DNA of 64,000 nucleotides from Streptococcus sp. Marseille-Q6470 (GTDB lineage: Bacteria > Bacillota > Bacilli > Lactobacillales > Streptococcaceae), in NCBI RefSeq assembly GCF_946902905.1, contig NZ_OX336385.1:1174501-1238500 (forward strand). Reading direction: 5' to 3'. Position 1 is the first letter of the stretch. Each line of letters begins with the position of its first letter. Positions 1 through 64,000 of this stretch are shown here, in pieces. A program made the translations under genes and the position numbers. The notes under the pieces are model-generated. The model ran no database searches and was not told the DNA's origin. It saw only the letters and a list, made by a program, of their open reading frames with translations.

Positions 1-1177
1 CCCAGATTTGTAGGCTTGGCAGAATAGAGAACTGGGCTGTTTCACCACCATTATCTCCCCAACCCGTCACAATGACTTCTTTGATCTGATTAGCACGGCA
101 GGCTTTATTGGCTTCGACTGCGATGAGACGGCTGAAATGGTTATGAGGCGTGAAACCAATCCACTTCCAAGCACCACCTGCAAAGGCGATATCCTGGCTA
201 ATTTTGTGGTGGTTGCGGAAGTTCCGGTTGTATTTTTCTTCGCTATCCTGATAGTAATCCCAGTAAACCAAAGTCACACGGTCTTTTAGACGGTCTAGAT
301 AAATGCGAGTTTCCTCTGGAATCTCCACATCACGGTCATACTGGCCATCTGCTGACATGAGCTTGAAGAACATATCGCTCCACATCTGGCAGTGGAAACC
401 ATACTTGTCTGCAATATCCAGCACGCGCTCCAAGTGTTGGCACATAAGAAGACTACGGTCAACAACACCGTTTAAGATGAGGTAGCGTCCCAAACCAACC
501 AAGTGGGCTTCGTCCATTCCGATATTGACCTTGCGAGTTTGTAGTTTAGACAGGGTCGCAAACATGCCGTCAATCAGGTCATAAACCTTTTCTTCTCCGA
601 TAAGGAGAATGTCCTCAACATCACGGAGTTGCTGGACTTCTTTGACACCCCATTTAACAAAGGCTGACAAGTGAGCCAAGGTCTGAATACAAGGAACAAA
701 AGTCATATCCAACTGTTGGGCGTAGGCTTCAATTTCCTGTAACTCTTCAGCTGAGTATGCTCCGCGGAAATAGCCAAAGTAAGGTTGTCCTTCGATTTGA
801 TAGGTATCTTCCATGTAGAGTTCAAAAGTTGAGTAGCCCATGAGAGCTAAGACCTCAATCATCTGCTTGGCAGATGCAACATTCAAAACAGCGTTTCGGG
901 AACAATCTGCCATGTAGGCTAATTCTTCATAGGCTGCCTGCTCTTCAATCTCTACCTTATCACCTTCTGTTAAAGCTGTTGCTAGCACAGAAAAGGCGCG
1001 GTAGAGTTGATGAGGTTTTCGATAGGTCAATTGATAGTGGCCACCCTCACCCTTGATAGAGATGGAGGCCTGATCAGACTGAGCGACTGCCACTTCTACA
1101 TCTGGTAGAAAAATGTGATTTTTTAATGCTTCGATAGCTTGGGCTTGTTTGGGACTAAGTCCTGTAAAACTTACCAT
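1..1177 (-). CDS. GH20 beta-N-acetylhexosaminidase (GH20C type), 3' end outside window
   Basis: The gene is open to the left edge of the window. About 392 N-terminal codons are present, beginning [18 protein letters not shown]. The product resembles the cytoplasmic GH20C exo-hexosaminidase of pneumococci, which removes terminal GlcNAc/GalNAc from small glycans; no signal peptide is visible. The acidic pair in [11 protein letters not shown] is the likely GH20 catalytic Asp-Glu. The ATG at 1177 overlaps the end of the upstream ROK gene by 7 bases, indicating translational coupling and one operon with ROK and GH38. The neighbours (GH38, GH125, GH92) make host N-glycan breakdown the probable role. 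Family assignment is by recalled similarity and context. Confidence 0.82.
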
Positions 1178-2040
1178 TGGTTTTCCTCCTGTAACCAGTT
1201 GACAAGGGCACCGTAGAGATTGGCATCTGCGTGATAGGTGCAAGCTTGAATCACTGGAGCGATAGTATATTCTTCATATCTTTCCACAAAGGTGTCTACT
1301 GCTTTTTGCACACCTTTGATAAAATCTGGGTTTTGACTGATAGAGCCACCTAGGCTAATCACATCTGGATCAATCAGGTACTGGATATTGAGCAGTCCTT
1401 GAGCTAGGTTACGATTCATGCGTTCAATGGCTTCTTGGCAAAGGGCATTGCCTGCTGCAGCCTCTTGGTAAACCTTTCGGCCATCCCAGTCAGTCTGACC
1501 AGATTGCTCAATCACGTACCGAACCATGTTTCCTGTAGAAGCTAGTTGTGACCAGTTATTGAGGTTTTCTGCTGGTTCGATAGTTGTCATGTAACCAAAC
1601 TCTCCACCCAAGCCATGGCGACCACGGTGAATTTTGCCATTGATAATCATGGCTCCACCGATCCCTGTACCAATCACGACGCAGGCTGCATTTTCAATCT
1701 CAGGATGAGCCAGCAGTTCACTGAGTCCAACACAGTTAGCATCATTTTCTAGATGGACAGGGAGTTGGTGATGAGCAAGGGCCTGGTACCATGAAAATCC
1801 ATGAATGTAAGGAATGGCACTAATCCCCTCAATCACTCCTGTTTCTTGATTAACAGCCCCTGGCACACTCATGGCAATCCCACGGTAGCCACGTTCTGAC
1901 AATCGCTTGTTCAACCAAGCCAACAAATCTTCTAGAGTTTCTGGAGTTGGGGTGCTGGCCTTATCTAAAATCTTTCCATCAGGAGTGAGACTAGCAAACT
2001 TAATCCCAGTCCCTCCGATATCAATCGTTGCAATGGTCAT
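1171..2040 (-). CDS. ROK family sugar kinase / regulator-like protein
   Basis: The 289-residue protein starts [18 protein letters not shown], which contains the N-terminal ATP phosphate-binding motif DIGGTGIK of ROK kinases. A second glycine-rich stretch ([20 protein letters not shown]) precedes a HGLGGEFGY segment. There is no helix-turn-helix extension, so it looks like a sugar kinase rather than a ROK repressor, and the usual C-X-C-G-x-x-G-C-x-E zinc motif is not evident. I chose the ATG at 2040 over a TTG at 2055 because an AGG-type ribosome binding site precedes it and the DIGGT motif then sits at the usual distance. It probably phosphorylates a sugar released by the adjacent glycosidases; the substrate is not known. 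Confidence 0.85.
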
Positions 2041-2057
2041 TGCTTTTACCTGCAAAA

Positions 2058-2097
2058 AGGAGCGAGTCCGCAGTTGGTTCTTACTTCTTCGCTCCTC
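2058..2097 (-). other. Inverted repeat between GH38 and ROK (possible processing or attenuation hairpin)
   Basis: On the minus strand AGGAGCGA (2089-2096) is followed after about 23 bases by TCGCTCCT (2059-2066) and then a short T run. It sits in the roughly 85-base gap between the GH38 stop and the ROK start. The stem is only 8 bp with a long loop, so it would be a weak terminator. It may set the ratio of GH38 to downstream message. Confidence 0.35.
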
Positions 2098-2124
2098 CTT
2101 TCTGTTTCTGTTTACTATTTGAAA

Positions 2125-4770
2125 TTAAATTTCTTCTTTTTGAATGAATTCTGTGCGAATTTCCTGTGGTGCCAATAGTCCTGAATGAACTGGGTATGGG
2201 CGTTCCAGCAAGTCAAGAATGGCTTGTTGTTTTTCAGATACGCGAACATTTTCTTGACTCATATTGTAGTAACGAAGGACATAACCTTCTTCATTCTCAG
2301 CCACCTTAAATGCCGTTGGGCAGACTTGTGGTAAGTTCAGTGCCGCATGGTTAAAGAGGCTACCCGTTGCGGCAACACTACCCTCTTGTTTTGCGACTTG
2401 AAGAGCTGTAAATGGCACCTGGAAGGCTTTGGCGCGACGGAAAGCTGAGAAGCGTTCGCCTGCTTGGTGGAACTCTACTGCAAACTCAACTTCGATATCA
2501 CGCAAACACTGAGCTTCCGGTGTTGGGAAGTAGCCCCAGTCACCGAGTTCGCCTGAAGCACGAAGAAGAGTTACAGCCATAGTGTCATCTCCAAGGATTT
2601 CATACTCGTGCAATCCTTTATTGGATACGGTCACTCCTTTGACATCATCATACAAGCTGACAAAGGCTTGTTGGTGTTGTGGATTTTCAGGATTTTCCCA
2701 AGAAGCTGCTGGTTTATTTGGTCTTGTCACAACTTCATAGATGCTTTCAGAATCATTGCTTGGACGAGTGTTGTGAGTTTTCACCAAGAGACGAATTCGG
2801 TGATCCTTTGCAGTATTGGTAAAACGAGTTTTAAAACGAATCTGTGGATTATCCACAAAGATGGTCATCTCAGTTTCAAGAGGAATGGTTGTCAACTCTT
2901 CTGAACGACCTGCATCTCGTTTCATGAACTCGATAATACCTCTTTGTTCAGCATCCAATTTTTCATCTGCACTGACTGGAATCGTCAAGTCATGTTTGAG
3001 CAATACCTTAGCATAGCGAGCATTGTTTTCTAAGACTTCGTATCCTTTCAATTTAGCATAGATTGGCTCAGTACCTTTTGGTTGGAAGTAAATATACTCG
3101 TTTCCGATATCTCCACGGTCTTCAAAGCGGATAAAGTCTTCGTAAGCTTCATTTGTAGTCTTGTCATAGACTGTGATTCCTTCATCTACACTCACAGTTA
3201 CAAACGGTGTATCAATAACCCCATTTTGATAAATACCATCTCGGTATTCTACTTGGCCTTCAACCAATTGGAAACTAGCCCAAGAAAGTGGAGCAAGATG
3301 AACTGGGATTGTCACGCGCACTTGACGAGCGATATAAGGTTGACGGAACTTATCCTTTGGCAAAGTATAACCAAAACTTGCTCCCAAGTCTTCAATCTTC
3401 GCTTCAAGGACATGACCATCCAAATCTTCAACATGGTACTCTGGCAAGGTCACGGCTGCCATTTTCTTGTAGCCTTCTGTCGGATGCAATTCTTTGAAAT
3501 CACAAGTGGCAACATCCACCACAACACTGACAGTATCAACCTTGTCATGTAAAGCTGTGTTAACAACGGTGAAGAGGTGATCGCTTTGCGCTTCGTGAGT
3601 TGCTATTTTGTGTTTCCACTCATTAAGAAGGTTGCTCTTGACAAAATTCCCGACTTGATTGACCTTAGCAAAACGAGTTTCCATTTCTCGGTGGACCTCG
3701 TCGATACTGCATCCACAGATACTATCGTGTGGCGCATTTTGCAAGAGGGTCTTCCAAGCATAGGTTAATTGATCCTTGTGGTTATGGCCACCAGTGATAA
3801 TGGTCAAGGGTTCCACCACTTGCTCTAGCAAATTGCTGTTTTCTTGGAAGGCTTGTTTGAGGTAAATGCGAGATGAAGAAGTGTTGGCAAGAGTATACCA
3901 GCCATCTGTTTCCTGACTGGTCAACTCGCCTGTAACCGTTGATAGGTTTTCAGGAAGTGCACTTTCCACTGCTTGCACATATTCATCAAAGGAGCTATGA
4001 ATAAAGGTCACGTCAGGGAAGAGTTCATTTGCCACACGAATGGCTTCACTAATATTTCTCTGTACAGGCTGGTGGTCACAGCCGTTCATCATCAACCATT
4101 GGTTGGTCGATGCATAGTCACGGACGTCTGCTAATTTTTGCTTCCAGAAAGTCAAAGCCTCGTCTTTATCCACTGGAATTTCATTCCCGTTACTGTACCA
4201 GTTAGCAAAAAGAATACCGAGTACACGGCTACCATCAGCTCCTTGCCAGTACATCTCTGAAAATTGAGAGGTAAATTGCTCATCTTCGAGGACTTGGTTG
4301 TCAAATCCGATTGGCTTCACACCGCGACCAAAGGCTGCTACGTGAATCCCTGATTTTTGAAGGATTTGAGGAGCCTGCCCCATATTTCCAAAGGTATCTG
4401 GGAAGTAGCCGATTTGAGTTGATTTGCCCCATTTAGCACATTCCGCTTGTCCAATCAAGGTATTGCGGACGTTCGCTTCACTGGAAATCAAGTAGTCATC
4501 CTGCAAGATATAGAAAGGACCAATCTTCAATTTGCCTTCGTCGATATAGCGCTGAACCTTGTCACGGTTTTCAGGGCGAATTTCTAAATAGTCATCAAGG
4601 ACAATGGTTTGCCCATCTAGGTGGAAGCTCTTGAACTCAGGATCATTTTCAAAAAGATCAAAAAGATTGTCAAAAAGTTCCACCAATTGCATACGGTGAC
4701 TTTCAAAAGGTAGATACCACTCACGATCCCAGTGACTGTGAGAGATAATATGTACAACAACATTTTCCAT
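2125..4770 (-). CDS. GH38 alpha-mannosidase
   Basis: The 881-residue enzyme hydrolyses alpha-mannosides from N-glycan fragments. The N-terminus HIISHSHWDREWYLPFE carries the His/Asp zinc ligands typical of GH38. The motif YFPDTFGNMGQAPQI contains the probable catalytic nucleophile Asp plus flanking substrate-binding residues. HDSICGCSIDEVHREM also matches the family. There is no signal peptide, so action is cytoplasmic on imported glycans. The ATG at 4770 is preceded by GAGG at good spacing; the upstream in-frame ATG at 4785 has no ribosome binding site. It is followed by ROK and GH20 in the same direction. A BOX element and a candidate CcpA site lie just upstream. Confidence 0.93.
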   Translation of the reverse strand: MENVVVHIISHSHWDREWYLPFESHRMQLVELFDNLFDLFENDPEFKSFHLDGQTIVLDDYLEIRPENRDKVQRYIDEGKLKIGPFYILQDDYLISSEANVRNTLIGQAECAKWGKSTQIGYFPDTFGNMGQAPQILQKSGIHVAAFGRGVKPIGFDNQVLEDEQFTSQFSEMYWQGADGSRVLGILFANWYSNGNEIPVDKDEALTFWKQKLADVRDYASTNQWLMMNGCDHQPVQRNISEAIRVANELFPDVTFIHSSFDEYVQAVESALPENLSTVTGELTSQETDGWYTLANTSSSRIYLKQAFQENSNLLEQVVEPLTIITGGHNHKDQLTYAWKTLLQNAPHDSICGCSIDEVHREMETRFAKVNQVGNFVKSNLLNEWKHKIATHEAQSDHLFTVVNTALHDKVDTVSVVVDVATCDFKELHPTEGYKKMAAVTLPEYHVEDLDGHVLEAKIEDLGASFGYTLPKDKFRQPYIARQVRVTIPVHLAPLSWASFQLVEGQVEYRDGIYQNGVIDTPFVTVSVDEGITVYDKTTNEAYEDFIRFEDRGDIGNEYIYFQPKGTEPIYAKLKGYEVLENNARYAKVLLKHDLTIPVSADEKLDAEQRGIIEFMKRDAGRSEELTTIPLETEMTIFVDNPQIRFKTRFTNTAKDHRIRLLVKTHNTRPSNDSESIYEVVTRPNKPAASWENPENPQHQQAFVSLYDDVKGVTVSNKGLHEYEILGDDTMAVTLLRASGELGDWGYFPTPEAQCLRDIEVEFAVEFHQAGERFSAFRRAKAFQVPFTALQVAKQEGSVAATGSLFNHAALNLPQVCPTAFKVAENEEGYVLRYYNMSQENVRVSEKQQAILDLLERPYPVHSGLLAPQEIRTEFIQKEEI

Positions 4771-4803
4771 GAAGTAAAACCTCATTCTAAATTTAAATTT
4801 TTA

Positions 4804-4819
4804 TTGTTAACGTTTTAAA
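4804..4819 (-). promoter_or_regulatory. Candidate cre (CcpA) site upstream of GH38
   Basis: The minus strand reads TTTAAAACGTTAACAA. Against the cre consensus WTGNNARCGNWWWCAW it differs only at the first G. It lies about 34 bases upstream of the GH38 start. Catabolite repression is known for glycan-degradation loci in streptococci, so a CcpA role is plausible, but binding is inferred. Confidence 0.5.
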
Positions 4820-4870
4820 TGTAAATTTGTGATTCTTTCCAAGAATCAGTTGAGCGAAAACGTACTCCTT

Positions 4871-4975
4871 ATACTCAATGAAAATCAAAGAGCAAACTAG
4901 GAAGCTAGCCGCAGGCTTTACTTGAGTACGGCAAGGTTAAGCTGACGTGGTTTGAATTTGATTTTCGAAGAGTAT
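4871..4975 (-). repeat. BOX element (boxA-boxC, no boxB)
   Basis: This 105-base intergenic repeat has imperfect terminal inverted ends (ATACTCAATGAAAATCAAA at 4871 against ATACTCTTCGAAAATCAAA read from 4975 on the minus strand). Its interior carries TACGGCAAGG and GCTGACGTGG, which are features of pneumococcal boxA, and the GGAAGCTAGCCGCAGG block of boxC. The length fits boxA plus boxC without boxB. The boxA end touches the GH125 stop codon (TAA at 4975-4977). It fills most of the gap between GH125 and GH38 and would be transcribed as a folded RNA. Confidence 0.82.
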
Positions 4976-6255
4976 TAGCGAATATCTAGGTAATCCAAGA
5001 CCAATTCGCAGAACATCATGTTGGCCCATGAGAACCATTCACGAGAGTAGAGAGTCGGATCATCTACGTGGAAGCTTTCATGCATAACACCTGTTCCGCC
5101 ATCGCAGGCAACTAGTTGGTCTAGCAAGTATTTTTTCTCAGCTTTATCTGTAGCTGTTAAGCCTTGAATTGATAGGGCAATCGGCCAGATATAACGATAG
5201 AAGGTATGAGAGCTTCCGAGACCGCTAGCGTATTCTCCTTGGTAGAAGTATGGATTTTCAGGGCTGAGAATGGTGCGACGAGTTGCTTGATACACTTCGT
5301 CATTGACATCACAATAACCAAGATATGGAGCAGCTAACAAACTTGGTACGTTAGGGTCGTCCATGATGCTAGCATTTCCTAAACCGTCTACTTCAAAGGC
5401 ATAGATCTTCTCGCCCTTGCTGTTAGTCGTGTAGGCGTAATTTTCGATCCCTTCTTGGATTTCAGCTTGCAGACGTTTAGCATCAGCAATGATGCTTTCA
5501 CTATCAGCTAGATTCAATTCTGCAAAGATTTCCTGGACATAACCCAAGACAACCACTGCAAACATATTTGACGGAATCAAATAGCTATACTGACAGCAGT
5601 CATCACTTGGACGGAAGGCTGACCAAGTCATTCCTGTCACGGCAAAGTCAGGACCAAAGCCGTCATTTACCAAGGTATCTTCCTTACGATCGGTATCACG
5701 AACAAAGCGATAAGGTGAGTTCTTGTGGTCTTGTTCAACCGTCCAGAGATGAAGGATTTCCTTAGTCGCTGTAACAAAGGTTTCATCAAATTGGCTAGTT
5801 TCACCTGTTTCTTTCCACAGAAGATAAGCCAACTGCAAGGGATAGCAAAGTGAGTCTACTTCATACTTGCGCTCCCAAATCCAGCCATTCAAATCGGTGT
5901 AGTCGGTCTCGTGGTGCCCCTTCCAGTTCTCCTCAATATTGAAAGAGTTGGCATAAGGATCTTTGAGAATCAAGGTCATCTGTCGTTTGACCAAACCAGC
6001 AATGGTCTGACGCAAACGAGGGTCTCTTTTAGCCACATGGAGGTAAGGTCTCAGCTGAGCAGTTGAGTCACGAAGCCACATAGCTGGGATATCTCCAGTC
6101 AATACAAAAGTTGAGCCGTCGTCTAAGATTTCAACTGTATTGTCTAAAGTGTCTGTATAGCAACGTTCAAAAATATCTACCCATTCAGGATGATCTTTAG
6201 CACGCTCCGCTACTTGGTCCAACCATTCTCTAACGATTTCTTTAGAATAAACCAT
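4975..6255 (-). CDS. GH125 exo-alpha-1,6-mannosidase
   Basis: The 426-residue protein matches the length and sequence style of the streptococcal GH125 enzyme, which removes alpha-1,6-linked mannose from N-glycans. Features include IPAMWLRDSTAQLRPYL near residues 56-72, the acidic pair in FRPSDDCCQYSY (residues 218-219) and E393 in VMHESFHVDDP. These are in the regions reported for the general acid and base of this family. No secretion signal is present. The gene is first in the minus-strand run and divergent from GH92. Its stop codon abuts the BOX element. A TATACT hexamer at 6293-6298 is a possible -10. Confidence 0.93.
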   Translation of the reverse strand: MVYSKEIVREWLDQVAERAKDHPEWVDIFERCYTDTLDNTVEILDDGSTFVLTGDIPAMWLRDSTAQLRPYLHVAKRDPRLRQTIAGLVKRQMTLILKDPYANSFNIEENWKGHHETDYTDLNGWIWERKYEVDSLCYPLQLAYLLWKETGETSQFDETFVTATKEILHLWTVEQDHKNSPYRFVRDTDRKEDTLVNDGFGPDFAVTGMTWSAFRPSDDCCQYSYLIPSNMFAVVVLGYVQEIFAELNLADSESIIADAKRLQAEIQEGIENYAYTTNSKGEKIYAFEVDGLGNASIMDDPNVPSLLAAPYLGYCDVNDEVYQATRRTILSPENPYFYQGEYASGLGSSHTFYRYIWPIALSIQGLTATDKAEKKYLLDQLVACDGGTGVMHESFHVDDPTLYSREWFSWANMMFCELVLDYLDIR

Positions 6256-6391
6256 AAACTATTTTGCCTCTTTCAAACAGATTTTCATTTTCAGTATATA
6301 GCTTTTAGCCCAGAAAATATATACACAAATGATAGTCATTTTTCTACAAAATTGTTATATTTAAAACTCCTTTTCTAAAGGCTAAATTTTC

Positions 6392-6419
6392 TGATATAAT
6401 GTAGAAAACGACTAAAGGA
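6392..6419 (+). promoter_or_regulatory. GH92 promoter (extended -10) and ribosome binding site
   Basis: TATAAT at 6395-6400 is preceded by TGA, making an extended -10 (TGnTATAAT). No good -35 is visible. AAAGGA at 6414-6419 is the ribosome binding site for the ATG at 6426. Confidence 0.65.
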
Positions 6420-6425
6420 TATTCT

Positions 6426-8510
6426 ATGAAACCTATACTTGAAAGCATCGATACGCGTTTTGGAACAGCCAGTAAACATGCATTTTCACGAGGAAACACA
6501 CTACCATATACTGGAGTGCCTTTTGGGATGAATTACTTTGTTCCACAAACCAGTGATCAGGAAGGATCTTGGTTTTTTGATCCCCATCTTCCCATATTTC
6601 AGGGCATTCGACTAACCCACCAGCCTAGTCCTTGGATTGGCGATTATTCTTGGTTGCTACTGACTCCTGTTGCAGGAGAAATTAGCGGCGACACGCTCTT
6701 CCATCGTCAGTCTTCCTATAACCTTGATCGTGCTATTTTCAATCCCCATTATCTCAGAATTTTTTCTGAGCGTTATCAGATTGAAACTCAGTTAACTCCT
6801 ACATGCTATGGAGCTTCTATTCAACTAAGACAGATACAAGGAAAATCCCTATCCATCTATCTGCATGCGAATGATGATTTGACAGTGGATCAAGTGGATA
6901 AGCAAACTCTGAATCTTCGCCAAAGCGGATTAACCGAAACCAACAAAAGTTCTCTCGTCATGTTCACTGCCCTCGCATTTTCAGTAGAAATCTTATCTAT
7001 CAAGCAAGAGGAACAGGACTGGCGGATTGATTTGGCTGGAGCGGAAGCTCAGGTTCAACTAGCGACTTCCTTTATTTCCAAAGAACAAGCTCTCTTTAAT
7101 CTTCCTAAACAGAATTTTGAAGAGACAAAAACAAACGCCAAAGAAAGTTGGGAAGACCTTCTGGGCCGTTTTGATGTCGTGGAAACTGGACCAGTAGATC
7201 GAACATTTTTTGACCACTGTCTTTACAGACTCTTTCTTTTCCCGCAAACCTTCTATGAGGTGAATGAGCAGGACGAGAATATTCATATGGACCTTGCTTC
7301 AGGAACGATCAAGCCTGGTCTACTCTTCACCAACAATGGTTTTTGGGATACCTTCCGCACTTCATTCCCACTCTTTGCCTTGATTATTCCGGAATACTAT
7401 CACCAATTTCTTGAGGGTTTCCTTAATAGCTACCGCGACACGGGCTATCTCCCTAAGTGGCTTGCTCCTGACGAACGAGGAATGATGCCTGGTACTTTGA
7501 TTGATGGTGTACTAGCAGATAGTGCTTGCAAAGACATGGCGCCTGAGCTTGAAGAAGAATTTCTCAAAGCCATGATCGAAACTGCGACCAAGTCAGATCC
7601 AAAAGCCATCAACGGACGCCATGGCCTTTCTCAATACCAAGAAATCGGCTACTTATCCACAGATTATCATGAAAGTGTCAGTCACACACTAGACTATGCA
7701 TACAGTGACTTTTGTATCTCTACTTGTGCAGCAAAATTAGGGCAAGAAGAGCTAGCCCAAACCTATGCCCACTATTCTAAGAATTATCAAAATCTATTTG
7801 ACCCTGAGACAGGCTATATGAGGGCGCGTGATGTAGATGGAAACTTCCGTCCTGACTTTTCTCCTTATAGTTGGGGCCGTGACTACGCTGAGTGTTCAGC
7901 CGTTCAAGCCAGTCTGGGTGTCTTGCATGACATTTCTGGACTTAGCCAACTAATGGGTGGAAAAGAAGCTTTTAGCAACTATCTTTTGAAAGCTTGTCAA
8001 AGTCTCCCACTCTTTGAAACGACGGGCTATGGCTATGAAATCCATGAGATGAGTGAGATGGCAACAGCGCCATTTGGTCAACTAGCCATTTCAAACCAAC
8101 CAAGTTTCCACATCCCTTATCTTTTCCGCTATAGTAATGTTCCCCAATATACCAGTCTTTTGATCAAGACTCTCCGTCAAAAGGCCTTTCGAGCTGGCTG
8201 GGATGCTTATCCAGGAGATGAGGATAATGGCAGTCTATCGGCTTGGTATGTGTGGTCTGCTCTCGGACTTTACCCAACTTGCCCAGGAAAAGCAAGTTAT
8301 GACCTTGGAATTCCGTACTTTGACCACCTTCGTGTCTATCTAGCCCAAGAAGATAAATGGCTTGATATTCGTACTCAACAGAATCATGAACACTTCCACT
8401 TTGTCCAAAACTGTCTACTGGACGGGAAAGAAAAACAAAGCATCAGCCATCAGGAACTGCTCAATGCCAAGACTCTTGACTTTACCCTCAGCTGGTTACC
8501 GAAGCACTAA
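6426..8510 (+). CDS. GH92 alpha-1,2-mannosidase
   Basis: The 694-residue protein belongs to GH92, calcium-dependent exo-alpha-mannosidases that trim alpha-1,2-mannose from high-mannose N-glycans. The hallmark GDEDNGSLSAWYVWSALGLYP-like segment lies near residues 597-617, and an earlier acidic motif is HESVSHTLDYAYSDF. No signal peptide is visible, so it probably works in the cytoplasm with GH125 and GH38. It is transcribed divergently from GH125, with about 170 bases between the starts. A strong terminator follows. It is head-on to replication, unlike the rest of the locus. Confidence 0.93.
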   Translation: MKPILESIDTRFGTASKHAFSRGNTLPYTGVPFGMNYFVPQTSDQEGSWFFDPHLPIFQGIRLTHQPSPWIGDYSWLLLTPVAGEISGDTLFHRQSSYNLDRAIFNPHYLRIFSERYQIETQLTPTCYGASIQLRQIQGKSLSIYLHANDDLTVDQVDKQTLNLRQSGLTETNKSSLVMFTALAFSVEILSIKQEEQDWRIDLAGAEAQVQLATSFISKEQALFNLPKQNFEETKTNAKESWEDLLGRFDVVETGPVDRTFFDHCLYRLFLFPQTFYEVNEQDENIHMDLASGTIKPGLLFTNNGFWDTFRTSFPLFALIIPEYYHQFLEGFLNSYRDTGYLPKWLAPDERGMMPGTLIDGVLADSACKDMAPELEEEFLKAMIETATKSDPKAINGRHGLSQYQEIGYLSTDYHESVSHTLDYAYSDFCISTCAAKLGQEELAQTYAHYSKNYQNLFDPETGYMRARDVDGNFRPDFSPYSWGRDYAECSAVQASLGVLHDISGLSQLMGGKEAFSNYLLKACQSLPLFETTGYGYEIHEMSEMATAPFGQLAISNQPSFHIPYLFRYSNVPQYTSLLIKTLRQKAFRAGWDAYPGDEDNGSLSAWYVWSALGLYPTCPGKASYDLGIPYFDHLRVYLAQEDKWLDIRTQQNHEHFHFVQNCLLDGKEKQSISHQELLNAKTLDFTLSWLPKH

Positions 8511-8516
8511 TAGATC

Positions 8517-8547
8517 AAATCCCTTTGTCATGCACAAAGGGGTTTTC
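8517..8547 (+). terminator. Rho-independent terminator after GH92
   Basis: CCCTTTGT (8521-8528) pairs with ACAAAGGG (8534-8541) around a CATGC loop and is followed by GTTTTCTT. Confidence 0.85.
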
Positions 8548-8554
8548 TTATCCA

Positions 8555-8810
8555 TATAAAGTTTTCCACAAGCTGTGAATAACTTTCAACTTTTCTTTGG
8601 AAAATAGTTTCAAGTTTTTCCAAAATGTTTTCCAATCCAAGTCTATAGGATTTACAACCGAACACAGTCTGCAAATCTTGTTATACCAAGGTTTACAAAG
8701 ACTTCATTGTTTTCCATTCTATCAATTTTATCTCCACTTCTCACATCAAAACTAGAAAGAGACAGTTGTTGTTGACACCTTGAGTTATCCACACGTTGTG
8801 GATAACCTTT
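8555..8810. promoter_or_regulatory. Outlying DnaA-box cluster with two inverted pairs
   Basis: The 425 bases between GH92 and the permease hold no gene. They contain TTATCCACA at 8785-8793 and its exact inverse TGTGGATAA at 8797-8805, separated by CGT. A second pair, TTTTCCACA (8562-8570) and TGTGAATAA (8574-8582), is separated by AGC and each box has one mismatch to the consensus. Further TTTTCCA cores occur at 8616, 8628 and 8710, and inverted at 8598-8604. The same inverted, 3-base-spaced layout occurs in front of dnaA in this window. A role in DnaA titration or in regulating the permease is inference. Confidence 0.7.
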
Positions 8811-8902
8811 TCTCAACCAACAAGCCCTACTCCCTATCTGTTAGCTAGTTTTTACATTTTTTATAGTAAATTTAAAATTTTGTTAGGCGCTTTCAAAAAA
8901 CA

Positions 8903-8933
8903 TGATATACTGAAATTATCAGAAAAGGAGACA
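8903..8933 (+). promoter_or_regulatory. Permease promoter and ribosome binding site
   Basis: TATACT at 8906-8911 preceded by TGA is an extended -10. AAAAGGAG precedes the ATG at 8936. The bases TTGTTAGGCGCTTTCAA at 8880-8896 resemble a cre site with one inserted base. I treat that only as a possibility. Confidence 0.55.
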
Positions 8934-8935
8934 TT

Positions 8936-10384
8936 ATGAAAAAAGATCAACACCAACTGAATTGGCTGATGGTTTCTCTGATTGCCTTCAACATGGTTTG
9001 GGGGCTAGGAAACGTCGTCAATAACTATTCTCAACAGGGAATTTCAGTCGTCGTATCTTGGATTTTAATCCTCGCGCTTTACTTCATCCCATACTCACTC
9101 ATCGTCGGACAACTCGGTTCTACCTTCAAGGAAAGCGGTAGCGGTGTTAGTGACTGGGTTGAAAAAACATCAACCAAACGTCTAGCTTACTTTGCTGCTT
9201 GGACATACTGGGTTGTTCACATTCCTTACCTCGCACAAAAGCCTCAAGGAATCCTAATCCCGCTCGGATGGGCCTTGCAAGGTAACGGACAGTTTCTAAA
9301 ACAAATTGACATCCACTGGATTGTTATTCTCTGCTTACTAATCTTTGGACTTTTCCTCTACCTTTCTACAAAAGGTTTGACAACTCTTAAAGTCATTGGT
9401 AGTTTGGCAGGAAGTGCCATGTTAATCATGTCTTTACTCTTTGTGCTTTTGGCTGTCGGTCTACCTTTCATCAAACCAGACATCCAGTTTGCGACACCAC
9501 ACATGGATCAACTAAGCACCTACATTCCAAACTTTGATTTTTCTTATTTTACAACCATCTCACTACTGGTCTTTGCAGTTGGTGGTTGTGAAAAAATTTC
9601 CCCTTACGTGAATCAAACCCGCAACCCTGCGAAAGAATTTCCTAAAGGTATGATTGTGATGGCCATCATGGTCGGTCTCTCTGCTATCCTCGGTTCTGTT
9701 GCCATGGGAATGCTATTTGATGGCAATAATATCCCTGAAGACCTCATGCGTAATGGTGCTTATCAAGCCTTCCAAATGTTAGGAAATTATTGGGGCGTTG
9801 GAAACCTCTTTGTCGTAATCTATGCTCTTACAAACATGGTCGGGCAAATCGCGGCACTTGCCTTCTCTATCGATGCACCATTGCAAATCCTACTCAATAA
9901 CGCTGACGAAAACTACATCCCAAGCTGGCTTCGTAAACGTACTGAAAAAGGTATCCTCATTAACGGTTACCTCCTTACAGGCGTCCTCGTTAGCCTTATC
10001 ATCATCCTTCCAATTTTTGGTATTCAGGAAATTGACGGACTTGTAAAATGGATGACCAACCTCAATTCTATCGTAATGCCAATGCGTTATCTCTGGGTAT
10101 TCCTTGCCTATATGATGCTCAATCGCGCTTGGAAAACATACAAAAATGCCGAATACAAGTTTGTGAACAATCCTAAGCTTGGCTTTATTATCGGTACTTG
10201 GTGCTTCCTCTTCACTGCATTTGCTTGTATCCTAGGTATGGTTCCAAAAATTAACTATGCTGAGAATCCAACTGCTTGGCAATTCTCTCTTCTTACAAAC
10301 ATCTTGACCCCAATTATTCTGATTGGTTTAGGTGTTATTCTACCAATACTTGCCAAAAAAGAACAAAAGAAACAAGTCAAATAA
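8936..10384 (+). CDS. APC-family amino acid permease
   Basis: The 482-residue integral membrane protein has about twelve hydrophobic segments and the N-terminal pattern FNMVWGLGNVVNNYSQQG, like the glycine-rich first helix of APC-superfamily amino acid transporters. A GGCEKISPYVNQTRNPAKEFPKG loop follows helix 6, another APC hallmark. The substrate cannot be read from sequence; glutamate/GABA-type permeases are one possibility. It is monocistronic, with its own promoter and a bidirectional terminator shared with polA, and is head-on to replication. The preceding DnaA-box region is its only upstream DNA. Confidence 0.85.
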   Translation: MKKDQHQLNWLMVSLIAFNMVWGLGNVVNNYSQQGISVVVSWILILALYFIPYSLIVGQLGSTFKESGSGVSDWVEKTSTKRLAYFAAWTYWVVHIPYLAQKPQGILIPLGWALQGNGQFLKQIDIHWIVILCLLIFGLFLYLSTKGLTTLKVIGSLAGSAMLIMSLLFVLLAVGLPFIKPDIQFATPHMDQLSTYIPNFDFSYFTTISLLVFAVGGCEKISPYVNQTRNPAKEFPKGMIVMAIMVGLSAILGSVAMGMLFDGNNIPEDLMRNGAYQAFQMLGNYWGVGNLFVVIYALTNMVGQIAALAFSIDAPLQILLNNADENYIPSWLRKRTEKGILINGYLLTGVLVSLIIILPIFGIQEIDGLVKWMTNLNSIVMPMRYLWVFLAYMMLNRAWKTYKNAEYKFVNNPKLGFIIGTWCFLFTAFACILGMVPKINYAENPTAWQFSLLTNILTPIILIGLGVILPILAKKEQKKQVK

Positions 10385-10433
10385 TCTCTACTATTTGCCA
10401 GATAGTTCCACTTTTGTTTTTTTCCTGAAATAA

Positions 10434-10473
10434 AAATCCCTTTGAACAATAACGCTCAAGGGGATTTCTTTTT
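10434..10473. terminator. Bidirectional terminator between permease and polA
   Basis: AAATCCCTTTGA (10434-10445) pairs with TCAAGGGGATTT (10456-10467) with one mismatch. T runs lie on both strands, so it can serve both convergent genes. Confidence 0.85.
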
Positions 10474-10490
10474 GTCTAATAGTCTATTTT

Positions 10491-13124
10491 TTATTTGGCC
10501 TCATACCAAGTCACGCCTTCATTTTCATCAGCAATCAGGGGCACACTGAGTTGAATGGCTTCTTCCATGGTTTGTTTGACAAGTTTTTTAATAGCAGCTA
10601 ATTCTAACTTAGGCACCTCAAGTACAATTTCATCGTGTACTTGTAACAGCATCTTAGTCTGATAACCACCTGCTACCAAGGCTTTATCTAACTGAATCAT
10701 AGCAATTTTGAGAATATCTGCAGCCGAACCTTGGATAGGTGAGTTGATAGCTGTACGTTCCGCAAAACCACGAATGTTAAAGTTACGCGAATTGATATCT
10801 GGCAACTCACGACGACGTTTGAAGAGAGTCTCTACATAACCCTTATCACGCGCTTCACGCACCACTTCATCCATGTAGTTTTTAATACCTGGGAAGCGTT
10901 CAAAGTAGGTATCGATATAGGCCTTCGCCTCTTTACGGCTAATGCCGAGATTATTCGATAAACCAAAGTCTGAAATTCCGTAAACCACTCCAAAGTTGAC
11001 AGCCTTGGCATTGCGACGGTCATTCGGAGTCACATCCTCAGGACGTTCAATCCCAAAGACACGCATGGCTGTCGAGGTATGAATATCCGCTCCTTCTTGG
11101 AAGGCCTTAATTAAGTGTTCATCCTTAGAGATATGCGCCAAAACTCGCAACTCAATCTGTGAATAGTCAGAGCTGAGAAGGACACTATCTTCCCACTCGG
11201 GCACGAAAGCCTTACGAATGAGGCGGCCTTGTTCCAACCGAACCGGGATATTTTGCAAGTTAGGATCGACACTAGATAGACGCCCTGTCTGAGTCAAATC
11301 CTGCACATAGCGAGTATGAATCTTACCATCAGCTAAAATCCAATCCTGCAAACCAATCACATAAGTCGACTGTATCTTAGCAATCTGACGATAATCTAAA
11401 ATTTTCTTGACGATTGGGGCAATAGGAGCAAGGCGCTCTAACACATCCACTGCTGTTGAATAACCTGTCTTGGTTTTCTTGGTGTATTCGAGGGGAAGAC
11501 CTAACTTTTCAAAAAGCAGTTCCCCCAGCTGTTTAGGTGAGTTAATATTAAATTCCTCACCAGCTAGCTCATAAATCTCTTGAGTTAGCTTTTCAATAAC
11601 AAGCTCATTTTCTGCCTGCATCTCGACTAGGGTTTCTTTTTTAACCTTAATCCCAGCGATCTCCATCCTAGCAAGAACAAAGGCCAGAGGCTGCTCCATC
11701 TCATAGAGGAGGTCTAATTGCCCGTTTTCACTTAATTTTTCAAGTAAGACAGGCTCTGTCTCCACCAATACAGCAACCTTACGAGCTAAGTGTTCCAAGA
11801 ATTTATCTCTCTCAGGGATAGCTTTCTTGACCCCCTTGCCGTAGAAGGATTCATCATCCATCAAATAAGTTTGTCCGTAGAGACTAGCAATGGTTGAAAT
11901 TTCATTATTCTCGACAGTAGAGAGAAGGTATTTGGCCAAGCGACTGTCAAAAGCAGGAGCCTGCAAGTCCAAACCAAAGCGATTTAAGAGGACTTTAGCT
12001 TTCTTAAAATCATAAACTTTCAGAGGTGTTTTTTCTAGAAAATCCTTAAGAATTGGATCTTGCAGAAGTTCCAACTTATCTGTCGCATAGAGCTTATCTC
12101 CACAAGACCAAGCAAAACCAACCAAATCATCTGTATGATAGTTTTCACCAAAAAGTTCAAAGTGGAAGATGGAGTCGGCACTCAACATCTCTTCACTCAC
12201 TTTGTCCACCATGGTGAAATTTAATGTCTCAGCTTGATTAGACTGAGAAGCATTCAAGGCTTGTTTGAGCTGCTTAAAGCCCATCTCATCGTAGAACTTC
12301 CCAAGACTTTCAACATCTGGACCACTATAGACCAAGTCATCTAGGCCAATCTCGATTGGTGCCTTGGTATCAATCGTTGCCAGTGTTTTAGACAAAAAGG
12401 CTTGTTCCTTGTCATTAACAAGATTTTCCTTCATCTTGGAAGCCTTCATGCCATCGATATTTTCATAAATACCTTCCAGCGATCCGTGTTCTAACAAGAG
12501 CTTGATCCCAGTCTTTTCACCAATCTTGGTCACCCCAGGAATATTATCAGACTTATCCCCCATGAGTGCCTTGAGATCGATAAACTGAGCTGGTGTGATT
12601 CCCATCTTTTCCATGAGATATTCTGGTGTAAAGGCCTCAAACTCAGCCACACCTTTCTTAGAAATCTCAACCACTGTATGTTCATCCGTCAGCTGGATTA
12701 AGTCTTTATCTCCGCTGACGATTGTTACATCAAAAGATTCATTTTCAGCTAAGCGACCAAGAGTTCCAATGATATCATCCGCCTCATACTGAGCCAACTC
12801 ATAATGGCGAATTCCAAGATGGTCTAGCAACTCACGAATGAAGGGGAATTGTTCCCGAAACTCATCCGGTGTCTTAGCACGTCCACCTTTATAATCTGCA
12901 TACATCTCTGTTCGGAAAGTCGTCTTCCCTGCATCAAAAGCAACCAAAATATGGCTCGGCTGGACGCGTTCCAATAGGTGATTTAGCATCAGGTGAAAAC
13001 CGTAGATTGCATTAGTATGTAGTCCATTGTCATTTTTAAAACGATCCAGCTGCTGGTAAAGAGCGAAAAAAGCGCGAAAAGCAACTGAAGATCCATCAAT
13101 CAATAATAATTTTTTCTTGTCCAT
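10491..13124 (-). CDS. polA: DNA polymerase I
   Basis: The 877-residue enzyme acts in DNA repair and Okazaki fragment processing. The N-terminal 5'-3' exonuclease domain begins MDKKKLLLIDGSSVAFRAFF and includes VSGDKDLIQL and GDKSDNIPGV. The middle domain lacks obvious 3'-5' exonuclease acidic motifs, as known for pneumococcal Pol I. Polymerase motifs are LLSSDYSQIELRVLAH (motif A), RRNAKAVNFGVVYG (motif B) and LLQVHDEIVLEVP (motif C). I start at the ATG at 13124, as in pneumococcus, not the upstream in-frame start. No good ribosome binding site precedes it, and a TATAAT ends only 6 bases upstream. It lies directly downstream of cbpD with no terminator seen between. Confidence 0.97.
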   Translation of the reverse strand: MDKKKLLLIDGSSVAFRAFFALYQQLDRFKNDNGLHTNAIYGFHLMLNHLLERVQPSHILVAFDAGKTTFRTEMYADYKGGRAKTPDEFREQFPFIRELLDHLGIRHYELAQYEADDIIGTLGRLAENESFDVTIVSGDKDLIQLTDEHTVVEISKKGVAEFEAFTPEYLMEKMGITPAQFIDLKALMGDKSDNIPGVTKIGEKTGIKLLLEHGSLEGIYENIDGMKASKMKENLVNDKEQAFLSKTLATIDTKAPIEIGLDDLVYSGPDVESLGKFYDEMGFKQLKQALNASQSNQAETLNFTMVDKVSEEMLSADSIFHFELFGENYHTDDLVGFAWSCGDKLYATDKLELLQDPILKDFLEKTPLKVYDFKKAKVLLNRFGLDLQAPAFDSRLAKYLLSTVENNEISTIASLYGQTYLMDDESFYGKGVKKAIPERDKFLEHLARKVAVLVETEPVLLEKLSENGQLDLLYEMEQPLAFVLARMEIAGIKVKKETLVEMQAENELVIEKLTQEIYELAGEEFNINSPKQLGELLFEKLGLPLEYTKKTKTGYSTAVDVLERLAPIAPIVKKILDYRQIAKIQSTYVIGLQDWILADGKIHTRYVQDLTQTGRLSSVDPNLQNIPVRLEQGRLIRKAFVPEWEDSVLLSSDYSQIELRVLAHISKDEHLIKAFQEGADIHTSTAMRVFGIERPEDVTPNDRRNAKAVNFGVVYGISDFGLSNNLGISRKEAKAYIDTYFERFPGIKNYMDEVVREARDKGYVETLFKRRRELPDINSRNFNIRGFAERTAINSPIQGSAADILKIAMIQLDKALVAGGYQTKMLLQVHDEIVLEVPKLELAAIKKLVKQTMEEAIQLSVPLIADENEGVTWYEAK

Positions 13125-13130
13125 ACACCC

Positions 13131-13136
13131 ATTATA
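13131..13136 (-). promoter_or_regulatory. Putative polA -10 hexamer immediately upstream of the start
   Basis: TATAAT on the minus strand ends 6 bases before the polA ATG at 13124, so a transcript starting at normal spacing would begin at or next to the start codon. No convincing -35 is seen. Confidence 0.5.
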
Positions 13137-13187
13137 AAGGAAAGCAGGGAAAAATACCATTGCTAAGAGTTAGATTATCGGGGAAGC

Positions 13188-14309
13188 TTATTGGGACGCT
13201 TGTTCTACTCGCGCACCATTGCTGTCAACTTGGAGGCCATCGATTGTCGTATCTACTGCCAATTCTCCAGATGCGTTCACGTAATAATATTTCCCTGAAA
13301 CCTGGAACCACTGACTAGCCTTCATTGCTCCTGAGCTTTCAAGATAATACCAAATGCCTTTGTCCTTCAACCATCCCGTTTGCATTTCACCAGACGATTT
13401 CAGATAATACCACTTGGAACCGTCTTTTAACCAACCTGTTCTCATGGAACCATTGGTTTGGAAATAGTACCAACTTCCATTAATCTTTTTCCAACCAAGT
13501 GCGACTTTCCCATTTTCATAGTAATACCAAGTTGTCCCCTGTTTTTCCCATCCATTCTTAGAGGTTTCTGTTTTATTTAACGGGATATAGCGTCTGTTCC
13601 CACTTCGTGAAATATAACTAATCCATCTATAGCCATCCTTTTCAAGTGTTTGATCATAATGAACACTCATTCCAGGTTCATAGTAATCGATAATAGTAGA
13701 TGTCAATGATGGCTGATTCATAATAGCTGCTTTTTCTGTAAAGTAGTGAGTTCCACTAGAAGCTAGTACAGATTGATTATTTCCTACACTAGCATTCCCC
13801 ACATCTTTAAAATGAATGAACCCAGTCATAGTACTTGCTTTAACCGTCCTACGATGATACGTTTCTGTATAATCGTAATTGTACTCCTCGATTTCAACCA
13901 TATCTCCAATCACGTTAGAAACCCAAGCTACGTGACCATGAGTTCCCCTCGTGCTCCAAGCAATAGCCCCAATCGCTGGTCTCTGATCCACACGATATCC
14001 TTCTTTTTGAGCTCGATAGCCCCATTCTTTCGCATGCCCATAAGCAGCTGGTAGTTCAAATCCATTAACACTACTTAATCGAAAAGCAGCAAAAGATGTA
14101 CACTGTCTGGAGTATAGACGCCATTTATCAATATTTTGACTTCCATTTTTATAATAATAAGGATAATCATCTCCACGTGCCAACGATCCATTGTTTGCCT
14201 GGTTGGCATGAACAGTTCCGCCACCAAACAGAAAAGCTCCTGCTAACAATAGTGAAGCTGTACCCACAGTCGTTCTTTTAAGCAAAGTTCTCTTTTTACT
14301 AAATGCCAT
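13188..14309 (-). CDS. cbpD: Choline-binding CHAP-domain murein hydrolase (CbpD-type fratricide factor)
   Basis: The 373-residue secreted protein has an N-terminal signal peptide ending near VHAN (about residue 36). A CHAP amidase/peptidase domain follows, with probable nucleophile C70 in SRQCTSFAAF and His in THGHVAWV (residues 124-130). One SH3-type domain comes next (about residues 185-245), then about five choline-binding repeats of the type GWxxxxxxWYYxxxxGxM. In pneumococcus CbpD lyses non-competent siblings during competence. The pneumococcal protein is longer (about 448 residues) and, as I recall, has two SH3 domains, so this version looks like a one-SH3 form. A cin-box-like sequence precedes it. 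polA follows 63 bases downstream. Confidence 0.88.
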   Translation of the reverse strand: MAFSKKRTLLKRTTVGTASLLLAGAFLFGGGTVHANQANNGSLARGDDYPYYYKNGSQNIDKWRLYSRQCTSFAAFRLSSVNGFELPAAYGHAKEWGYRAQKEGYRVDQRPAIGAIAWSTRGTHGHVAWVSNVIGDMVEIEEYNYDYTETYHRRTVKASTMTGFIHFKDVGNASVGNNQSVLASSGTHYFTEKAAIMNQPSLTSTIIDYYEPGMSVHYDQTLEKDGYRWISYISRSGNRRYIPLNKTETSKNGWEKQGTTWYYYENGKVALGWKKINGSWYYFQTNGSMRTGWLKDGSKWYYLKSSGEMQTGWLKDKGIWYYLESSGAMKASQWFQVSGKYYYVNASGELAVDTTIDGLQVDSNGARVEQASQ

Positions 14310-14350
14310 TCATTCTCCTTCGAATAGATAAATTTTTGAGGTTGACCTCA

Positions 14351-14366
14351 TTTATATCATTCGAAA
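14351..14366 (-). promoter_or_regulatory. Degenerate cin-box (ComX promoter) upstream of cbpD
   Basis: The minus strand carries TTCGAATG (14358-14365), one mismatch from the TNCGAATA form of the streptococcal cin-box, about 49 bases before the cbpD ATG. A TATAAA hexamer lies 1 base further downstream (14351-14356), so a sigma-A promoter is an alternative reading. Competence control of cbpD is known in pneumococcus. Confidence 0.5.
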
Positions 14367-14376
14367 GAAAAAGAAA

Positions 14377-14398
14377 AAAGTGAGAAAACTCCCACTTT
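14377..14398 (-). terminator. Terminator after veg
   Basis: On the minus strand AAAGTGGGAG is followed by CTCACTTT and a T-rich run, forming a short hairpin that ends the dnaB-veg transcript just before the cbpD promoter. Confidence 0.6.
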
Positions 14399-14403
14399 CA
14401 ACC

Positions 14404-14670
14404 TTAATCCAAATAGTGAATCAAATTCTTTTCTGTTAAAATATCAGAATAGGTGAAGGATTCAACATAGACATTGGCTTGTTTATCTCCTTCAACATTT
14501 CCAAATTCAACGATAAAGAGTGATGGATAAACTTCGATAAGTTTTCCTAAGCGATTCTTTTGGCGTTTACGACCATTTTCTAAGGTCATTTCCACTACTT
14601 GTCCTTCATGCGCCTTGATTTCTTCTTTGATTTTTTTCATCTTGGCTACATCTGTAAATGCATCTGTCAT
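14404..14670 (-). CDS. Veg family protein
   Basis: The 88-residue protein resembles the Veg family: a basic N-terminal helix, the core VVEMTLENGRKRQKNRLGKL, then YPSLFIVEF and the SFTYSDILTE segment that matches SYSYADILTE of Bacillus Veg. Bacillus Veg influences biofilm gene expression; the function in streptococci is not settled. Its ATG overlaps the stop of the helicase gene by 4 bases (ATGA), so the two are translationally coupled. Confidence 0.75.
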   Translation of the reverse strand: MTDAFTDVAKMKKIKEEIKAHEGQVVEMTLENGRKRQKNRLGKLIEVYPSLFIVEFGNVEGDKQANVYVESFTYSDILTEKNLIHYLD

Positions 14671-16025
14671 CTTTGTTCCTCTCTCTTGGAAATACTTGAA
14701 AATTTGTTATACTCTTTTTGGAAAATCAATTCTACCGTTCCACGTGCCCCGCTACGGTTCTTCTCAATAATAACTTCTACTTTGTTATTAGGAAGACCTT
14801 CCTCTTCTTCGCCACCACGCTCATAATAGTCGTCACGATAAAGAAAGGCTACGATATCCGCATCTTGCTCGATAGATCCCGACTCACGAATATCTGATAG
14901 CACCGGTCTTTTATCTTGACGTTGTTCAACACTACGTGACAGCTGACTTAGCGCAATTACAGGCACCTTTAATTCTTTGGCCAGAATTTTCAACTGACGT
15001 GAAATCTCTGAAACCTCTTGTTGACGATTTTCACGACCAGTCCCTGTGATTAGCTGCAGGTAGTCAATCAAGATCAATCCAAGATTTCCTGTTTCCTGAG
15101 CCAATTTTCTGGCGCGTGATCGAATCTCTGTAATTCGGATTCCAGGTGTATCGTCAATATAGATGCTTGCTTTAGCAAGATTCCCCTGAGCAATCGTATA
15201 TTTGCGCCATTCTTCTTCAGTCAGTTGTCCTGTACGGATAGAATGAGACTCTACTAGTCCTTCGGCAGCCAACATACGGTCGACCAAACTCTCTGCCCCC
15301 ATCTCGAGAGAGAAAATTGCAACAGTCTTGTCAAGTTTGGTTCCAATATTTTGAGCAATATTCAAGGCAAAAGCAGTTTTACCAACCGCAGGCCGAGCAG
15401 CAAGAATAATCAACTCCTCCTCGTGCAAACCAGTTGTCATATGATCCAAATCTTGATAACCAGTTGCAATCCCCGTAATATCCGACGTTTGTTGCGATCG
15501 AACTTCCAGGTTTCCAAAGTTAAGATTTAGAATGTCTCGAATATTTCTAAAACCACTACGATTTGCGTTTTCACTGACATCTATCAAGCCTTTTTCTGCT
15601 TGAGCAATAATTTCATCTGCAGGGCTAGAGGCTTCATAAGCTTGGTTTACAGACTCTGTCAACTTAGCAATCAAACGACGAAGCGTGGCTTTCTCTGCTA
15701 CAATTTTTGCATAGTATTCAGCATTTGCAGAGGTTGGTACAGAGTTGATAATCTCAACAAGGTAGGACAAGCCACCAATATTTTGCAAATCACCTTGATC
15801 ATCTAATATCGTACGAACAGTCGTTGCATCAATGGCTTCGCCTCGATCTGACAAATCAACCATGGCTTGAAAAATCAAACGGTGAGCATACTTAAAGAAG
15901 TCTCGAGAGTCAATATATTCTCGAACAAATACGAGTTTACTCTCATCGATAAATATAGCTCCCAATACAGATTGTTCTGCCAAAATATCCTGGGGCTGAA
16001 CTCGTAGTTCCTCTACTTCTGCCAT
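14667..16025 (-). CDS. dnaC: Replicative DNA helicase (DnaB; called DnaC in Firmicutes)
   Basis: The 452-residue hexameric helicase unwinds DNA at the replication fork. The N-terminal DnaB domain begins RVQPQDILAEQSVLGAIF. The RecA-like ATPase has Walker A AARPAVGKTAFAL near residue 210 and Walker B LGLILIDYLQLI. The DnaB-type SRQLKILAKELKVPVIALSQL motif follows. It lies 42 bases downstream of rplI and overlaps veg by 4 bases, in the conserved streptococcal order pde1-rplI-dnaB. Confidence 0.97.
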   Translation of the reverse strand: MAEVEELRVQPQDILAEQSVLGAIFIDESKLVFVREYIDSRDFFKYAHRLIFQAMVDLSDRGEAIDATTVRTILDDQGDLQNIGGLSYLVEIINSVPTSANAEYYAKIVAEKATLRRLIAKLTESVNQAYEASSPADEIIAQAEKGLIDVSENANRSGFRNIRDILNLNFGNLEVRSQQTSDITGIATGYQDLDHMTTGLHEEELIILAARPAVGKTAFALNIAQNIGTKLDKTVAIFSLEMGAESLVDRMLAAEGLVESHSIRTGQLTEEEWRKYTIAQGNLAKASIYIDDTPGIRITEIRSRARKLAQETGNLGLILIDYLQLITGTGRENRQQEVSEISRQLKILAKELKVPVIALSQLSRSVEQRQDKRPVLSDIRESGSIEQDADIVAFLYRDDYYERGGEEEEGLPNNKVEVIIEKNRSGARGTVELIFQKEYNKFSSISKREEQR

Positions 16026-16067
16026 CAGATTTTCCTTCCTTTTACAAAATCATTACTCAAATCTAGC

Positions 16068-16520
16068 TTAGCCTTCTTTTACACGAAGATTGATGACGCT
16101 AGTTACATCCTGATAAATTTTTACTGGAACATCAATCAAGCCAACTGCTCGAATTGGCGCTTGTACTTGGATGTGACGTTTATCAATTTTAATTCCAAAT
16201 TGTTTTTGGAGCTCTTCCGCAATTTTCTTGCTAGTAATTGAACCAAAAGTTCTTCCATCTGGACCAACTTTTTCAACAAACTCAACAATTGTTTCTTCTG
16301 CTTCAAGTTTCGCCTTAATTTCTTGTGCTTCTGCAAGAAGTTGAGCATGTGCTTTTTCTTCAGATTTTTGCTTCCCGCGCAACTCACCAATTGCTTGTGA
16401 AGTCGCTTCTTTAGCAAGGTTTTTCTTAATCAAAAAGTTTTGCGCATAACCTGTTGGCACTTCCTTGATCTCGCCTTTTTTCCCTTTTCCTTTTACATCT
16501 GCTAAAAAGATTACTTTCAT
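16068..16520 (-). CDS. rplI: 50S ribosomal protein L9
   Basis: The 150-residue protein starts [20 protein letters not shown], the standard L9 N-terminal rRNA-binding domain with its glycine/lysine loop. A long charged connecting helix and a C-terminal domain ending in VINLRVKEG follow. The ATG overlaps the stop of pde1 by 4 bases. Confidence 0.97.
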
Positions 16521-18490
16521 TCTTCTGTCTCCTTTTCTCTAATTTCATTAGAAATAACGGTTTTTAGTTTATCACCCGCTTCTTGCAGACTCATATCTGC
16601 AAGTCGAGCAGCTGCCAAGTTGAAGTGGCCTCCACCACCCAATTCTTCCATAATCCGTTGCACATTGATCTTACTTCGACTTCTTGCAGAAATGGAAATA
16701 TCCCCTTGGCTGTTTTTTGCAATGACAAAGCTAGCTTCAATGCCAGACATGGCTAACATAGTATCAGCTGCTTTGCTAATCACTACCGTATCATACTCCT
16801 TAGTATCCTTGGCTTGAGCGACAAGAATTGAAGGTTGTACGGCCTGTCCTTGTAAGATTAGCTCATTAACCAATCGATACTCTTCAAAGTCAGTCGCCGC
16901 AAGTTCTTGAATTACAATACTATCACTACCACGTGTTCTTAGATAACTTGCCACGTCAAAGGTTCGGCTAGTCACGCGAGAGGTGAAATTCTTAGTATCC
17001 AGCATTATACCACCCATGAGAACACTAGCTTGGATACGACTTAAACGTGATTTCTTAGAGTTCTGGAATTGAATCAACTCGGTTACAAGCTCACTCGCAC
17101 TACTTGCCCCACTCTCGATATAGGTGATAACAGCATTTTCTGGAAAATCCTGATCTCGTCTATGATGGTCAATAACAATCGTTTGTGTGAATAAATCATA
17201 AAACTCTTTTGACAAGGTCAAGGCCGTCTTTGAATGGTCCACCATCACTAGCAAGGAACGATTCGTGACCATTTCCATAGCCTGATTTAGAGGAAGAAGT
17301 TTTGTAACTCCCTCATTTTCTAAAAATTGAATGGCACGATGGATGTCCGGAGACATTTGTTCTGGATCATAGACTACATAACTTTCGTCCAAGACGTTAC
17401 TAGAAAACAATTGCATACCGACGGCAGATCCCAAAGCATCCATGTCTAAGTTTTTATGGCCAACAATAAATACACAATCGACACTCTTCAATTTTTCAGA
17501 GATTGCCGTCATCATTGCTCTAGTACGTGTTCTTGTTCGCTTAATAGAAGCTGCAGAGCCACCACCAAAATAAATTGGATTCTTCGTTTCATCGTTTTCT
17601 TTTACAACGACTTGGTCTCCGCCCCGAACTTCTGCAAGGTTGAGATTGGATAAAGCAACTTTACCAATACTCTCATGATCGCCATCACCGTATGAAAAGC
17701 CCATACTCATGGTTAAGGCTAAATCTCTCTGCTTTGCTTCTTCACGGAAGGTATCAATCACAGAAAACTTTTCCTGCATCAAATGTTCCAATACCGTATA
17801 GTCAGTAAATAAGTAAAAACGATCCATGGTCACTCTACGAGAAAACATTTTATGTTTTCCGGTAAATTCTGCGACAAAATTCGCGACAAAACTATTAATA
17901 TGACTGATATCTGATTCAGATGTTTCGTTCTCTAAATCATCATAATTATCTACTGAAATTATACCAATTACAGGACGACTCGTTACCAATTCTACTGTGG
18001 CTTCGTACTCTCCAGAAACATCGAAAAAGTAAAGCACACCAGAATTTCTATCTAGATGCACCGCATAACGTTTTTCTCCTACATTAGCATAAATACCAGG
18101 CGAAGATATGGATGTTTTTATAATTTCTTGAACTTGAGGAAGGTCAATTTCTCCATCTTCCGTTGTCAACATTAACTCTGAGTAGGGGTTGAACCACTCA
18201 ATCTCACTACTTTCCATGTTTATCTTGACAACTCCAACAGGCATCTGTTCTAAAAGTGAACTTAAACTATCTTCCGCCTGATGGTTTACGTACTGGATCT
18301 GTTCAATTTCTGTTTTCTGATAAGATTTCTTCTGAAAATAAAATAGCAAAAGAAATGCCACCATCAAGAAAAATAAGCACGCTATTGTGACTAGGTTATT
18401 TTGAAGAAAAATAACTAATACAGTCATGATTATAAAGGCAATCCCGACAAATAAGTATACAAAAAAGGGATTCATTTCATTTTTTTTCAT
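16517..18490 (-). CDS. pde1: c-di-AMP phosphodiesterase, GdpP/Pde1 type
   Basis: The 657-residue membrane protein hydrolyses the second messenger c-di-AMP. Two N-terminal transmembrane segments span about residues 8-50. A PAS-like domain and a degenerate GGDEF domain ([21 protein letters not shown]) come next. The DHH domain carries [21 protein letters not shown] and [10 protein letters not shown], and DHHA1 has [14 protein letters not shown] start at the ATG at 18490, which has AGAGG 6 bases upstream; the upstream TTG at 18508 lies against the promoter. The gene overlaps rplI by 4 bases and heads a pde1-rplI-dnaB-veg transcript. Confidence 0.92.
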
Positions 18491-18509
18491 TATAAACCTC
18501 TTGCGCAAT

Positions 18510-18518
18510 ATTATACCA
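18510..18518 (-). promoter_or_regulatory. pde1 operon promoter (extended -10)
   Basis: TATAAT at 18510-18515 on the minus strand is preceded by TGG (TGGTATAAT), a typical streptococcal extended -10, about 20 bases before the pde1 start. Confidence 0.65.
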
Positions 18519-18588
18519 TATTTGCACTAAAAAAGCGACCTTTAAAGAAGGAATAGCACTTGTACTCAGATGTAGTGCACATGAATAC

Positions 18589-18622
18589 AAAAGGTGGTTT
18601 ACACTAGTGTAAACCACCTTTT
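18589..18622. terminator. Perfect 34-base palindromic terminator after hpf
   Basis: The 34 bases are perfectly self-complementary around CTAG, with AAAAGGTGG at one end and CCACCTTTT at the other. It lies 20 bases downstream of the hpf stop and upstream of the pde1 promoter. Confidence 0.85.
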
Positions 18623-18642
18623 TAATCTAATCATACTAAGAA

Positions 18643-19191
18643 TTATGATTCTTTTACTTCAAGAAGACCAATGTCTCCATCTTCGCGTCGATAAATGACA
18701 TTCGTTGTTTCATCTTCAACATCAATGTAAATGAAGAAATCATGGCCCAATAGGTCCATTTGAAGAAGTGCTTCTTCAAGATCCATTGGTTTTAAATCAA
18801 TTTGTTTTGAACGAACAACTTTAGGTTGAGCTGCATCTGCCTCTTCAACCAAAGCATCTGTAAATAATTGGCTAGTAGAAACTTTGTTTCTGTTTTTGCG
18901 TTCAATTTTAGTCTTATTCTTACGGATTTGACGCTCAATCTTATCTGTCACCAAATCAATAGATCCATACATATCTTGAGAAACGTCTTCTGCACGAAGG
19001 GTAATAGATCCAAGTGGAATCGTTACTTCTACCTTAGCAGTCTTTTCACGATATACTTTCAAGTTTACACGTGCATCTAGTTCTTGATCTGCTTGGAAGT
19101 ATTTTTCGATCTTTTCGAGTTTAGAAACTACATAATCACGAATTGCTTCTGTTACTTCTAGGTTTTCACCACGGATACTATATTTAATCAT
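18643..19191 (-). CDS. hpf: Ribosome hibernation promoting factor, long form
   Basis: The 182-residue protein binds the small ribosomal subunit and, in its long form, causes 100S ribosome dimers in stationary phase. The N-terminal domain begins MIKYSIRGENLEVTEAIRDYV, and the linker is charged. The C-terminal dimerisation domain includes KPMDLEEALLQMDLLGHDFF and ends with DIGLLEVKES. It is monocistronic, with its own promoter overlapped by a candidate cre site and a palindromic terminator. Confidence 0.95.
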   Translation of the reverse strand: MIKYSIRGENLEVTEAIRDYVVSKLEKIEKYFQADQELDARVNLKVYREKTAKVEVTIPLGSITLRAEDVSQDMYGSIDLVTDKIERQIRKNKTKIERKNRNKVSTSQLFTDALVEEADAAQPKVVRSKQIDLKPMDLEEALLQMDLLGHDFFIYIDVEDETTNVIYRREDGDIGLLEVKES

Positions 19192-19232
19192 ATAAGTACC
19201 TTCTTTCTAAACATATTTGTTTTTCTATATTA

Positions 19233-19261
19233 ATTATAACGCTTTCAAAAAATTATTGCAA
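19233..19261 (-). promoter_or_regulatory. hpf promoter with overlapping candidate cre site
   Basis: On the minus strand TTGCAA (19256-19261), a 17-base spacer and TATAAT (19233-19238) form a good promoter. TTGAAAGCGTTATAAT (19233-19248) matches the cre consensus WTGNNARCGNWWWCAW except for one base and covers the -10. This suggests CcpA repression of ribosome hibernation. Confidence 0.7.
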
Positions 19262-19270
19262 TCTTTTTCC

Positions 19271-19933
19271 TCATCTTACGAGGGAAAATGTTCTAACTTC
19301 TTCTGCACCTGCATTCTCAAGTAGTTTTTTCACACGATTCAGTGTCACTCCTGTAGTATATATATCATCAATCAATAAAATCTTTTTAGGAACCGTGGCG
19401 CCATCCTTAATAAAAAACGGAAGTTCAGTCGCTAAACGTTCTGAACGAGTTTTTGAAGAACTCGCTTTCTCTTCTCTTTTTTCTAAAAGTCTCTCATAAG
19501 AAAGGCCTGTAGCCTCTATTAATCCTGCAACCTGATTAAAACCTCTTGTTGCATATCTCTCAGGACTTAATGGGATTAAAAGAAAATGGTAGTCCTTATA
19601 GTTGATTAGAAAATCCCTCAAAATCGATGTAAAAACCTTTCGAAGTATATAATCACCATCAAATTTATAACGACTAAAAAAGTCTTTCATTGCTTGATTA
19701 TAAACAAAAATTGCTTGATGCTTCACATCAATCCCTTCTTTACACCAAAGTTGACAGTCTTTACAAGAAGTTGACAGCCCTTTTTTATAACAGTTTGGAC
19801 AATGTTCTTCCCCAATCCTTTCAAAGCTCAATAAACAAGTTAAACAGACTGAAGTCTCCTCTTTTTTCAACAAAAGTAGATTGTTAAAAGTTAGATTACT
19901 TTTCAAATGCTGTCCACATAGTAAACAAGTCAT
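19271..19933 (-). CDS. comFC: Competence protein ComFC, phosphoribosyltransferase-like
   Basis: The 220-residue late competence protein is required for efficient uptake or processing of transforming DNA. Its N-terminal Cys-rich region (CLLCGQHL, CLTC, CPNCYKKGLSTSCKDC) is a likely zinc-binding module. The C-terminal half has a phosphoribosyltransferase signature, ILLIDDIYTTGVTLN. The ATG overlaps the comFA stop by 4 bases, so the two form one operon driven by the cin-box in front of comFA. Confidence 0.93.
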   Translation of the reverse strand: MTCLLCGQHLKSNLTFNNLLLLKKEETSVCLTCLLSFERIGEEHCPNCYKKGLSTSCKDCQLWCKEGIDVKHQAIFVYNQAMKDFFSRYKFDGDYILRKVFTSILRDFLINYKDYHFLLIPLSPERYATRGFNQVAGLIEATGLSYERLLEKREEKASSSKTRSERLATELPFFIKDGATVPKKILLIDDIYTTGVTLNRVKKLLENAGAEEVRTFSLVR

Positions 19934-21228
19934 AAGCCAGCCTCCTTGTTCATCAATTTTATTTCTCTTATAGCATTCTTAATCGAACGATTTAATCCAT
20001 CATGAAAGAACATTAAATCTCCAGTTGGTCTATCCATACTTCGACCTACACGCCCTCCAATTTGAACGAGACTCGATTTTGTAAAGAGGCGATGATTGGC
20101 TTCCACTACAACTACATCTACACAAGGGAAGGTAACTCCTCGTTCCAATATGGTTGTACTTATTAATATGGTTAATTCCTTATCCCTAAAAGCTTGAACT
20201 TGCTCTAATCTATCTTCAGTAACTGAGGATACGAAACCAATTTTCTCATTTGGAAATTTCTCTTGTAAGATTTCCTTCAACTTCTCTCCCTTTGTAATTT
20301 CTGATGCAAATATTAGTAAGGGGTAGCCAGTTCTTCTCTGGTTTTCAATATATCTTTTTAGCTTTGGTGGTAGGCGAAACCTATCCAAACATTTATCCAG
20401 ATCAGATAGCCAAACGGGTTTGGGAATAATCAAAGGATTTCCATGAAACCGCCTTGGCAGGCTTAGTCGTTTTAGCTCCCCTAAGCGAACCTTTTTATCC
20501 AACTCATCTGTAGAAGTTGCTGTAAGAAAGATGCTGAGACCATCTTCCTTTACACAATTATTTACAGCGTTGTAAAGCATTGCGTTGTCAACATAGGGGA
20601 ATGCATCTACTTCATCTACTATTAATAAATCAAAAGCATGATAAAACTTTAATAATTGATGCGTTGTTGCAACAACCAGTGGTGTTCGAAAGTATGGTTC
20701 AGACTCCCCATGCAGTAAAGCAATTTCACAGTCAAAATCGTTCTGTAGCCGCTTATGTAACTCTAAGCAAACATCTACACGAGGGCTGGCTAGACAAACT
20801 GCCCCACCGTCATTAATAACCTGAGCAACAACTTGATAAATCATCTCTGTCTTTCCTGCCCCAGTCACGGCATGAACTAGGGTAGGTTGCTGACTTTCTA
20901 CCGCTTGAAGTAAACCTTCTGATACCTTCGTTTGAAATGGAGTCAATTGTCCCTGCCATTTAAGAACCTCTTGTTTTGGAAATTTTTCCTGAGGGAAATA
21001 ATATAATCCTTGATCACTCCTAACTCGCTTCATCAACAGACATTCTCGACAGTAATAGGCATCAAGAGGCAAAGACCATTCCTCTTGGATCACACTATCA
21101 CATCGTTGACAAACAAGCTTTCCCTTCTCTTTTTTCATACTCTGCAGTTTTACTGCCAGTTGTCGTTCTTCTACACTTAATTCCTGTTCGGTAAAAAGTC
21201 GGCCTAGATAATTTGGATTTATTTTCAT
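19930..21228 (-). CDS. comFA: Competence ATP-dependent helicase ComFA
   Basis: The 432-residue DEAD-like ATPase/translocase helps drive single-stranded DNA across the membrane during transformation. Four cysteines (CQRCDSVI, YYCRECLL) form a zinc finger near residues 40-65. Walker A is HAVTGAGKTEMIY and motif II is LLIVDEVDAF. Motif VI QIGGRVGRSMDRPTGD lies near the C-terminus. The start MKINPNYLGRLF matches the family, yet a perfect cin-box ends only 7 bases before it, so the message would be nearly leaderless. It overlaps comFC and is divergent from yigZ. Confidence 0.95.
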   Translation of the reverse strand: MKINPNYLGRLFTEQELSVEERQLAVKLQSMKKEKGKLVCQRCDSVIQEEWSLPLDAYYCRECLLMKRVRSDQGLYYFPQEKFPKQEVLKWQGQLTPFQTKVSEGLLQAVESQQPTLVHAVTGAGKTEMIYQVVAQVINDGGAVCLASPRVDVCLELHKRLQNDFDCEIALLHGESEPYFRTPLVVATTHQLLKFYHAFDLLIVDEVDAFPYVDNAMLYNAVNNCVKEDGLSIFLTATSTDELDKKVRLGELKRLSLPRRFHGNPLIIPKPVWLSDLDKCLDRFRLPPKLKRYIENQRRTGYPLLIFASEITKGEKLKEILQEKFPNEKIGFVSSVTEDRLEQVQAFRDKELTILISTTILERGVTFPCVDVVVVEANHRLFTKSSLVQIGGRVGRSMDRPTGDLMFFHDGLNRSIKNAIREIKLMNKEAGL

Positions 21229-21235
21229 ACTTCTT

Positions 21236-21243
21236 TATTCGTA
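21236..21243 (-). promoter_or_regulatory. Perfect cin-box (ComX/sigma-X promoter) of comFA
   Basis: TACGAATA on the minus strand, preceded by a T run, exactly matches the streptococcal cin-box. It ends 7 bases before the comFA ATG. Confidence 0.9.
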
Positions 21244-21283
21244 AAATCTAGAACTTTATCCTATTTTTTAGTACAATAAAAAT

Positions 21284-21919
21284 ATGGAATGTAGAACGAT
21301 AAAAGAGGACGGACAAGTCCAAGAAGAAATCAAAAAATCTCGCTTTATTTGCCATGCAAAGCGTGTCTATAGTGAAGAAGAGGCTCGTGCTTTCATCACA
21401 GCTATTAAGAAAGAACACTATAAAGCGACTCACAATTGCTCTGCTTTTATAATCGGGGAACGTAGCGAAATTAAACGAACTAGTGATGATGGTGAGCCAA
21501 GTGGAACTGCTGGTGTGCCTATGCTAGGAGTTCTAGAAAATCACAATTTGACCAATGTTTGCGTGGTTGTTACTCGTTATTTCGGTGGTGTTAAGCTGGG
21601 TGCCGGAGGCCTCATTCGCGCTTATGCAGGAAGTGTCGCATTGGCAGTCCAAGAAATTGGCATCATTGAAATCAAAGAGCAAGCAGGCATTCAGATTCAC
21701 ATGACCTATGCTCAATATCAAGAATATGGGAACTTTCTTAAAGAACATCATCTTATAGAACTTGAAAGCAACTTTACAGATCAAGTTGAAACGATGATCT
21801 TTGTTGATAAAGAGGATAAAGAAGGTATCAAAGCAGCCCTTATCGAATTTTTCAATGGGAAAGTCACCTTAATAGACCAAGGTTTACGAGAAGTTGAAGT
21901 TCCTGTTGACTTAGCTTAA
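21284..21919 (+). CDS. YigZ / IMPACT family protein (UPF0029)
   Basis: The 211-residue protein has the IMPACT family core: an N-terminal EIKKSRFICHAKRV segment, then TSDDGEPSGTAGVPML and VVTRYFGGVKLGAGGLIRAY, followed by a DUF1949-like C-terminal domain. The biochemical role is unknown; relatives bind RNA or ribosome-associated factors. It is divergent from comFA with only 55 bases between the starts. TACAAT at 21272-21277 ends 6 bases before the ATG and no ribosome binding site is visible, so a leaderless transcript is possible. Confidence 0.9.
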   Translation: MECRTIKEDGQVQEEIKKSRFICHAKRVYSEEEARAFITAIKKEHYKATHNCSAFIIGERSEIKRTSDDGEPSGTAGVPMLGVLENHNLTNVCVVVTRYFGGVKLGAGGLIRAYAGSVALAVQEIGIIEIKEQAGIQIHMTYAQYQEYGNFLKEHHLIELESNFTDQVETMIFVDKEDKEGIKAALIEFFNGKVTLIDQGLREVEVPVDLA

Positions 21920-22023
21920 ACAGGAAAAAAAATATAGTTTTCGGAAATGAAGCAATGGAGTCGCTGGAAATTTTAGCGAACAAAACCGTCTGAGAATTAA
22001 CAGTTTTGATTATTGATATAAAA

Positions 22024-22052
22024 AAATCCTATCACTTTGATAGGATTTCTAT
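22024..22052 (+). terminator. Terminator upstream of cysK
   Basis: AAATCCTATCA (22024-22034) pairs with TGATAGGATTT (22038-22048). It lies in the roughly 190-base gap after yigZ; the first 100 bases of that gap hold nothing I can identify. Confidence 0.8.
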
Positions 22053-22054
22053 AT

Positions 22055-22083
22055 TTTACAAAAGGCAAAGTTAGCGTTATACT
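22055..22083 (+). promoter_or_regulatory. cysK promoter
   Basis: TTTACA (22055-22060), 17 bases and TATACT (22078-22083) form a standard promoter, followed by AGAGGTG as ribosome binding site for the ATG at 22113. Confidence 0.75.
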
Positions 22084-22112
22084 AGAAGCATCTTATATAA
22101 AGAGGTGCTAAC

Positions 22113-23039
22113 ATGGCTATTTATAACAATATCACTGAACTCATCGGAAAAACACCGATTGTTAAATTGAATAACATTGTACCAGAAGGTGCAGCAGATG
22201 TTTATGTAAAACTGGAAGCTTTCAACCCAGGTTCATCGGTTAAAGACCGTATTGCTCTTAGCATGATTGAAAAAGCAGAGCAAGAAGGGAAACTGAAACC
22301 GGGTTCTACTATTGTAGAAGCAACAAGTGGTAATACTGGTATTGGTCTTTCATGGGTTGGTGCTGCTAAAGGCTATAAAGTTGTTATCGTTATGCCTGAA
22401 ACAATGAGTGTTGAACGCCGTAAAATCATCCAAGCTTATGGTGCTGAACTAGTCCTTACTCCTGGTAGCGAAGGGATGAAAGGTGCGATTGCGAAAGCGC
22501 AAGAAATTGCTGCTGAGCGCGATGGTTTCCTACCTTTACAATTCGTCAACCAAGCTAACCCAGAAGTTCACGAAAGAACAACAGGAGCTGAAATTCTAGC
22601 TGATTTCGGAACTGATGGTTTAGATGCCTTTGTTGCTGGTGTTGGTACTGGAGGAACTATTTCTGGTGTCTCTCACGCCCTTAAAGCTGCTAATTCAAAC
22701 ATTCAAGTTTTTGCAGTTGAGGCAGACGAATCAGCAATCTTGTCAGGTGAAAAACCTGGACCACACAAAATTCAAGGTATCTCAGCTGGATTTATTCCAG
22801 AAACACTTGATACGGAAGCTTACGATGGGATTGTTCGTGTAACATCAGACAATGCCCTTGCACTTGGCCGTGAGATTGGCGGAAAAGAAGGCTTCTTAGT
22901 AGGTATTTCTTCTGCTGCAGCTATCTATGCAGCTATTGAAGTTGCTAAAAAACTTGGAGCAGGTAAAAAAGTACTTGCACTCGCACCAGATAACGGAGAA
23001 CGTTATCTATCTACAGCGCTCTATGAATTTGAAGTGTAG
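22113..23039 (+). CDS. cysK: Cysteine synthase (O-acetylserine sulfhydrylase)
   Basis: The 308-residue PLP enzyme makes cysteine from O-acetylserine and sulfide. [13 protein letters not shown] contains the PLP lysine and [13 protein letters not shown] the substrate loop. The phosphate-binding glycines are in [10 protein letters not shown]. Its length and motifs are full. It is monocistronic, with its own promoter and terminator, and head-on to replication. Confidence 0.96.
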
Positions 23040-23053
23040 TCTCCTAAATACAC

Positions 23054-23076
23054 AAAGCCCTTGTTAAAGGGCTTTT
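23054..23076 (+). terminator. Terminator after cysK
   Basis: AAAGCCCTT (23054-23062) pairs with AAGGGCTTT (23067-23075) around GTTA. Confidence 0.8.
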
Positions 23077-23091
23077 AAATTTTTATAAAAG

Positions 23092-23120
23092 AAAAAGGAA
23101 GCAAACTTGCTTCCTCTTTT
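23092..23120 (-). terminator. Terminator after tsf
   Basis: GGAAGCAA (23097-23104) pairs with TTGCTTCC (23107-23114). Flanking A and T runs make it usable on both strands; it most likely ends rpsB-tsf. Confidence 0.8.
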
Positions 23121-23125
23121 TATTT

Positions 23126-24166
23126 TTAGTTATTCAAAGCTGCTGCCATTGTAGCTGCAACTTCTGCTTCAAAGTCATTTGCAGCTTTTTCGATACCTTC
23201 ACCAACTTCAAAGCGAGCAAACTCAACTACTGTAGCGTTAACTGATTCAAGGTATGCTTCAACTGTCTTGCTGTCATCCATGATGTAAACTTGTGCAAGA
23301 AGTGTGTAGGCTTGGTCAACTTTAGTATTGTCAAGCATGAAACGATCCATTTTACCAGGAATAATTTTATCCCAGATTTTTTCTGGTTTACCTTCTGCAG
23401 CTAATTCAGCTTTAATATCTTCTTCAGCTTGAGCGATGACTTCATCAGTCAATTGAGCTTTAGAACCATATTTAAGGTGTGGAAGAGCTGGTTTACCAAC
23501 CATTGCACGGCTTTCGTTATCTTGGTCGATAACGTGGTTCAATTGTGCCAACTCATCTTTAACAAATTGCTCATCCAATTCTTTATATGAAAGAACTGTT
23601 GGTTTCATTGCAGCGATGTGCATTGAGATTTGTTTAGCAAGCGCTTCGTCTCCACCTTCGATTACAGAGATAACACCGATACGTCCACCATTGTGTTGGT
23701 ATGCTCCGAAGTGTTGTGCATCTGTTTTTTCAAGCAAAGCAAAACGACGGAATGAGATTTTTTCACCGATTGTAGCTGTTGCAGATACATATGCAGCTTC
23801 AAGAGTTTCACCTGAAGGCATTGTCAAAGCAAGTGCTTCTTCGTTGTTAGCTGGTTTACCTTCAGCGATTACTTTAGCTGTAGCATTTACCAACTCAACG
23901 AATTGAGCGTTTTTCGCAACGAAGTCAGTTTCAGCATTTACTTCAACTACTGCTGCAACGTTACCGTTAACAAATACACCAGTCAAACCTTCTGCAGCAA
24001 CACGGTCGGCTTTTTTAGCTGCCTTAGCCATACCTTTTTCGCGAAGCAATTCAATCGCTTTTTCGATATCACCTTCAACTTCAACCAATGCTTTCTTAGC
24101 GTCCATGACACCAGCACCAGATTTTTCACGCAACTCTTTAACAAGTTTAGCTGTAATTTCTGCCAT
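23126..24166 (-). CDS. tsf: Elongation factor Ts
   Basis: The 346-residue guanine nucleotide exchange factor for EF-Tu starts [21 protein letters not shown], with the UBA-like domain and the [11 protein letters not shown] signature. The core ends in the conserved [13 protein letters not shown] region. It lies downstream of rpsB in the usual two-gene operon, with a strong hairpin in the intergenic space. Confidence 0.97.
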
Positions 24167-24192
24167 TTTGATTCTCCTATATTTTTTAAAAA

Positions 24193-24223
24193 TAGGAGAG
24201 CCGGGCTAAGCCCCGCCCTCCTA
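24193..24223 (-). other. Hairpin between rpsB and tsf (attenuator or processing site)
   Basis: On the minus strand TAGGAG and CTCCTA form the base of a GC-rich hairpin with inner GGGC/GCCC pairing, followed by ATTTTT. It could act as a partial terminator that lowers tsf relative to rpsB. Confidence 0.6.
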
Positions 24224-24244
24224 GGTAATGATTACTTATTTGAA

Positions 24245-25027
24245 TTAAGCGTTGTCGCCTTCTACAACTTCAACGATTTCTTCGATTGAATCTGCTTGAG
24301 CTTCTGAAGCTGTAAATTCTGCTTCAACTGCTGCTACAGCATCTTCACCTTGGCGACCTTCGATGATAGCATCTGCCAATTTAGCTGTGATCAACTTAAC
24401 TGCGCGGATAGCGTCATCGTTAGCTGGGATGATTACATCGATATCGTCTGGATCAGTGTTTGTGTCAACCATCGCTACAACTGGGATACCCAATTTTTTA
24501 GCTTCTTTAACAGCGATTTGCTCTTTATGTGGGTCAACTACGTACATTACATCTGGGATACGAGGCATATCTTCGATACCACCCAAGAATTTTTCAAGAC
24601 GTGCACGTTGTTTGTTGAGAAGTGCAACTTCTTTCTTAGGAAGAACATCAAAGATTCCTTCTTCTTCCATACGTTTAATTTCTTTCAAACGAGCGATACG
24701 TTTTTGGATAGTTCCCCAGTTAGTAAGAGTTCCACCCAACCAACGGTGGTTGATGTAGTATTGACCTGAACGTTCTGCTTCTTCTTTAACAGCATCAGCA
24801 GCTTGTTTCTTAGTACCAACGAACAATACAACTGCATCGTTAGCTGCCGCATCACGCATAAAGTCATATGCCTGGTCAGCGTATTTTACAGTTTGTTGCA
24901 AGTCGATAACGTGGATTCCGTTACGCTCAGTGAAGATGTACTTAGCCATCTTAGGGTTCCAGCGACGAGTTTGGTGACCAAAGTGTACACCAGCCTCAAG
25001 AAGTTGTTTCATTGAAATTACTGCCAT
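24245..25027 (-). CDS. rpsB: 30S ribosomal protein S2
   Basis: The 260-residue ribosomal protein starts [21 protein letters not shown] chose the ATG at 25027 because AGGAG lies 9 bases upstream and this is the conserved S2 start; the longer reading frame adds only leader sequence. The motif [26 protein letters not shown] is canonical. First gene of the rpsB-tsf operon. Confidence 0.97.
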
Positions 25028-25138
25028 GAGTATTTCTCCTTTTTTGTTTTTTCCTCTCCTCAATTTCAACTTGCAAAACAACCCGAAGGCAACAGTTTCA
25101 CAATTCATCAAGAATGAGTATTATCGTTCACACGACAA
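25028..25138 (-). promoter_or_regulatory. Long rpsB leader, candidate S2 autoregulatory RNA
   Basis: The roughly 110-base untranslated leader includes AACTTGCAAAACAACCCGAAGG and its complement-like flank, able to form hairpins. Ribosomal protein leaders upstream of rpsB are known in Firmicutes, but I cannot confirm the motif by covariance. Confidence 0.35.
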
Positions 25139-25144
25139 GTTTCA

Positions 25145-25173
25145 TTCTACCATAATTGGAGCTTTATTTCAAG
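25145..25173 (-). promoter_or_regulatory. rpsB promoter
   Basis: TTGAAA (25168-25173), 17 bases and TAGAAT (25145-25150) with a TGG extension form a strong promoter on the minus strand. Confidence 0.75.
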
Positions 25174-25226
25174 TAGTTTTGTTATTTTCTCCTTATTAAA
25201 TTACTCGTTAAAAACTCTAAATTTAA

Positions 25227-25255
25227 AACATCTCAACATATATTGCTGAGATGTT
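25227..25255 (-). terminator. Terminator after femX-like gene
   Basis: AACATCTCA (25227-25235) pairs with TGAGATGTT (25247-25255), and on the minus strand it is followed by TTTAAATTT. Confidence 0.65.
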
Positions 25256-25308
25256 CTAATAGCTAAATTTTTTTAAATTTAATGTAGTGGCAAAATAATT
25301 AGTTTATC

Positions 25309-26520
25309 CTATCTACTTCGAAGTTTCTTACGAATTTTATAAGCTAGATTAAACAAGAAGTATAATGAACTGGTTGGATAATTAAACTCACCAACAAATT
25401 CCTCGATAGTAGGATTAAATTTGGATTTAAAGTTAATTAACCCACCCTCTAAGTTGTTTTCAATTCCACCCATATTATGAGTCTCAGCCCCTCGTTCAAA
25501 AGAATGTTGAGCTGTCTCAAACCATGTAGGAATAGCTGGTTGATAGTGTCTAAATTCTTCATTCATTCCAGCATATAAGTTTTCAGAAGTTTTCCCAAAT
25601 TCGATAGTTAAAGTGCCAGACAATGGGACAACACTATCTCCTTTATCAATATAGCCCTTAAGAAAAGAAATTTCTTCTTCTAATCGGTTTCTCTCTTGCT
25701 GATTATCTTTTACTTTGCCTTCTTTTGTTTTATCTGTAAACTTCTGCGCTGTTTTTAGATTCTTTTCAAGTTGCTTCTCAACTTCTTTCAATCTATTATG
25801 TAAATCTAAATAGCTTAGTGTGATAAAGGAGTTGTTAGGATAAGTAGTCAGTAACTTTTGATAATAATCTTTGTCTCGTAAACTAATGTTCTTGCGAGAC
25901 TCTGTTTTCTTCATTAAAAACGAAAATTTATCTAATAAATCGAGCCCACCAAATTTTACTTCCAATCCTTTATTTCTTGCAGTTCGGATAGCCTGTCTAG
26001 TAGACTTAGAAAGTTGATCCAGTGAGAAATTTTCTTTATGAATATTAGCTTGAAAACGTGGTTGTATATTTTCTGCCATATTCTCTGTTAAGCCAGTCCA
26101 ATGAACTTTATTTTTTTTCAGTTCTTCAACAATTTCTAAAGTCATAGAATTTTGGATAGTTTCTTGGCCAATAAGACCTCTACTGATAAATAAACTTGGG
26201 TCAAATTTAACCATTATTGCATGGCTTTTTTTAGCAAGTTTTTTCAACGTTAACAGAACAAATTTTAGAAGCTCTTTATCTTCATAGTCAATTACTGGGC
26301 CTCGTGGAATATAGAACATAGAAAGCCCTAATGGTAGCGGCTGAATTAAGATATTCGCTACCCCAACCAATTGATTATCTTTATAAAATCCTACTCTCTC
26401 ATTCCCCCAAGTATCCTTTATCTTGGACCAATCGCTACTCTGCAATAAATTTCCTTGAGGATGATTTTGCAAAAATAAATCCCACTCTTGAGCATCAACA
26501 TTCATTTTATACGTAAACAT
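25309..26520 (-). CDS. FemABX-family aminoacyltransferase (MurM/MurN-like)
   Basis: The 403-residue protein looks like enzymes that add amino acids from aminoacyl-tRNA to lipid II to build peptidoglycan cross-bridges. Evidence: the N-terminal FLQNHPQGNLLQSSDWSKIK, the PLPLGLSMFYIPRGPV core, the LSKSTRQAIRTARNKGLEV segment, a charged coiled coil at about residues 228-290 (the helical arm of this family), and a C-terminal TWFETAQHSFERGAETHNMGG region. Pneumococcal murMN lie elsewhere, and in the pneumococcal order I remember rpsB and pcsB are adjacent, so this is probably an inserted third paralogue. It has its own terminator. Specificity is unknown. Confidence 0.85.
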   Translation of the reverse strand: MFTYKMNVDAQEWDLFLQNHPQGNLLQSSDWSKIKDTWGNERVGFYKDNQLVGVANILIQPLPLGLSMFYIPRGPVIDYEDKELLKFVLLTLKKLAKKSHAIMVKFDPSLFISRGLIGQETIQNSMTLEIVEELKKNKVHWTGLTENMAENIQPRFQANIHKENFSLDQLSKSTRQAIRTARNKGLEVKFGGLDLLDKFSFLMKKTESRKNISLRDKDYYQKLLTTYPNNSFITLSYLDLHNRLKEVEKQLEKNLKTAQKFTDKTKEGKVKDNQQERNRLEEEISFLKGYIDKGDSVVPLSGTLTIEFGKTSENLYAGMNEEFRHYQPAIPTWFETAQHSFERGAETHNMGGIENNLEGGLINFKSKFNPTIEEFVGEFNYPTSSLYFLFNLAYKIRKKLRSR

Positions 26521-26588
26521 AATTCCAGTACCAACTCTCTTAAAATCTATTTTATCTTCATTAGCTTGCTTATGTGCTAATTCTCTAT

Positions 26589-26633
26589 ATTTCGTATTGC
26601 TTTACCTAAACGAATACGAAAATAATATGTCAA
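26589..26633 (-). promoter_or_regulatory. Upstream region of the FemX-like gene: -35 and dyad
   Basis: A consensus -35 TTGACA lies at 26628-26633 on the minus strand, with only a weak -10 candidate at the expected distance. Just inside it, TTTCGTATT (26590-26598) and AATACGAAA (26613-26621) form a dyad with a 14-base loop, which could be an operator or a leader hairpin. Confidence 0.4.
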
Positions 26634-26679
26634 TGACAACTAATGATATTATGAAATTTATTTTTCAGCACTATACAAA

Positions 26680-26704
26680 GGGTGAGATTAATAAAATCTC
26701 ACCC
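26680..26704 (-). terminator. Terminator after pcsB
   Basis: GGGTGAGATT (26680-26689) pairs with AATCTCACCC (26695-26704). Confidence 0.8.
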
Positions 26705-26727
26705 TAATTTTAGTAATAATCAGTATA

Positions 26728-27936
26728 TTAGTTTGGATAAATGTATCTTACAGTACCTCTTGATGCTGTCGGATTAAACCATCCACGATAATTTCCGATT
26801 GGTTGAGTTCCACTACCATCATAGTTACATTCAGAAACTTGAATACGAGTTGATGATTCAACTGCTGTAACAACTGCTACGTGTCCGTATCCTCCATCAT
26901 CCCATGAAGCAATTGCTCCAACTTGTGGTGTAGAACCTGTACGGAAACCTGCTGCTGCTGCACTAGTAGCCCACTGACCACCATTACCCCAATAATCACC
27001 AGCCCATGGAGCCAAAGTCTTAGCACCCCATGTACATTGACCTACAGGGTAACTTGAAGCATTTGAACTATAAGTTGGTCGTTGACTTACAGTAGTTGCT
27101 GCAGGAGTGTAACTTGAATCATCATCTGATGATGAAGAACTTGAAGTTGCTTGTACTTGTGCAGCAAAAGTTGTGTTTGCTGAAGCAGCAACCGTTTGTT
27201 GTTGACTTGTTTGTTTCGCTTTGTATGCTGCTTCTGCTTCTGCTGCTGCTTTCGCTTCTGCTTCAGCCGCTGCTTTTTGCTCTAGCAAGGTTGCTTTTTC
27301 ACTTTCTGCAGTAGCTTTTTCAGCTGCAAGATTCAACTCGGCTGCTTTCAATTCAGCTTGTTTTGTTGTCAAAGCTTGAGCGTCATCAGCAAGTGTTTGT
27401 TGGTTGGCAATAACTGTGTTGATTGCTTCATTGTTAGCAACTTGTTTTTCAGAGATAGCCTTTTTATCTTCTTTTTGTTGTTGCAACATTTTATTGTTTG
27501 CTGAGACAATTTCACTCATAGCTGCTACACGAGAAATAGCTTCTGTGATTGAGTTAGAGTTAATAATTGTATTAATGTAGCTTGTAGCAGTTCCGTTAGT
27601 TTGTGCACTACGAGCTTGGTTTTCAAGCGATTCATTACGAGCTACGATATTTTTTGAAAGCTCTGCAATTTCTCCTTCAAGTTTTTTAGACTCTTCTTGA
27701 AGCTTTTCGTTTTCAGATTGTAATTTTTCTTGCTCTGATTGAATAGCTGAAACTTTAGTTTGAATTTCGTCTACTTGTTTTTGAGCTTCCTTTTGTTGTG
27801 TTGTCAACTCACTAATTTTGCTATCTTGAGCTGCAATTTTTTCATCTGTTGTGTTAGCTTTAACACTTGAAAGCACAGCTCCTTGTGAAACTAATACTGT
27901 ACTTAATAATAGTGATGCTAGAATTTTTTTCTTCAT
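26728..27936 (-). CDS. pcsB: Peptidoglycan hydrolase PcsB
   Basis: The 402-residue secreted protein splits septal peptidoglycan under control of FtsEX. A signal peptide ([20 protein letters not shown]) is followed by a long coiled coil (about residues 30-250) rich in Glu, Lys, Gln and Ala. An Ala-rich and Ser-rich linker follows, and then a C-terminal CHAP domain with Cys in [13 protein letters not shown] and His in [12 protein letters not shown]. In pneumococcus the gene is essential and controlled by WalR (VicR). A matching box lies upstream here. Confidence 0.96.
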
Positions 27937-27971
27937 AAGTGTAAATACTCCTTCTTTAAAAAGACAATACT

Positions 27972-28015
27972 AGTATATCAAAAAAAGGCCTAATAAATAT
28001 TACGCCTTTATTACA
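27972..28015 (-). promoter_or_regulatory. pcsB promoter with WalR (VicR) box
   Basis: The minus strand carries TGTAAT-AAAGG-CGTAAT (27999-28015), one mismatch from the WalR direct repeat TGTWAH-N5-TGTWAH. TATACT (27972-27977) is the -10, and AAGGAG is the ribosome binding site. Confidence 0.75.
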
Positions 28016-28029
28016 GTTTTGTTTCTTTC

Positions 28030-28524
28030 TTATAGATATATTTTTTCAAAAATATATTGGAAAACTAACATCCATATAAAATTCAATATCATAGTAGGAA
28101 CAAGACTATAAACCATAAACACAGATAAATTTTCTGCAGTTAATCCTACCAAGTGTGCTAGGATAAAGCTAGCAAATTCAAATGTAAAAGTCATCATTAA
28201 AACGGCAAGTACTCGAGTCCATCTATTTGACAAAATAACTGAGTTGCTTTTATACACTATTGCTCCAATAATTACAAATAGTAGACTAGCTATTCCAATC
28301 AAATGGAAGAAATAAATATCGTATACAAGTCCTACAACTAGGCAATAAGCTAAAAACAGATACTCAGATACTTCTATCGTTTCAAATAATAAGAAGATAA
28401 AAATAAAGTGGCTAACAATTTGTATATGTGGAAAAAAACTATTTACAAACTGCCCTAAATGGCTATCAATCAAGACAATCAAGGGCAATAGTACAAACAT
28501 TCCTATCTGCTTAAAAAGTCTCAT
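28030..28524 (-). CDS. mreD: Rod-shape/peripheral growth protein MreD
   Basis: The 164-residue hydrophobic protein has about five transmembrane segments and the length of MreD. Its ATG overlaps the mreC stop by 4 bases. In cocci MreCD directs peripheral peptidoglycan synthesis. Identification rests on position directly after mreC and on hydrophobicity, as MreD is poorly conserved. Confidence 0.88.
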   Translation of the reverse strand: MRLFKQIGMFVLLPLIVLIDSHLGQFVNSFFPHIQIVSHFIFIFLLFETIEVSEYLFLAYCLVVGLVYDIYFFHLIGIASLLFVIIGAIVYKSNSVILSNRWTRVLAVLMMTFTFEFASFILAHLVGLTAENLSVFMVYSLVPTMILNFIWMLVFQYIFEKIYL

Positions 28525-29342
28525 GATGGATTCCCCACTAACTCTACAACTTTAAGGTTCATTGGATCAGCATGCAATTTAACCATGACTTCTCTTGTTA
28601 GATAGTCCGTACTATGTGTCACTGATACGACTTCCCCTACAGGGATATCTGTAGCATTAAAGTTTCCTAAGCCTCCAGTTACCACTTTGTCACCTTGACT
28701 AATGTCGCCACTGCTGTTTAATTGACTGATTTTTAGTAGTTCTTTTTCCTTGTCATAACCAATGATAATACCATAAATACTACTAGATCCGTGCTGGATT
28801 TTAACAGAAATCTTCTCTGTGTTTTCAGCGTTTGTTAATAAATTGACTACGGATGAGTTGTCTTCTACTTTTTCAACGCTTCCAACAAGCCCTCCACCAG
28901 AAACAACGAGCATACTAGTTGTTACACCTTGTTTTGATCCGGCATTAACTGTCAATTCCTGTCTCCAAGTTGCTGGAGTTCTCATAATGACATCTGCAGT
29001 AATTAGCTTGCTCGCGTTCAATTTTGACTTCATATCTAATAATTGACGCAGTTGTTCATTTTCTTCTTTTAATCTGTCTGCTTCATTTGTTTCTTTTTCC
29101 ATTTGATAGAGTTCTTTTTTAAGAGTCTCATTCTCATTATAAGCTCTCGTCAAATTTCCTAAATCTGACTTTGTAGATTCTAACCATTGAAATGGTTTCT
29201 GTACAATTCTATCTATCAGCGAAATGCCATCTCCAACCTTTGTCACAACTGCACTGGATTGTGTCGTTACTAAAAAGACAGAAACCATTAGTATAACGAC
29301 AAATAGAACGATGATATATTTTGATTTTTTGAAACGATTCAT
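28521..29342 (-). CDS. mreC: Cell shape protein MreC
   Basis: The 273-residue bitopic membrane protein has an N-terminal transmembrane helix (YIIVLFVVILMVSVFLVTT) and a coiled coil (about residues 60-110). A beta-rich periplasmic-side domain follows with TWRQELTVNAGSKQGV and GLVGSVEKVEDNSSVV. It scaffolds peripheral wall synthesis with MreD. It follows ecfT after 31 bases, which contain a possible local promoter (TAGAAT/TATAAG). Confidence 0.93.
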   Translation of the reverse strand: MNRFKKSKYIIVLFVVILMVSVFLVTTQSSAVVTKVGDGISLIDRIVQKPFQWLESTKSDLGNLTRAYNENETLKKELYQMEKETNEADRLKEENEQLRQLLDMKSKLNASKLITADVIMRTPATWRQELTVNAGSKQGVTTSMLVVSGGGLVGSVEKVEDNSSVVNLLTNAENTEKISVKIQHGSSSIYGIIIGYDKEKELLKISQLNSSGDISQGDKVVTGGLGNFNATDIPVGEVVSVTHSTDYLTREVMVKLHADPMNLKVVELVGNPS

Positions 29343-29373
29343 GCCTTTACCTTATATTATTCTATACTTCACT

Positions 29374-30168
29374 TTAGGATTTTAATAAAAACAAGATTCC
29401 ACCTAACACACATACAAGTAGTAAGGCCATACTATCTTTATGCATCCAATTCAACTGTCGATATTGACTACGTCCATTCCCACCTTGATATCCTCTAGCT
29501 TCCATAGCTGTAGCAAGAGAATCCGCTCTTTTCAAACTTGTAGCGAATAATGGAATTAAAATAGGAATCATAGCCTTAACCTTCTGGATGATATTCCCCT
29601 CTCCAAAATCTACACCACGCGCCTTTTGAGCGTTCATAATTCGAATTGTATCATCCATCAAGGTTGGTACAAAACGCAAGCTCATTGACAACATCAGTCC
29701 AATTTCATGAACAGGCACTTTAAATCTTTTTAAAGGGCCAAGCAAGGACTCAACTGCCGTTGCCAGGCTTAGTGGCATTGTAGTCAAAGTAAGCAAGGTT
29801 GAGAAGAAAATAATCAACACAAAACGGCAAAAAATGATTCCAGCCTGCTCAATCCCCTGAGTAGTAATTTTTATGAACCCCATCTCAAATAGGACCTGAC
29901 CACCAGAAATAAAGAAAAGTTGAAAAAGGGTGGTAAAGGTAATCAGAAAAAACATCGACTTCAAACCTTTTATGAAAAAAGATAAGGGAACTTCTGATAG
30001 AGCTACAAATATGCCTGTTGCAACGAAAAGTATTACGTTTGTAATTGGATTGTTGGCCCAAAAAACGATAATAATCAATAAAATCATTGCCACTAACTTA
30101 CTCCGAGGGTCCAGACGATGGACAATCGAGTTTCCTGGTATGTAACGACCTAAAATCATGTTATCCAT
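29374..30168 (-). CDS. ecfT: ECF transporter transmembrane protein EcfT
   Basis: The 264-residue membrane component links the two ATPases to exchangeable vitamin or metal binding S components. It has multiple hydrophobic helices and the two coupling-helix motifs, here [14 protein letters not shown] and [12 protein letters not shown] with the Ala-Arg-Gly signature. It overlaps ecfA2 by 8 bases in a tight minus-strand operon. Confidence 0.95.
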
Positions 30169-31000
30169 TAATGAACTCCTTAAACTCTTCTATCGTTATC
30201 GGCATTTGTTTAAAAGAAACTCCTCGGTCAGCTAGTCTTTGAGCAAATCTTGTGATTTTTGGAACACCCAATTGGATATTTTCCATAAACTCCAGATTTT
30301 GAAAGACAAGACTAGGCGCTCCACTCTTAACCAATCTTCCTTTTTCCATCACATAAACTTGGTCAGCAAATTCTGCTACATCATCCATAAGGTGAGTCAC
30401 CAAAACAATCGTGATGCCGTCTTGATGAAGCTTTTCAAACAAAGTCATCAACTCTTTCCGACCAATCGGATCTAGTCCTGCTGTAGGCTCATCTAAAACC
30501 AAGATACTTGGCTCCATTGCTAAAATCCCAGCAATAGCGACCCTTCTCATCTGACCACCTGAGAGTTCAAATGGACTACGTTCAAAAAGTGACTCGTCAA
30601 TTCCTACTAAATCTAATTTTTCACGCGCAATAGCCTCGGCCTCTTCTACAGAAACTCCAAAATTCTGAGGACCAAAAGCTACATCTTTTAAGACAGTTTC
30701 TTCAAATATTTGATTTTCTGCAAACTGAAATACCAATCCTACTTGTTTGCGAATTTGACGAATTTGCTTATTGACGGATGTTGATGTAATTAGTGTATCA
30801 AAGGCACGAACACTTCCCTTTGTGGGAACCAACAAACCATTCAAAAGTTGTAGAATTGTAGATTTCCCGCTTCCTGTATGCCCAATAATTGCTGTATAAG
30901 ATCCATCCTCTATTGACAAATTAATATCGGACAAGGCAGCTGAGGCAAAGGGTGTTCCTTCCTGATACGTATAACTCACATTGTCTAGAATAATTCCCAT
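30161..31000 (-). CDS. ecfA2: ECF transporter ATPase EcfA2
   Basis: The 279-residue ABC ATPase has Walker [11 protein letters not shown]-loop [13 protein letters not shown], signature [13 protein letters not shown], Walker [14 protein letters not shown] and the H-loop LVTHLMDD. It overlaps ecfA1 by 16 bases and ecfT by 8 bases. With EcfA1 it powers uptake by ECF vitamin transporters. Confidence 0.96.
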
Positions 31001-31812
31001 AAAGCCTCCTCGAGCTCCTCTTCGGTCAGGTAGTGCTCTGGTAATTTCAAGCCACTAGTACGTAGAGATTCTTTTAATTGGTTGACAAAGGGTTGATCTA
31101 AACCAATTTGATCTAAATCTAACCTAGAGAATAATTCTCTAGGAGTACTAGTTGATTCGATTTCTCCTTTTTTCATCACCAAAACACGGTCACTCATGGC
31201 CACCTCATCTAGGTCATGCGTAATGGAGATTACTGTCATTTGGTGATCTTGGCGAATCTTTTGGACGATCTTAATCAACTCTAGTCGTCCCTCTGGATCC
31301 AACATGCTTGTAGCCTCATCCAAAATTAAAATGTCTGGTCGCAGAGCAACAACTCCTGCAATAGCAACCCTTTGTTTTTGACCGCCTGATAAACGAGATG
31401 GTTCCTTTTTAGAAAATTCTGCCATGCCAACCAATGATAAAGCTTCAGTAACTCGAACCTCCATTTCTTCAAGTGGAATCCCTTGGTTTTCTAGTCCAAA
31501 AGCAACGTCATCTTCTACGGTTGCCCCCACGAATTGGTTATCAGGATTTTGAAATACCATACCAATCTTACGTCTTTTTTCCCAGACGTTTTCCGGAGTT
31601 AGGCAATCACCATCTATCCAAATTTCTCCAGATTCCGCTTCTAGCAAACCGTCAATCAAGCGAACAGTTGTTGATTTTCCACTACCATTATGACCAACGA
31701 TAGACAACCATTCTCCACGTTTCACGTGAAACGAAATGTTATGAACATCATAGTGTTCTTGATCTGCCTGGTATCGAAATGACAGATCCTTAATTTTAAT
31801 AATCGATTCCAT
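30985..31812 (-). CDS. ecfA1: ECF transporter ATPase EcfA1
   Basis: The 275-residue ABC ATPase has Walker [15 protein letters not shown]-loop [11 protein letters not shown], signature [13 protein letters not shown] and Walker [14 protein letters not shown]. It follows pgsA after 2 bases. A parS-like palindrome lies inside the 5' part of the gene (31718-31733), read as coding sequence across HVKRG. Confidence 0.96.
31718..31733. promoter_or_regulatory. parS-like site inside ecfA1
   Basis: CGTTTCACGTGAAACG differs from the parS palindrome TGTTTCACGTGAAACA only at the two outermost bases. It is perfectly palindromic and about 20 kb from oriC, as expected for ParB loading sites. Confidence 0.7.
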
Positions 31813-31814
31813 AT

Positions 31815-32354
31815 CTAGCGAAAGGTTCCTTTAAACAAATACGCGCTTCCCTTGAAGTAATCATAACCAGAATAAACTGTAAAGAACAAAGCGATATAAA
31901 GAGTTATCTGACCAAGTAAATTCCAATGAAATAACAAGAAGATAATCGCAAACATCTGGCTAAATGTTTTGATTTTTCCTGGCATTGCTGCAGCTAAAAC
32001 AGTTCCACCAGTTTCAACTAAGAGTAGGCGCAACCCAGTAACTGCAAGTTCTCGGCAAATGATAATAGCTACTACCCAAGCAGGAGCCATATTTAGACCT
32101 ACTAGCATGATAAAGGCCGACATAACTAACAACTTATCTGCCATTGGATCTGCGAATTTACCAAAATTGCTAACTACTTGCCATTTTCTAGCTAAATAGC
32201 CATCTAGATAGTCAGTGATACTGGCAACGGCAAAAATAATTGCTGCTATTTTATGTAACACAGGAGACTGTCCAAATGATAGAAGGAGAACAAAAATTGG
32301 AATAAATAAAATTCTACCAAGCGTAAGTATGTTAGGAATATTCTCTTTTTTCAT
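31815..32354 (-). CDS. pgsA: Phosphatidylglycerophosphate synthase
   Basis: The 179-residue membrane enzyme makes phosphatidylglycerophosphate from CDP-diacylglycerol and glycerol-3-phosphate. The CDP-alcohol phosphotransferase signature is present as DYLDGYLARKWQVVSNFGKF with the following ADPMADK. It lies between rodZ and ecfA1, all closely spaced. Confidence 0.96.
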   Translation of the reverse strand: MKKENIPNILTLGRILFIPIFVLLLSFGQSPVLHKIAAIIFAVASITDYLDGYLARKWQVVSNFGKFADPMADKLLVMSAFIMLVGLNMAPAWVVAIIICRELAVTGLRLLLVETGGTVLAAAMPGKIKTFSQMFAIIFLLFHWNLLGQITLYIALFFTVYSGYDYFKGSAYLFKGTFR

Positions 32355-32370
32355 ATTATCCTTCCTTAAT

Positions 32371-33198
32371 TTAATTTGAACTCAAATTCATTGTAATCCA
32401 ACCAGTTTGGCCTGTTAATTTCGAAGTATCGATTTCCTGATTATCGATTTTTATTTTCACACCTTTAACAACACCTAATGTGATAGTTACTGGAGATCCT
32501 TTAGAAATTGTTGTTTTAACTGTTTTATTATTTGGATCTAGAGTTGCCCCTCCAGCCAAATCAGTATCTGAAACGCTAACCCAACTTGTTGCATCCGTTA
32601 CAGATAATTGAAGTTCGGCAGTTTCTTTAGGAGTTTTATATTCCACTGATATGACATCTCCTTGCCCTGTGACTGTCACAGTTGAGGCTTCAGTCGAACT
32701 TGATGGATTAGTGGTTTGATTACTACTTGTTGTTTCACTACTTGGTGCATTTGTAGTTGTAGTCACAATATTATAGTTAGCTGAAGCTGTTTCTGTTGAC
32801 TGTGTTTGAATATAATTCCAAACATAGTAGGTTACGAAAATTAAAATTGATAGGGAGAATAGAACAAAGTAAAAAAGTGGAAGCAAGGAACGCTTCTTAC
32901 GATTGGAACGTCTACGACCTGTTAGTTCTATCTCATCAACATCAACTTCCTCATAGGTAATCATACTCCCTGAATCATATGCGTCTAAAACAATGTTTTC
33001 ATCCAACTCAACTGCCCAAGCATATTTCCTCAAAAAAGAACGAGCATAAAAGGGACTAGGCAATTTATCAAAATCATCTGATTCTAAGGCTTCTAGCATA
33101 TCAAGTTGGATGTCCGTTTTACGCTGCAATTCCTCCAGACTCAAACCTTGACTAATTCTTGCTAAACGTAAAACTTCACCAATTGTTTTTTTTCTCAT
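32371..33198 (-). CDS. rodZ: RodZ-like cell shape / helix-turn-helix membrane protein
   Basis: The 275-residue protein has a cytoplasmic helix-turn-helix (MRKKTIGEVLRLARISQGLS, about residues 1-70). One transmembrane helix follows (LLPLFYFVLFSLSILIFVTYYV, about residues 105-127), then a Ser/Thr-rich linker and an extracellular beta domain (DUF4115 type). I start at 33198 because AAGGA lies 9 bases upstream, while the ATG at 33207 is too close to it. The organisation matches RodZ, which links wall elongation to the division plane. Confidence 0.85.
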   Translation of the reverse strand: MRKKTIGEVLRLARISQGLSLEELQRKTDIQLDMLEALESDDFDKLPSPFYARSFLRKYAWAVELDENIVLDAYDSGSMITYEEVDVDEIELTGRRRSNRKKRSLLPLFYFVLFSLSILIFVTYYVWNYIQTQSTETASANYNIVTTTTNAPSSETTSSNQTTNPSSSTEASTVTVTGQGDVISVEYKTPKETAELQLSVTDATSWVSVSDTDLAGGATLDPNNKTVKTTISKGSPVTITLGVVKGVKIKIDNQEIDTSKLTGQTGWITMNLSSN

Positions 33199-33238
33199 AC
33201 TTACCATTCCTTCTTTCTAGTCTGTTTTACTTGAATGA

Positions 33239-34519
33239 CTATAGTGGAAAAATCGTAAATTCAACGATTTCACTACTGTCGATAAAATGATGTCCTACCT
33301 CAAGAACATCTTCCAAGGTCATTTCCTGTATAATCTTTGGCAAATCAAATAGGGTTGATTCCTCAATATGCGACTGATATTGAGTCGCAATAAATTCTAA
33401 AGAATTCATGTTATGGATAAACTCTCCATAAATTTCACTTTTTATTAAATCAAGATGTTCTTCCGAAACATCTGCATCAGTCACAAAGTTCTGAATCGCC
33501 TTTCGAAATTGGTGCGAAATTGCAACAGGCTCCTTCGTCTCCATTGTCAGCATCAAAAAGTTAAACCGTCGATTGATTTCAACTTCTAAAGCTAATGAAG
33601 CATCTAATTTGCCAGTTTCATACAAACTCTGAAATCTTTTAGAAGTCCAACCAAACATCATCGTAAATAAAGCTCTTAGCAAAATACTATATCGGTAACA
33701 ATCCTGATTACTCATATTGGAATTTGTTCGAACACCAATAGCTAATTTAGGAGAGGCGACATCCATACGACTGCTATCAACCTTCTTTACAGGGTTTAAA
33801 GCGATTGTTTCTCTCGAAGTTTCTTCTATCCAATCTCCAACATCCTTTTGTCTGAAATAATTCTGTATCAGTTCTAAATCAAAGTTCCCAACAAGGAAAA
33901 TATGACTATTGACAGGAGTGTAAAATTCTTCAAAATTGTCTCGTAAATCCTCTAATCTAATATTTTCTATCGAATCTTCAGTTCCAACAATATCTGAAGC
34001 CAGAGGACTTTCTGGATATAGATTTGCAAGTGTTTTAAAGAATAAGCAGGAATCCGGATCGTCTTGGTACATTTCGCGTTCTTGCTGAATGATATCCTTT
34101 TCGCGTTCAACAGATTCTTCAGTAATATTAAAGCTTGTAACTAGCTCGTCAAGCAGGTCCAAACACTCAGTAACATGGTCAGACGTTGAAAAAATATAAC
34201 TTGTACTTGTAAAGCTTGTAAAGGCATTACTATCTGCACCTAGTTCAGTAAAAGCAGCCATGATATCTTCAGAATTTTCTCTTTCAAAAAGTTTATGCTC
34301 TAAAAAATGAGCAATCCCTTTTGGATATATTTTTCTTTTTCCATCTCTTACTGTAAACTCTGTGTCAACTGAACCAATTTGAACAGTGACTACACCGTAA
34401 ACTTCGTTAAAGTCATTTTTTGGAAGCAAAGTAACTGTCAAGCCATTTTCTAATGTTGCTTGATAAAGAGTTTCCTTTACAGCTGGATAGTATTTCTCGT
34501 CAAAAGTAACTCTAGTCAT
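33239..34519 (-). CDS. M16 family peptidase, YmfH type (catalytic)
   Basis: The 426-residue zinc metallopeptidase has the inverted zinc motif in GIAHFLEHKLFE (His-x-x-Glu-His). A downstream glutamate (EREKDIIQQEREMY) may be the third ligand. Its partner is the adjacent inactive-looking paralogue, and the ATG overlaps that gene's stop by 4 bases. The substrate is unknown; related pairs are proposed to process small peptides. Confidence 0.92.
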   Translation of the reverse strand: MTRVTFDEKYYPAVKETLYQATLENGLTVTLLPKNDFNEVYGVVTVQIGSVDTEFTVRDGKRKIYPKGIAHFLEHKLFERENSEDIMAAFTELGADSNAFTSFTSTSYIFSTSDHVTECLDLLDELVTSFNITEESVEREKDIIQQEREMYQDDPDSCLFFKTLANLYPESPLASDIVGTEDSIENIRLEDLRDNFEEFYTPVNSHIFLVGNFDLELIQNYFRQKDVGDWIEETSRETIALNPVKKVDSSRMDVASPKLAIGVRTNSNMSNQDCYRYSILLRALFTMMFGWTSKRFQSLYETGKLDASLALEVEINRRFNFLMLTMETKEPVAISHQFRKAIQNFVTDADVSEEHLDLIKSEIYGEFIHNMNSLEFIATQYQSHIEESTLFDLPKIIQEMTLEDVLEVGHHFIDSSEIVEFTIFPL

Positions 34520-35766
34520 TCTGCTCCTTCCATAAAATAGATAGCTTGCAATTTCAGGCTAGACGCAGCCCTACAGATTGCCTCCTTGTCAACTTGCTCT
34601 AGTGTCTCTATCAAAGTATCCAGGTCTAAAACCGATTTACCAAAAAAGAGGCTTAAATATTCTCTATCTATAATCGAATCTTGATTATCCTGACTCAATA
34701 ACATCGTCCTACGAATCATTTCCTTAGTTTGATTAACTTCAATATCTGTAAATCTACCATTTTTGATATTGAGTAATTGATCATTCATCAATTTTCTTGC
34801 CTTGTTTCGGTTCTGACGATTGATTCCAGCAAATAATCGTAAAAATCCACTAAAAAGATCCAGGTAACTAGATACAGTATAAGCCAACCCTTCCTTTTCC
34901 CTTACTTGAGTAAACAATTTAGAGTGAGGGAAAGCTCCAAGCAGACCGTTTACAAGTAGTAAAGCCATTTTTTGATCATCCCCATAACCAATTGTGCTAT
35001 GATAGCCCATTTCTAGAATAGACTGCCCTAGGTTTTTCCTGTCAATTCCCTCCCTAAGTACATTTGAATATTCTTGTCGATACTGAATGTTTACAGTTGC
35101 TTTACGACCTGTCAAGTTCAATTTCTTCAGGTTTTCTAGAACTTCAATTTCATTAAAGTCCCCTAAAAAGAATAAATCAATCCTATCTTCTTTCAGCATT
35201 TTTTGGAAACTTGAATAAGAAGTTTTAGAAGTCTCTTCAGAAATTCTGGAAATCAAATCTTTAGGGACTAACTGCATGGATTCTTCTTGGAAAAACAAAT
35301 GATCTAATTCTTTATGCGCAAAGAAGAAAGGATCCTCTAATTCTGATTCCAGTCTTGCCAACAGTTGTTTTTTCTCAATTTCAAAGACATTCTTTTCAAA
35401 TCCTTCCTCATCTGACAAGGGATTAAATATGACTTGATACAATAATTCTAAAATTTGAGAAGTTAGCACGTTTTTCTTACTTAAAAATTCATCTCGAACA
35501 TACGTTAAACTGACATCTACAAGATGGCTTTGTCCTCTTCTATATGCATGAGTCGATAAATCCGCTCCATACAATGCTGCTAAATATTTTCTAAGAATTT
35601 GAGCAGTTGGAAAACTTTTATTAGCTGTTTCAAGCATACTAGCGCTTAACATGCGACCTGAAATTAAATCCAGAGATAACGGAGCTGTAAAACGCATGGT
35701 TATTTTATTAGTCTTAAACTTTTTAGATTGGATAAAATGGACTGCAATTCCAGGGAATAACTCCAT
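34516..35766 (-). CDS. M16 family peptidase-like protein, YmfF type (lacks zinc motif)
   Basis: The 416-residue paralogue of the next gene has the M16 fold elements (REKEGLAYTVSSYLDLFSG) but no HxxEH motif, so it is probably the non-catalytic subunit of a heterodimer. A promoter with TATAAT preceded by TGG and an AAAGGAGG ribosome binding site lie just upstream. Confidence 0.9.
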   Translation of the reverse strand: MELFPGIAVHFIQSKKFKTNKITMRFTAPLSLDLISGRMLSASMLETANKSFPTAQILRKYLAALYGADLSTHAYRRGQSHLVDVSLTYVRDEFLSKKNVLTSQILELLYQVIFNPLSDEEGFEKNVFEIEKKQLLARLESELEDPFFFAHKELDHLFFQEESMQLVPKDLISRISEETSKTSYSSFQKMLKEDRIDLFFLGDFNEIEVLENLKKLNLTGRKATVNIQYRQEYSNVLREGIDRKNLGQSILEMGYHSTIGYGDDQKMALLLVNGLLGAFPHSKLFTQVREKEGLAYTVSSYLDLFSGFLRLFAGINRQNRNKARKLMNDQLLNIKNGRFTDIEVNQTKEMIRRTMLLSQDNQDSIIDREYLSLFFGKSVLDLDTLIETLEQVDKEAICRAASSLKLQAIYFMEGAE

Positions 35767-35925
35767 CTTTTACCTCCTTTTACATAGAGTTCTATTATAC
35801 CATGAAAACGAAAATTTTTCTTGTTCTCTTTGACTCTTTTAAAATTAAAATCGTTTTCATATCAGTGGTTTCTTCTCAACTATTTTGAGCAAATTATGGT
35901 ATAATACCAAAGATTGAGGTGAACT

Positions 35926-36294
35926 ATGGAATACAAATTATTTGAAGAATTTATTACTCTCCAATCTCTTTTGAAAGACCTTGGAATCATACAAAGTGGC
36001 GGTGCTATTAAATCTTTTTTATCTGACCACCTTGTTTATTTTAATGGAGAATTAGAAAATCGTCGAGGCAAGAAAATTAGAATCGGGGATTCTATTGAAA
36101 TCCCTGATTTAAAAACCCAGATTGTTCTAGTTCAACCAACCCCAGAAGAACTAGAGGAGTTTCATCTAGAAAAACTTGAGAAAGAACGTGTAGCTAAGCT
36201 TGTAAAGGAAATGAATAAGAAAGTTCAAAAAAAATCTACAAAAAAAGCTCAACCAACAAATACAAAATCTGCACCACGTTTTCCAGGTAGATAA
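35926..36294 (+). CDS. yaaA: S4-domain RNA-binding protein (YaaA type)
   Basis: The 122-residue protein has an S4 domain: [20 protein letters not shown], then [20 protein letters not shown], followed by a basic tail rich in Lys. The companion of recF in Firmicutes is known as YaaA. It ends 2 bases before recF, so the two are co-transcribed. A TATAAT with TGG extension lies upstream. Function in ribosome assembly is suspected but not shown. Confidence 0.88.
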
Positions 36295-36296
36295 TC

Positions 36297-37388
36297 ATGT
36301 GGTTGAAAAACTTATCCATTAAACAGTTTCGTAACTATCATAATATCAAAGTTGATTTTAATCCAAAATTAAATGTATTTGTTGGCCGAAACGCCCAAGG
36401 GAAAACGAATCTTCTTGAAAGTATTTACTTTTTAGCCTTAACAAGAAGTCATCGAACAAAGACAGACAAAAATTTAATTCAGTTTGAAGAAGAACAACTA
36501 CAAGTTTCCGGTCTGTTGCAGAAGAAAACAGCAACTATACCACTTGAAATCGACTTAACACAAAAAGGTCGGATTACTAAAGTGAATCATTTAAAACAAG
36601 CTCGTCTTTCTGATTATATTGGACATATGAATGTTGTCTTATTTGCTCCAGAAGATTTACAACTTGTCAAAGGTGCGCCAGCCATTCGACGTAAATTCAT
36701 TGACATGGAGTTGGGACAGATCAAACCGATTTACTTGTCAGACTTGTCAAGCTATAACCATATTCTTAAACAGAGAAATACCTATCTAAAAACTACACAA
36801 AATATTGATGAAACATTTTTATCCGTTCTTGATGATCAACTTGTAGAATATGGATGTCGTGTAATGATTCACAGGGCTGATTTTATCCAGAAAATGGATT
36901 TCTTTGGTCAAAAGAAACATTTTGACATTTCAGACCAATTAGAAGAACTGTCAATACGCTATCAACCTTCTGTAAACTTTGTTGACAAAGAACATTTAGC
37001 TGATTCTTTTTATATAGCACTTCAAAAGAGTAAACCTAGAGATTTATTTAAAAAGAACACAGGAGTTGGTCCTCATCGAGATGATATGGTTTTCTTAATC
37101 AACGGTATAGAAGCAAGTTTTGGCAGTCAAGGACAGCATCGTAGCCTAGTTCTGTCTGTCAAACTAGCTGAAATCGAGTTGATGGAAAGCATTACCAAGG
37201 AATCTCCCATTCTTTTACTTGACGATGTTATGAGTGAACTTGACAATAATCGTCAACTTAAATTATTAGAGACTATCTCTCATAACATTCAAACCTTTAT
37301 AACAACTACAAGTTTAGACCACCTTCAAAACTTGCCTGATAACCTAAGCGTCTTTACAGTAAATGATGGTCAACTATCTGTAAACTAA
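36297..37388 (+). CDS. recF: DNA replication and repair protein RecF
   Basis: The 363-residue SMC-like ATPase binds gapped DNA and aids RecA loading. Walker A is [16 protein letters not shown], the signature [18 protein letters not shown], and Walker [14 protein letters not shown]. It is encoded right after yaaA. In many Firmicutes recF lies next to dnaN. Here, as in pneumococcus, it is about 14 kb away, on the other side of comCDE. Confidence 0.96.
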
Positions 37389-37410
37389 ACTTTACATGCA
37401 TGTTAAAACA

Positions 37411-37441
37411 AAAAAGCTCCTGTTAAACAGGAGCTTTTTTT
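37411..37441. terminator. Bidirectional terminator between recF and guaB
   Basis: AAAAAGCTCCTG (37411-37422) pairs with CAGGAGCTTTTT (37428-37439) around TTAAA. Confidence 0.9.
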
Positions 37442-37443
37442 AA

Positions 37444-39004
<1,561 letters not shown>

Positions 39005-39027
39005 TTAAATTTATAAGAGAACAAATA

Positions 39028-39066
39028 AAAAAACTATCCCTCTAATTTTAAGAAAGAGATAGTTTT
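39028..39066 (-). terminator. Terminator after trpS
   Basis: AACTATC-type arms (39031-39043 and 39054-39066) pair with one wobble, and on the minus strand they are followed by seven T residues. Confidence 0.75.
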
Positions 39067-39085
39067 ATAGCTCACCTTTTATCTA

Positions 39086-40111
39086 TTAATGAAAGTAATT
39101 TAGACCCATTGCTGTTTTGACCTCAGAGAGTGTTTGACCAGCAACTTCTCGAGCTTTTTCACTGCCTTTTTGAAGCATGTTATAGACTTCACCCATATCT
39201 TTAGCAAATTCAATACGACGTTCACGAATTGGACCAAGTTCACGTTCTAGGATTTCAAGGAGATAACGCTTGGTCTTAACATCACCAAGACCTCCACGTT
39301 GGTAATGCTCTTTCATTTCAGCAATTTCTTGTGCATCCTCTGGGCGACCAAAAACATCTAAGTAATGGAAAACCATATTACCTTCAATCTTACCTGGATC
39401 TTCAACACGAATATGATCTGGATCAGTATACATACTCATCACTTTTTTGCGTAAAGTATCCGCATCGTCAGCTAGGTAAATACCATTATTAAGTGATTTC
39501 GACATTTTGGCATTACCATCTAAACCTGGCAAACGTCCTGCACCTTCATGCTCAGGATAAATTCCTTCTGGCTCCACTAAAACATCACAATTGTAGGCAT
39601 GGTTAAAAGAACGAACAATTTCACGTGTTTGTTCAATCATCGGCTTTTGGTCATTCCCTACTGGAACCAAGTTAGCTTTAAATGCTGTAATGTCAGCGGC
39701 TTGCGCAACTGGATAAACCAAAAATCCAGTTGGAATACTTTCCCCAAATCCTTTCTGAGCAATTTCTGTTTTGACGGTTGGGTTTCGTTCCAAACGGGCC
39801 AAAGAAACCAAATTCATGTAATACATGGAAAGTTCTGCCAATTCTGGTATTTGACTTTGGATGAAAATCGTTGATTTATTAGGATCTAACCCCACTGCAA
39901 GATAGTCCAAAGCGACATTCCCAATAGACTCTACTATTGTTTGAGGATCTTTTGCATGGTCAGTTAAGGCTTGTTGATCAGCTAAAAAGACAAACATGTC
40001 ATATTTATTTTCTTCCTGTAGTAAGACACGATTTTTTAAGCTTCCAACGTAGTGCCCAATATGTAATTTCCCCGTTGGACGATCTCCTGTTAAAATAATG
40101 GGTTTATTCAT
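39086..40111 (-). CDS. trpS: Tryptophanyl-tRNA synthetase
   Basis: The 341-residue class I synthetase has the HIGH-like motif [12 protein letters not shown] and the KMSKS motif [17 protein letters not shown] with TGC extension at 40140-40145 gives a leader of only about 20 bases, so a T-box is not present. Confidence 0.97.
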
Positions 40112-40139
40112 TTGATTCTCCTTTGATATGGTCCTTTCA

Positions 40140-40148
40140 ATTATAGCA
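40140..40148 (-). promoter_or_regulatory. trpS promoter (extended -10)
   Basis: TGCTATAAT on the minus strand, followed by an AAAGGAG ribosome binding site before the ATG at 40111. Confidence 0.65.
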
Positions 40149-40258
40149 TTTTTTTAATAAAAAGACAGATAATTTTTTTATTCAAACAATAGACTTGTTA
40201 CCCCTTTCAACTGTAAATCATTTGTCAACTTACTTTACAAAAAATTGACAAATAAAAA

Positions 40259-40312
40259 TTTGAATATTTACTAATTTTCTAGTAGAATTAGAGTATTACG
40301 TATAATAGGAGA
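40259..40312 (+). promoter_or_regulatory. ABC-F gene promoter and ribosome binding site
   Basis: TTTGAA (40259-40264), 18 bases and TAGAAT (40283-40288) form the likely promoter. A TATAAT at 40301-40306 overlaps the start of the AGGAGA ribosome binding site and is less likely. AGGAGA (40307-40312) supports the TTG start at 40319. Confidence 0.55.
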
Positions 40313-40318
40313 AAAACA

Positions 40319-41941
40319 TTGCTAACAGTATCTGATGTTTCACTACGTTTTAGTGATCGCAAACTTTTTGATGATGTCAACATTAAATTTACAGAAGGAA
40401 ACACCTATGGTTTGATTGGTGCTAATGGTGCTGGAAAATCAACCTTTTTGAAAATTTTAGCTGGTGATATTGAACCAACAACTGGTCATGTCTCTCTCGG
40501 ACCAGATGAACGTCTTTCAGTTCTTCGTCAAAATCACTTTGACTATGAGGACGAGCGTGTTATTGATGTTGTCATCATGGGAAACGAAAAACTTTACAAC
40601 ATCATGAAAGAAAAAGACGCCATTTATATGAAGGAAGATTTTTCAGATGAAGATGGTGTTCGTGCTGCTGAACTTGAGGGAGAATTTGCTGAACTAGGTG
40701 GTTGGGAAGCTGAAAGTGAAGCTTCACAACTCTTACAAAATTTGAATATTCCTGAAGAACTTCATTACCAAAATATGAGCGAACTTGCAAATGGAGACAA
40801 AGTGAAAGTACTCCTTGCTAAAGCTCTATTTGGTAAACCGGATGTCCTTCTTTTGGATGAGCCTACCAACGGTCTTGATATTCAATCTATTACCTGGTTA
40901 GAAGATTTCTTGATTGATTTTGATAACACAGTTATTGTCGTATCCCATGACCGTCACTTCTTGAACAAAGTATGTACACACATGGCCGACCTTGACTTTG
41001 GAAAAATCAAACTCTACGTAGGTAACTACGATTTCTGGAAAGAATCTTCTGAACTAGCTGCTAAATTACAAGCTGACCGTAATGCAAAAGCAGAAGAAAA
41101 GATCAAACAACTTCAAGAATTCGTTGCTCGATTCTCTGCCAATGCTTCTAAATCAAGGCAAGCGACTTCACGTAAGAAAATGCTTGACAAGATTGAACTT
41201 GAAGAAATTGTACCTTCTAGCCGTAAATATCCATTTATCAACTTTAAAGCAGAACGAGAAATCGGTAATGATCTCTTGACAGTAGAAAACTTATCTGTCA
41301 AGATTGACGGTGAAACTATTCTTGACAACATCAGCTTCATCTTGCGTCCAGGTGATAAGACAGCTCTTATCGGGCAAAATGATATTCAAACAACTGCCTT
41401 GATTCGTGCGATTATGGGAGATATCGACTATGAAGGAACTGTCAAGTGGGGAGTTACAACTAGTCGCTCTTACTTACCAAAAGACAATTCTGCTGATTTT
41501 GCAGGTGGTGAGTCGATTCTTGACTGGCTCCGTCAATTTGCAAGTAAAGAAGAAGACGACAATACCTTCCTTCGTGGATTCCTCGGACGCATGCTCTTTT
41601 CTGGAGACGAGGTTAACAAGCCTGTAAACGTCTTGTCAGGGGGAGAAAAGGTGCGCGTGATGCTTTCAAAACTCATGCTTTTGAAATCAAACGTTCTTGT
41701 ACTTGACGATCCTACAAATCACTTGGATTTGGAATCTATTTCAAGCTTGAACGATGGATTGAAAAACTTCAAAGAATCTATCATCTTTGCCAGTCACGAC
41801 CATGAGTTTATTCAAACTTTGGCTAACCATATCATTGTCTTATCTAAAAACGGTGTCATCGACCGTATCGATGAAACCTACGATGAATTCCTTGAAAATG
41901 AAGAAGTTCAAGCGAAAGTCAAAGAACTTTGGAAAGATTAA
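40319..41941 (+). CDS. ABC-F family ATPase, translation factor type
   Basis: The 540-residue soluble protein has two ABC cassettes and no membrane segment. Cassette 1 has Walker A GANGAGKSTFLKI and VLLLDEPTNGLDI. Cassette 2 has a degenerate Walker A, GQNDIQTTAL, with its signature LSGGEKVRVMLSKLMLL and VLVLDDPTNHLDLES. A charged linker of about 80 residues (KAEEKIKQLQEFVARFSANASKSRQ) lies between them. ABC-F proteins act on ribosomes. The second Walker A lacks the usual GxGKST, so ATP hydrolysis at that site may be altered. The start codon is TTG, fixed by AGGAGA 6 bases upstream. Confidence 0.92.
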   Translation: MLTVSDVSLRFSDRKLFDDVNIKFTEGNTYGLIGANGAGKSTFLKILAGDIEPTTGHVSLGPDERLSVLRQNHFDYEDERVIDVVIMGNEKLYNIMKEKDAIYMKEDFSDEDGVRAAELEGEFAELGGWEAESEASQLLQNLNIPEELHYQNMSELANGDKVKVLLAKALFGKPDVLLLDEPTNGLDIQSITWLEDFLIDFDNTVIVVSHDRHFLNKVCTHMADLDFGKIKLYVGNYDFWKESSELAAKLQADRNAKAEEKIKQLQEFVARFSANASKSRQATSRKKMLDKIELEEIVPSSRKYPFINFKAEREIGNDLLTVENLSVKIDGETILDNISFILRPGDKTALIGQNDIQTTALIRAIMGDIDYEGTVKWGVTTSRSYLPKDNSADFAGGESILDWLRQFASKEEDDNTFLRGFLGRMLFSGDEVNKPVNVLSGGEKVRVMLSKLMLLKSNVLVLDDPTNHLDLESISSLNDGLKNFKESIIFASHDHEFIQTLANHIIVLSKNGVIDRIDETYDEFLENEEVQAKVKELWKD

Positions 41942-41952
41942 ATTAGATGATA

Positions 41953-41985
41953 AAAACTCAGTTGGATAATCCAACTGAGTTTTAT
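41953..41985 (+). terminator. Terminator after ABC-F gene
   Basis: AAAACTCAGTTGG (41953-41965) pairs perfectly with CCAACTGAGTTTT (41971-41983) around ATAAT. Confidence 0.9.
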
Positions 41986-42034
41986 TGTTTTTATGAATTT
42001 TTAGTTGATAGTTCTATCAATCTGTTTATATCAT

Positions 42035-42050
42035 TGTTTCACGTGAAACA
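42035..42050. promoter_or_regulatory. parS centromere site (perfect)
   Basis: TGTTTCACGTGAAACA exactly matches the bacterial parS consensus bound by ParB. It is about 8 kb from parB and 9 kb from dnaA, between the ABC-F terminator and the yhgE stop codon. Confidence 0.93.
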
Positions 42051-42053
42051 TAT

Positions 42054-44708
42054 CTAATCTTCGTCCATTTTCTTAGGTTGATAAGCCAGCATACCTAATC
42101 CTATGAATAGAACTAACGTTACAAGAAGGAAAATTACTTGATGATGCATATTCCCTGTCATAGAAATTGTTTGTCTCAATCCTGAAACTGAATAACTCAT
42201 TGGCAACCAAGGATTGACCGCTTTAAAGAAATCATTTGTCAAAGCAAGTGGATAAGTTCCTGCACTTGATGCTAATTGCAATAATAACAAAATAAGAGAG
42301 AAGAAAGCACCTAAACGACTATTCCATGTCGTTAAAGCAGTTACCATCGACATAAAGGTCAAACTTGCGATAATGATTAAGAATAAGGTTCTCATTTCAT
42401 GATTTGCCGTTAGACCTATAAGATGAACTCCTCCATAGACTAAGACAGCTGCTAACACAGCAATGACTCCATTTATTTCAAAGCGTGATTTAAACCAAGC
42501 CCAGCGACTTTCAGGATGACGACCTGAAGGTAATTTAGCAAAAATCATATTTGTTGATAATGCAGCAACAAAGAGGGCGACTGATATCATATAAGGAGCC
42601 ATAGCAATTCCATTTACAGGAACTTGATCATTATCTGTTTTTGAAAGACTCAAAGGCTCAGATAATATTTCTGCATTATTGGACTCTGTTGATGCTGATT
42701 TTAGTTGATTGCTAGCATTACTTAATCCTTTTCCTAGCTCTGTAGCTCCTACTTGTAAACTTTCTATACCAGCAGTTAAAGTTACACCGCCATCTGCTAA
42801 TTTCCCAGCACCGTCTGCAATTTTTTCTGCACCACTTCCTAATTGAGAGCTAGCTGAAAGTAATTGATTTGATTTATCTGTTAATTGATTAGAACCTAAC
42901 TGTATTTTATCAAGACCTGCAATTAAGTCTGAACTCTTACTGTTTAATTGACTAGAACCAAATGAGAGTTTTTCAATACCTATTACTAATTCTGGAGTTT
43001 TTCCAGCTAGCGAATCCAAACCAGTTGTCAAGATTGAAGATTTTTCTGTCAACTTGGTTGATCCAGAAACCAATTGATCTAAACTTGTTGTTAAAGTTGT
43101 ATTCTTTTCACTTAGTTGGTTTACACCTAAAGAGATAGTATCCAACCCTTTAGTATACTCATTAACTCCATTTTCAATTGATTGACTTCCAGGAACCAAC
43201 TGATTGTCAACAGCATTTTGCAACTGTGTAAATCCACTTGACATCGATGTCAAAGAACTTGAAGCCACAGGCAATACTTGATTTGCTTTCGTCTGTAAAG
43301 TAGAAAGGTTGGAGACTGGTTGGTTTACACTTTCCAAACTTACTTTTAAGTTTCCTACTGATGTTAAAATTTCTTTTGCTGAATCAATCGTAGAATTAGA
43401 ATTATTTGAAACAGCTTCAGTCAATTCTTTTTTCTGAGTGTCAGTGAGAGTTTGATAAGTTGCTGTTGCTTGGAGATTGGTAAGAGTTCTCGCTTGTTCT
43501 GATTGACTATTAGTTACAATAGTTTGAGCGAGAGTAGATATAGTTGCTAAGTCATTAGATATTGTCGTTTTAAGTTCAATATTATCTGATATAGTTACAG
43601 CTTGAAGTGCTTTATTCAACTCATCTAAACTAGTAGTTAACTGGGTTATATCTTCTTTCTGTTGAGATGTCGTATTCAATTGAGTAGAAATTTCTTTAAT
43701 CCCTTTATTTAATTGAGTAATACCATCTCTTAATGAATCTGATTGACTAGATAATTGATTTGTCCCAACAGATAGTTTGTCAACACCACTTGTATATGCA
43801 TTGACACCAACTGAAAATTGATTGAGACCTGTATTCAGTTGCGAAACCCCTCCTGCATATGTCTTCATTCCTGTATTTAGCTGATTGACACCATCTACTA
43901 GTTCAGGAGTTTTTGAAGATAATTGATTAAGTCCACTATCAACCTGTGAAACTCCACTTGTATAGTTCTGTAAACCATCATTAAATGTTCCTAACCCAAC
44001 ATTTAGTTGGTTTACTCCTGTGACATATGTTGTCAACCCTTTTGTAAATTGTTCACTGCCATTAGAAAAAGTTAAACTTGAGTTGGCTAAAGTATCAAGA
44101 TTTGAAGATAATGTCTGACTTCCAACAACTAACTGACTAGCACCGTTGGCCAATTGTTCACTGCCATCTGCAGCCTTCGTTAAACCAGATTTTAAATCTC
44201 CCATCTTTTGAAATAAAGCTTTCGTATAGGTTTCGGTTACATTAGCAGAAACAGTCTGTTTTAACTGTGTCATGGCAGAGTCACTCATCTTACTTGCGAT
44301 GAAGCTATGCCCACTAGAAGTTTGATAGTTAATGGTCATTTGTTCCGGGTGGTCTGTTAGAACAGAAGCTGCTTTTTCAGATAAGTCACTTGGCAAAGTT
44401 ACTACCATATAGTAAGCACCGTCTTCTAGACCTTTCTGACCTTCTTCTTCATTGACAAAATGAAAATCTAATGATTTATTTTCCTTTAAATTGGACACCA
44501 TGTCTTCTCCAATGGTCATTGTAGTTCCATTGTAAGAAGCTTCCTTATCATTATTAACAACCGCTACAGGCAACTCAGATAATTGCCCATATGGATCCCA
44601 CATAGATGATAAAAATATGATGTTGTATAAAGCAGGAATAAGAGAAATCCCTATCATTACAATGATAAAGGTTGGTTTTTTAAAAATTGCTTTCCATTCT
44701 TTAAACAT
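42054..44708 (-). CDS. YhgE/Pip family membrane protein
   Basis: The 884-residue protein has an N-terminal transmembrane helix (PTFIIVMIGISLIPALYNIIF), then an extracellular domain with AVVNNDKEASYNGTTMTIG. A very long region of repeating Gly-x-x-Gln-Leu / Gly-x-x-x-Leu heptads follows (about residues 180-680). Five C-terminal hydrophobic helices end the protein. Bacillus YhgE and lactococcal Pip (a phage infection protein) share this layout. The function here is unknown; export or membrane stress are guesses. I start at 44708, which has AAAGGAG upstream. It is divergent from a TetR gene that probably represses it. Confidence 0.88.
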   Translation of the reverse strand: MFKEWKAIFKKPTFIIVMIGISLIPALYNIIFLSSMWDPYGQLSELPVAVVNNDKEASYNGTTMTIGEDMVSNLKENKSLDFHFVNEEEGQKGLEDGAYYMVVTLPSDLSEKAASVLTDHPEQMTINYQTSSGHSFIASKMSDSAMTQLKQTVSANVTETYTKALFQKMGDLKSGLTKAADGSEQLANGASQLVVGSQTLSSNLDTLANSSLTFSNGSEQFTKGLTTYVTGVNQLNVGLGTFNDGLQNYTSGVSQVDSGLNQLSSKTPELVDGVNQLNTGMKTYAGGVSQLNTGLNQFSVGVNAYTSGVDKLSVGTNQLSSQSDSLRDGITQLNKGIKEISTQLNTTSQQKEDITQLTTSLDELNKALQAVTISDNIELKTTISNDLATISTLAQTIVTNSQSEQARTLTNLQATATYQTLTDTQKKELTEAVSNNSNSTIDSAKEILTSVGNLKVSLESVNQPVSNLSTLQTKANQVLPVASSSLTSMSSGFTQLQNAVDNQLVPGSQSIENGVNEYTKGLDTISLGVNQLSEKNTTLTTSLDQLVSGSTKLTEKSSILTTGLDSLAGKTPELVIGIEKLSFGSSQLNSKSSDLIAGLDKIQLGSNQLTDKSNQLLSASSQLGSGAEKIADGAGKLADGGVTLTAGIESLQVGATELGKGLSNASNQLKSASTESNNAEILSEPLSLSKTDNDQVPVNGIAMAPYMISVALFVAALSTNMIFAKLPSGRHPESRWAWFKSRFEINGVIAVLAAVLVYGGVHLIGLTANHEMRTLFLIIIASLTFMSMVTALTTWNSRLGAFFSLILLLLQLASSAGTYPLALTNDFFKAVNPWLPMSYSVSGLRQTISMTGNMHHQVIFLLVTLVLFIGLGMLAYQPKKMDED

Positions 44709-44724
44709 ATTGTCTCCTTTTTTA

Positions 44725-44824
44725 CACATATTGTCTAAAATTTTGATATAATAGATTATACATTAAAAAATCTGATTTACAAGTTAAAATAATTATATTT
44801 GGACACATTGTCTATTTTTGTTCA
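44725..44824. promoter_or_regulatory. Divergent promoters and operators of yhgE and tetR
   Basis: A minus -10 TATAAT (44755-44760) and a plus -10 TATAAT with TGA (44747-44752) face away from each other. Two similar sites flank them: ACACATATTGTCTA (44725-44738), in the yhgE leader, and ACACATTGTCTA (44813-44824), in the tetR leader. The second contains the palindrome GACA-CAT-TGTC. They are probable TetR operators. Confidence 0.6.
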
Positions 44825-44836
44825 TAAGGAGGAAAT

Positions 44837-45379
44837 ATGAAAGAGAGCAACAAACGCTTAAAAACCAAACGTACTATTGAGAACGCCATGGTTCAATTAT
44901 TAACTGAACAGCCATTTGATCAAATTAGCACTGTTAAACTAGCAGAAAAAGCCGGAATTAGTCGTTCTAGCTTTTATACCCACTATAAAGATAAGTATGA
45001 TATGATTGAACACTACCAAAGTAAGCTATTTCATACTTTTGAGTACATTTTCCAAAAACACGCAAATCATAAAAGAGATGCTATCCTAGAAGTATTTGAA
45101 TACTTAGAATCTGAACCGCTACTAGCTGCTCTTCTATCTGAAAATGGTACAAAAGAAATACAAAATTTCCTGAGAAATAAACTGCACATTCTGCTCAGTA
45201 CTGATCTCCAGAAACGATTTATGCAATTAAATTTAAACGAGATTGAGTTAGAGTATAGTAGTATCTATCTAACAAATGCACTATTTGGTGTATGCCAAAC
45301 TTGGATTGCTCATGGAAAAAAAGAAAGCCCGCAAGAAATAACAGACTTTCTTATGAAAATGTTAGGAGATTCAAACTAG
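44837..45379 (+). CDS. TetR family transcriptional regulator
   Basis: The 180-residue protein has an N-terminal helix-turn-helix: KRTIENAMVQLLTEQPFDQI, then VKLAEKAGISRSSFYTHYKDKYDMIEH, typical of TetR/AcrR. A C-terminal domain of the TetR_C type follows. GGAGG precedes the ATG. It most likely represses itself and the divergent yhgE. Confidence 0.9.
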   Translation: MKESNKRLKTKRTIENAMVQLLTEQPFDQISTVKLAEKAGISRSSFYTHYKDKYDMIEHYQSKLFHTFEYIFQKHANHKRDAILEVFEYLESEPLLAALLSENGTKEIQNFLRNKLHILLSTDLQKRFMQLNLNEIELEYSSIYLTNALFGVCQTWIAHGKKESPQEITDFLMKMLGDSN

Positions 45380-45383
45380 AGAC

Positions 45384-45412
45384 AAAAAAGAACACCATTG
45401 GTGTTCTTTTTT
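45384..45412. terminator. Terminator between tetR and the tRNA pair
   Basis: AAAAAAGAACACC and GGTGTTCTTTTTT are inverted repeats around ATT. It has T runs on both strands and serves tetR and the opposing tRNA-Glu/Asn transcript. Confidence 0.88.
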
Positions 45413-45418
45413 ATTTGA

Positions 45419-45492
45419 CTCCGCCAGTAGGACTCGAACCTACGACATCATGATTAACAGTCATGCGCTACTACCAACTGAGCTATGGCGGA
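45419..45492 (-). tRNA. tRNA-Asn (GUU)
   Basis: The 74-base gene folds with acceptor TCCGCCA/TGGCGGA and a TTCGAGTCC T-loop. The anticodon loop CTGTTAA gives GTT. No CCA is encoded. Confidence 0.95.
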
Positions 45493-45497
45493 TAATA

Positions 45498-45569
45498 TAG
45501 TCCGTACGGGATTCGAACCCGTGTTACCGCCGTGAAAAGGCGGTGTCTTAACCCCTTGACCAACGGACC
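45498..45569 (-). tRNA. tRNA-Glu (UUC)
   Basis: The 72-base gene has acceptor GGTCCGT/ACGGACT, a GGTTCGAATCC T-arm and the anticodon loop CTTTTCA, anticodon TTC. It lies 5 bases upstream of tRNA-Asn on the same transcript. Confidence 0.95.
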
Positions 45570-45592
45570 ATCTATCTGTAGCAGATATAACC

Positions 45593-45620
45593 ATTATATC
45601 AATTTCTTACTAATTGTCAA
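45593..45620 (-). promoter_or_regulatory. Promoter of tRNA-Glu/tRNA-Asn
   Basis: TTGACA (45615-45620), 16 bases and TATAAT (45593-45598) with TGA extension. The -35 touches the comE stop codon, so the tRNAs are expressed independently of competence. Confidence 0.85.
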
Positions 45621-46373
45621 TCACTTTTTAGATTTTTTCTCCAGAATATCTCTTAATTTCCGAACCTTGAGACGGGTAATCGGACAACGATGATCTTCAT
45701 AAAAAACCACTTCTAAATTTTTTCGATCAATTTCCCTAATATTTCCTACATTGACAAGAAATGACTTATGAGCGGAATAAAATCTTTGCGTATCTTTGTC
45801 TTTTTCTTGAATATCCGCCATAGTCCCATAAAATTCTTTGGCAAAATTCTTACCAATAATCCTTAACTTATGAGATACTCCTGTTGTTTCAATATACAAA
45901 ATATCATGGTAGGGAATTTTCAAATCATTTCCCTTGTAGTTATAGTCAAAATAATCCACAACATCTTTATTTTCAAGTAACATATTCTTGGTATATAAGA
46001 TACTCTGTTCAATACGTTTCTTAAATAATTCATCATTGATATCTTTGTCAACAAAATCCAAGGCTGATACTTGATATTTGTAAGTTAAGGTAGCAAATTC
46101 TGATCTACTAGTGATAAATACGATAATTGCATAGGGATTGTGGTGACGAATAAACTGTGCGACTTCAAATCCTTTTTTCTCAACTCCATGAATATCAATA
46201 TCTAGAAAATAAAGTTGGTTTAATTCATCATTTTCGATATATTCCTTAAATTCTCGTTCTTTACCTGTTGTTTTATAAGAAATAGGAATATTTAATTCCT
46301 TTGAAATTTCATCCAAGGTTCTTTCTAATCTGACTTGATGTTGAATAACATCTTCTAAAATTAATACTTTCAT
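45621..46373 (-). CDS. comE: Competence response regulator ComE
   Basis: The 250-residue LytTR-type response regulator activates early competence genes. The receiver domain starts MKVLILEDVIQHQVRLE, with phosphoacceptor D58 in LYFLDIDIHG. The LytTR DNA-binding domain (about residues 140-247) includes YIETTGVSHKLRI and FYSAHKSFLVNVGNIREID. The ATG overlaps the comD stop by 4 bases. Confidence 0.96.
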   Translation of the reverse strand: MKVLILEDVIQHQVRLERTLDEISKELNIPISYKTTGKEREFKEYIENDELNQLYFLDIDIHGVEKKGFEVAQFIRHHNPYAIIVFITSRSEFATLTYKYQVSALDFVDKDINDELFKKRIEQSILYTKNMLLENKDVVDYFDYNYKGNDLKIPYHDILYIETTGVSHKLRIIGKNFAKEFYGTMADIQEKDKDTQRFYSAHKSFLVNVGNIREIDRKNLEVVFYEDHRCPITRLKVRKLRDILEKKSKK

Positions 46374-47689
46374 TCAAACTCTCTCTTAAATCTAATAATC
46401 TGTCTAAACGTACTATCTTCCATCTCTGTTTCTAAAATGATATTTTCATACTTACCTAAAATTTCTTTAACATTATTAAGTCCTATTCCTCTATTTCTCC
46501 CTTTAGTAGAAAAACCTAGTTCAAACAAATCTTCTGAAGGTGTCATGGTAATTTTACACGAATTTTGAATCACGATAACTGTTTCCAAATCCATCTTAAT
46601 CACTGCAACTTCCATTTGTTTCAAATAACTTTCTGCAGCACCTTCAACAGCATTGTTCAACAAAACACTCATCATACGAACAAGATCAAGTAAATCGATT
46701 GACAATTTTGTGATAGTGTCCTTTACTTCTAGTGTAAACTCTACGTTCTTATTTCGTGCATATACAATAGATTGCGCAATTAAACTTCTTAAAGCTGAAT
46801 CTTCTATGTTGTTTAAATCAAAGTATGTATACTTATCTGAACGTAATTTTTGATTAGCTTTAACTAGAACTTCATTGTAAACTCTGTCAATTTCCTGTAA
46901 ATCTCTACTGTCAATAGCCATTTGCATACTGACAAGCATACCTGCATAATCATGACGAAATCCACGGATTTCATTGTACAAACCAACAATTTCATCTGTA
47001 TAAGTCTGTAAATGTTCTTGTTCAAATTTTTTCTGTTTTAGGGCTATTTCTTTTTCAACTCCTACCTTATGAGAATTCATTGCGAAGAAGATTAGCAGTA
47101 AACAAATAAAGACAATTGTTGCTAAAATACTACCAAAACTGTTAAAATGCGTATGAGTGCTCACCATATCTGAAATGAATGATAGAACATGTAAAGCAAA
47201 GAAAGCAAGTATAACTTTCTTAAGAAATGGATAGAGGTAGTCTTTGTCAAAATAATTAAGTTCAAGGTGAAAATAAGTAATAATTTTTTTTATAGCAAAA
47301 TAAGTTAGTAATAATACTACTAAAAAGAAGAAATTTTCATATTTTGTTACAAAAGAATCACCTGTTATGGAAGATAAAGTTACTGATAAAAAAGTATGAG
47401 TGCTATGATATAATAAAGATAATAGTAGACTGATAAAAATAGCCTTGTACTTATCATACTTTTTTATTCCTATTAGATAAACATATATAATAAAGGGAAA
47501 CATTAGTTTTTCTAAACCTAAACCATGTAAAAAAACAAAATAAAAGAAAATTTCAACTATGGACTGCAATATAAAAATCCAACATATGAATAGAAATCTT
47601 TCTTTTTTTGTTGCTCTACAAATTAGTTTATAGCTATTTGTTAAAATAAAAATATGAAGAATAACTATGAATATTTTTAATAAATCCAT
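46370..47689 (-). CDS. comD: Competence histidine kinase ComD (CSP receptor)
   Basis: The 439-residue membrane kinase has six to seven N-terminal transmembrane segments (about residues 1-215) that sense CSP. The phosphorylation site is EIRGFRHDYAGMLVSM. The N box is VLLNNAVEGAAESY and the G box GRNRGIGLNNVKEIL. It belongs to the HPK10 group lacking a typical D/F box. It lies 28 bases after comC. Its N-terminal specificity should match the CSP described here. Confidence 0.95.
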   Translation of the reverse strand: MDLLKIFIVILHIFILTNSYKLICRATKKERFLFICWIFILQSIVEIFFYFVFLHGLGLEKLMFPFIIYVYLIGIKKYDKYKAIFISLLLSLLYHSTHTFLSVTLSSITGDSFVTKYENFFFLVVLLLTYFAIKKIITYFHLELNYFDKDYLYPFLKKVILAFFALHVLSFISDMVSTHTHFNSFGSILATIVFICLLLIFFAMNSHKVGVEKEIALKQKKFEQEHLQTYTDEIVGLYNEIRGFRHDYAGMLVSMQMAIDSRDLQEIDRVYNEVLVKANQKLRSDKYTYFDLNNIEDSALRSLIAQSIVYARNKNVEFTLEVKDTITKLSIDLLDLVRMMSVLLNNAVEGAAESYLKQMEVAVIKMDLETVIVIQNSCKITMTPSEDLFELGFSTKGRNRGIGLNNVKEILGKYENIILETEMEDSTFRQIIRFKREFE

Positions 47690-47717
47690 TATGTCTCCCT
47701 ATAATCTACAATGTTTT

Positions 47718-47843
47718 CTATTTTTTCCTTTTAGGAAAAAGGTTAGTAATAAAGTAAGTTAATCTTTTATCCCCACCTTGAATTTCCTGTAATTCTTTTT
47801 CTGTAAGTTTTTTGAACTGTTCTAATTTAACTGTTTTTTCCAT
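47718..47843 (-). CDS. comC: Competence-stimulating peptide precursor ComC
   Basis: The 41-residue precursor reads, in two parts, MEKTVKLEQFKKLTEKELQE-IQGG (leader with the double-glycine cleavage site used by ComAB) and DKRLTYFITNLFPKRKK (mature 17-residue CSP). An AAAGGAG ribosome binding site precedes the ATG. It is followed by comD and comE. The mature peptide differs from pneumococcal CSP-1 (EMRLSKFFRDFILQRKK) and CSP-2 (EMRISRIILDFLFLRKK). It keeps a charged N-terminus, an Arg at position 3, a hydrophobic centre and a basic tail. Confidence 0.97.
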   Translation of the reverse strand: MEKTVKLEQFKKLTEKELQEIQGGDKRLTYFITNLFPKRKK

Positions 47844-47891
47844 ATTAAATTCTCCTTTATTGTTTTTTCTTGTAAATTAACTTACAAGCCT

Positions 47892-47958
47892 ATTATACAA
47901 AACGGAGTTCATTTTAAAATAATTCATTCTCAACTGCACATTTTTGTACCTGAACTGT
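47892..47958 (-). promoter_or_regulatory. comC promoter with ComE-box direct repeats
   Basis: ACAGTTCAG (47950-47958) and GCAGTTGAG (47929-47937) on the minus strand are direct repeats offset by 21 bases, the known ComE-binding layout. TATAAT (47892-47897) is the -10 downstream. Confidence 0.92.
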
Positions 47959-47960
47959 CA

Positions 47961-47994
47961 TTTTTTACAAAAAACGCTGGGTTTCCCCAGCGTT
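47961..47994 (-). terminator. Terminator after tRNA-Arg
   Basis: AACGCTGGG (47973-47981) pairs with CCCAGCGTT (47986-47994). On the minus strand it is followed by a run of T, insulating comC from the tRNA. Confidence 0.9.
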
Positions 47995-48006
47995 ACATCT
48001 AGTGTA

Positions 48007-48080
48007 TGATCCCAGCAGGATTCGAACCTGCGACCGTTCGCTTAGAAGGCGAATGCTCTATCCAGCTGAGCTATGAGACC
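48007..48080 (-). tRNA. tRNA-Arg (UCU)
   Basis: The 74-base gene has acceptor GGTCTCA/TGGGATC, the AGCTCAGCTGGATAGAGC D-arm and the anticodon loop CTTCTAA, anticodon TCT. The T-arm is GCAGGTTCGAATCCTGC. No CCA is encoded. Confidence 0.95.
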
Positions 48081-48090
48081 TAACTAGTTT

Positions 48091-48119
48091 ATCTTATCAA
48101 AATAATCGAGAATAGTCAA
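48091..48119 (-). promoter_or_regulatory. tRNA-Arg promoter
   Basis: TTGACT (48114-48119), 17 bases and TAAGAT (48091-48096) lie just after the rlmH stop. Confidence 0.75.
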
Positions 48120-48121
48120 TC

Positions 48122-48601
48122 CTATTTATGATATGGAGAACCTTGTTGGATAGTAAAAGCTCGGTATATTTGCTCTATAAGAACGAGGCGCATTAATTGA
48201 TGTGGTAGAGTTAAACGACCAAAGCTAAGAAATAGATTCGCACGCTTTTTTACTTGATGAGAGAGCCCTAAACTCCCACCAATAACAAAGGTTAAAGTTG
48301 AATAACCATTAATAGAAGCTTGTTCTAATTGGCTACTAAATTCTTCAGAAGATAAGGTCTTCCCTTCAATAGCCAAAACGATAACAAATTCTCTATCCCC
48401 AATTTTGGAAAGAATTCGATTTCCTTCTAACTCTAAAATCTTCTGATTTTCAGAATCACTGGCACGATCTGGTGTTTTTTCATCAGCTAATTCAATCATT
48501 TCTACGGTAGCAAATCGAGATATTCTTTTAGAGTATTCTGCAATTCCATCTTTGAGATACTTTTCTTTTAGTTTTCCTACTGTTACAATTTTAATTTTCA
48601 T
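48122..48601 (-). CDS. rlmH: 23S rRNA (pseudouridine1915-N3)-methyltransferase
   Basis: The 159-residue SPOUT methyltransferase modifies helix 69 of 23S rRNA. It starts [20 protein letters not shown] and has the knotted SAM-binding motif [10 protein letters not shown] and the ending [11 protein letters not shown], all typical of RlmH. Confidence 0.96.
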
Positions 48602-48626
48602 GCTTCTATTTTATCATAATCATACT

Positions 48627-48700
48627 CTATTCACATCTTATTCACAAATGAAAAAGGTGAAAAACACAATAAATTCACAAATATTCAACAATTATCCACA
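48627..48700. promoter_or_regulatory. DnaA boxes upstream of htrA (outer oriC cluster)
   Basis: The rlmH-htrA gap holds TTATTCACA (48638-48646), CTATTCACA (48627-48635) and a perfect TTATCCACA (48692-48700), all in the same orientation. DnaA boxes here, before dnaA and before dnaN form the extended streptococcal origin region. Confidence 0.7.
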
Positions 48701-48721
48701 GATTGTTGAAAACTTAAGTTT

Positions 48722-48754
48722 TTTAAGTTAGAATTAAGTTAATAATCTTATACT
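48722..48754 (+). promoter_or_regulatory. htrA promoter with CiaR box
   Basis: TTTAAG (48722-48727), TTAGA and ATTAAG (48733-48738) form the CiaR direct repeat with a 5-base spacer. It ends 10 bases upstream of the -10 TATACT (48749-48754). CiaRH control of htrA is known in pneumococcus. Confidence 0.88.
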
Positions 48755-48784
48755 TTTGCTAATAAATCAAACATGGAGGAATCT

Positions 48785-49969
48785 ATGAAAAAAATACAAA
48801 ATATTTCAAAAAAAATCGGACAACTTTTACTAATTATTCTCATCAGCTTTTTTAGTGGTCTTTTAGGAAGTTTGACTGTTCTTCAATTCAACCAAAAACA
48901 AGGAAATGGAGAACAAAATAGTGCAGCAGTCACTAAGACAGCTTCAAATAATGAAAATTCTACTACGCAGGCTGTAGATAAAGTTAAAGATGCAGTTGTC
49001 TCTATTATCACTTATTCAGGAAACTCTCAAAGTGGTTTTGCTGGAACTGATGATACTGATACAGATTCAAATACTGAACAAATTAACAGTGAAGGTTCTG
49101 GTGTCATCTATAAAAAAGATGGGGATGATGCTTATCTTGTAACTAACACTCACGTTATTAGTGGAGCTAAAAAAGTTGATATTCGTCTAGCAGATGGAAC
49201 AAAAGTACCAGGTGAAATTATTGGTTCTGATACCTATTCTGATATTGCAGTAGTAAAAATCTCTTCAGAGAAGGTTACTACAGTAGCTGAGTTTGGTGAC
49301 TCAAGTCAAATATCTGTTGGGGAAACAGCTATCGCAATTGGTAGTCCTTTAGGGTCAGAATATGCAAATACAGTTACACAAGGGATTGTATCAAGTTTAA
49401 ACAGACACGTTTCTTTGAAATCTGAAGATGGCCAAGCTATTTCAACAAATGCCATCCAAACAGATACAGCTATTAACCCTGGTAACTCTGGAGGTCCTTT
49501 GATCAATATCCAGGGACAAGTTATCGGTATTACATCAAGTAAAATTGCCTCTAATGGTGGAACATCTGTAGAAGGTCTCGGCTTTGCTATTCCTGCAAAT
49601 GATGTTAAGAATATTATCAAACAGTTGGAAAAAGATGGAAAAGTAACTCGACCTGCTCTTGGTATCCACATGGTTAATTTGACAAACCTTAGCACTTCCG
49701 ATCTACAAAAATTAAAACTTCCTGATAATGTTACTTCTGGTGTCGCTGTTCGCTCTGTTCAAAAGAATATGCCTGCAAACGGACATTTACAACAATATGA
49801 TGTCATCACAAAAGTAGATGATACCAAGATTTCATCTACTACTGAATTGCAAAATGCACTTTACAATCACTCTATTGGTGATGAAATAACTGTAACTTAT
49901 TACCGTAATGGTAAAGAAGAGAAAACTACAATCAAGCTAGATAAAAGTACAAGTGATTTAAATCAATAG
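48785..49969 (+). CDS. htrA: Surface serine protease HtrA (DegP family)
   Basis: The 394-residue protease handles misfolded exported proteins and degrades CSP and other competence factors in pneumococcus. An N-terminal membrane anchor ([19 protein letters not shown]) is followed by a trypsin-like domain with His in TNTHVISGA, Asp in YSDIAVVKI and Ser in NPGNSGGPL. One PDZ domain makes up the C-terminal 100 residues. I start at 48785, where GGAGG is 5 bases upstream; the ATG at 48773 lies before that site. Confidence 0.95.
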
Positions 49970-49990
49970 TTTACATATTTGTAAACCTAC

Positions 49991-50022
49991 TTTACAGAAT
50001 ATCAAAGATGTGATACTGTAGA
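49991..50022 (+). promoter_or_regulatory. parB promoter immediately before the gene
   Basis: TTTACA (49991-49996), 17 bases and TACTGT (50014-50019) with TGA extension predict a start at or next to the parB ATG (50026). No ribosome binding site is visible. A palindrome GTTTACA-TATT-TGTAAAC (49969-49986) lies upstream. Confidence 0.5.
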
Positions 50023-50025
50023 AAT

Positions 50026-50787
50026 ATGGAAGAACTCAAACTAATTCGTATCAGTGATATTCAAAAAAATCCCTACCAACCTCGTAAAGAATTCTCAAAA
50101 GAAAAAATAGAAGAACTTGCCCAATCTATTAAAGAAAATGGATTAATTCAACCAATTATCGTCCGTCAATCTCCAGTTATTGGATACGAAATCCTAGCTG
50201 GAGAAAGACGGTATCGGGCATCGATAGCAGCTGGGCTATCAGAAGTTCCTGTAATCATCAAAAATTTATCTGATCAGGACATGATGATTCACTCTATCAT
50301 TGAAAATTTACAGCGAGAAGACTTGAATCCGATTGAAGAAGCGAAAGCTTATCAATCTTTAATTGATAAAGGGTATACTCATGCAGACATTGCTGAAAAA
50401 ATGGGGAAATCACGACCATATATTACCAATCTTGTTCGCTTGCTAACACTCCCTGATTTTATTTTAACCGAAGTAGAAGCTGGAAAATTGTCTCAAGCAC
50501 ATGCTAGGCTCCTGATTCAACTATCTACTGACGAACAAAAAAAATTACTCTATCGCATTCAGACAGAGGATTTATCAGTTCGGCAGGTGGAGTATCTACT
50601 TAAAGAAGAAAAAAATAAGAAGAAAATCAAAGAAAAAGATCACTTTATCAAAGAAGAAGAAGAAAATTTAAAAAAATTACTGGGATTAGATGTTCAGATT
50701 CGCCTCCAAAAGAAGGAAGCTGGGAAAATAACCATTTCTTTTCATAATCAAGAAGAGTACCAACGTTTTATTAACAGCCTGAAATAA
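50026..50787 (+). CDS. parB: Chromosome partitioning protein ParB (Spo0J)
   Basis: The 253-residue CTP-dependent DNA clamp loads at parS sites and recruits SMC. The N-terminal domain has QKNPYQPRKEF, the box GYEILAGERRYRAS and IENLQREDLNPIEEAKAY. The helix-turn-helix includes THADIAEKMGKSRPYITNLVRLL. The C-terminal dimer domain follows a Lys-rich linker. No ParA gene is present nearby, as usual in streptococci. Confidence 0.95.
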   Translation: MEELKLIRISDIQKNPYQPRKEFSKEKIEELAQSIKENGLIQPIIVRQSPVIGYEILAGERRYRASIAAGLSEVPVIIKNLSDQDMMIHSIIENLQREDLNPIEEAKAYQSLIDKGYTHADIAEKMGKSRPYITNLVRLLTLPDFILTEVEAGKLSQAHARLLIQLSTDEQKKLLYRIQTEDLSVRQVEYLLKEEKNKKKIKEKDHFIKEEEENLKKLLGLDVQIRLQKKEAGKITISFHNQEEYQRFINSLK

Positions 50788-50817
50788 GGCTGTTATTTTA
50801 TTTTTCTCAAATCACAG

Positions 50818-50957
50818 ACTTATCCACTAAATTAGTAGAGGAAAAATCAGTAAAATCAAAATTTATACCTTTTATCCACAACTTGTGGATAAATCTTTTA
50901 AACATTGTGGATTGTTTTTCACAAGTTGTGGAAAAAATGCTTGCTATATGATAAAAT
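50818..50957. promoter_or_regulatory. oriC: DnaA-box cluster and dnaA promoter
   Basis: Boxes: TTATCCACT (50820-50828), TTATCCACA (50872-50880), TGTGGATAA (50884-50892), TGTGGATTG (50906-50914), TTTTTCACA (50915-50923) and TGTGGAAAA (50927-50935). Two pairs are inverted with exactly 3 bases between (ACT, AGT). TGATAAAAT (50949-50957) is an extended -10 for dnaA. The last box lies where the -35 would be, which fits DnaA autoregulation. Confidence 0.88.
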
Positions 50958-50999
50958 AGTGTTTAAGATTATACCATTTAGAAAAGGAGGAGTTTGTTG

Positions 51000-52358
51000 T
51001 TGAAAGAAAAACAATTTTGGAATCAGATTTTAGAATTAGCTAAAGAAAGATTAACACGATCAATGTTTGATTTCTACGTGACACCTGCTGAATTAATAAA
51101 GGTCGAGGGAAATGTAGCTACTATATTTTTACCAAGATCTGAAATGGAAATGGTTTGGAGTACAAAACTCAATGATATAATTGTAGCTGTCGGTTTCCAA
51201 ATCTACGACACTGAAATAAAAGCCCAATATGTATTAACTAAGGAAGATTCTAATACCTCCGATGTAGCAAGTAATATTGAAAACAGTAATCACCAACAGG
51301 AACAACTTGAAAAATCTATTCCTTATTCAGAAACAGGATTAAGAGATATTTATACTTTTGATAATTTTATCCAAGGTGATGGAAATATTTGGGCTAAGTC
51401 TGCTGCTTTAGCCGTCTCAGAAGATCCTGGACTAACTTATAATCCTCTGTTTATATATGGAGGACCCGGTTTAGGAAAAACTCACTTACTCAATGCTCTG
51501 GGAAATGAAATTCTCAAAAAAAATCCTAATGCGCGTGTTAAATACATTCCTGCTGAAAGCTTTATTAATGAATTTTTAGATCATCTAAGGCTAAATGATA
51601 TGGATAATTTTAAAAAAACCTATCGAAGTTTAGATCTCCTTCTTATTGATGATATTCAATCTCTTAGTGGAAATAAAGTACAAACTCAGGATGAATTTTT
51701 TAATACATTTAACAAACTTCACAGTAATAATAAACAGATTGTTTTAACGAGTGACCGCAGACCAGAACAACTAGAAAATTTACCTGAGCGTCTTGTCACG
51801 CGCTTCTCATGGGGATTAACAACGGATATTACTCCTCCAGATTTTGAAACTCGTATTGCTATTTTAAACAGTAAAACAGAGGATCTTGATTATCATTTTC
51901 AACCTGACACAATCGAATATTTGGCTGGCCAGTTTGACTCTAATGTACGTGAACTAGAAGGTGCGCTCAAAGATATTAGTCTCATGGCTAAAGTCAAACA
52001 AATAAACACGATAACTGTGGATATCGCATCTGAGGCTATACGTGCTCGAAAACAAAGTGTTAGCACCATGACTGTTATTCCGATTGAAAAAATCCAAGAG
52101 GAAGTCGGAAACTTTTATGATGTCAGCGTTAAGGAGATGAAGGGAACTAGACGTGTTCAGAATATTGTTCTAGCTCGTCAAGTTGCTATGTATCTAGCTA
52201 GAGAGCTGACAGATAATAGCCTTCCAAAAATCGGAAAAGAATTTGGTGGTAAAGATCATACGACCGTCATTCATGCTCATGCAAAAATCAAATCTATGAT
52301 TGAAACGGATGATAAATTACGTATAGAAATCGAAACTATCAAAAAGAAAATCAAATAA
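51000..52358 (+). CDS. dnaA: Chromosomal replication initiator DnaA
   Basis: The 452-residue AAA+ initiator has domain I (about residues 1-80), a variable linker, and Walker [16 protein letters not shown]. Walker B is [12 protein letters not shown], sensor VLTSDRRP, and the domain IV DNA-binding signature [15 protein letters not shown]. Three TTG codons in a row (50994, 50997, 51000) precede KEKQFWN. GGAGG ends at 50990, so the third TTG has the best spacing (9 bases), but any of the three could initiate. Confidence 0.95.
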
Positions 52359-52360
52359 CT

Positions 52361-52481
52361 TGTGGATAAGTGTTTACATTTTTACTAATTTATACACATC
52401 TTTTAAACAAGTGTAACTTCTTAAATTTTCTAAACTAAACTAGGTTTTCCACAAATTTCACACAGCCTACTATTACTATTA
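52361..52481. promoter_or_regulatory. dnaA-dnaN intergenic origin: DnaA boxes and DnaA-trio unwinding element
   Basis: TGTGGATAA (52361-52369), TTATACACA (52390-52398) and TTTTCCACA (52445-52453) are DnaA boxes. Next to a short GC stretch the plus strand reads CTACTATTACTATTA (52467-52481), that is, 3'-GAT-GAT-AAT-GAT-AAT on the other strand. This matches the DnaA-trio motif that marks the unwinding site in Bacillus. A+T-rich DNA follows up to the dnaN ribosome binding site. Confidence 0.75.
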
Positions 52482-52516
52482 ACCTTCTAATAATAAAAAT
52501 AAATAAAGGAGATTCC

Positions 52517-53653
52517 ATGATTCATTTTTCAATTAACAAAAATCTATTCCTGCAATCATTAAATATTACAAAACGTGCTATTAGTTCTAAAAATGCTATT
52601 CCTGTTTTATCAACGATCAAAATCGATGTGACAAACGAAGGAATTACATTAATTGGATCTAATGGTCAAATTTCAATTGAAAACTTCATTTCTCAAAAAG
52701 ATGAAAATGCAGGTCTTTTGATTAACTCTTTAGGTTCTATCCTTCTAGAAGCTTCATTCTTTATCAATGTAGTATCAAGTCTTCCAGATGTGACTCTTGA
52801 TTTCAAAGAGATCGAGCAACATCAGATTGTATTAACAAGTGGAAAATCAGAGATTACCCTTAAAGGTAAAGATAGTGAACAATATCCACGTATCCAGGAA
52901 ATCGCTGCAAGTAATCCTTTAGTTCTTGAAACAAAACTTCTTAAGAAGATTATCAACGAAACTGCCTTTGCAGCTAGTGTACAAGAAAGTCGTCCTATTT
53001 TGACTGGTGTTCACTTTGTTTTGAGTAATCATCAAGAATTAAAAACAGTTGCAACAGACTCACATCGTCTGAGCCAGAAAAAATTAACTCTTGAGAAAAA
53101 TAGTGATAATTTTGATGTTGTTATCCCAAGTCGCTCTCTACGCGAATTTTCAGCTGTTTTTACGGACGATATTGAAACAGTAGAGATTTTCTTTGCAAAT
53201 AATCAAATTCTCTTTAGAAGCGAAAATATTAGCTTCTATACACGCCTCTTAGAAGGTAATTATCCTGATACAGATCGCTTAATTCCAACCGACTTTAATA
53301 CGACAGTGACTTTTGATGTTGTTCATTTACGTCAATCTATGGAACGTGCTCGTCTTTTATCAAGTGCTACTCAAAATGGAACTGTAAAATTAGAAATCAA
53401 ACAAGGAGTAGTTACAGCACATGTAAATTCTCCAGAAGTTGGTAAAGTAGATGAAGAAATCGATACAGTTGCTGTATCTGGTGAAGATTTAACGATTAGC
53501 TTTAACCCAACTTACTTGATTGAAGCATTAAAAGCCTTGAATAGTGAAAAGGTAACAATCAGCTTCATCTCAGCAGTTCGTCCTTTTACTTTGGTACCAG
53601 CTGACACAGATGAAGATTTCATGCAGCTGATTACACCAGTTCGTACAAATTAA
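52517..53653 (+). CDS. dnaN: DNA polymerase III sliding clamp (beta)
   Basis: The 378-residue ring-forming processivity clamp starts MIHFSINKNLFLQSLNITKR. Three clamp domains are present, with KGKDSEQYPRIQE, ATDSHRLSQK and LEGNYPDTDRLIP in the expected order. It ends with the hydrophobic-pocket segment FTLVPADTDEDFMQLITPVR. It follows dnaA after 158 bases containing the unwinding element. Confidence 0.98.
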   Translation: MIHFSINKNLFLQSLNITKRAISSKNAIPVLSTIKIDVTNEGITLIGSNGQISIENFISQKDENAGLLINSLGSILLEASFFINVVSSLPDVTLDFKEIEQHQIVLTSGKSEITLKGKDSEQYPRIQEIAASNPLVLETKLLKKIINETAFAASVQESRPILTGVHFVLSNHQELKTVATDSHRLSQKKLTLEKNSDNFDVVIPSRSLREFSAVFTDDIETVEIFFANNQILFRSENISFYTRLLEGNYPDTDRLIPTDFNTTVTFDVVHLRQSMERARLLSSATQNGTVKLEIKQGVVTAHVNSPEVGKVDEEIDTVAVSGEDLTISFNPTYLIEALKALNSEKVTISFISAVRPFTLVPADTDEDFMQLITPVRTN

Positions 53654-53655
53654 TA

Positions 53656-53684
53656 GAAAGAGGTTGAGCCTAGCTCACCTCTTT
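53656..53684 (+). terminator. Terminator after dnaN
   Basis: AAAGAGGTTGAGC (53656-53668) pairs with GCTCACCTCTTT (53672-53683) with one bulged base, followed by TTA. Confidence 0.75.
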
Positions 53685-53688
53685 TATG

Positions 53689-53694
53689 ATATAA
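53689..53694 (+). promoter_or_regulatory. Promoter of the DUF951 gene
   Basis: TATAAT with TGA extension, followed by AAAAGGAG before the ATG at 53720. Confidence 0.7.
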
Positions 53695-53719
53695 TCAGAA
53701 ATATGAAAAGGAGAGTAGT

Positions 53720-53914
53720 ATGTATCAAGTTGGAAATTTTGTTGAAATGAAAAAACCACACGCTTGTACAATCAAGTCTACAGGTAAAAAAGCCAATCGT
53801 TGGGAAATCACACGTTTAGGTGCAGATATCAAGATAAAATGCAGCAATTGTGATCACGTTGTTATGATGAGTCGTTATGATTTTGAAAGAAAAATGAGTA
53901 AAATCATTGACTAA
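53720..53914 (+). CDS. DUF951 family small protein
   Basis: The 64-residue protein has the family pattern VEMKKPHACTIKSTGKKANR, WEITRLGADIKIKCSNCDHVV and MMSRYDFERK. Two cysteines (CSNC) with an upstream HAC suggest metal binding or nucleic-acid contact. It is conserved between dnaN and ychF in streptococci; the function is unknown. Confidence 0.88.
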   Translation: MYQVGNFVEMKKPHACTIKSTGKKANRWEITRLGADIKIKCSNCDHVVMMSRYDFERKMSKIID

Positions 53915-53956
53915 AGGCAAGAAGTTAGAGGGTTAGCAAGTTTTCCCTTTTTGTGT

Positions 53957-53962
53957 TATAAT
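53957..53962 (+). promoter_or_regulatory. ychF promoter (extended -10)
   Basis: TGTTATAAT (TGT extension) lies 37 bases before the ychF ATG, followed by CGGAGAA as ribosome binding site. Confidence 0.7.
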
Positions 53963-53998
53963 ATTGAATATTGAAATGTGAACGGAGAATGAGAAATT

Positions 53999-55114
53999 AT
54001 GGCTTTAACAGCAGGTATCGTGGGTTTGCCAAATGTTGGTAAATCAACCCTATTTAATGCAATTACAAAAGCAGGAGCAGAGGCTGCAAACTATCCATTT
54101 GCAACCATTGATCCAAACGTTGGGATGGTAGAAGTTCCAGATGAACGCCTCCAAAAATTGACGGAAATGATTACTCCTAAGAAAACAGTCCCAACAACCT
54201 TTGAATTTACAGATATTGCAGGGATTGTCAAAGGGGCTTCTAAAGGTGAAGGTCTTGGGAACAAATTCTTGGCCAATATCCGTGAAGTTGATGCCATTGT
54301 TCATGTGGTTCGTGCCTTTGATGATGAAAATGTCATGCGTGAGCAAGGTCGTGAAGATGATTTTGTAGATCCATTAGCAGATATTGATACCATTAACCTA
54401 GAGTTGATTCTTGCGGACTTAGAATCTGTGAATAAACGCTATGCGCGTGTGGAAAAGATGGCTCGTACGCAAAAAGATAAGGAATCTGTTGCAGAATTTA
54501 ACGTTCTTCAAAAGATTAAACCAGTTCTTGAAGATGGAAAATCAGCTCGTACCATTGAATTCACAGATGAAGAACAAAAAGTAGTTAAAGGACTCTTCCT
54601 CTTGACCACTAAACCAGTTCTTTATGTAGCAAATGTGGATGAGGATGTGGTTGCAGATCCAGATTCGATCGATTATGTGAAGCAAATCCGTGAATTCGCA
54701 GCAACAGAAAATGCAGAGGTGGTGGTCATTTCTGCGCGTGCTGAAGAAGAAATTTCTGAGTTAGACGATGAAGATAAAAAAGAGTTTCTTGAAGCCATTG
54801 GTTTGACAGAATCTGGTGTGGATAAGTTGACTCGAGCTGCTTACCATCTATTAGGACTTGGAACTTACTTCACAGCTGGTGAAAAAGAAGTTCGTGCTTG
54901 GACCTTTAAACGAGGTATGAAAGCTCCTCAAGCAGCTGGTATTATCCACTCTGACTTCGAAAAAGGATTTATTCGTGCAGTAACGATGTCTTATGATGAT
55001 TTGATTAAATACGGATCTGAAAAGGCTGTAAAAGAAGCTGGACGCTTGCGTGAAGAAGGGAAAGAATATGTCGTTCAAGATGGCGACATCATGGAATTCC
55101 GCTTTAACGTTTAA
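53999..55114 (+). CDS. ychF: Redox/ribosome-associated GTPase-ATPase YchF (Ola1 family)
   Basis: The 371-residue P-loop protein has G1 [13 protein letters not shown] and G3 [17 protein letters not shown] coiled-coil insertion follows, and a C-terminal TGS domain ([18 protein letters not shown] to [14 protein letters not shown]). The G4 motif is VANVDED rather than NKxD, in line with ATP preference in this family. Confidence 0.96.
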
Positions 55115-55139
55115 TGAACATTTTAAATAGTGTCAATTA

Positions 55140-55164
55140 GGTTGGAAAAAAATTCCAACCCTTT
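55140..55164 (+). terminator. Terminator after ychF
   Basis: GGTTGGAA (55140-55147) pairs with TTCCAACC (55153-55160), followed by CTTTT. Confidence 0.75.
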
Positions 55165-55186
55165 TGGCTTTTGAAAGGAAAAATAA

Positions 55187-55756
55187 ATGACAAAACTACT
55201 TGTGGGATTGGGAAATCCAGGAGATAAATATTTTGAAACCAAACATAATGTTGGCTTTATGCTGATTGATCAACTAGCAAAAAAACAGAACGTCACCTTT
55301 ACACACGATAAGATATTCCAAGCCGAGTTAGCTTCATTTTTCCTTAATGGTGAAAAAATTTATCTGGTGAAACCGACTACTTTTATGAATGAAAGTGGAA
55401 AAGCAGTTCATGCTTTATTAACCTACTATGGTTTAGATATTGAAGATTTACTCATTATTTACGATGATCTTGACATGGAAGTTGGAAAAATTCGTCTTCG
55501 AGCTAAAGGCTCAGCTGGTGGCCATAATGGAATCAAGTCAATTATTCAACATATTGGTACACAGGTTTTCAATCGTGTAAAGATTGGTATTGGAAGACCT
55601 AAAAAAGGAATGTCAGTGGTTCATCATGTTTTGAGTAAGTTTGATCAAGAAGATTATATTGGTATTTTACAGTCAATTGACAAAGTTGACGACGCTGTAA
55701 ACTATTATTTACAAGAGAATAACTTTGAAAAAACAATGCAGAAATATAATGGGTAA
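55187..55756 (+). CDS. pth: Peptidyl-tRNA hydrolase
   Basis: The 189-residue enzyme frees tRNA from stalled peptidyl-t[13 protein letters not shown], the catalytic His in [11 protein letters not shown], the [10 protein letters not shown] region, and [23 protein letters not shown] are all family signatures. Its end overlaps the possible GTG/ATG start region of mfd. Confidence 0.97.
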
Positions 55757-55760
55757 AGAA

Positions 55761-58700
55761 ATGTCATTAATCGATTTCTTTTTAGAGAATAAGCAGATAC
55801 ATTCATGGAATGAGCATTTATCTCTCAAACAAAGACAATTACTATTAGGTCTTTCTGGTTCAGGAAAGTCTTTGGCTATTGCAAGTAGTGCAAAAAATCA
55901 GGACAAAATTTTAGTAATGACTTCGACTTATGGAGAGGCTGAACGTCTGGTCAATGATTTAATTTCCATCTTAGGTTCAGATTTAGTTTATCCATTCTTA
56001 GTAGATGATTCACCAATGGTAGAATTTTTAGTATCGTCACAAGAAAAGATTTTTTCTCGCGTCGAAGCTTTGCGTTTTTTAAGAGATAGGTCTCAAAAAG
56101 GGATTTTAGTTTGTAACCTAGCAGCTAGTCGCTTATTTTTACCAGATCCTCAAGTTTTTGATAATAGTATTTTAAAGCTTGAAATTGGCCAAGAATGTGA
56201 ACAAAGTGAACTAAAAAATCACTTGATTTCTCTTGGTTATAAAAAAGTTACACAAGTTCAAAGTCAAGGTGAGTTTAGTCTTCGAGGAGATATTCTGGAT
56301 ATCTTTGAAACCTCTCAAATATCTCCTTATCGAATAGAATTTTTTGGTGATGAGATTGATGGGATTAGAGAATTTGATGCTGAAACTCAATTATCAAAAG
56401 ATAGTCAATCTCAAGTCTTGATTTATCCAGCTAGTGATATTTTGCTAACTGATGAAGATTATCATCGTGGTCAAAAATTCTTAGAACATGAGATTGATAA
56501 AGCTATTTCTCCAACTTTAAAGTCTTACTTAGAAGAAGTTTTTAGTTGTACGAAAGAGCAAGTTCTTCATGCAGATATTCGCAAGTTTTTATCTGTTTTT
56601 TATAAAAAACAGTGGACATTGATAGACTATTTGAATCAAGTTCCTATTATCTTTGATGATTTTCAAAAAATTATCAATCAGTATGATGTTTTTGATAAGG
56701 AAACAGCTAGTTACTTGACAGAAGATTTACACAATAGTAAAGTTGTGTCAAATTTACAATATTTTTCTGATGTAGAAAGTCAATTAAAAAAATATGTACC
56801 AGCGAGTTTCTTTTCGAATTTTCAAAAGGGTCTTGGAAATCTAAAATTTGATCATCTTTATCAATTTAATCAATATCCAATGCAGGAGTTCTTTAATCAG
56901 TTTTCTTTTCTGAAAGAAGAAATTGAACGTTATAAAAAATTGAAGTATACGATTGTTCTTCAATCAAGTAGCAAAACTGAACTAAAGAAATTGTCAACGA
57001 TTCTTGATGAATATGGCATTAACGTTGATAATAGTAATGGAAATGAAGTCTGTAAAGCATCTGTCAACCTTATTGAAGGAAATCTTCGTCATGGTTTTCA
57101 TTTTGTAGATGAGAATCTTGTATTCATCACTGAATATGAAATTTTTAAAAAGAAGATTAAACGCAAGTATCGCAGACAAAATATTAGCAACGCTGAACGA
57201 TTAAAAGATTACAGTGAACTACAAAAAGGAGATTATGTTGTTCATCAAATCCATGGTGTTGGTCAATATTTAGGTATTGAAACGATTGAAATAAAAGGAA
57301 TTCATAGAGACTACGTAAGTGTCCAATATCAAAATGGAGATCGAATTTCTATCCCTGTAGAGCAGATACAGACTCTTTCTAAATATGTTTCTAGTGATGG
57401 TAAGGCTCCAAAGTTAAATAAATTAAACGATGGACGTTTTAAAAAAGCGAAGCAAAAAGTTAAAAATCAAGTTGAAGATATTGCAGATGACTTAATTAAA
57501 CTGTATGCCGAGAGAAGTCAACTCAAAGGATATGCATTTTCAAAAGATGATGAAGATCAGGTTGCTTTTGATGAGGCTTTCCCTTATGTTGAAACTGAAG
57601 ATCAACTTCGAAGTATTGAAGAAATTAAGAAGGATATGCAAGCTCCTCAACCGATGGACCGACTTTTAGTTGGAGATGTTGGTTTTGGTAAGACAGAAGT
57701 AGCAATGAGAGCTGCTTTTAAGGCTGTCAATAATCATAAACAGGTTGTTGTTTTAGTACCTACTACAGTTTTGGCTCAGCAACATTATAGTAATTTCAAG
57801 GAAAGATTTGAGCAATTTGCTGTCAATGTAGATGTTTTGAGTCGTTTTAGAAGTAAAAAAGAGCAGACTGAGACACTTGAAAAATTGAAAAAAGGACAAG
57901 TAGACATTTTGATAGGAACTCATCGCGTTTTATCTAAAGATGTTGAATTTGCTGATTTAGGATTGATCATTATCGATGAGGAGCAGCGTTTTGGTGTCAA
58001 GCATAAAGAAGCACTCAAGGAATTAAAAAAGAAGGTTGATGTCTTAACCTTGACAGCTACACCGATTCCTCGAACTCTTCATATGTCTATGTTAGGTATC
58101 CGAGATTTATCTGTCATCGAAACTCCTCCAACAAATCGATACCCTGTACAAACCTATGTCCTTGAACAGAATGATCGTGTCATTCGTGATGCTGTATTGA
58201 GAGAAATTGATCGTGGTGGTCAGGTTTACTATCTTTACAATAAAGTTGACACGATTGAAAAGAAGGTTTCAGAGTTACAAGAACTGATTCCAGAAGCTTC
58301 TATTGGTTTTGTTCATGGTCAAATGAGTGAAATTCGTTTGGAGAATACACTACTTGACTTTATTGAAGGTGAATATGATATTTTAGTAACAACAACAATC
58401 ATTGAAACAGGGGTAGACATTCCAAATGCAAATACCTTGTTTATAGAAAATGCAGATCACATGGGATTGTCAACCTTGTATCAACTTAGAGGTCGGGTTG
58501 GTCGTAGTAATCGTATTGCTTATGCCTATCTTATGTATCAACCAGATAAATCATTGACAGAAGTTTCTGAGAAAAGATTAGAAGCTATCAAAGGTTTCAC
58601 TGAATTGGGTTCTGGTTTCAAAATCGCTATGCGCGATTTATCTATTCGTGGAGCGGGTAATCTTTTAGGAAGTTCGCAGTCAGGTTTTATCGATTCTGTT

Positions 58701-59252
58701 GGTTTTGAACTCTATTCTCAATTACTGGAAGAAGCAATTGCTAAGAAAAATGGAACTGCTAAGAAACGTGAAAAAGGAAATGCTGAGTTAATTCTACAAA
58801 TTGATGCTTATCTTCCGGATGAGTACATTTCAGATGAACGACATAAAATTGAAATTTACAAGAGAATTCGTCAAATTGACAACCGTGTCAACTACGAAGA
58901 ATTACAAGATGAGTTGATAGACCGATTTGGAGAGTATCCAGATGTAGTTGCTTACCTCTTAGAAATTGGATTAGCTAAAGCTTATCTTGATAAAGTCTTT
59001 GTCAATCGTGTTGAAAGAAGAGATAATAAGCTTGTGATTCAATTTGAAAAGATATCTCAACAACTATTCTTAACTCAAGATTATTTCCAAGCCCTCTCAC
59101 AGACAAGTTTGAAGGCTAACATTTCTGAGAATCAAGGTTTGATAGAAGTTGTTTTTGATATTCGAAATAAAAAAGATTATGAGATTTTAGAAGGTCTTTT
59201 AACCTTCGGAGAAACATTAGCAAACATAAAAGAGTCAAAAGAGTCACATTAG
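55761..59252 (+). CDS. mfd: Transcription-repair coupling factor
   Basis: The 1163-residue translocase removes stalled RNA polymerase and recruits UvrA. The N-terminal UvrB-like region is followed by the RNA polymerase interaction domain ([19 protein letters not shown]). The RecG-like motor has Walker [33 protein letters not shown] and TATPIPRTL, and the C-terminal TRCF domain includes [18 protein letters not shown] chose the ATG at 55761; an in-frame ATG at 55749 has no better ribosome binding site. It starts 4 bases after the pth stop. Confidence 0.96.
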
Positions 59253-59289
59253 GAGTTACCTTTTTTCTTCTATAAAAGGGATAAAAATG

Positions 59290-59297
59290 GTACAATA
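59290..59297 (+). promoter_or_regulatory. Promoter before rqcP
   Basis: TGGTACAAT (TACAAT near 59292) is an extended -10, followed by GAGG before the ATG at 59316. Confidence 0.55.
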
Positions 59298-59315
59298 ATA
59301 ATTTGAGGTATTAAG

Positions 59316-59582
59316 ATGAGATTAGATAAATATTTAAAAGTATCACGAATTATTAAACGCCGTACAGTGGCTAAGGAAGTTGCAGACAAAGGGCGAATCA
59401 AGGTAAATGGAATCCTTGCGAAGAGTTCAACAGATTTAAAAGTCAACGATCAGGTTGAAATTCGCTTTGGAAATAAGTTGTTGCTTGTGAAAGTGCTAGA
59501 AATGAAAGATAGCACAAAAAAAGAAGATGCAGCTGGAATGTATGAAATTATCAGTGAAACAAGGGTAGAAGACGATGTATAA
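59316..59582 (+). CDS. rqcP: S4-domain ribosome quality-control protein RqcP/YabO type
   Basis: The 88-residue S4 protein starts [22 protein letters not shown], followed by [24 protein letters not shown]. It matches RqcP (YabO), which helps poly-alanine tailing on stalled 50S subunits. It lies between mfd and divIC as in other Firmicutes and overlaps divIC by 8 bases. Confidence 0.9.
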
Positions 59583-59943
59583 AAAAATAGTCCAAATGAA
59601 TAACTCTTTTATTCAAAATGAATACCAACGTCGTAAGTACATGATGGAAGAACGTCAAAAACGGAATCGTTTTATGGGTTGGATTTTGATTTTAATTATG
59701 TTGTTATTTATCTTACCAACTTATAATTTAGCGCAAAGTTATCAACAATTACTAACACGTCGCCAGCAACTAGCTGATTTGAACAAACAATATCAGGAAT
59801 TGAGCGATGAAAAGGATAAAGAAGCTAGTTTAGCAACGAAGTTAAAAGACGAATCCTATGCTGCTAAATATTCCCGTGCAAAATATTATTATTCAAAAAC
59901 ATGGGAGGAAGTTTATACAATTCCGGACTTGCTTCCTAGGTAA
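59575..59943 (+). CDS. divIC: Cell division protein DivIC (FtsB-like)
   Basis: The 122-residue bitopic septal protein has a basic cytoplasmic tail ([14 protein letters not shown]) and one transmembrane helix ([18 protein letters not shown]). An extracellular coiled coil ([20 protein letters not shown]) and a short C-terminal [19 protein letters not shown] segment follow. It forms a complex with FtsL and DivIB. Confidence 0.92.
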
Positions 59944-59949
59944 TGTTAA

Positions 59950-60072
59950 ATGGAAAATTTATTAGAAATTGTTGAACAATTTTTAAGTCAATCAGATGAA
60001 AAATTAGATGAGTTAGCTCAAAAGAATCATCTATTACGATTGCAAGAAGAAGAGGGGAAAAAGAATGCGTAA
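59950..60072 (+). CDS. Small acidic conserved protein (40 residues)
   Basis: The 40-residue frame encodes MENLLEIVEQFLSQSDEKLD, then [21 protein letters not shown] counterpart lies between divIC and the beta-lactamase-like gene in pneumococcus, as I recall. It is a single amphipathic, possibly coiled helix. It starts 6 bases after divIC and overlaps the next gene by 8 bases, so it is translationally coupled in the division operon. The function is unknown. Confidence 0.8.
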   Translation: MENLLEIVEQFLSQSDEKLDELAQKNHLLRLQEEEGKKNA

Positions 60073-61333
60073 ATTTTTAGTGATATTACTACTTCCTATT
60101 TTCCTAAAAAGTGTACAAGTAGTAAGCACTGAGAATCAAGTTATTATTCCAAAACAAGAAGTTTATTCCTTAACTCACGCTCCGTATCATTTTTATTATC
60201 AAGATACTATAGAATCTCCAAAATTTTATGGTGAGACGCCTGTTTATTCCACAGAAGACCTGATTAATGAATCAGGTAAAGTAAATGCTGAAACAACATT
60301 AACAGTTACAGAATGGCGATTAAATAAACAAGGACAGCCAGTCTTTAAATTGTCTAATAATCAATTTGTGATGGCTGATAAACGACTTTTATACGATAGC
60401 TCCATCGTCAATAATTTCTCAAAACGAGTATGGTTAGAACCTGGATTTGTCGTCTATAATAGTCCTTATGATCAACAAGAACTAAGGTCTGATTTAGCAC
60501 CATATCAAGTGGTTGAAGCAGATATGTCTATTTTTGCTGAAGGTCGTGAATTCTTACATATCGAGCAAAAAGGTTGGATTTCGACGGATTATATTTCTAC
60601 CGATGATAATCGTATCCAGAAAGTACAAGAGTTACTGTCTGCAAATTATCAAAATGAACAGTTTTCTATTTATGTTAAACAACTGAGTACAGGTAAGGAA
60701 GCTGGTATTAATGAAAATCAAAAAATGTACGCTGCTAGTGTTATGAAATTACCTTATCTTTATTCTGTTCAGGAAAAAATCAATCAAGGTGATTACCAAC
60801 TTGACACGAAATTGAAGTATGTTTCCGAAGTTAATGATTTCCCTGGCTCTTATAAACCGGAAGGAAGTGGAAGTCTCCCTAAAACAGCGGACAATAAAGA
60901 ATACACAATCAAAGATTTAATCACAAAAACTGCAAAAGAATCTGACAATGTAGCTCATAATATTCTTGCTTATTATATTACGAATAAATCAGATGAAGCC
61001 TTTAAAACAGAGATGACTACTATCGCAGGTGAAGAGTGGGATGTGACAGATAAGATGGCTTCAGCTAAAATGGCTGGTCAAGTTATGGAATCTATTTACA
61101 ATCAAAATGGTTTTGTTTTAGAATCTCTTTCACAAACATCTTTTGATAATCAGCGGATTGCTAAGAATATTTCTGCTAAGGTAGCCCATAAAATTGGGGA
61201 TGCAGATGAATTTAAACACGATGTGGGAATAGTCTATACAGATTCTCCTTTCGTTATTTCAATCTTTACCAAAAATTCTGATTACGATACCATTTCTAAA
61301 ATTGCTAAGGATGTCTACGAGGTCCTAAAATGA
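60065..61333 (+). CDS. Secreted class A beta-lactamase-like serine hydrolase
   Basis: The 422-residue protein has a signal peptide or anchor ([19 protein letters not shown]) and a beta-rich N-terminal region. The penicillin-recognising fold has S225-V-M-K228 in YAASVMKLP, the SDN motif in [12 protein letters not shown] and a KIG box in [11 protein letters not shown]. The class A Glu-166 motif is not obvious, so it may not be an antibiotic-hydrolysing enzyme; a role in wall peptide trimming is a guess. It overlaps tilS by 4 bases, in the divIC-tilS-hpt-ftsH operon. Confidence 0.82.
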
Positions 61334-62607
61334 GAGACCGAGATTTTTTAAATCATTTTCTAGAAAAAGGTTACTTTGAAAGACATTCAAGAGTTGTTCT
61401 AGCCTTGTCTGGTGGATTGGATTCGATGTTTCTTTTTCAACTTCTTTTGACCTATCAAAAAGAACTTGGTCTTGAATTGTTTTTAGCTCATGTAAATCAT
61501 AAACAACGACCAGAGTCAGATAAGGAAGAAAATGAATTAAGAAAATTAGCTGAACAAGCTGGAGTTCCAATTTATGTAGCTTGTTTTACTGGAGATTTTT
61601 CAGAAGCGAATGCTCGTCAATTTCGCTATGAATTTTTTAGAGAAGTGATGGAGAAAACTTCATCTACAGCTCTTGTAACAGCTCATCATGCAGATGATCA
61701 AGTTGAGACAATCTTTATGCGATTGATTAGAGGTGCTAGACTACACCATTTATCAGCTACTAAAGAAAAACAAACGTTTGATAAGGGAGAGTTAATTCGT
61801 CCTTTGTTGTCTTTTTATAAGAAGGATTTTCCTGAAATTGAGCATTTTGAAGATTCAACGAATAAAGAGAATAACTATCTTCGTAATCGTATTCGCAACC
61901 TCTATCTGCCACAGTTAGAAAAAGAAAATATTCAGGTAAAAAAAGCAATTTTAGAGTTTGGAAAAGAAGTTTCTGATTATCAAATTGCTCTGGCTGAATT
62001 ATCTCAAGCGGTTAATGTGGAAAATTTAACTAAGTTTTTATCTTTTAGTGAAGCAACACAAGGAGTTTTACTACAACAATACCTTAGTCGTTTTGCTGAT
62101 TTAAATATAACAAGAGAACAATTTCAAGAAATTCATCATATTTTAAAAACTAAGAGTCAATATCGCCATAGTATAAAAAATGGTTATGAACTTATAAAAG
62201 AATACCAGCACTTTCAAATTGGTAAAATCAGACCAAAGTCTGATGAAAAAAGTAGTGAGTGTGTGTTAAACTATCAAAATCAAGTTTATTATGAAGGTTT
62301 TCTATTTTCATTTGGAATTCCTCTAAAAGGTGAAAATGTTCAACAAATAAATGTTTCCCGTGAAACATCATTGATTTTGCGGCATCGACAGCCAGGTGAT
62401 TATTTGATAATAAATGGTCATCGAAAAAAAGTAAGGCGACTTTTTATTGATTTAAAAATTCCAGCAGAAAAACGAAAAAATGCGATTATTGTTGAGCAAT
62501 TCGGAAAGATTTGTTCAATTTTAGGAATTGAACTCAGTGATTTGAGTATAAAAATGAAAAATGATATAATGAACACTATACTTTATATAGAAAAAATAGA
62601 TAGGTAA
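61330..62607 (+). CDS. tilS: tRNA(Ile)-lysidine synthetase
   Basis: The 425-residue N-type ATP pyrophosphatase converts C34 of tRNA-Ile(CAU) to lysidine. The PP-loop is [13 protein letters not shown], with [17 protein letters not shown] and the C-terminal [10 protein letters not shown] domain. A parS-like sequence is embedded near its 3' end. Confidence 0.95.
62352..62367. promoter_or_regulatory. Degenerate parS-like site inside tilS
   Basis: TGTTTCCCGTGAAACA has one mismatch (central A to C) from parS and lies about 11 kb to the right of dnaA. ParB binding is uncertain because the mismatch is in the CACGTG core. Confidence 0.45.
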
Positions 62608-62611
62608 AATC

Positions 62612-63154
62612 ATGTTAGAACAAGACATCAAGAAAATTATGATTTCGCAAGATGAAATTACAGAAGCAGCTAAGAAGTTAGGTGCTCAATTGACAAAAGA
62701 TTATGAAGGTAAGAATCCGATTTTAGTTGGAATTTTAAAAGGATCTATTCCTTTTATGGCTGAATTAGTCAAATATATCGACACTCATCTTGAAATGGAT
62801 TTTATGATGGTTTCTAGTTATCATGGTGGAACTGTAAGTAGTGGTGTCATCAATATCAAACAAGATGTAACTCAAGATGTTAAAGGTAGACACATTGTCT
62901 TTGTAGAAGATATTATTGATACTGGTCAAACCTTGAAAAGTTTGAGAGATATGTTTACTGCAAGAGAAGCAGCATCTGTTAAGATTGTTACTATGCTGGA
63001 TAAACCAGAAGGTCGTACTGTAGAAATCGAAGCAGATTATACATGTTTTACAATTCCAAATGAATTCGTTGTAGGTTATGGCTTAGACTATAATGAAAAC
63101 TATCGTAATCTTCCTTATGTAGGTGTATTGAAAGAGGAAGTTTACTCAAAATAG
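62612..63154 (+). CDS. hpt: Hypoxanthine-guanine phosphoribosyltransferase
   Basis: The 180-residue purine salvage enzyme has the PRPP-binding motif [16 protein letters not shown] and [14 protein letters not shown]. The flexible loop [11 protein letters not shown] is present. It is encoded 4 bases after tilS, in the conserved tilS-hpt-ftsH order. Confidence 0.97.
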
Positions 63155-63170
63155 AAGGGTAAGTTGTTGA

Positions 63171-64000
<830 letters not shown>

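Follow-up and report, generated by a model that had tools for sequence, protein, structure and literature searches.

In Bacillus subtilis, a Firmicute without IHF, DnaA boxes are clustered outside oriC in six DnaA-box clusters (DBCs; Okumura et al. 2012), which the title of that paper, as cited in reviews, calls 'origin-proximal'. According to reviews, the removal of all six clusters leads to early initiation, and one review considers them analogous to datA of Escherichia coli (PMC5742627); another describes them as having no significant role in initiation (PMC5295017). In the former, datA is presented as a locus outside oriC that requires IHF and lowers active DnaA, head-to-head boxes as a prominent feature of the DARS sites, and DARS2 as dependent on IHF and Fis (PMC5742627). 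In vivo, E. coli DnaA is reported to prefer 'double DnaA boxes', i.e. pairs of boxes 2-3 bp apart that form the bound unit and in which both boxes are needed; these pairs were modelled, and searched for, as tandem (Stringer et al. 2024, PMC11317965). Finally, a 2026 review describes B. subtilis as devoid of datA and DARS and the regulators of the DnaA nucleotide state as unknown there (PMC13220808).

The locus presented here consists of two inverted pairs of DnaA boxes in a Streptococcus chromosome. Like the B. subtilis clusters, it groups its boxes outside oriC, but instead of six clusters it is a single module, known from its sequence, in which about 200 bp separate two inverted pairs with 3-bp spacers. 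In the MG1655 sequence, datA also has two inverted boxes separated by 3 bp (1407/1419 in L233, 1 mismatch in one of them), preceded at 162 bp by another box. An inverted 3-bp pair accompanied by one or more distant boxes was thus found in both loci, although this feature was picked from the sequence and is not a textbook definition. In contrast to the module, datA requires IHF, has different neighbours and is made up of one pair and single boxes rather than two pairs. The cores of DARS1, at the MG1655 position that we take to be its own, and DARS2, located through its published description as 'upstream of mutH', are compact and contain inverted boxes as well, but they read > 5 bp < 3 bp <, whereas the module reads > 3 bp < and has no third box at 3 bp in the genome under study. 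The double DnaA boxes share with the module the short distance between boxes, those of the module being inverted instead of tandem. Since the 3-bp convergent pair matches that of datA and the spacing of the DARS cores is not found, the locus probably works most like datA or a DBC.

Two inverted box pairs in a gene-free interval

The window, i.e. the whole stretch of DNA analysed (64,000 nucleotides), corresponds to bases 1174501-1238500 of a single 1,715,395-bp contig. Its relevant features are the following:

8511-8935: gene-free interval from the GH92 alpha-mannosidase gene to the amino-acid permease gene, containing the module
8521-8541: terminator-like inverted repeat just 3' of GH92, outside the module, flagged on the minus strand by a terminator scan
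8562-8582: DnaA-box inverted pair 1, TTTTCCACA-AGC-TGTGAATAA, boxes at 8562-8570 (plus strand) and 8574-8582 (minus strand), read directly
8583-8784: DNA between the pairs, its length roughly kept and its sequence poorly conserved
8785-8805: DnaA-box inverted pair 2, perfect, TTATCCACA-CGT-TGTGGATAA, boxes at 8785-8793 (plus strand) and 8797-8805 (minus strand), read directly
8880-8912, plus strand: conserved stretch ahead of the permease, with the catabolite-site-like GCGCTTTC and with TGATATACT, interpreted by eye as the permease promoter
50872-50892 and 50915-50935: two other consensus pairs, at oriC, between the parB-like and dnaA genes

A previous, sequence-only reading of this DNA had reported a gene-free stretch with a perfect inverted pair (CGT spacer, 10-base arms) and a second inverted pair with one mismatch per box and a 3-base spacer. 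Both pairs are present, the perfect one extending to GTTATCCACA-CGT-TGTGGATAAC at 8784-8806 when its flanking bases are included, and neither the sequence nor the open reading frames revealed a credible gene in 8511-8935. The spacer is 3 bp long in both pairs, whose starts are 223 bp apart. Each box of pair 1 has 1 mismatch to TTATCCACA, but both match the broader consensus TTWTNCACA. The TTTTCCA cores pointed out by the same reading are also there, three on the plus strand (8616, 8628, 8710) and one inverted (8598); nevertheless, they are not kept in the alignment of the more distant half of the relatives that share the permease side, so they probably lie outside the element. The repeat at 8521-8541, which has a short T run on the plus side too, is kept in relatives. 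The stretch at 8880-8912 starts about 75 bp downstream of pair 2 and was not listed by the promoter scan. An Rfam search returned a single match, to preQ1-II, far under the cut-off (21.3 vs 47 bits, E 0.71).

The perfect inverted N3 pair occurs in two places of the whole genome, this locus and oriC, so that the absence of any other such pair away from dnaA, initially noticed within the window, holds for the entire genome. The perfect pairs of both places are separated by 42.1 kb (from this locus to 50872), in accordance with the 42 kb first given. The consensus pair TTWTNCACA-N3-TGTGNAWAA occurs four times in the 1.72-Mb genome, twice at this locus and twice at oriC, and the reversed control pattern was found nowhere in it. 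The module pairs are therefore the only exact consensus pairs outside oriC in this genome, and they provide what characterizes a Bacillus-type cluster, namely several consensus boxes outside oriC (here, four TTWTNCACA boxes in two pairs). When 1 mismatch is allowed, two further pair sites appear in the genome, 2.2 and 6.2 kb from the oriC pairs. Given the base composition of the window, 0.0076 exact consensus pairs are expected per genome. The locus is not due to chance: the exact pairs are too rare in the genome, the control gave none and the expectation is too low for this origin to be retained. Single boxes are also in excess, since TTATCCACA with at most 1 mismatch occurs 48 times in the window and 19.2 +/- 4.4 times in shuffled sequences, an excess to which oriC contributes in part.

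Two observations concern the origin region itself. Between rlmH and htrA (48692-48712), about 2.2 kb before the oriC pairs, the window contains a DnaA-pair-like TTATCCACA-GAT-TGTTGAAAA with 1 mismatch; since several congeneric genomes (e.g. L007, L009, L215, L217) have a perfect pair at the rlmH-htrA site, oriC may have an outlying third cluster. Moreover, parS-like sites surround the origin at 31718, 42035 and 62352 (2, 0 and 1 mismatches, respectively; 0.04 expected).

Conservation of the pairs among streptococci

A DNA search in 284 congeneric genomes gave any match in 91 of them, and 26 carry the locus with its permease side (L035-L060, the genome under study included). We refer to this context as setting A. 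Both pairs are at most 1 mismatch from the consensus in 25 of these 26 loci, with starts 207-226 bp apart (224 in L048). The exception is L060, which retains a single pair after a deletion; in this genome (G081), the deletion took place between the two near-identical pairs of its lineage, which suggests that the pairs can recombine with each other. The alignment was made with 25 of the 26 loci, without L048, whose permease start is missing, and the statistics with 24, without L048 and L060 (one pair lost). Across these 24 loci, the 36 box positions have a mean variability of 0.038 and 27 of them are invariant, as compared to 0.354 for the spacers, 0.246 between the pairs and 0.189 for the remaining intergenic DNA. 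By a hand count, 30 of the 33 deviating box letters fall on box positions 5 or 3, which are loosely defined in the DnaA consensus. None of 20000 random sets of four 9-base windows drawn from 8511-8855 was as low as the boxes, but this number and the corresponding one given below are only descriptive, since overlaps of the windows with the boxes or with each other were allowed and the genomes share ancestry. The stretch taken as the permease promoter (8855-8935), outside the range of these windows, has a variability of 0.043, about the same as the boxes.

Many Streptococcus genomes carry both pairs in the corresponding region, at distances of 197-226 bp. A strict version of the double module, defined as both consensus pairs with a gap of 181-210, is present in 44 of the 284 genomes (reversed control: 0), which were sorted by hand into 21 in setting A, 22 in setting B and one in setting C. 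It is absent from the other 240, so it must be dispensable at the genus level. In setting B, the module lies between an alpha-L-fucosidase gene (GH29) and arcA (G083, G151, G039), although in G059 it stands beside the 3' end of a gene that we take to be adcA-like, instead of arcA. Over 21 loci, a subset of the B genomes, 34 of the 36 box positions are invariant and the mean variability is 0.0026, vs 0.186 for the DNA that separates the pairs and 0.349 for the spacers; one of 20000 random window sets was as low as the boxes. The DNA between the pairs is thus more variable than the box letters, by a factor of about 6 in setting A and 70 in setting B. Four more B genomes deviate from the strict pattern, either by a spacing of 197 bp (G032, G059, G118) or by one letter (G184). 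Conservation of the pairs in relatives, which the sequence-only reading had proposed as a check, is thus strong.

One of the carriers, G039, is very probably S. pneumoniae. Its fucosidase shows 100% identity, over 452 residues, with the solved chain 6org, the near-twin of which, 6orf, is named SpGH29, and its GH125 protein is nearly identical to 3qpf. In S. pneumoniae, the GH38, GH92 and GH29 genes are reported to be SP_2143, SP_2145 and SP_2146 (PMC5215778). The G039 module, located between GH29 and arcA, has one TTTTCCACA box, the others being TTATCCACA or TTATTCACA.

In 17 of the 21 setting-B loci, a third box-like 9-mer, TTGTTCACA, precedes the first box at a distance of 3 bp (e.g. L145, 12 bp before pair 1). 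This gives three boxes, one of them reversed, as in the DARS cores, and the head-to-head orientation of the boxes is also reminiscent of DARS. In that case, the locus would be a reactivation site that promotes the release of ADP from DnaA and stimulates initiation. Nevertheless, the spacing of the E. coli cores is different, the third box is absent from the genome under study and DARS2 depends on IHF and Fis, so that we regard this function as distinctly unlikely.

In setting C (G025), the module abuts polA. In G003 (L061, 1623-1846), a partial match of the DNA search that enters none of the statistics, the pairs are 203 bp apart, one exact and the other with 1 mismatch, and they are flanked by the 3' ends of GH92 and polA, which converge there; the permease is absent and no gene start adjoins them. 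Setting D (11 genomes) is of another kind: its pairs, separated by 720-722 bp, belong to a GH2-like coding sequence beside the fucosidase, and the second pair, which has 1 mismatch, falls on codons read as YQQVVDK. Since coding constraint could explain setting D, it was not counted as evidence of selection. In L230 (G094) and its relatives, a perfect pair and further TTATCCACA boxes lie both inside and alongside a GH2 beta-galactosidase-like gene adjacent to the fucosidase; its frame is interrupted in G094 and open over 1274 codons in G001, G029 and G031.

The perfect pair was found in 73 of 197 genomes. Among the 49 perfect-pair sites that were typed (30 fetched and 19 picked among the matches listed, known carriers being omitted from the latter), 24 correspond to the oriC region (rlmH-htrA-parB-dnaA), 24 to this locus (2 in setting A, 11 in B, 11 in D) and one remains untyped (G011). 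In a set of 20 hand-chosen genomes, eight have the strict double module, one (G099) has a single exact pair of the module and 11 have none. Within these 11, other outlying pairs are present in G090, G095, G014 and G150, typed pairs at oriC in G112, G196, G137 and G129, and one untyped pair in each of G101, G166 and G046. G014 and G150 have consensus pairs other than those of the module, and four of the five outlying ones are inside open frames. In G090 (L180:6487-6865) and G095 (L181, around 6535), an nrdG-like gene is immediately followed, at its 3' end, by a consensus pair with further box-like 9-mers around it; the oriC pair is about 102 kb away in both genomes, and the site is possibly a separate outlying DnaA-box cluster.

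The pairs could also be unrelated to DnaA and correspond to an RNA hairpin or terminator, or to a by-product of chance or coding. The terminator scan flagged 8784-8806, the RNA fold of the perfect pair reaches -12.7 kcal/mol (z -4.1) and setting D lies within a coding sequence. Yet pair 1 folds weakly (-5.4) and its arms do not compensate each other: at position 5, the right box has A5 C1 G6 T12 and the left box has C in 24 of 24 loci. The lack of co-variation indicates that the pairs are not an RNA hairpin, and the hairpin or terminator was rejected on this basis and on the weak fold of pair 1. As for a by-product, the module is intergenic in settings A, B and C and the chance expectation per genome is very low. 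Taken as a whole, this explanation is highly improbable.

The changing neighbourhoods bear on a transcriptional role, in which DnaA bound to the pairs would tune an adjoining promoter (permease, fucosidase or arcA) to the replication state. DnaA is a known transcription factor (PMC11317965, PMC4447404) and the distances are suitable in some cases: in the window, 130 bp separate the end of pair 2 from the permease start; in the five setting-B loci checked, 31-46 bp separate that of pair 1 from the likely fucosidase start; and pair 2 of G083 lies about 480 bp before arcA. Nevertheless, the neighbour is not constant, as it can be the permease, arcA, the 3' end of the adcA-like gene, polA together with a 464-aa protein, or the GH2 coding sequence, and no gene start adjoins the pairs of G003, which is the clearest case against promoter control. 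Moreover, 58 of 80 permease-homologue loci have no pair (with at most 1 mismatch) in the upstream kilobase (957 bases in L144). A DnaA-responsive transcription element is unlikely on these grounds. The permease promoter itself, offered by the sequence-only reading as the alternative to a DnaA control locus, was discarded as the main role, since most homologues lack the pairs and the module exists without the permease, persisting beside arcA, the adcA-like gene or converging gene ends. The other half of that interpretation, a DnaA locus, agrees with the conservation as far as the sequence goes.

Synteny and distance to oriC

In G083, G151 and G086, the genes GH38-GH125-GH92 are followed by the module and then by polA, nearer to oriC (37 kb from the module in G083), and G002 has the same order on the opposite side of dnaA. 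G039 departs from this pattern: mannosidase genes flank its module, yet the 112 kb examined gave no match to polA, so the placement of polA towards the origin does not extend to this genome. The simplest reading of these arrangements would be that one old element was retained while neighbouring genes came and went.

The module is 42 kb from oriC in the genome under study, 40-47 kb in G165, G117, G188, G153, G103, G086 and G099, about 60 kb in G002, 73 in G151, 80 in G083 and 98-100 in G039. The side of oriC was determined by dnaA or parB in G000, G083, G039, G086, G002 and G151 and from oriC-like pairs alone in G165, G117, G188, G153, G103 and G099. A distance of 40-100 kb in 12 of the 13 genomes measured is consistent with the origin-proximal location of Bacillus-type clusters. 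The exception is G025, in which the module is beside polA and the (confirmed) oriC lies 1.23 Mb along the contig, or 0.41 Mb if it is circular. In view of G025, origin proximity may be plain synteny.

The relationship with the origin could also be architectural: the DnaA pairs of the module and of oriC would serve to fold or tether the domain of the origin, and not to meter DnaA. The geometry of the pairs is identical in both places and the parS-like site at 42035 is perfect; in S. pneumoniae Hi-C data, HU depletion is reported to produce a left-arm hairpin close to the origin, about 100 kb in size, which the authors link to a parS site (PMC12014288). The distance to oriC, however, varies from 40 to 100 kb and more, and we consider such a function very unlikely.

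A candidate DnaA control locus

The reading that we favor is that of a chromosomal DnaA-binding control locus, usually near the origin, which rather probably acts like the B. subtilis clusters or E. coli datA. The sites are rare, conserved letter by letter whatever their neighbours, and close to the origin in all but one of the genomes measured. They make up a real and strongly conserved candidate DnaA control locus, for which the mechanism outlined below is plausible; DnaA binding, contact between the pairs and an effect on initiation are what we infer from the sequence. Each inverted pair, with its two convergent 9-mers and 3-bp spacer, would most likely bind two DnaA molecules, since E. coli DnaA prefers close box pairs and the other exact pairs are found only at oriC, and the two pairs, about 200 bp apart, would function as one module. 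Being tens of kb from oriC, this module would be replicated soon after initiation, and its dosage would double while re-initiation must be prevented. It would most likely lower the DnaA available to oriC, which it would either titrate or keep inactive in an assembly, and the lowered availability would help to set the timing of initiation, a role that has been proposed for the B. subtilis clusters and demonstrated for E. coli datA.

Streptococci, to our knowledge, have no IHF. A more specific scenario, which we put forward as a tentative possibility, is that mitis-group streptococci, including the pneumococcus, have a dedicated DnaA switch outside oriC: two cooperating palindromes, each with two DnaA molecules and at a set distance, perhaps looped with HU replacing IHF, would inactivate or release DnaA to time replication.

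A full-text literature search revealed no streptococcal locus of this type in the titles and abstract openings among the matches listed, subscription papers being mostly outside its coverage. The main text of the pneumococcal CcrZ paper does not contain 'DnaA box', 'DARS' or 'titrat', and the accessible part of an S. pyogenes paper that mentions DnaA boxes discusses oriC alone.

These results touch on the metering of DnaA in Gram-positive bacteria that have no SeqA, Hda and IHF. The site, about 250 bp long and nearly letter-perfect across dozens of streptococcal species, provides a defined target on which initiator titration can be tested, in a coccus that is amenable to genetics and in which DnaA, YabA and CcrZ have already been studied. 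If the dedicated switch were real, it would be a Gram-positive counterpart of datA with an architecture of its own, selected in one region while the surrounding genes were replaced.
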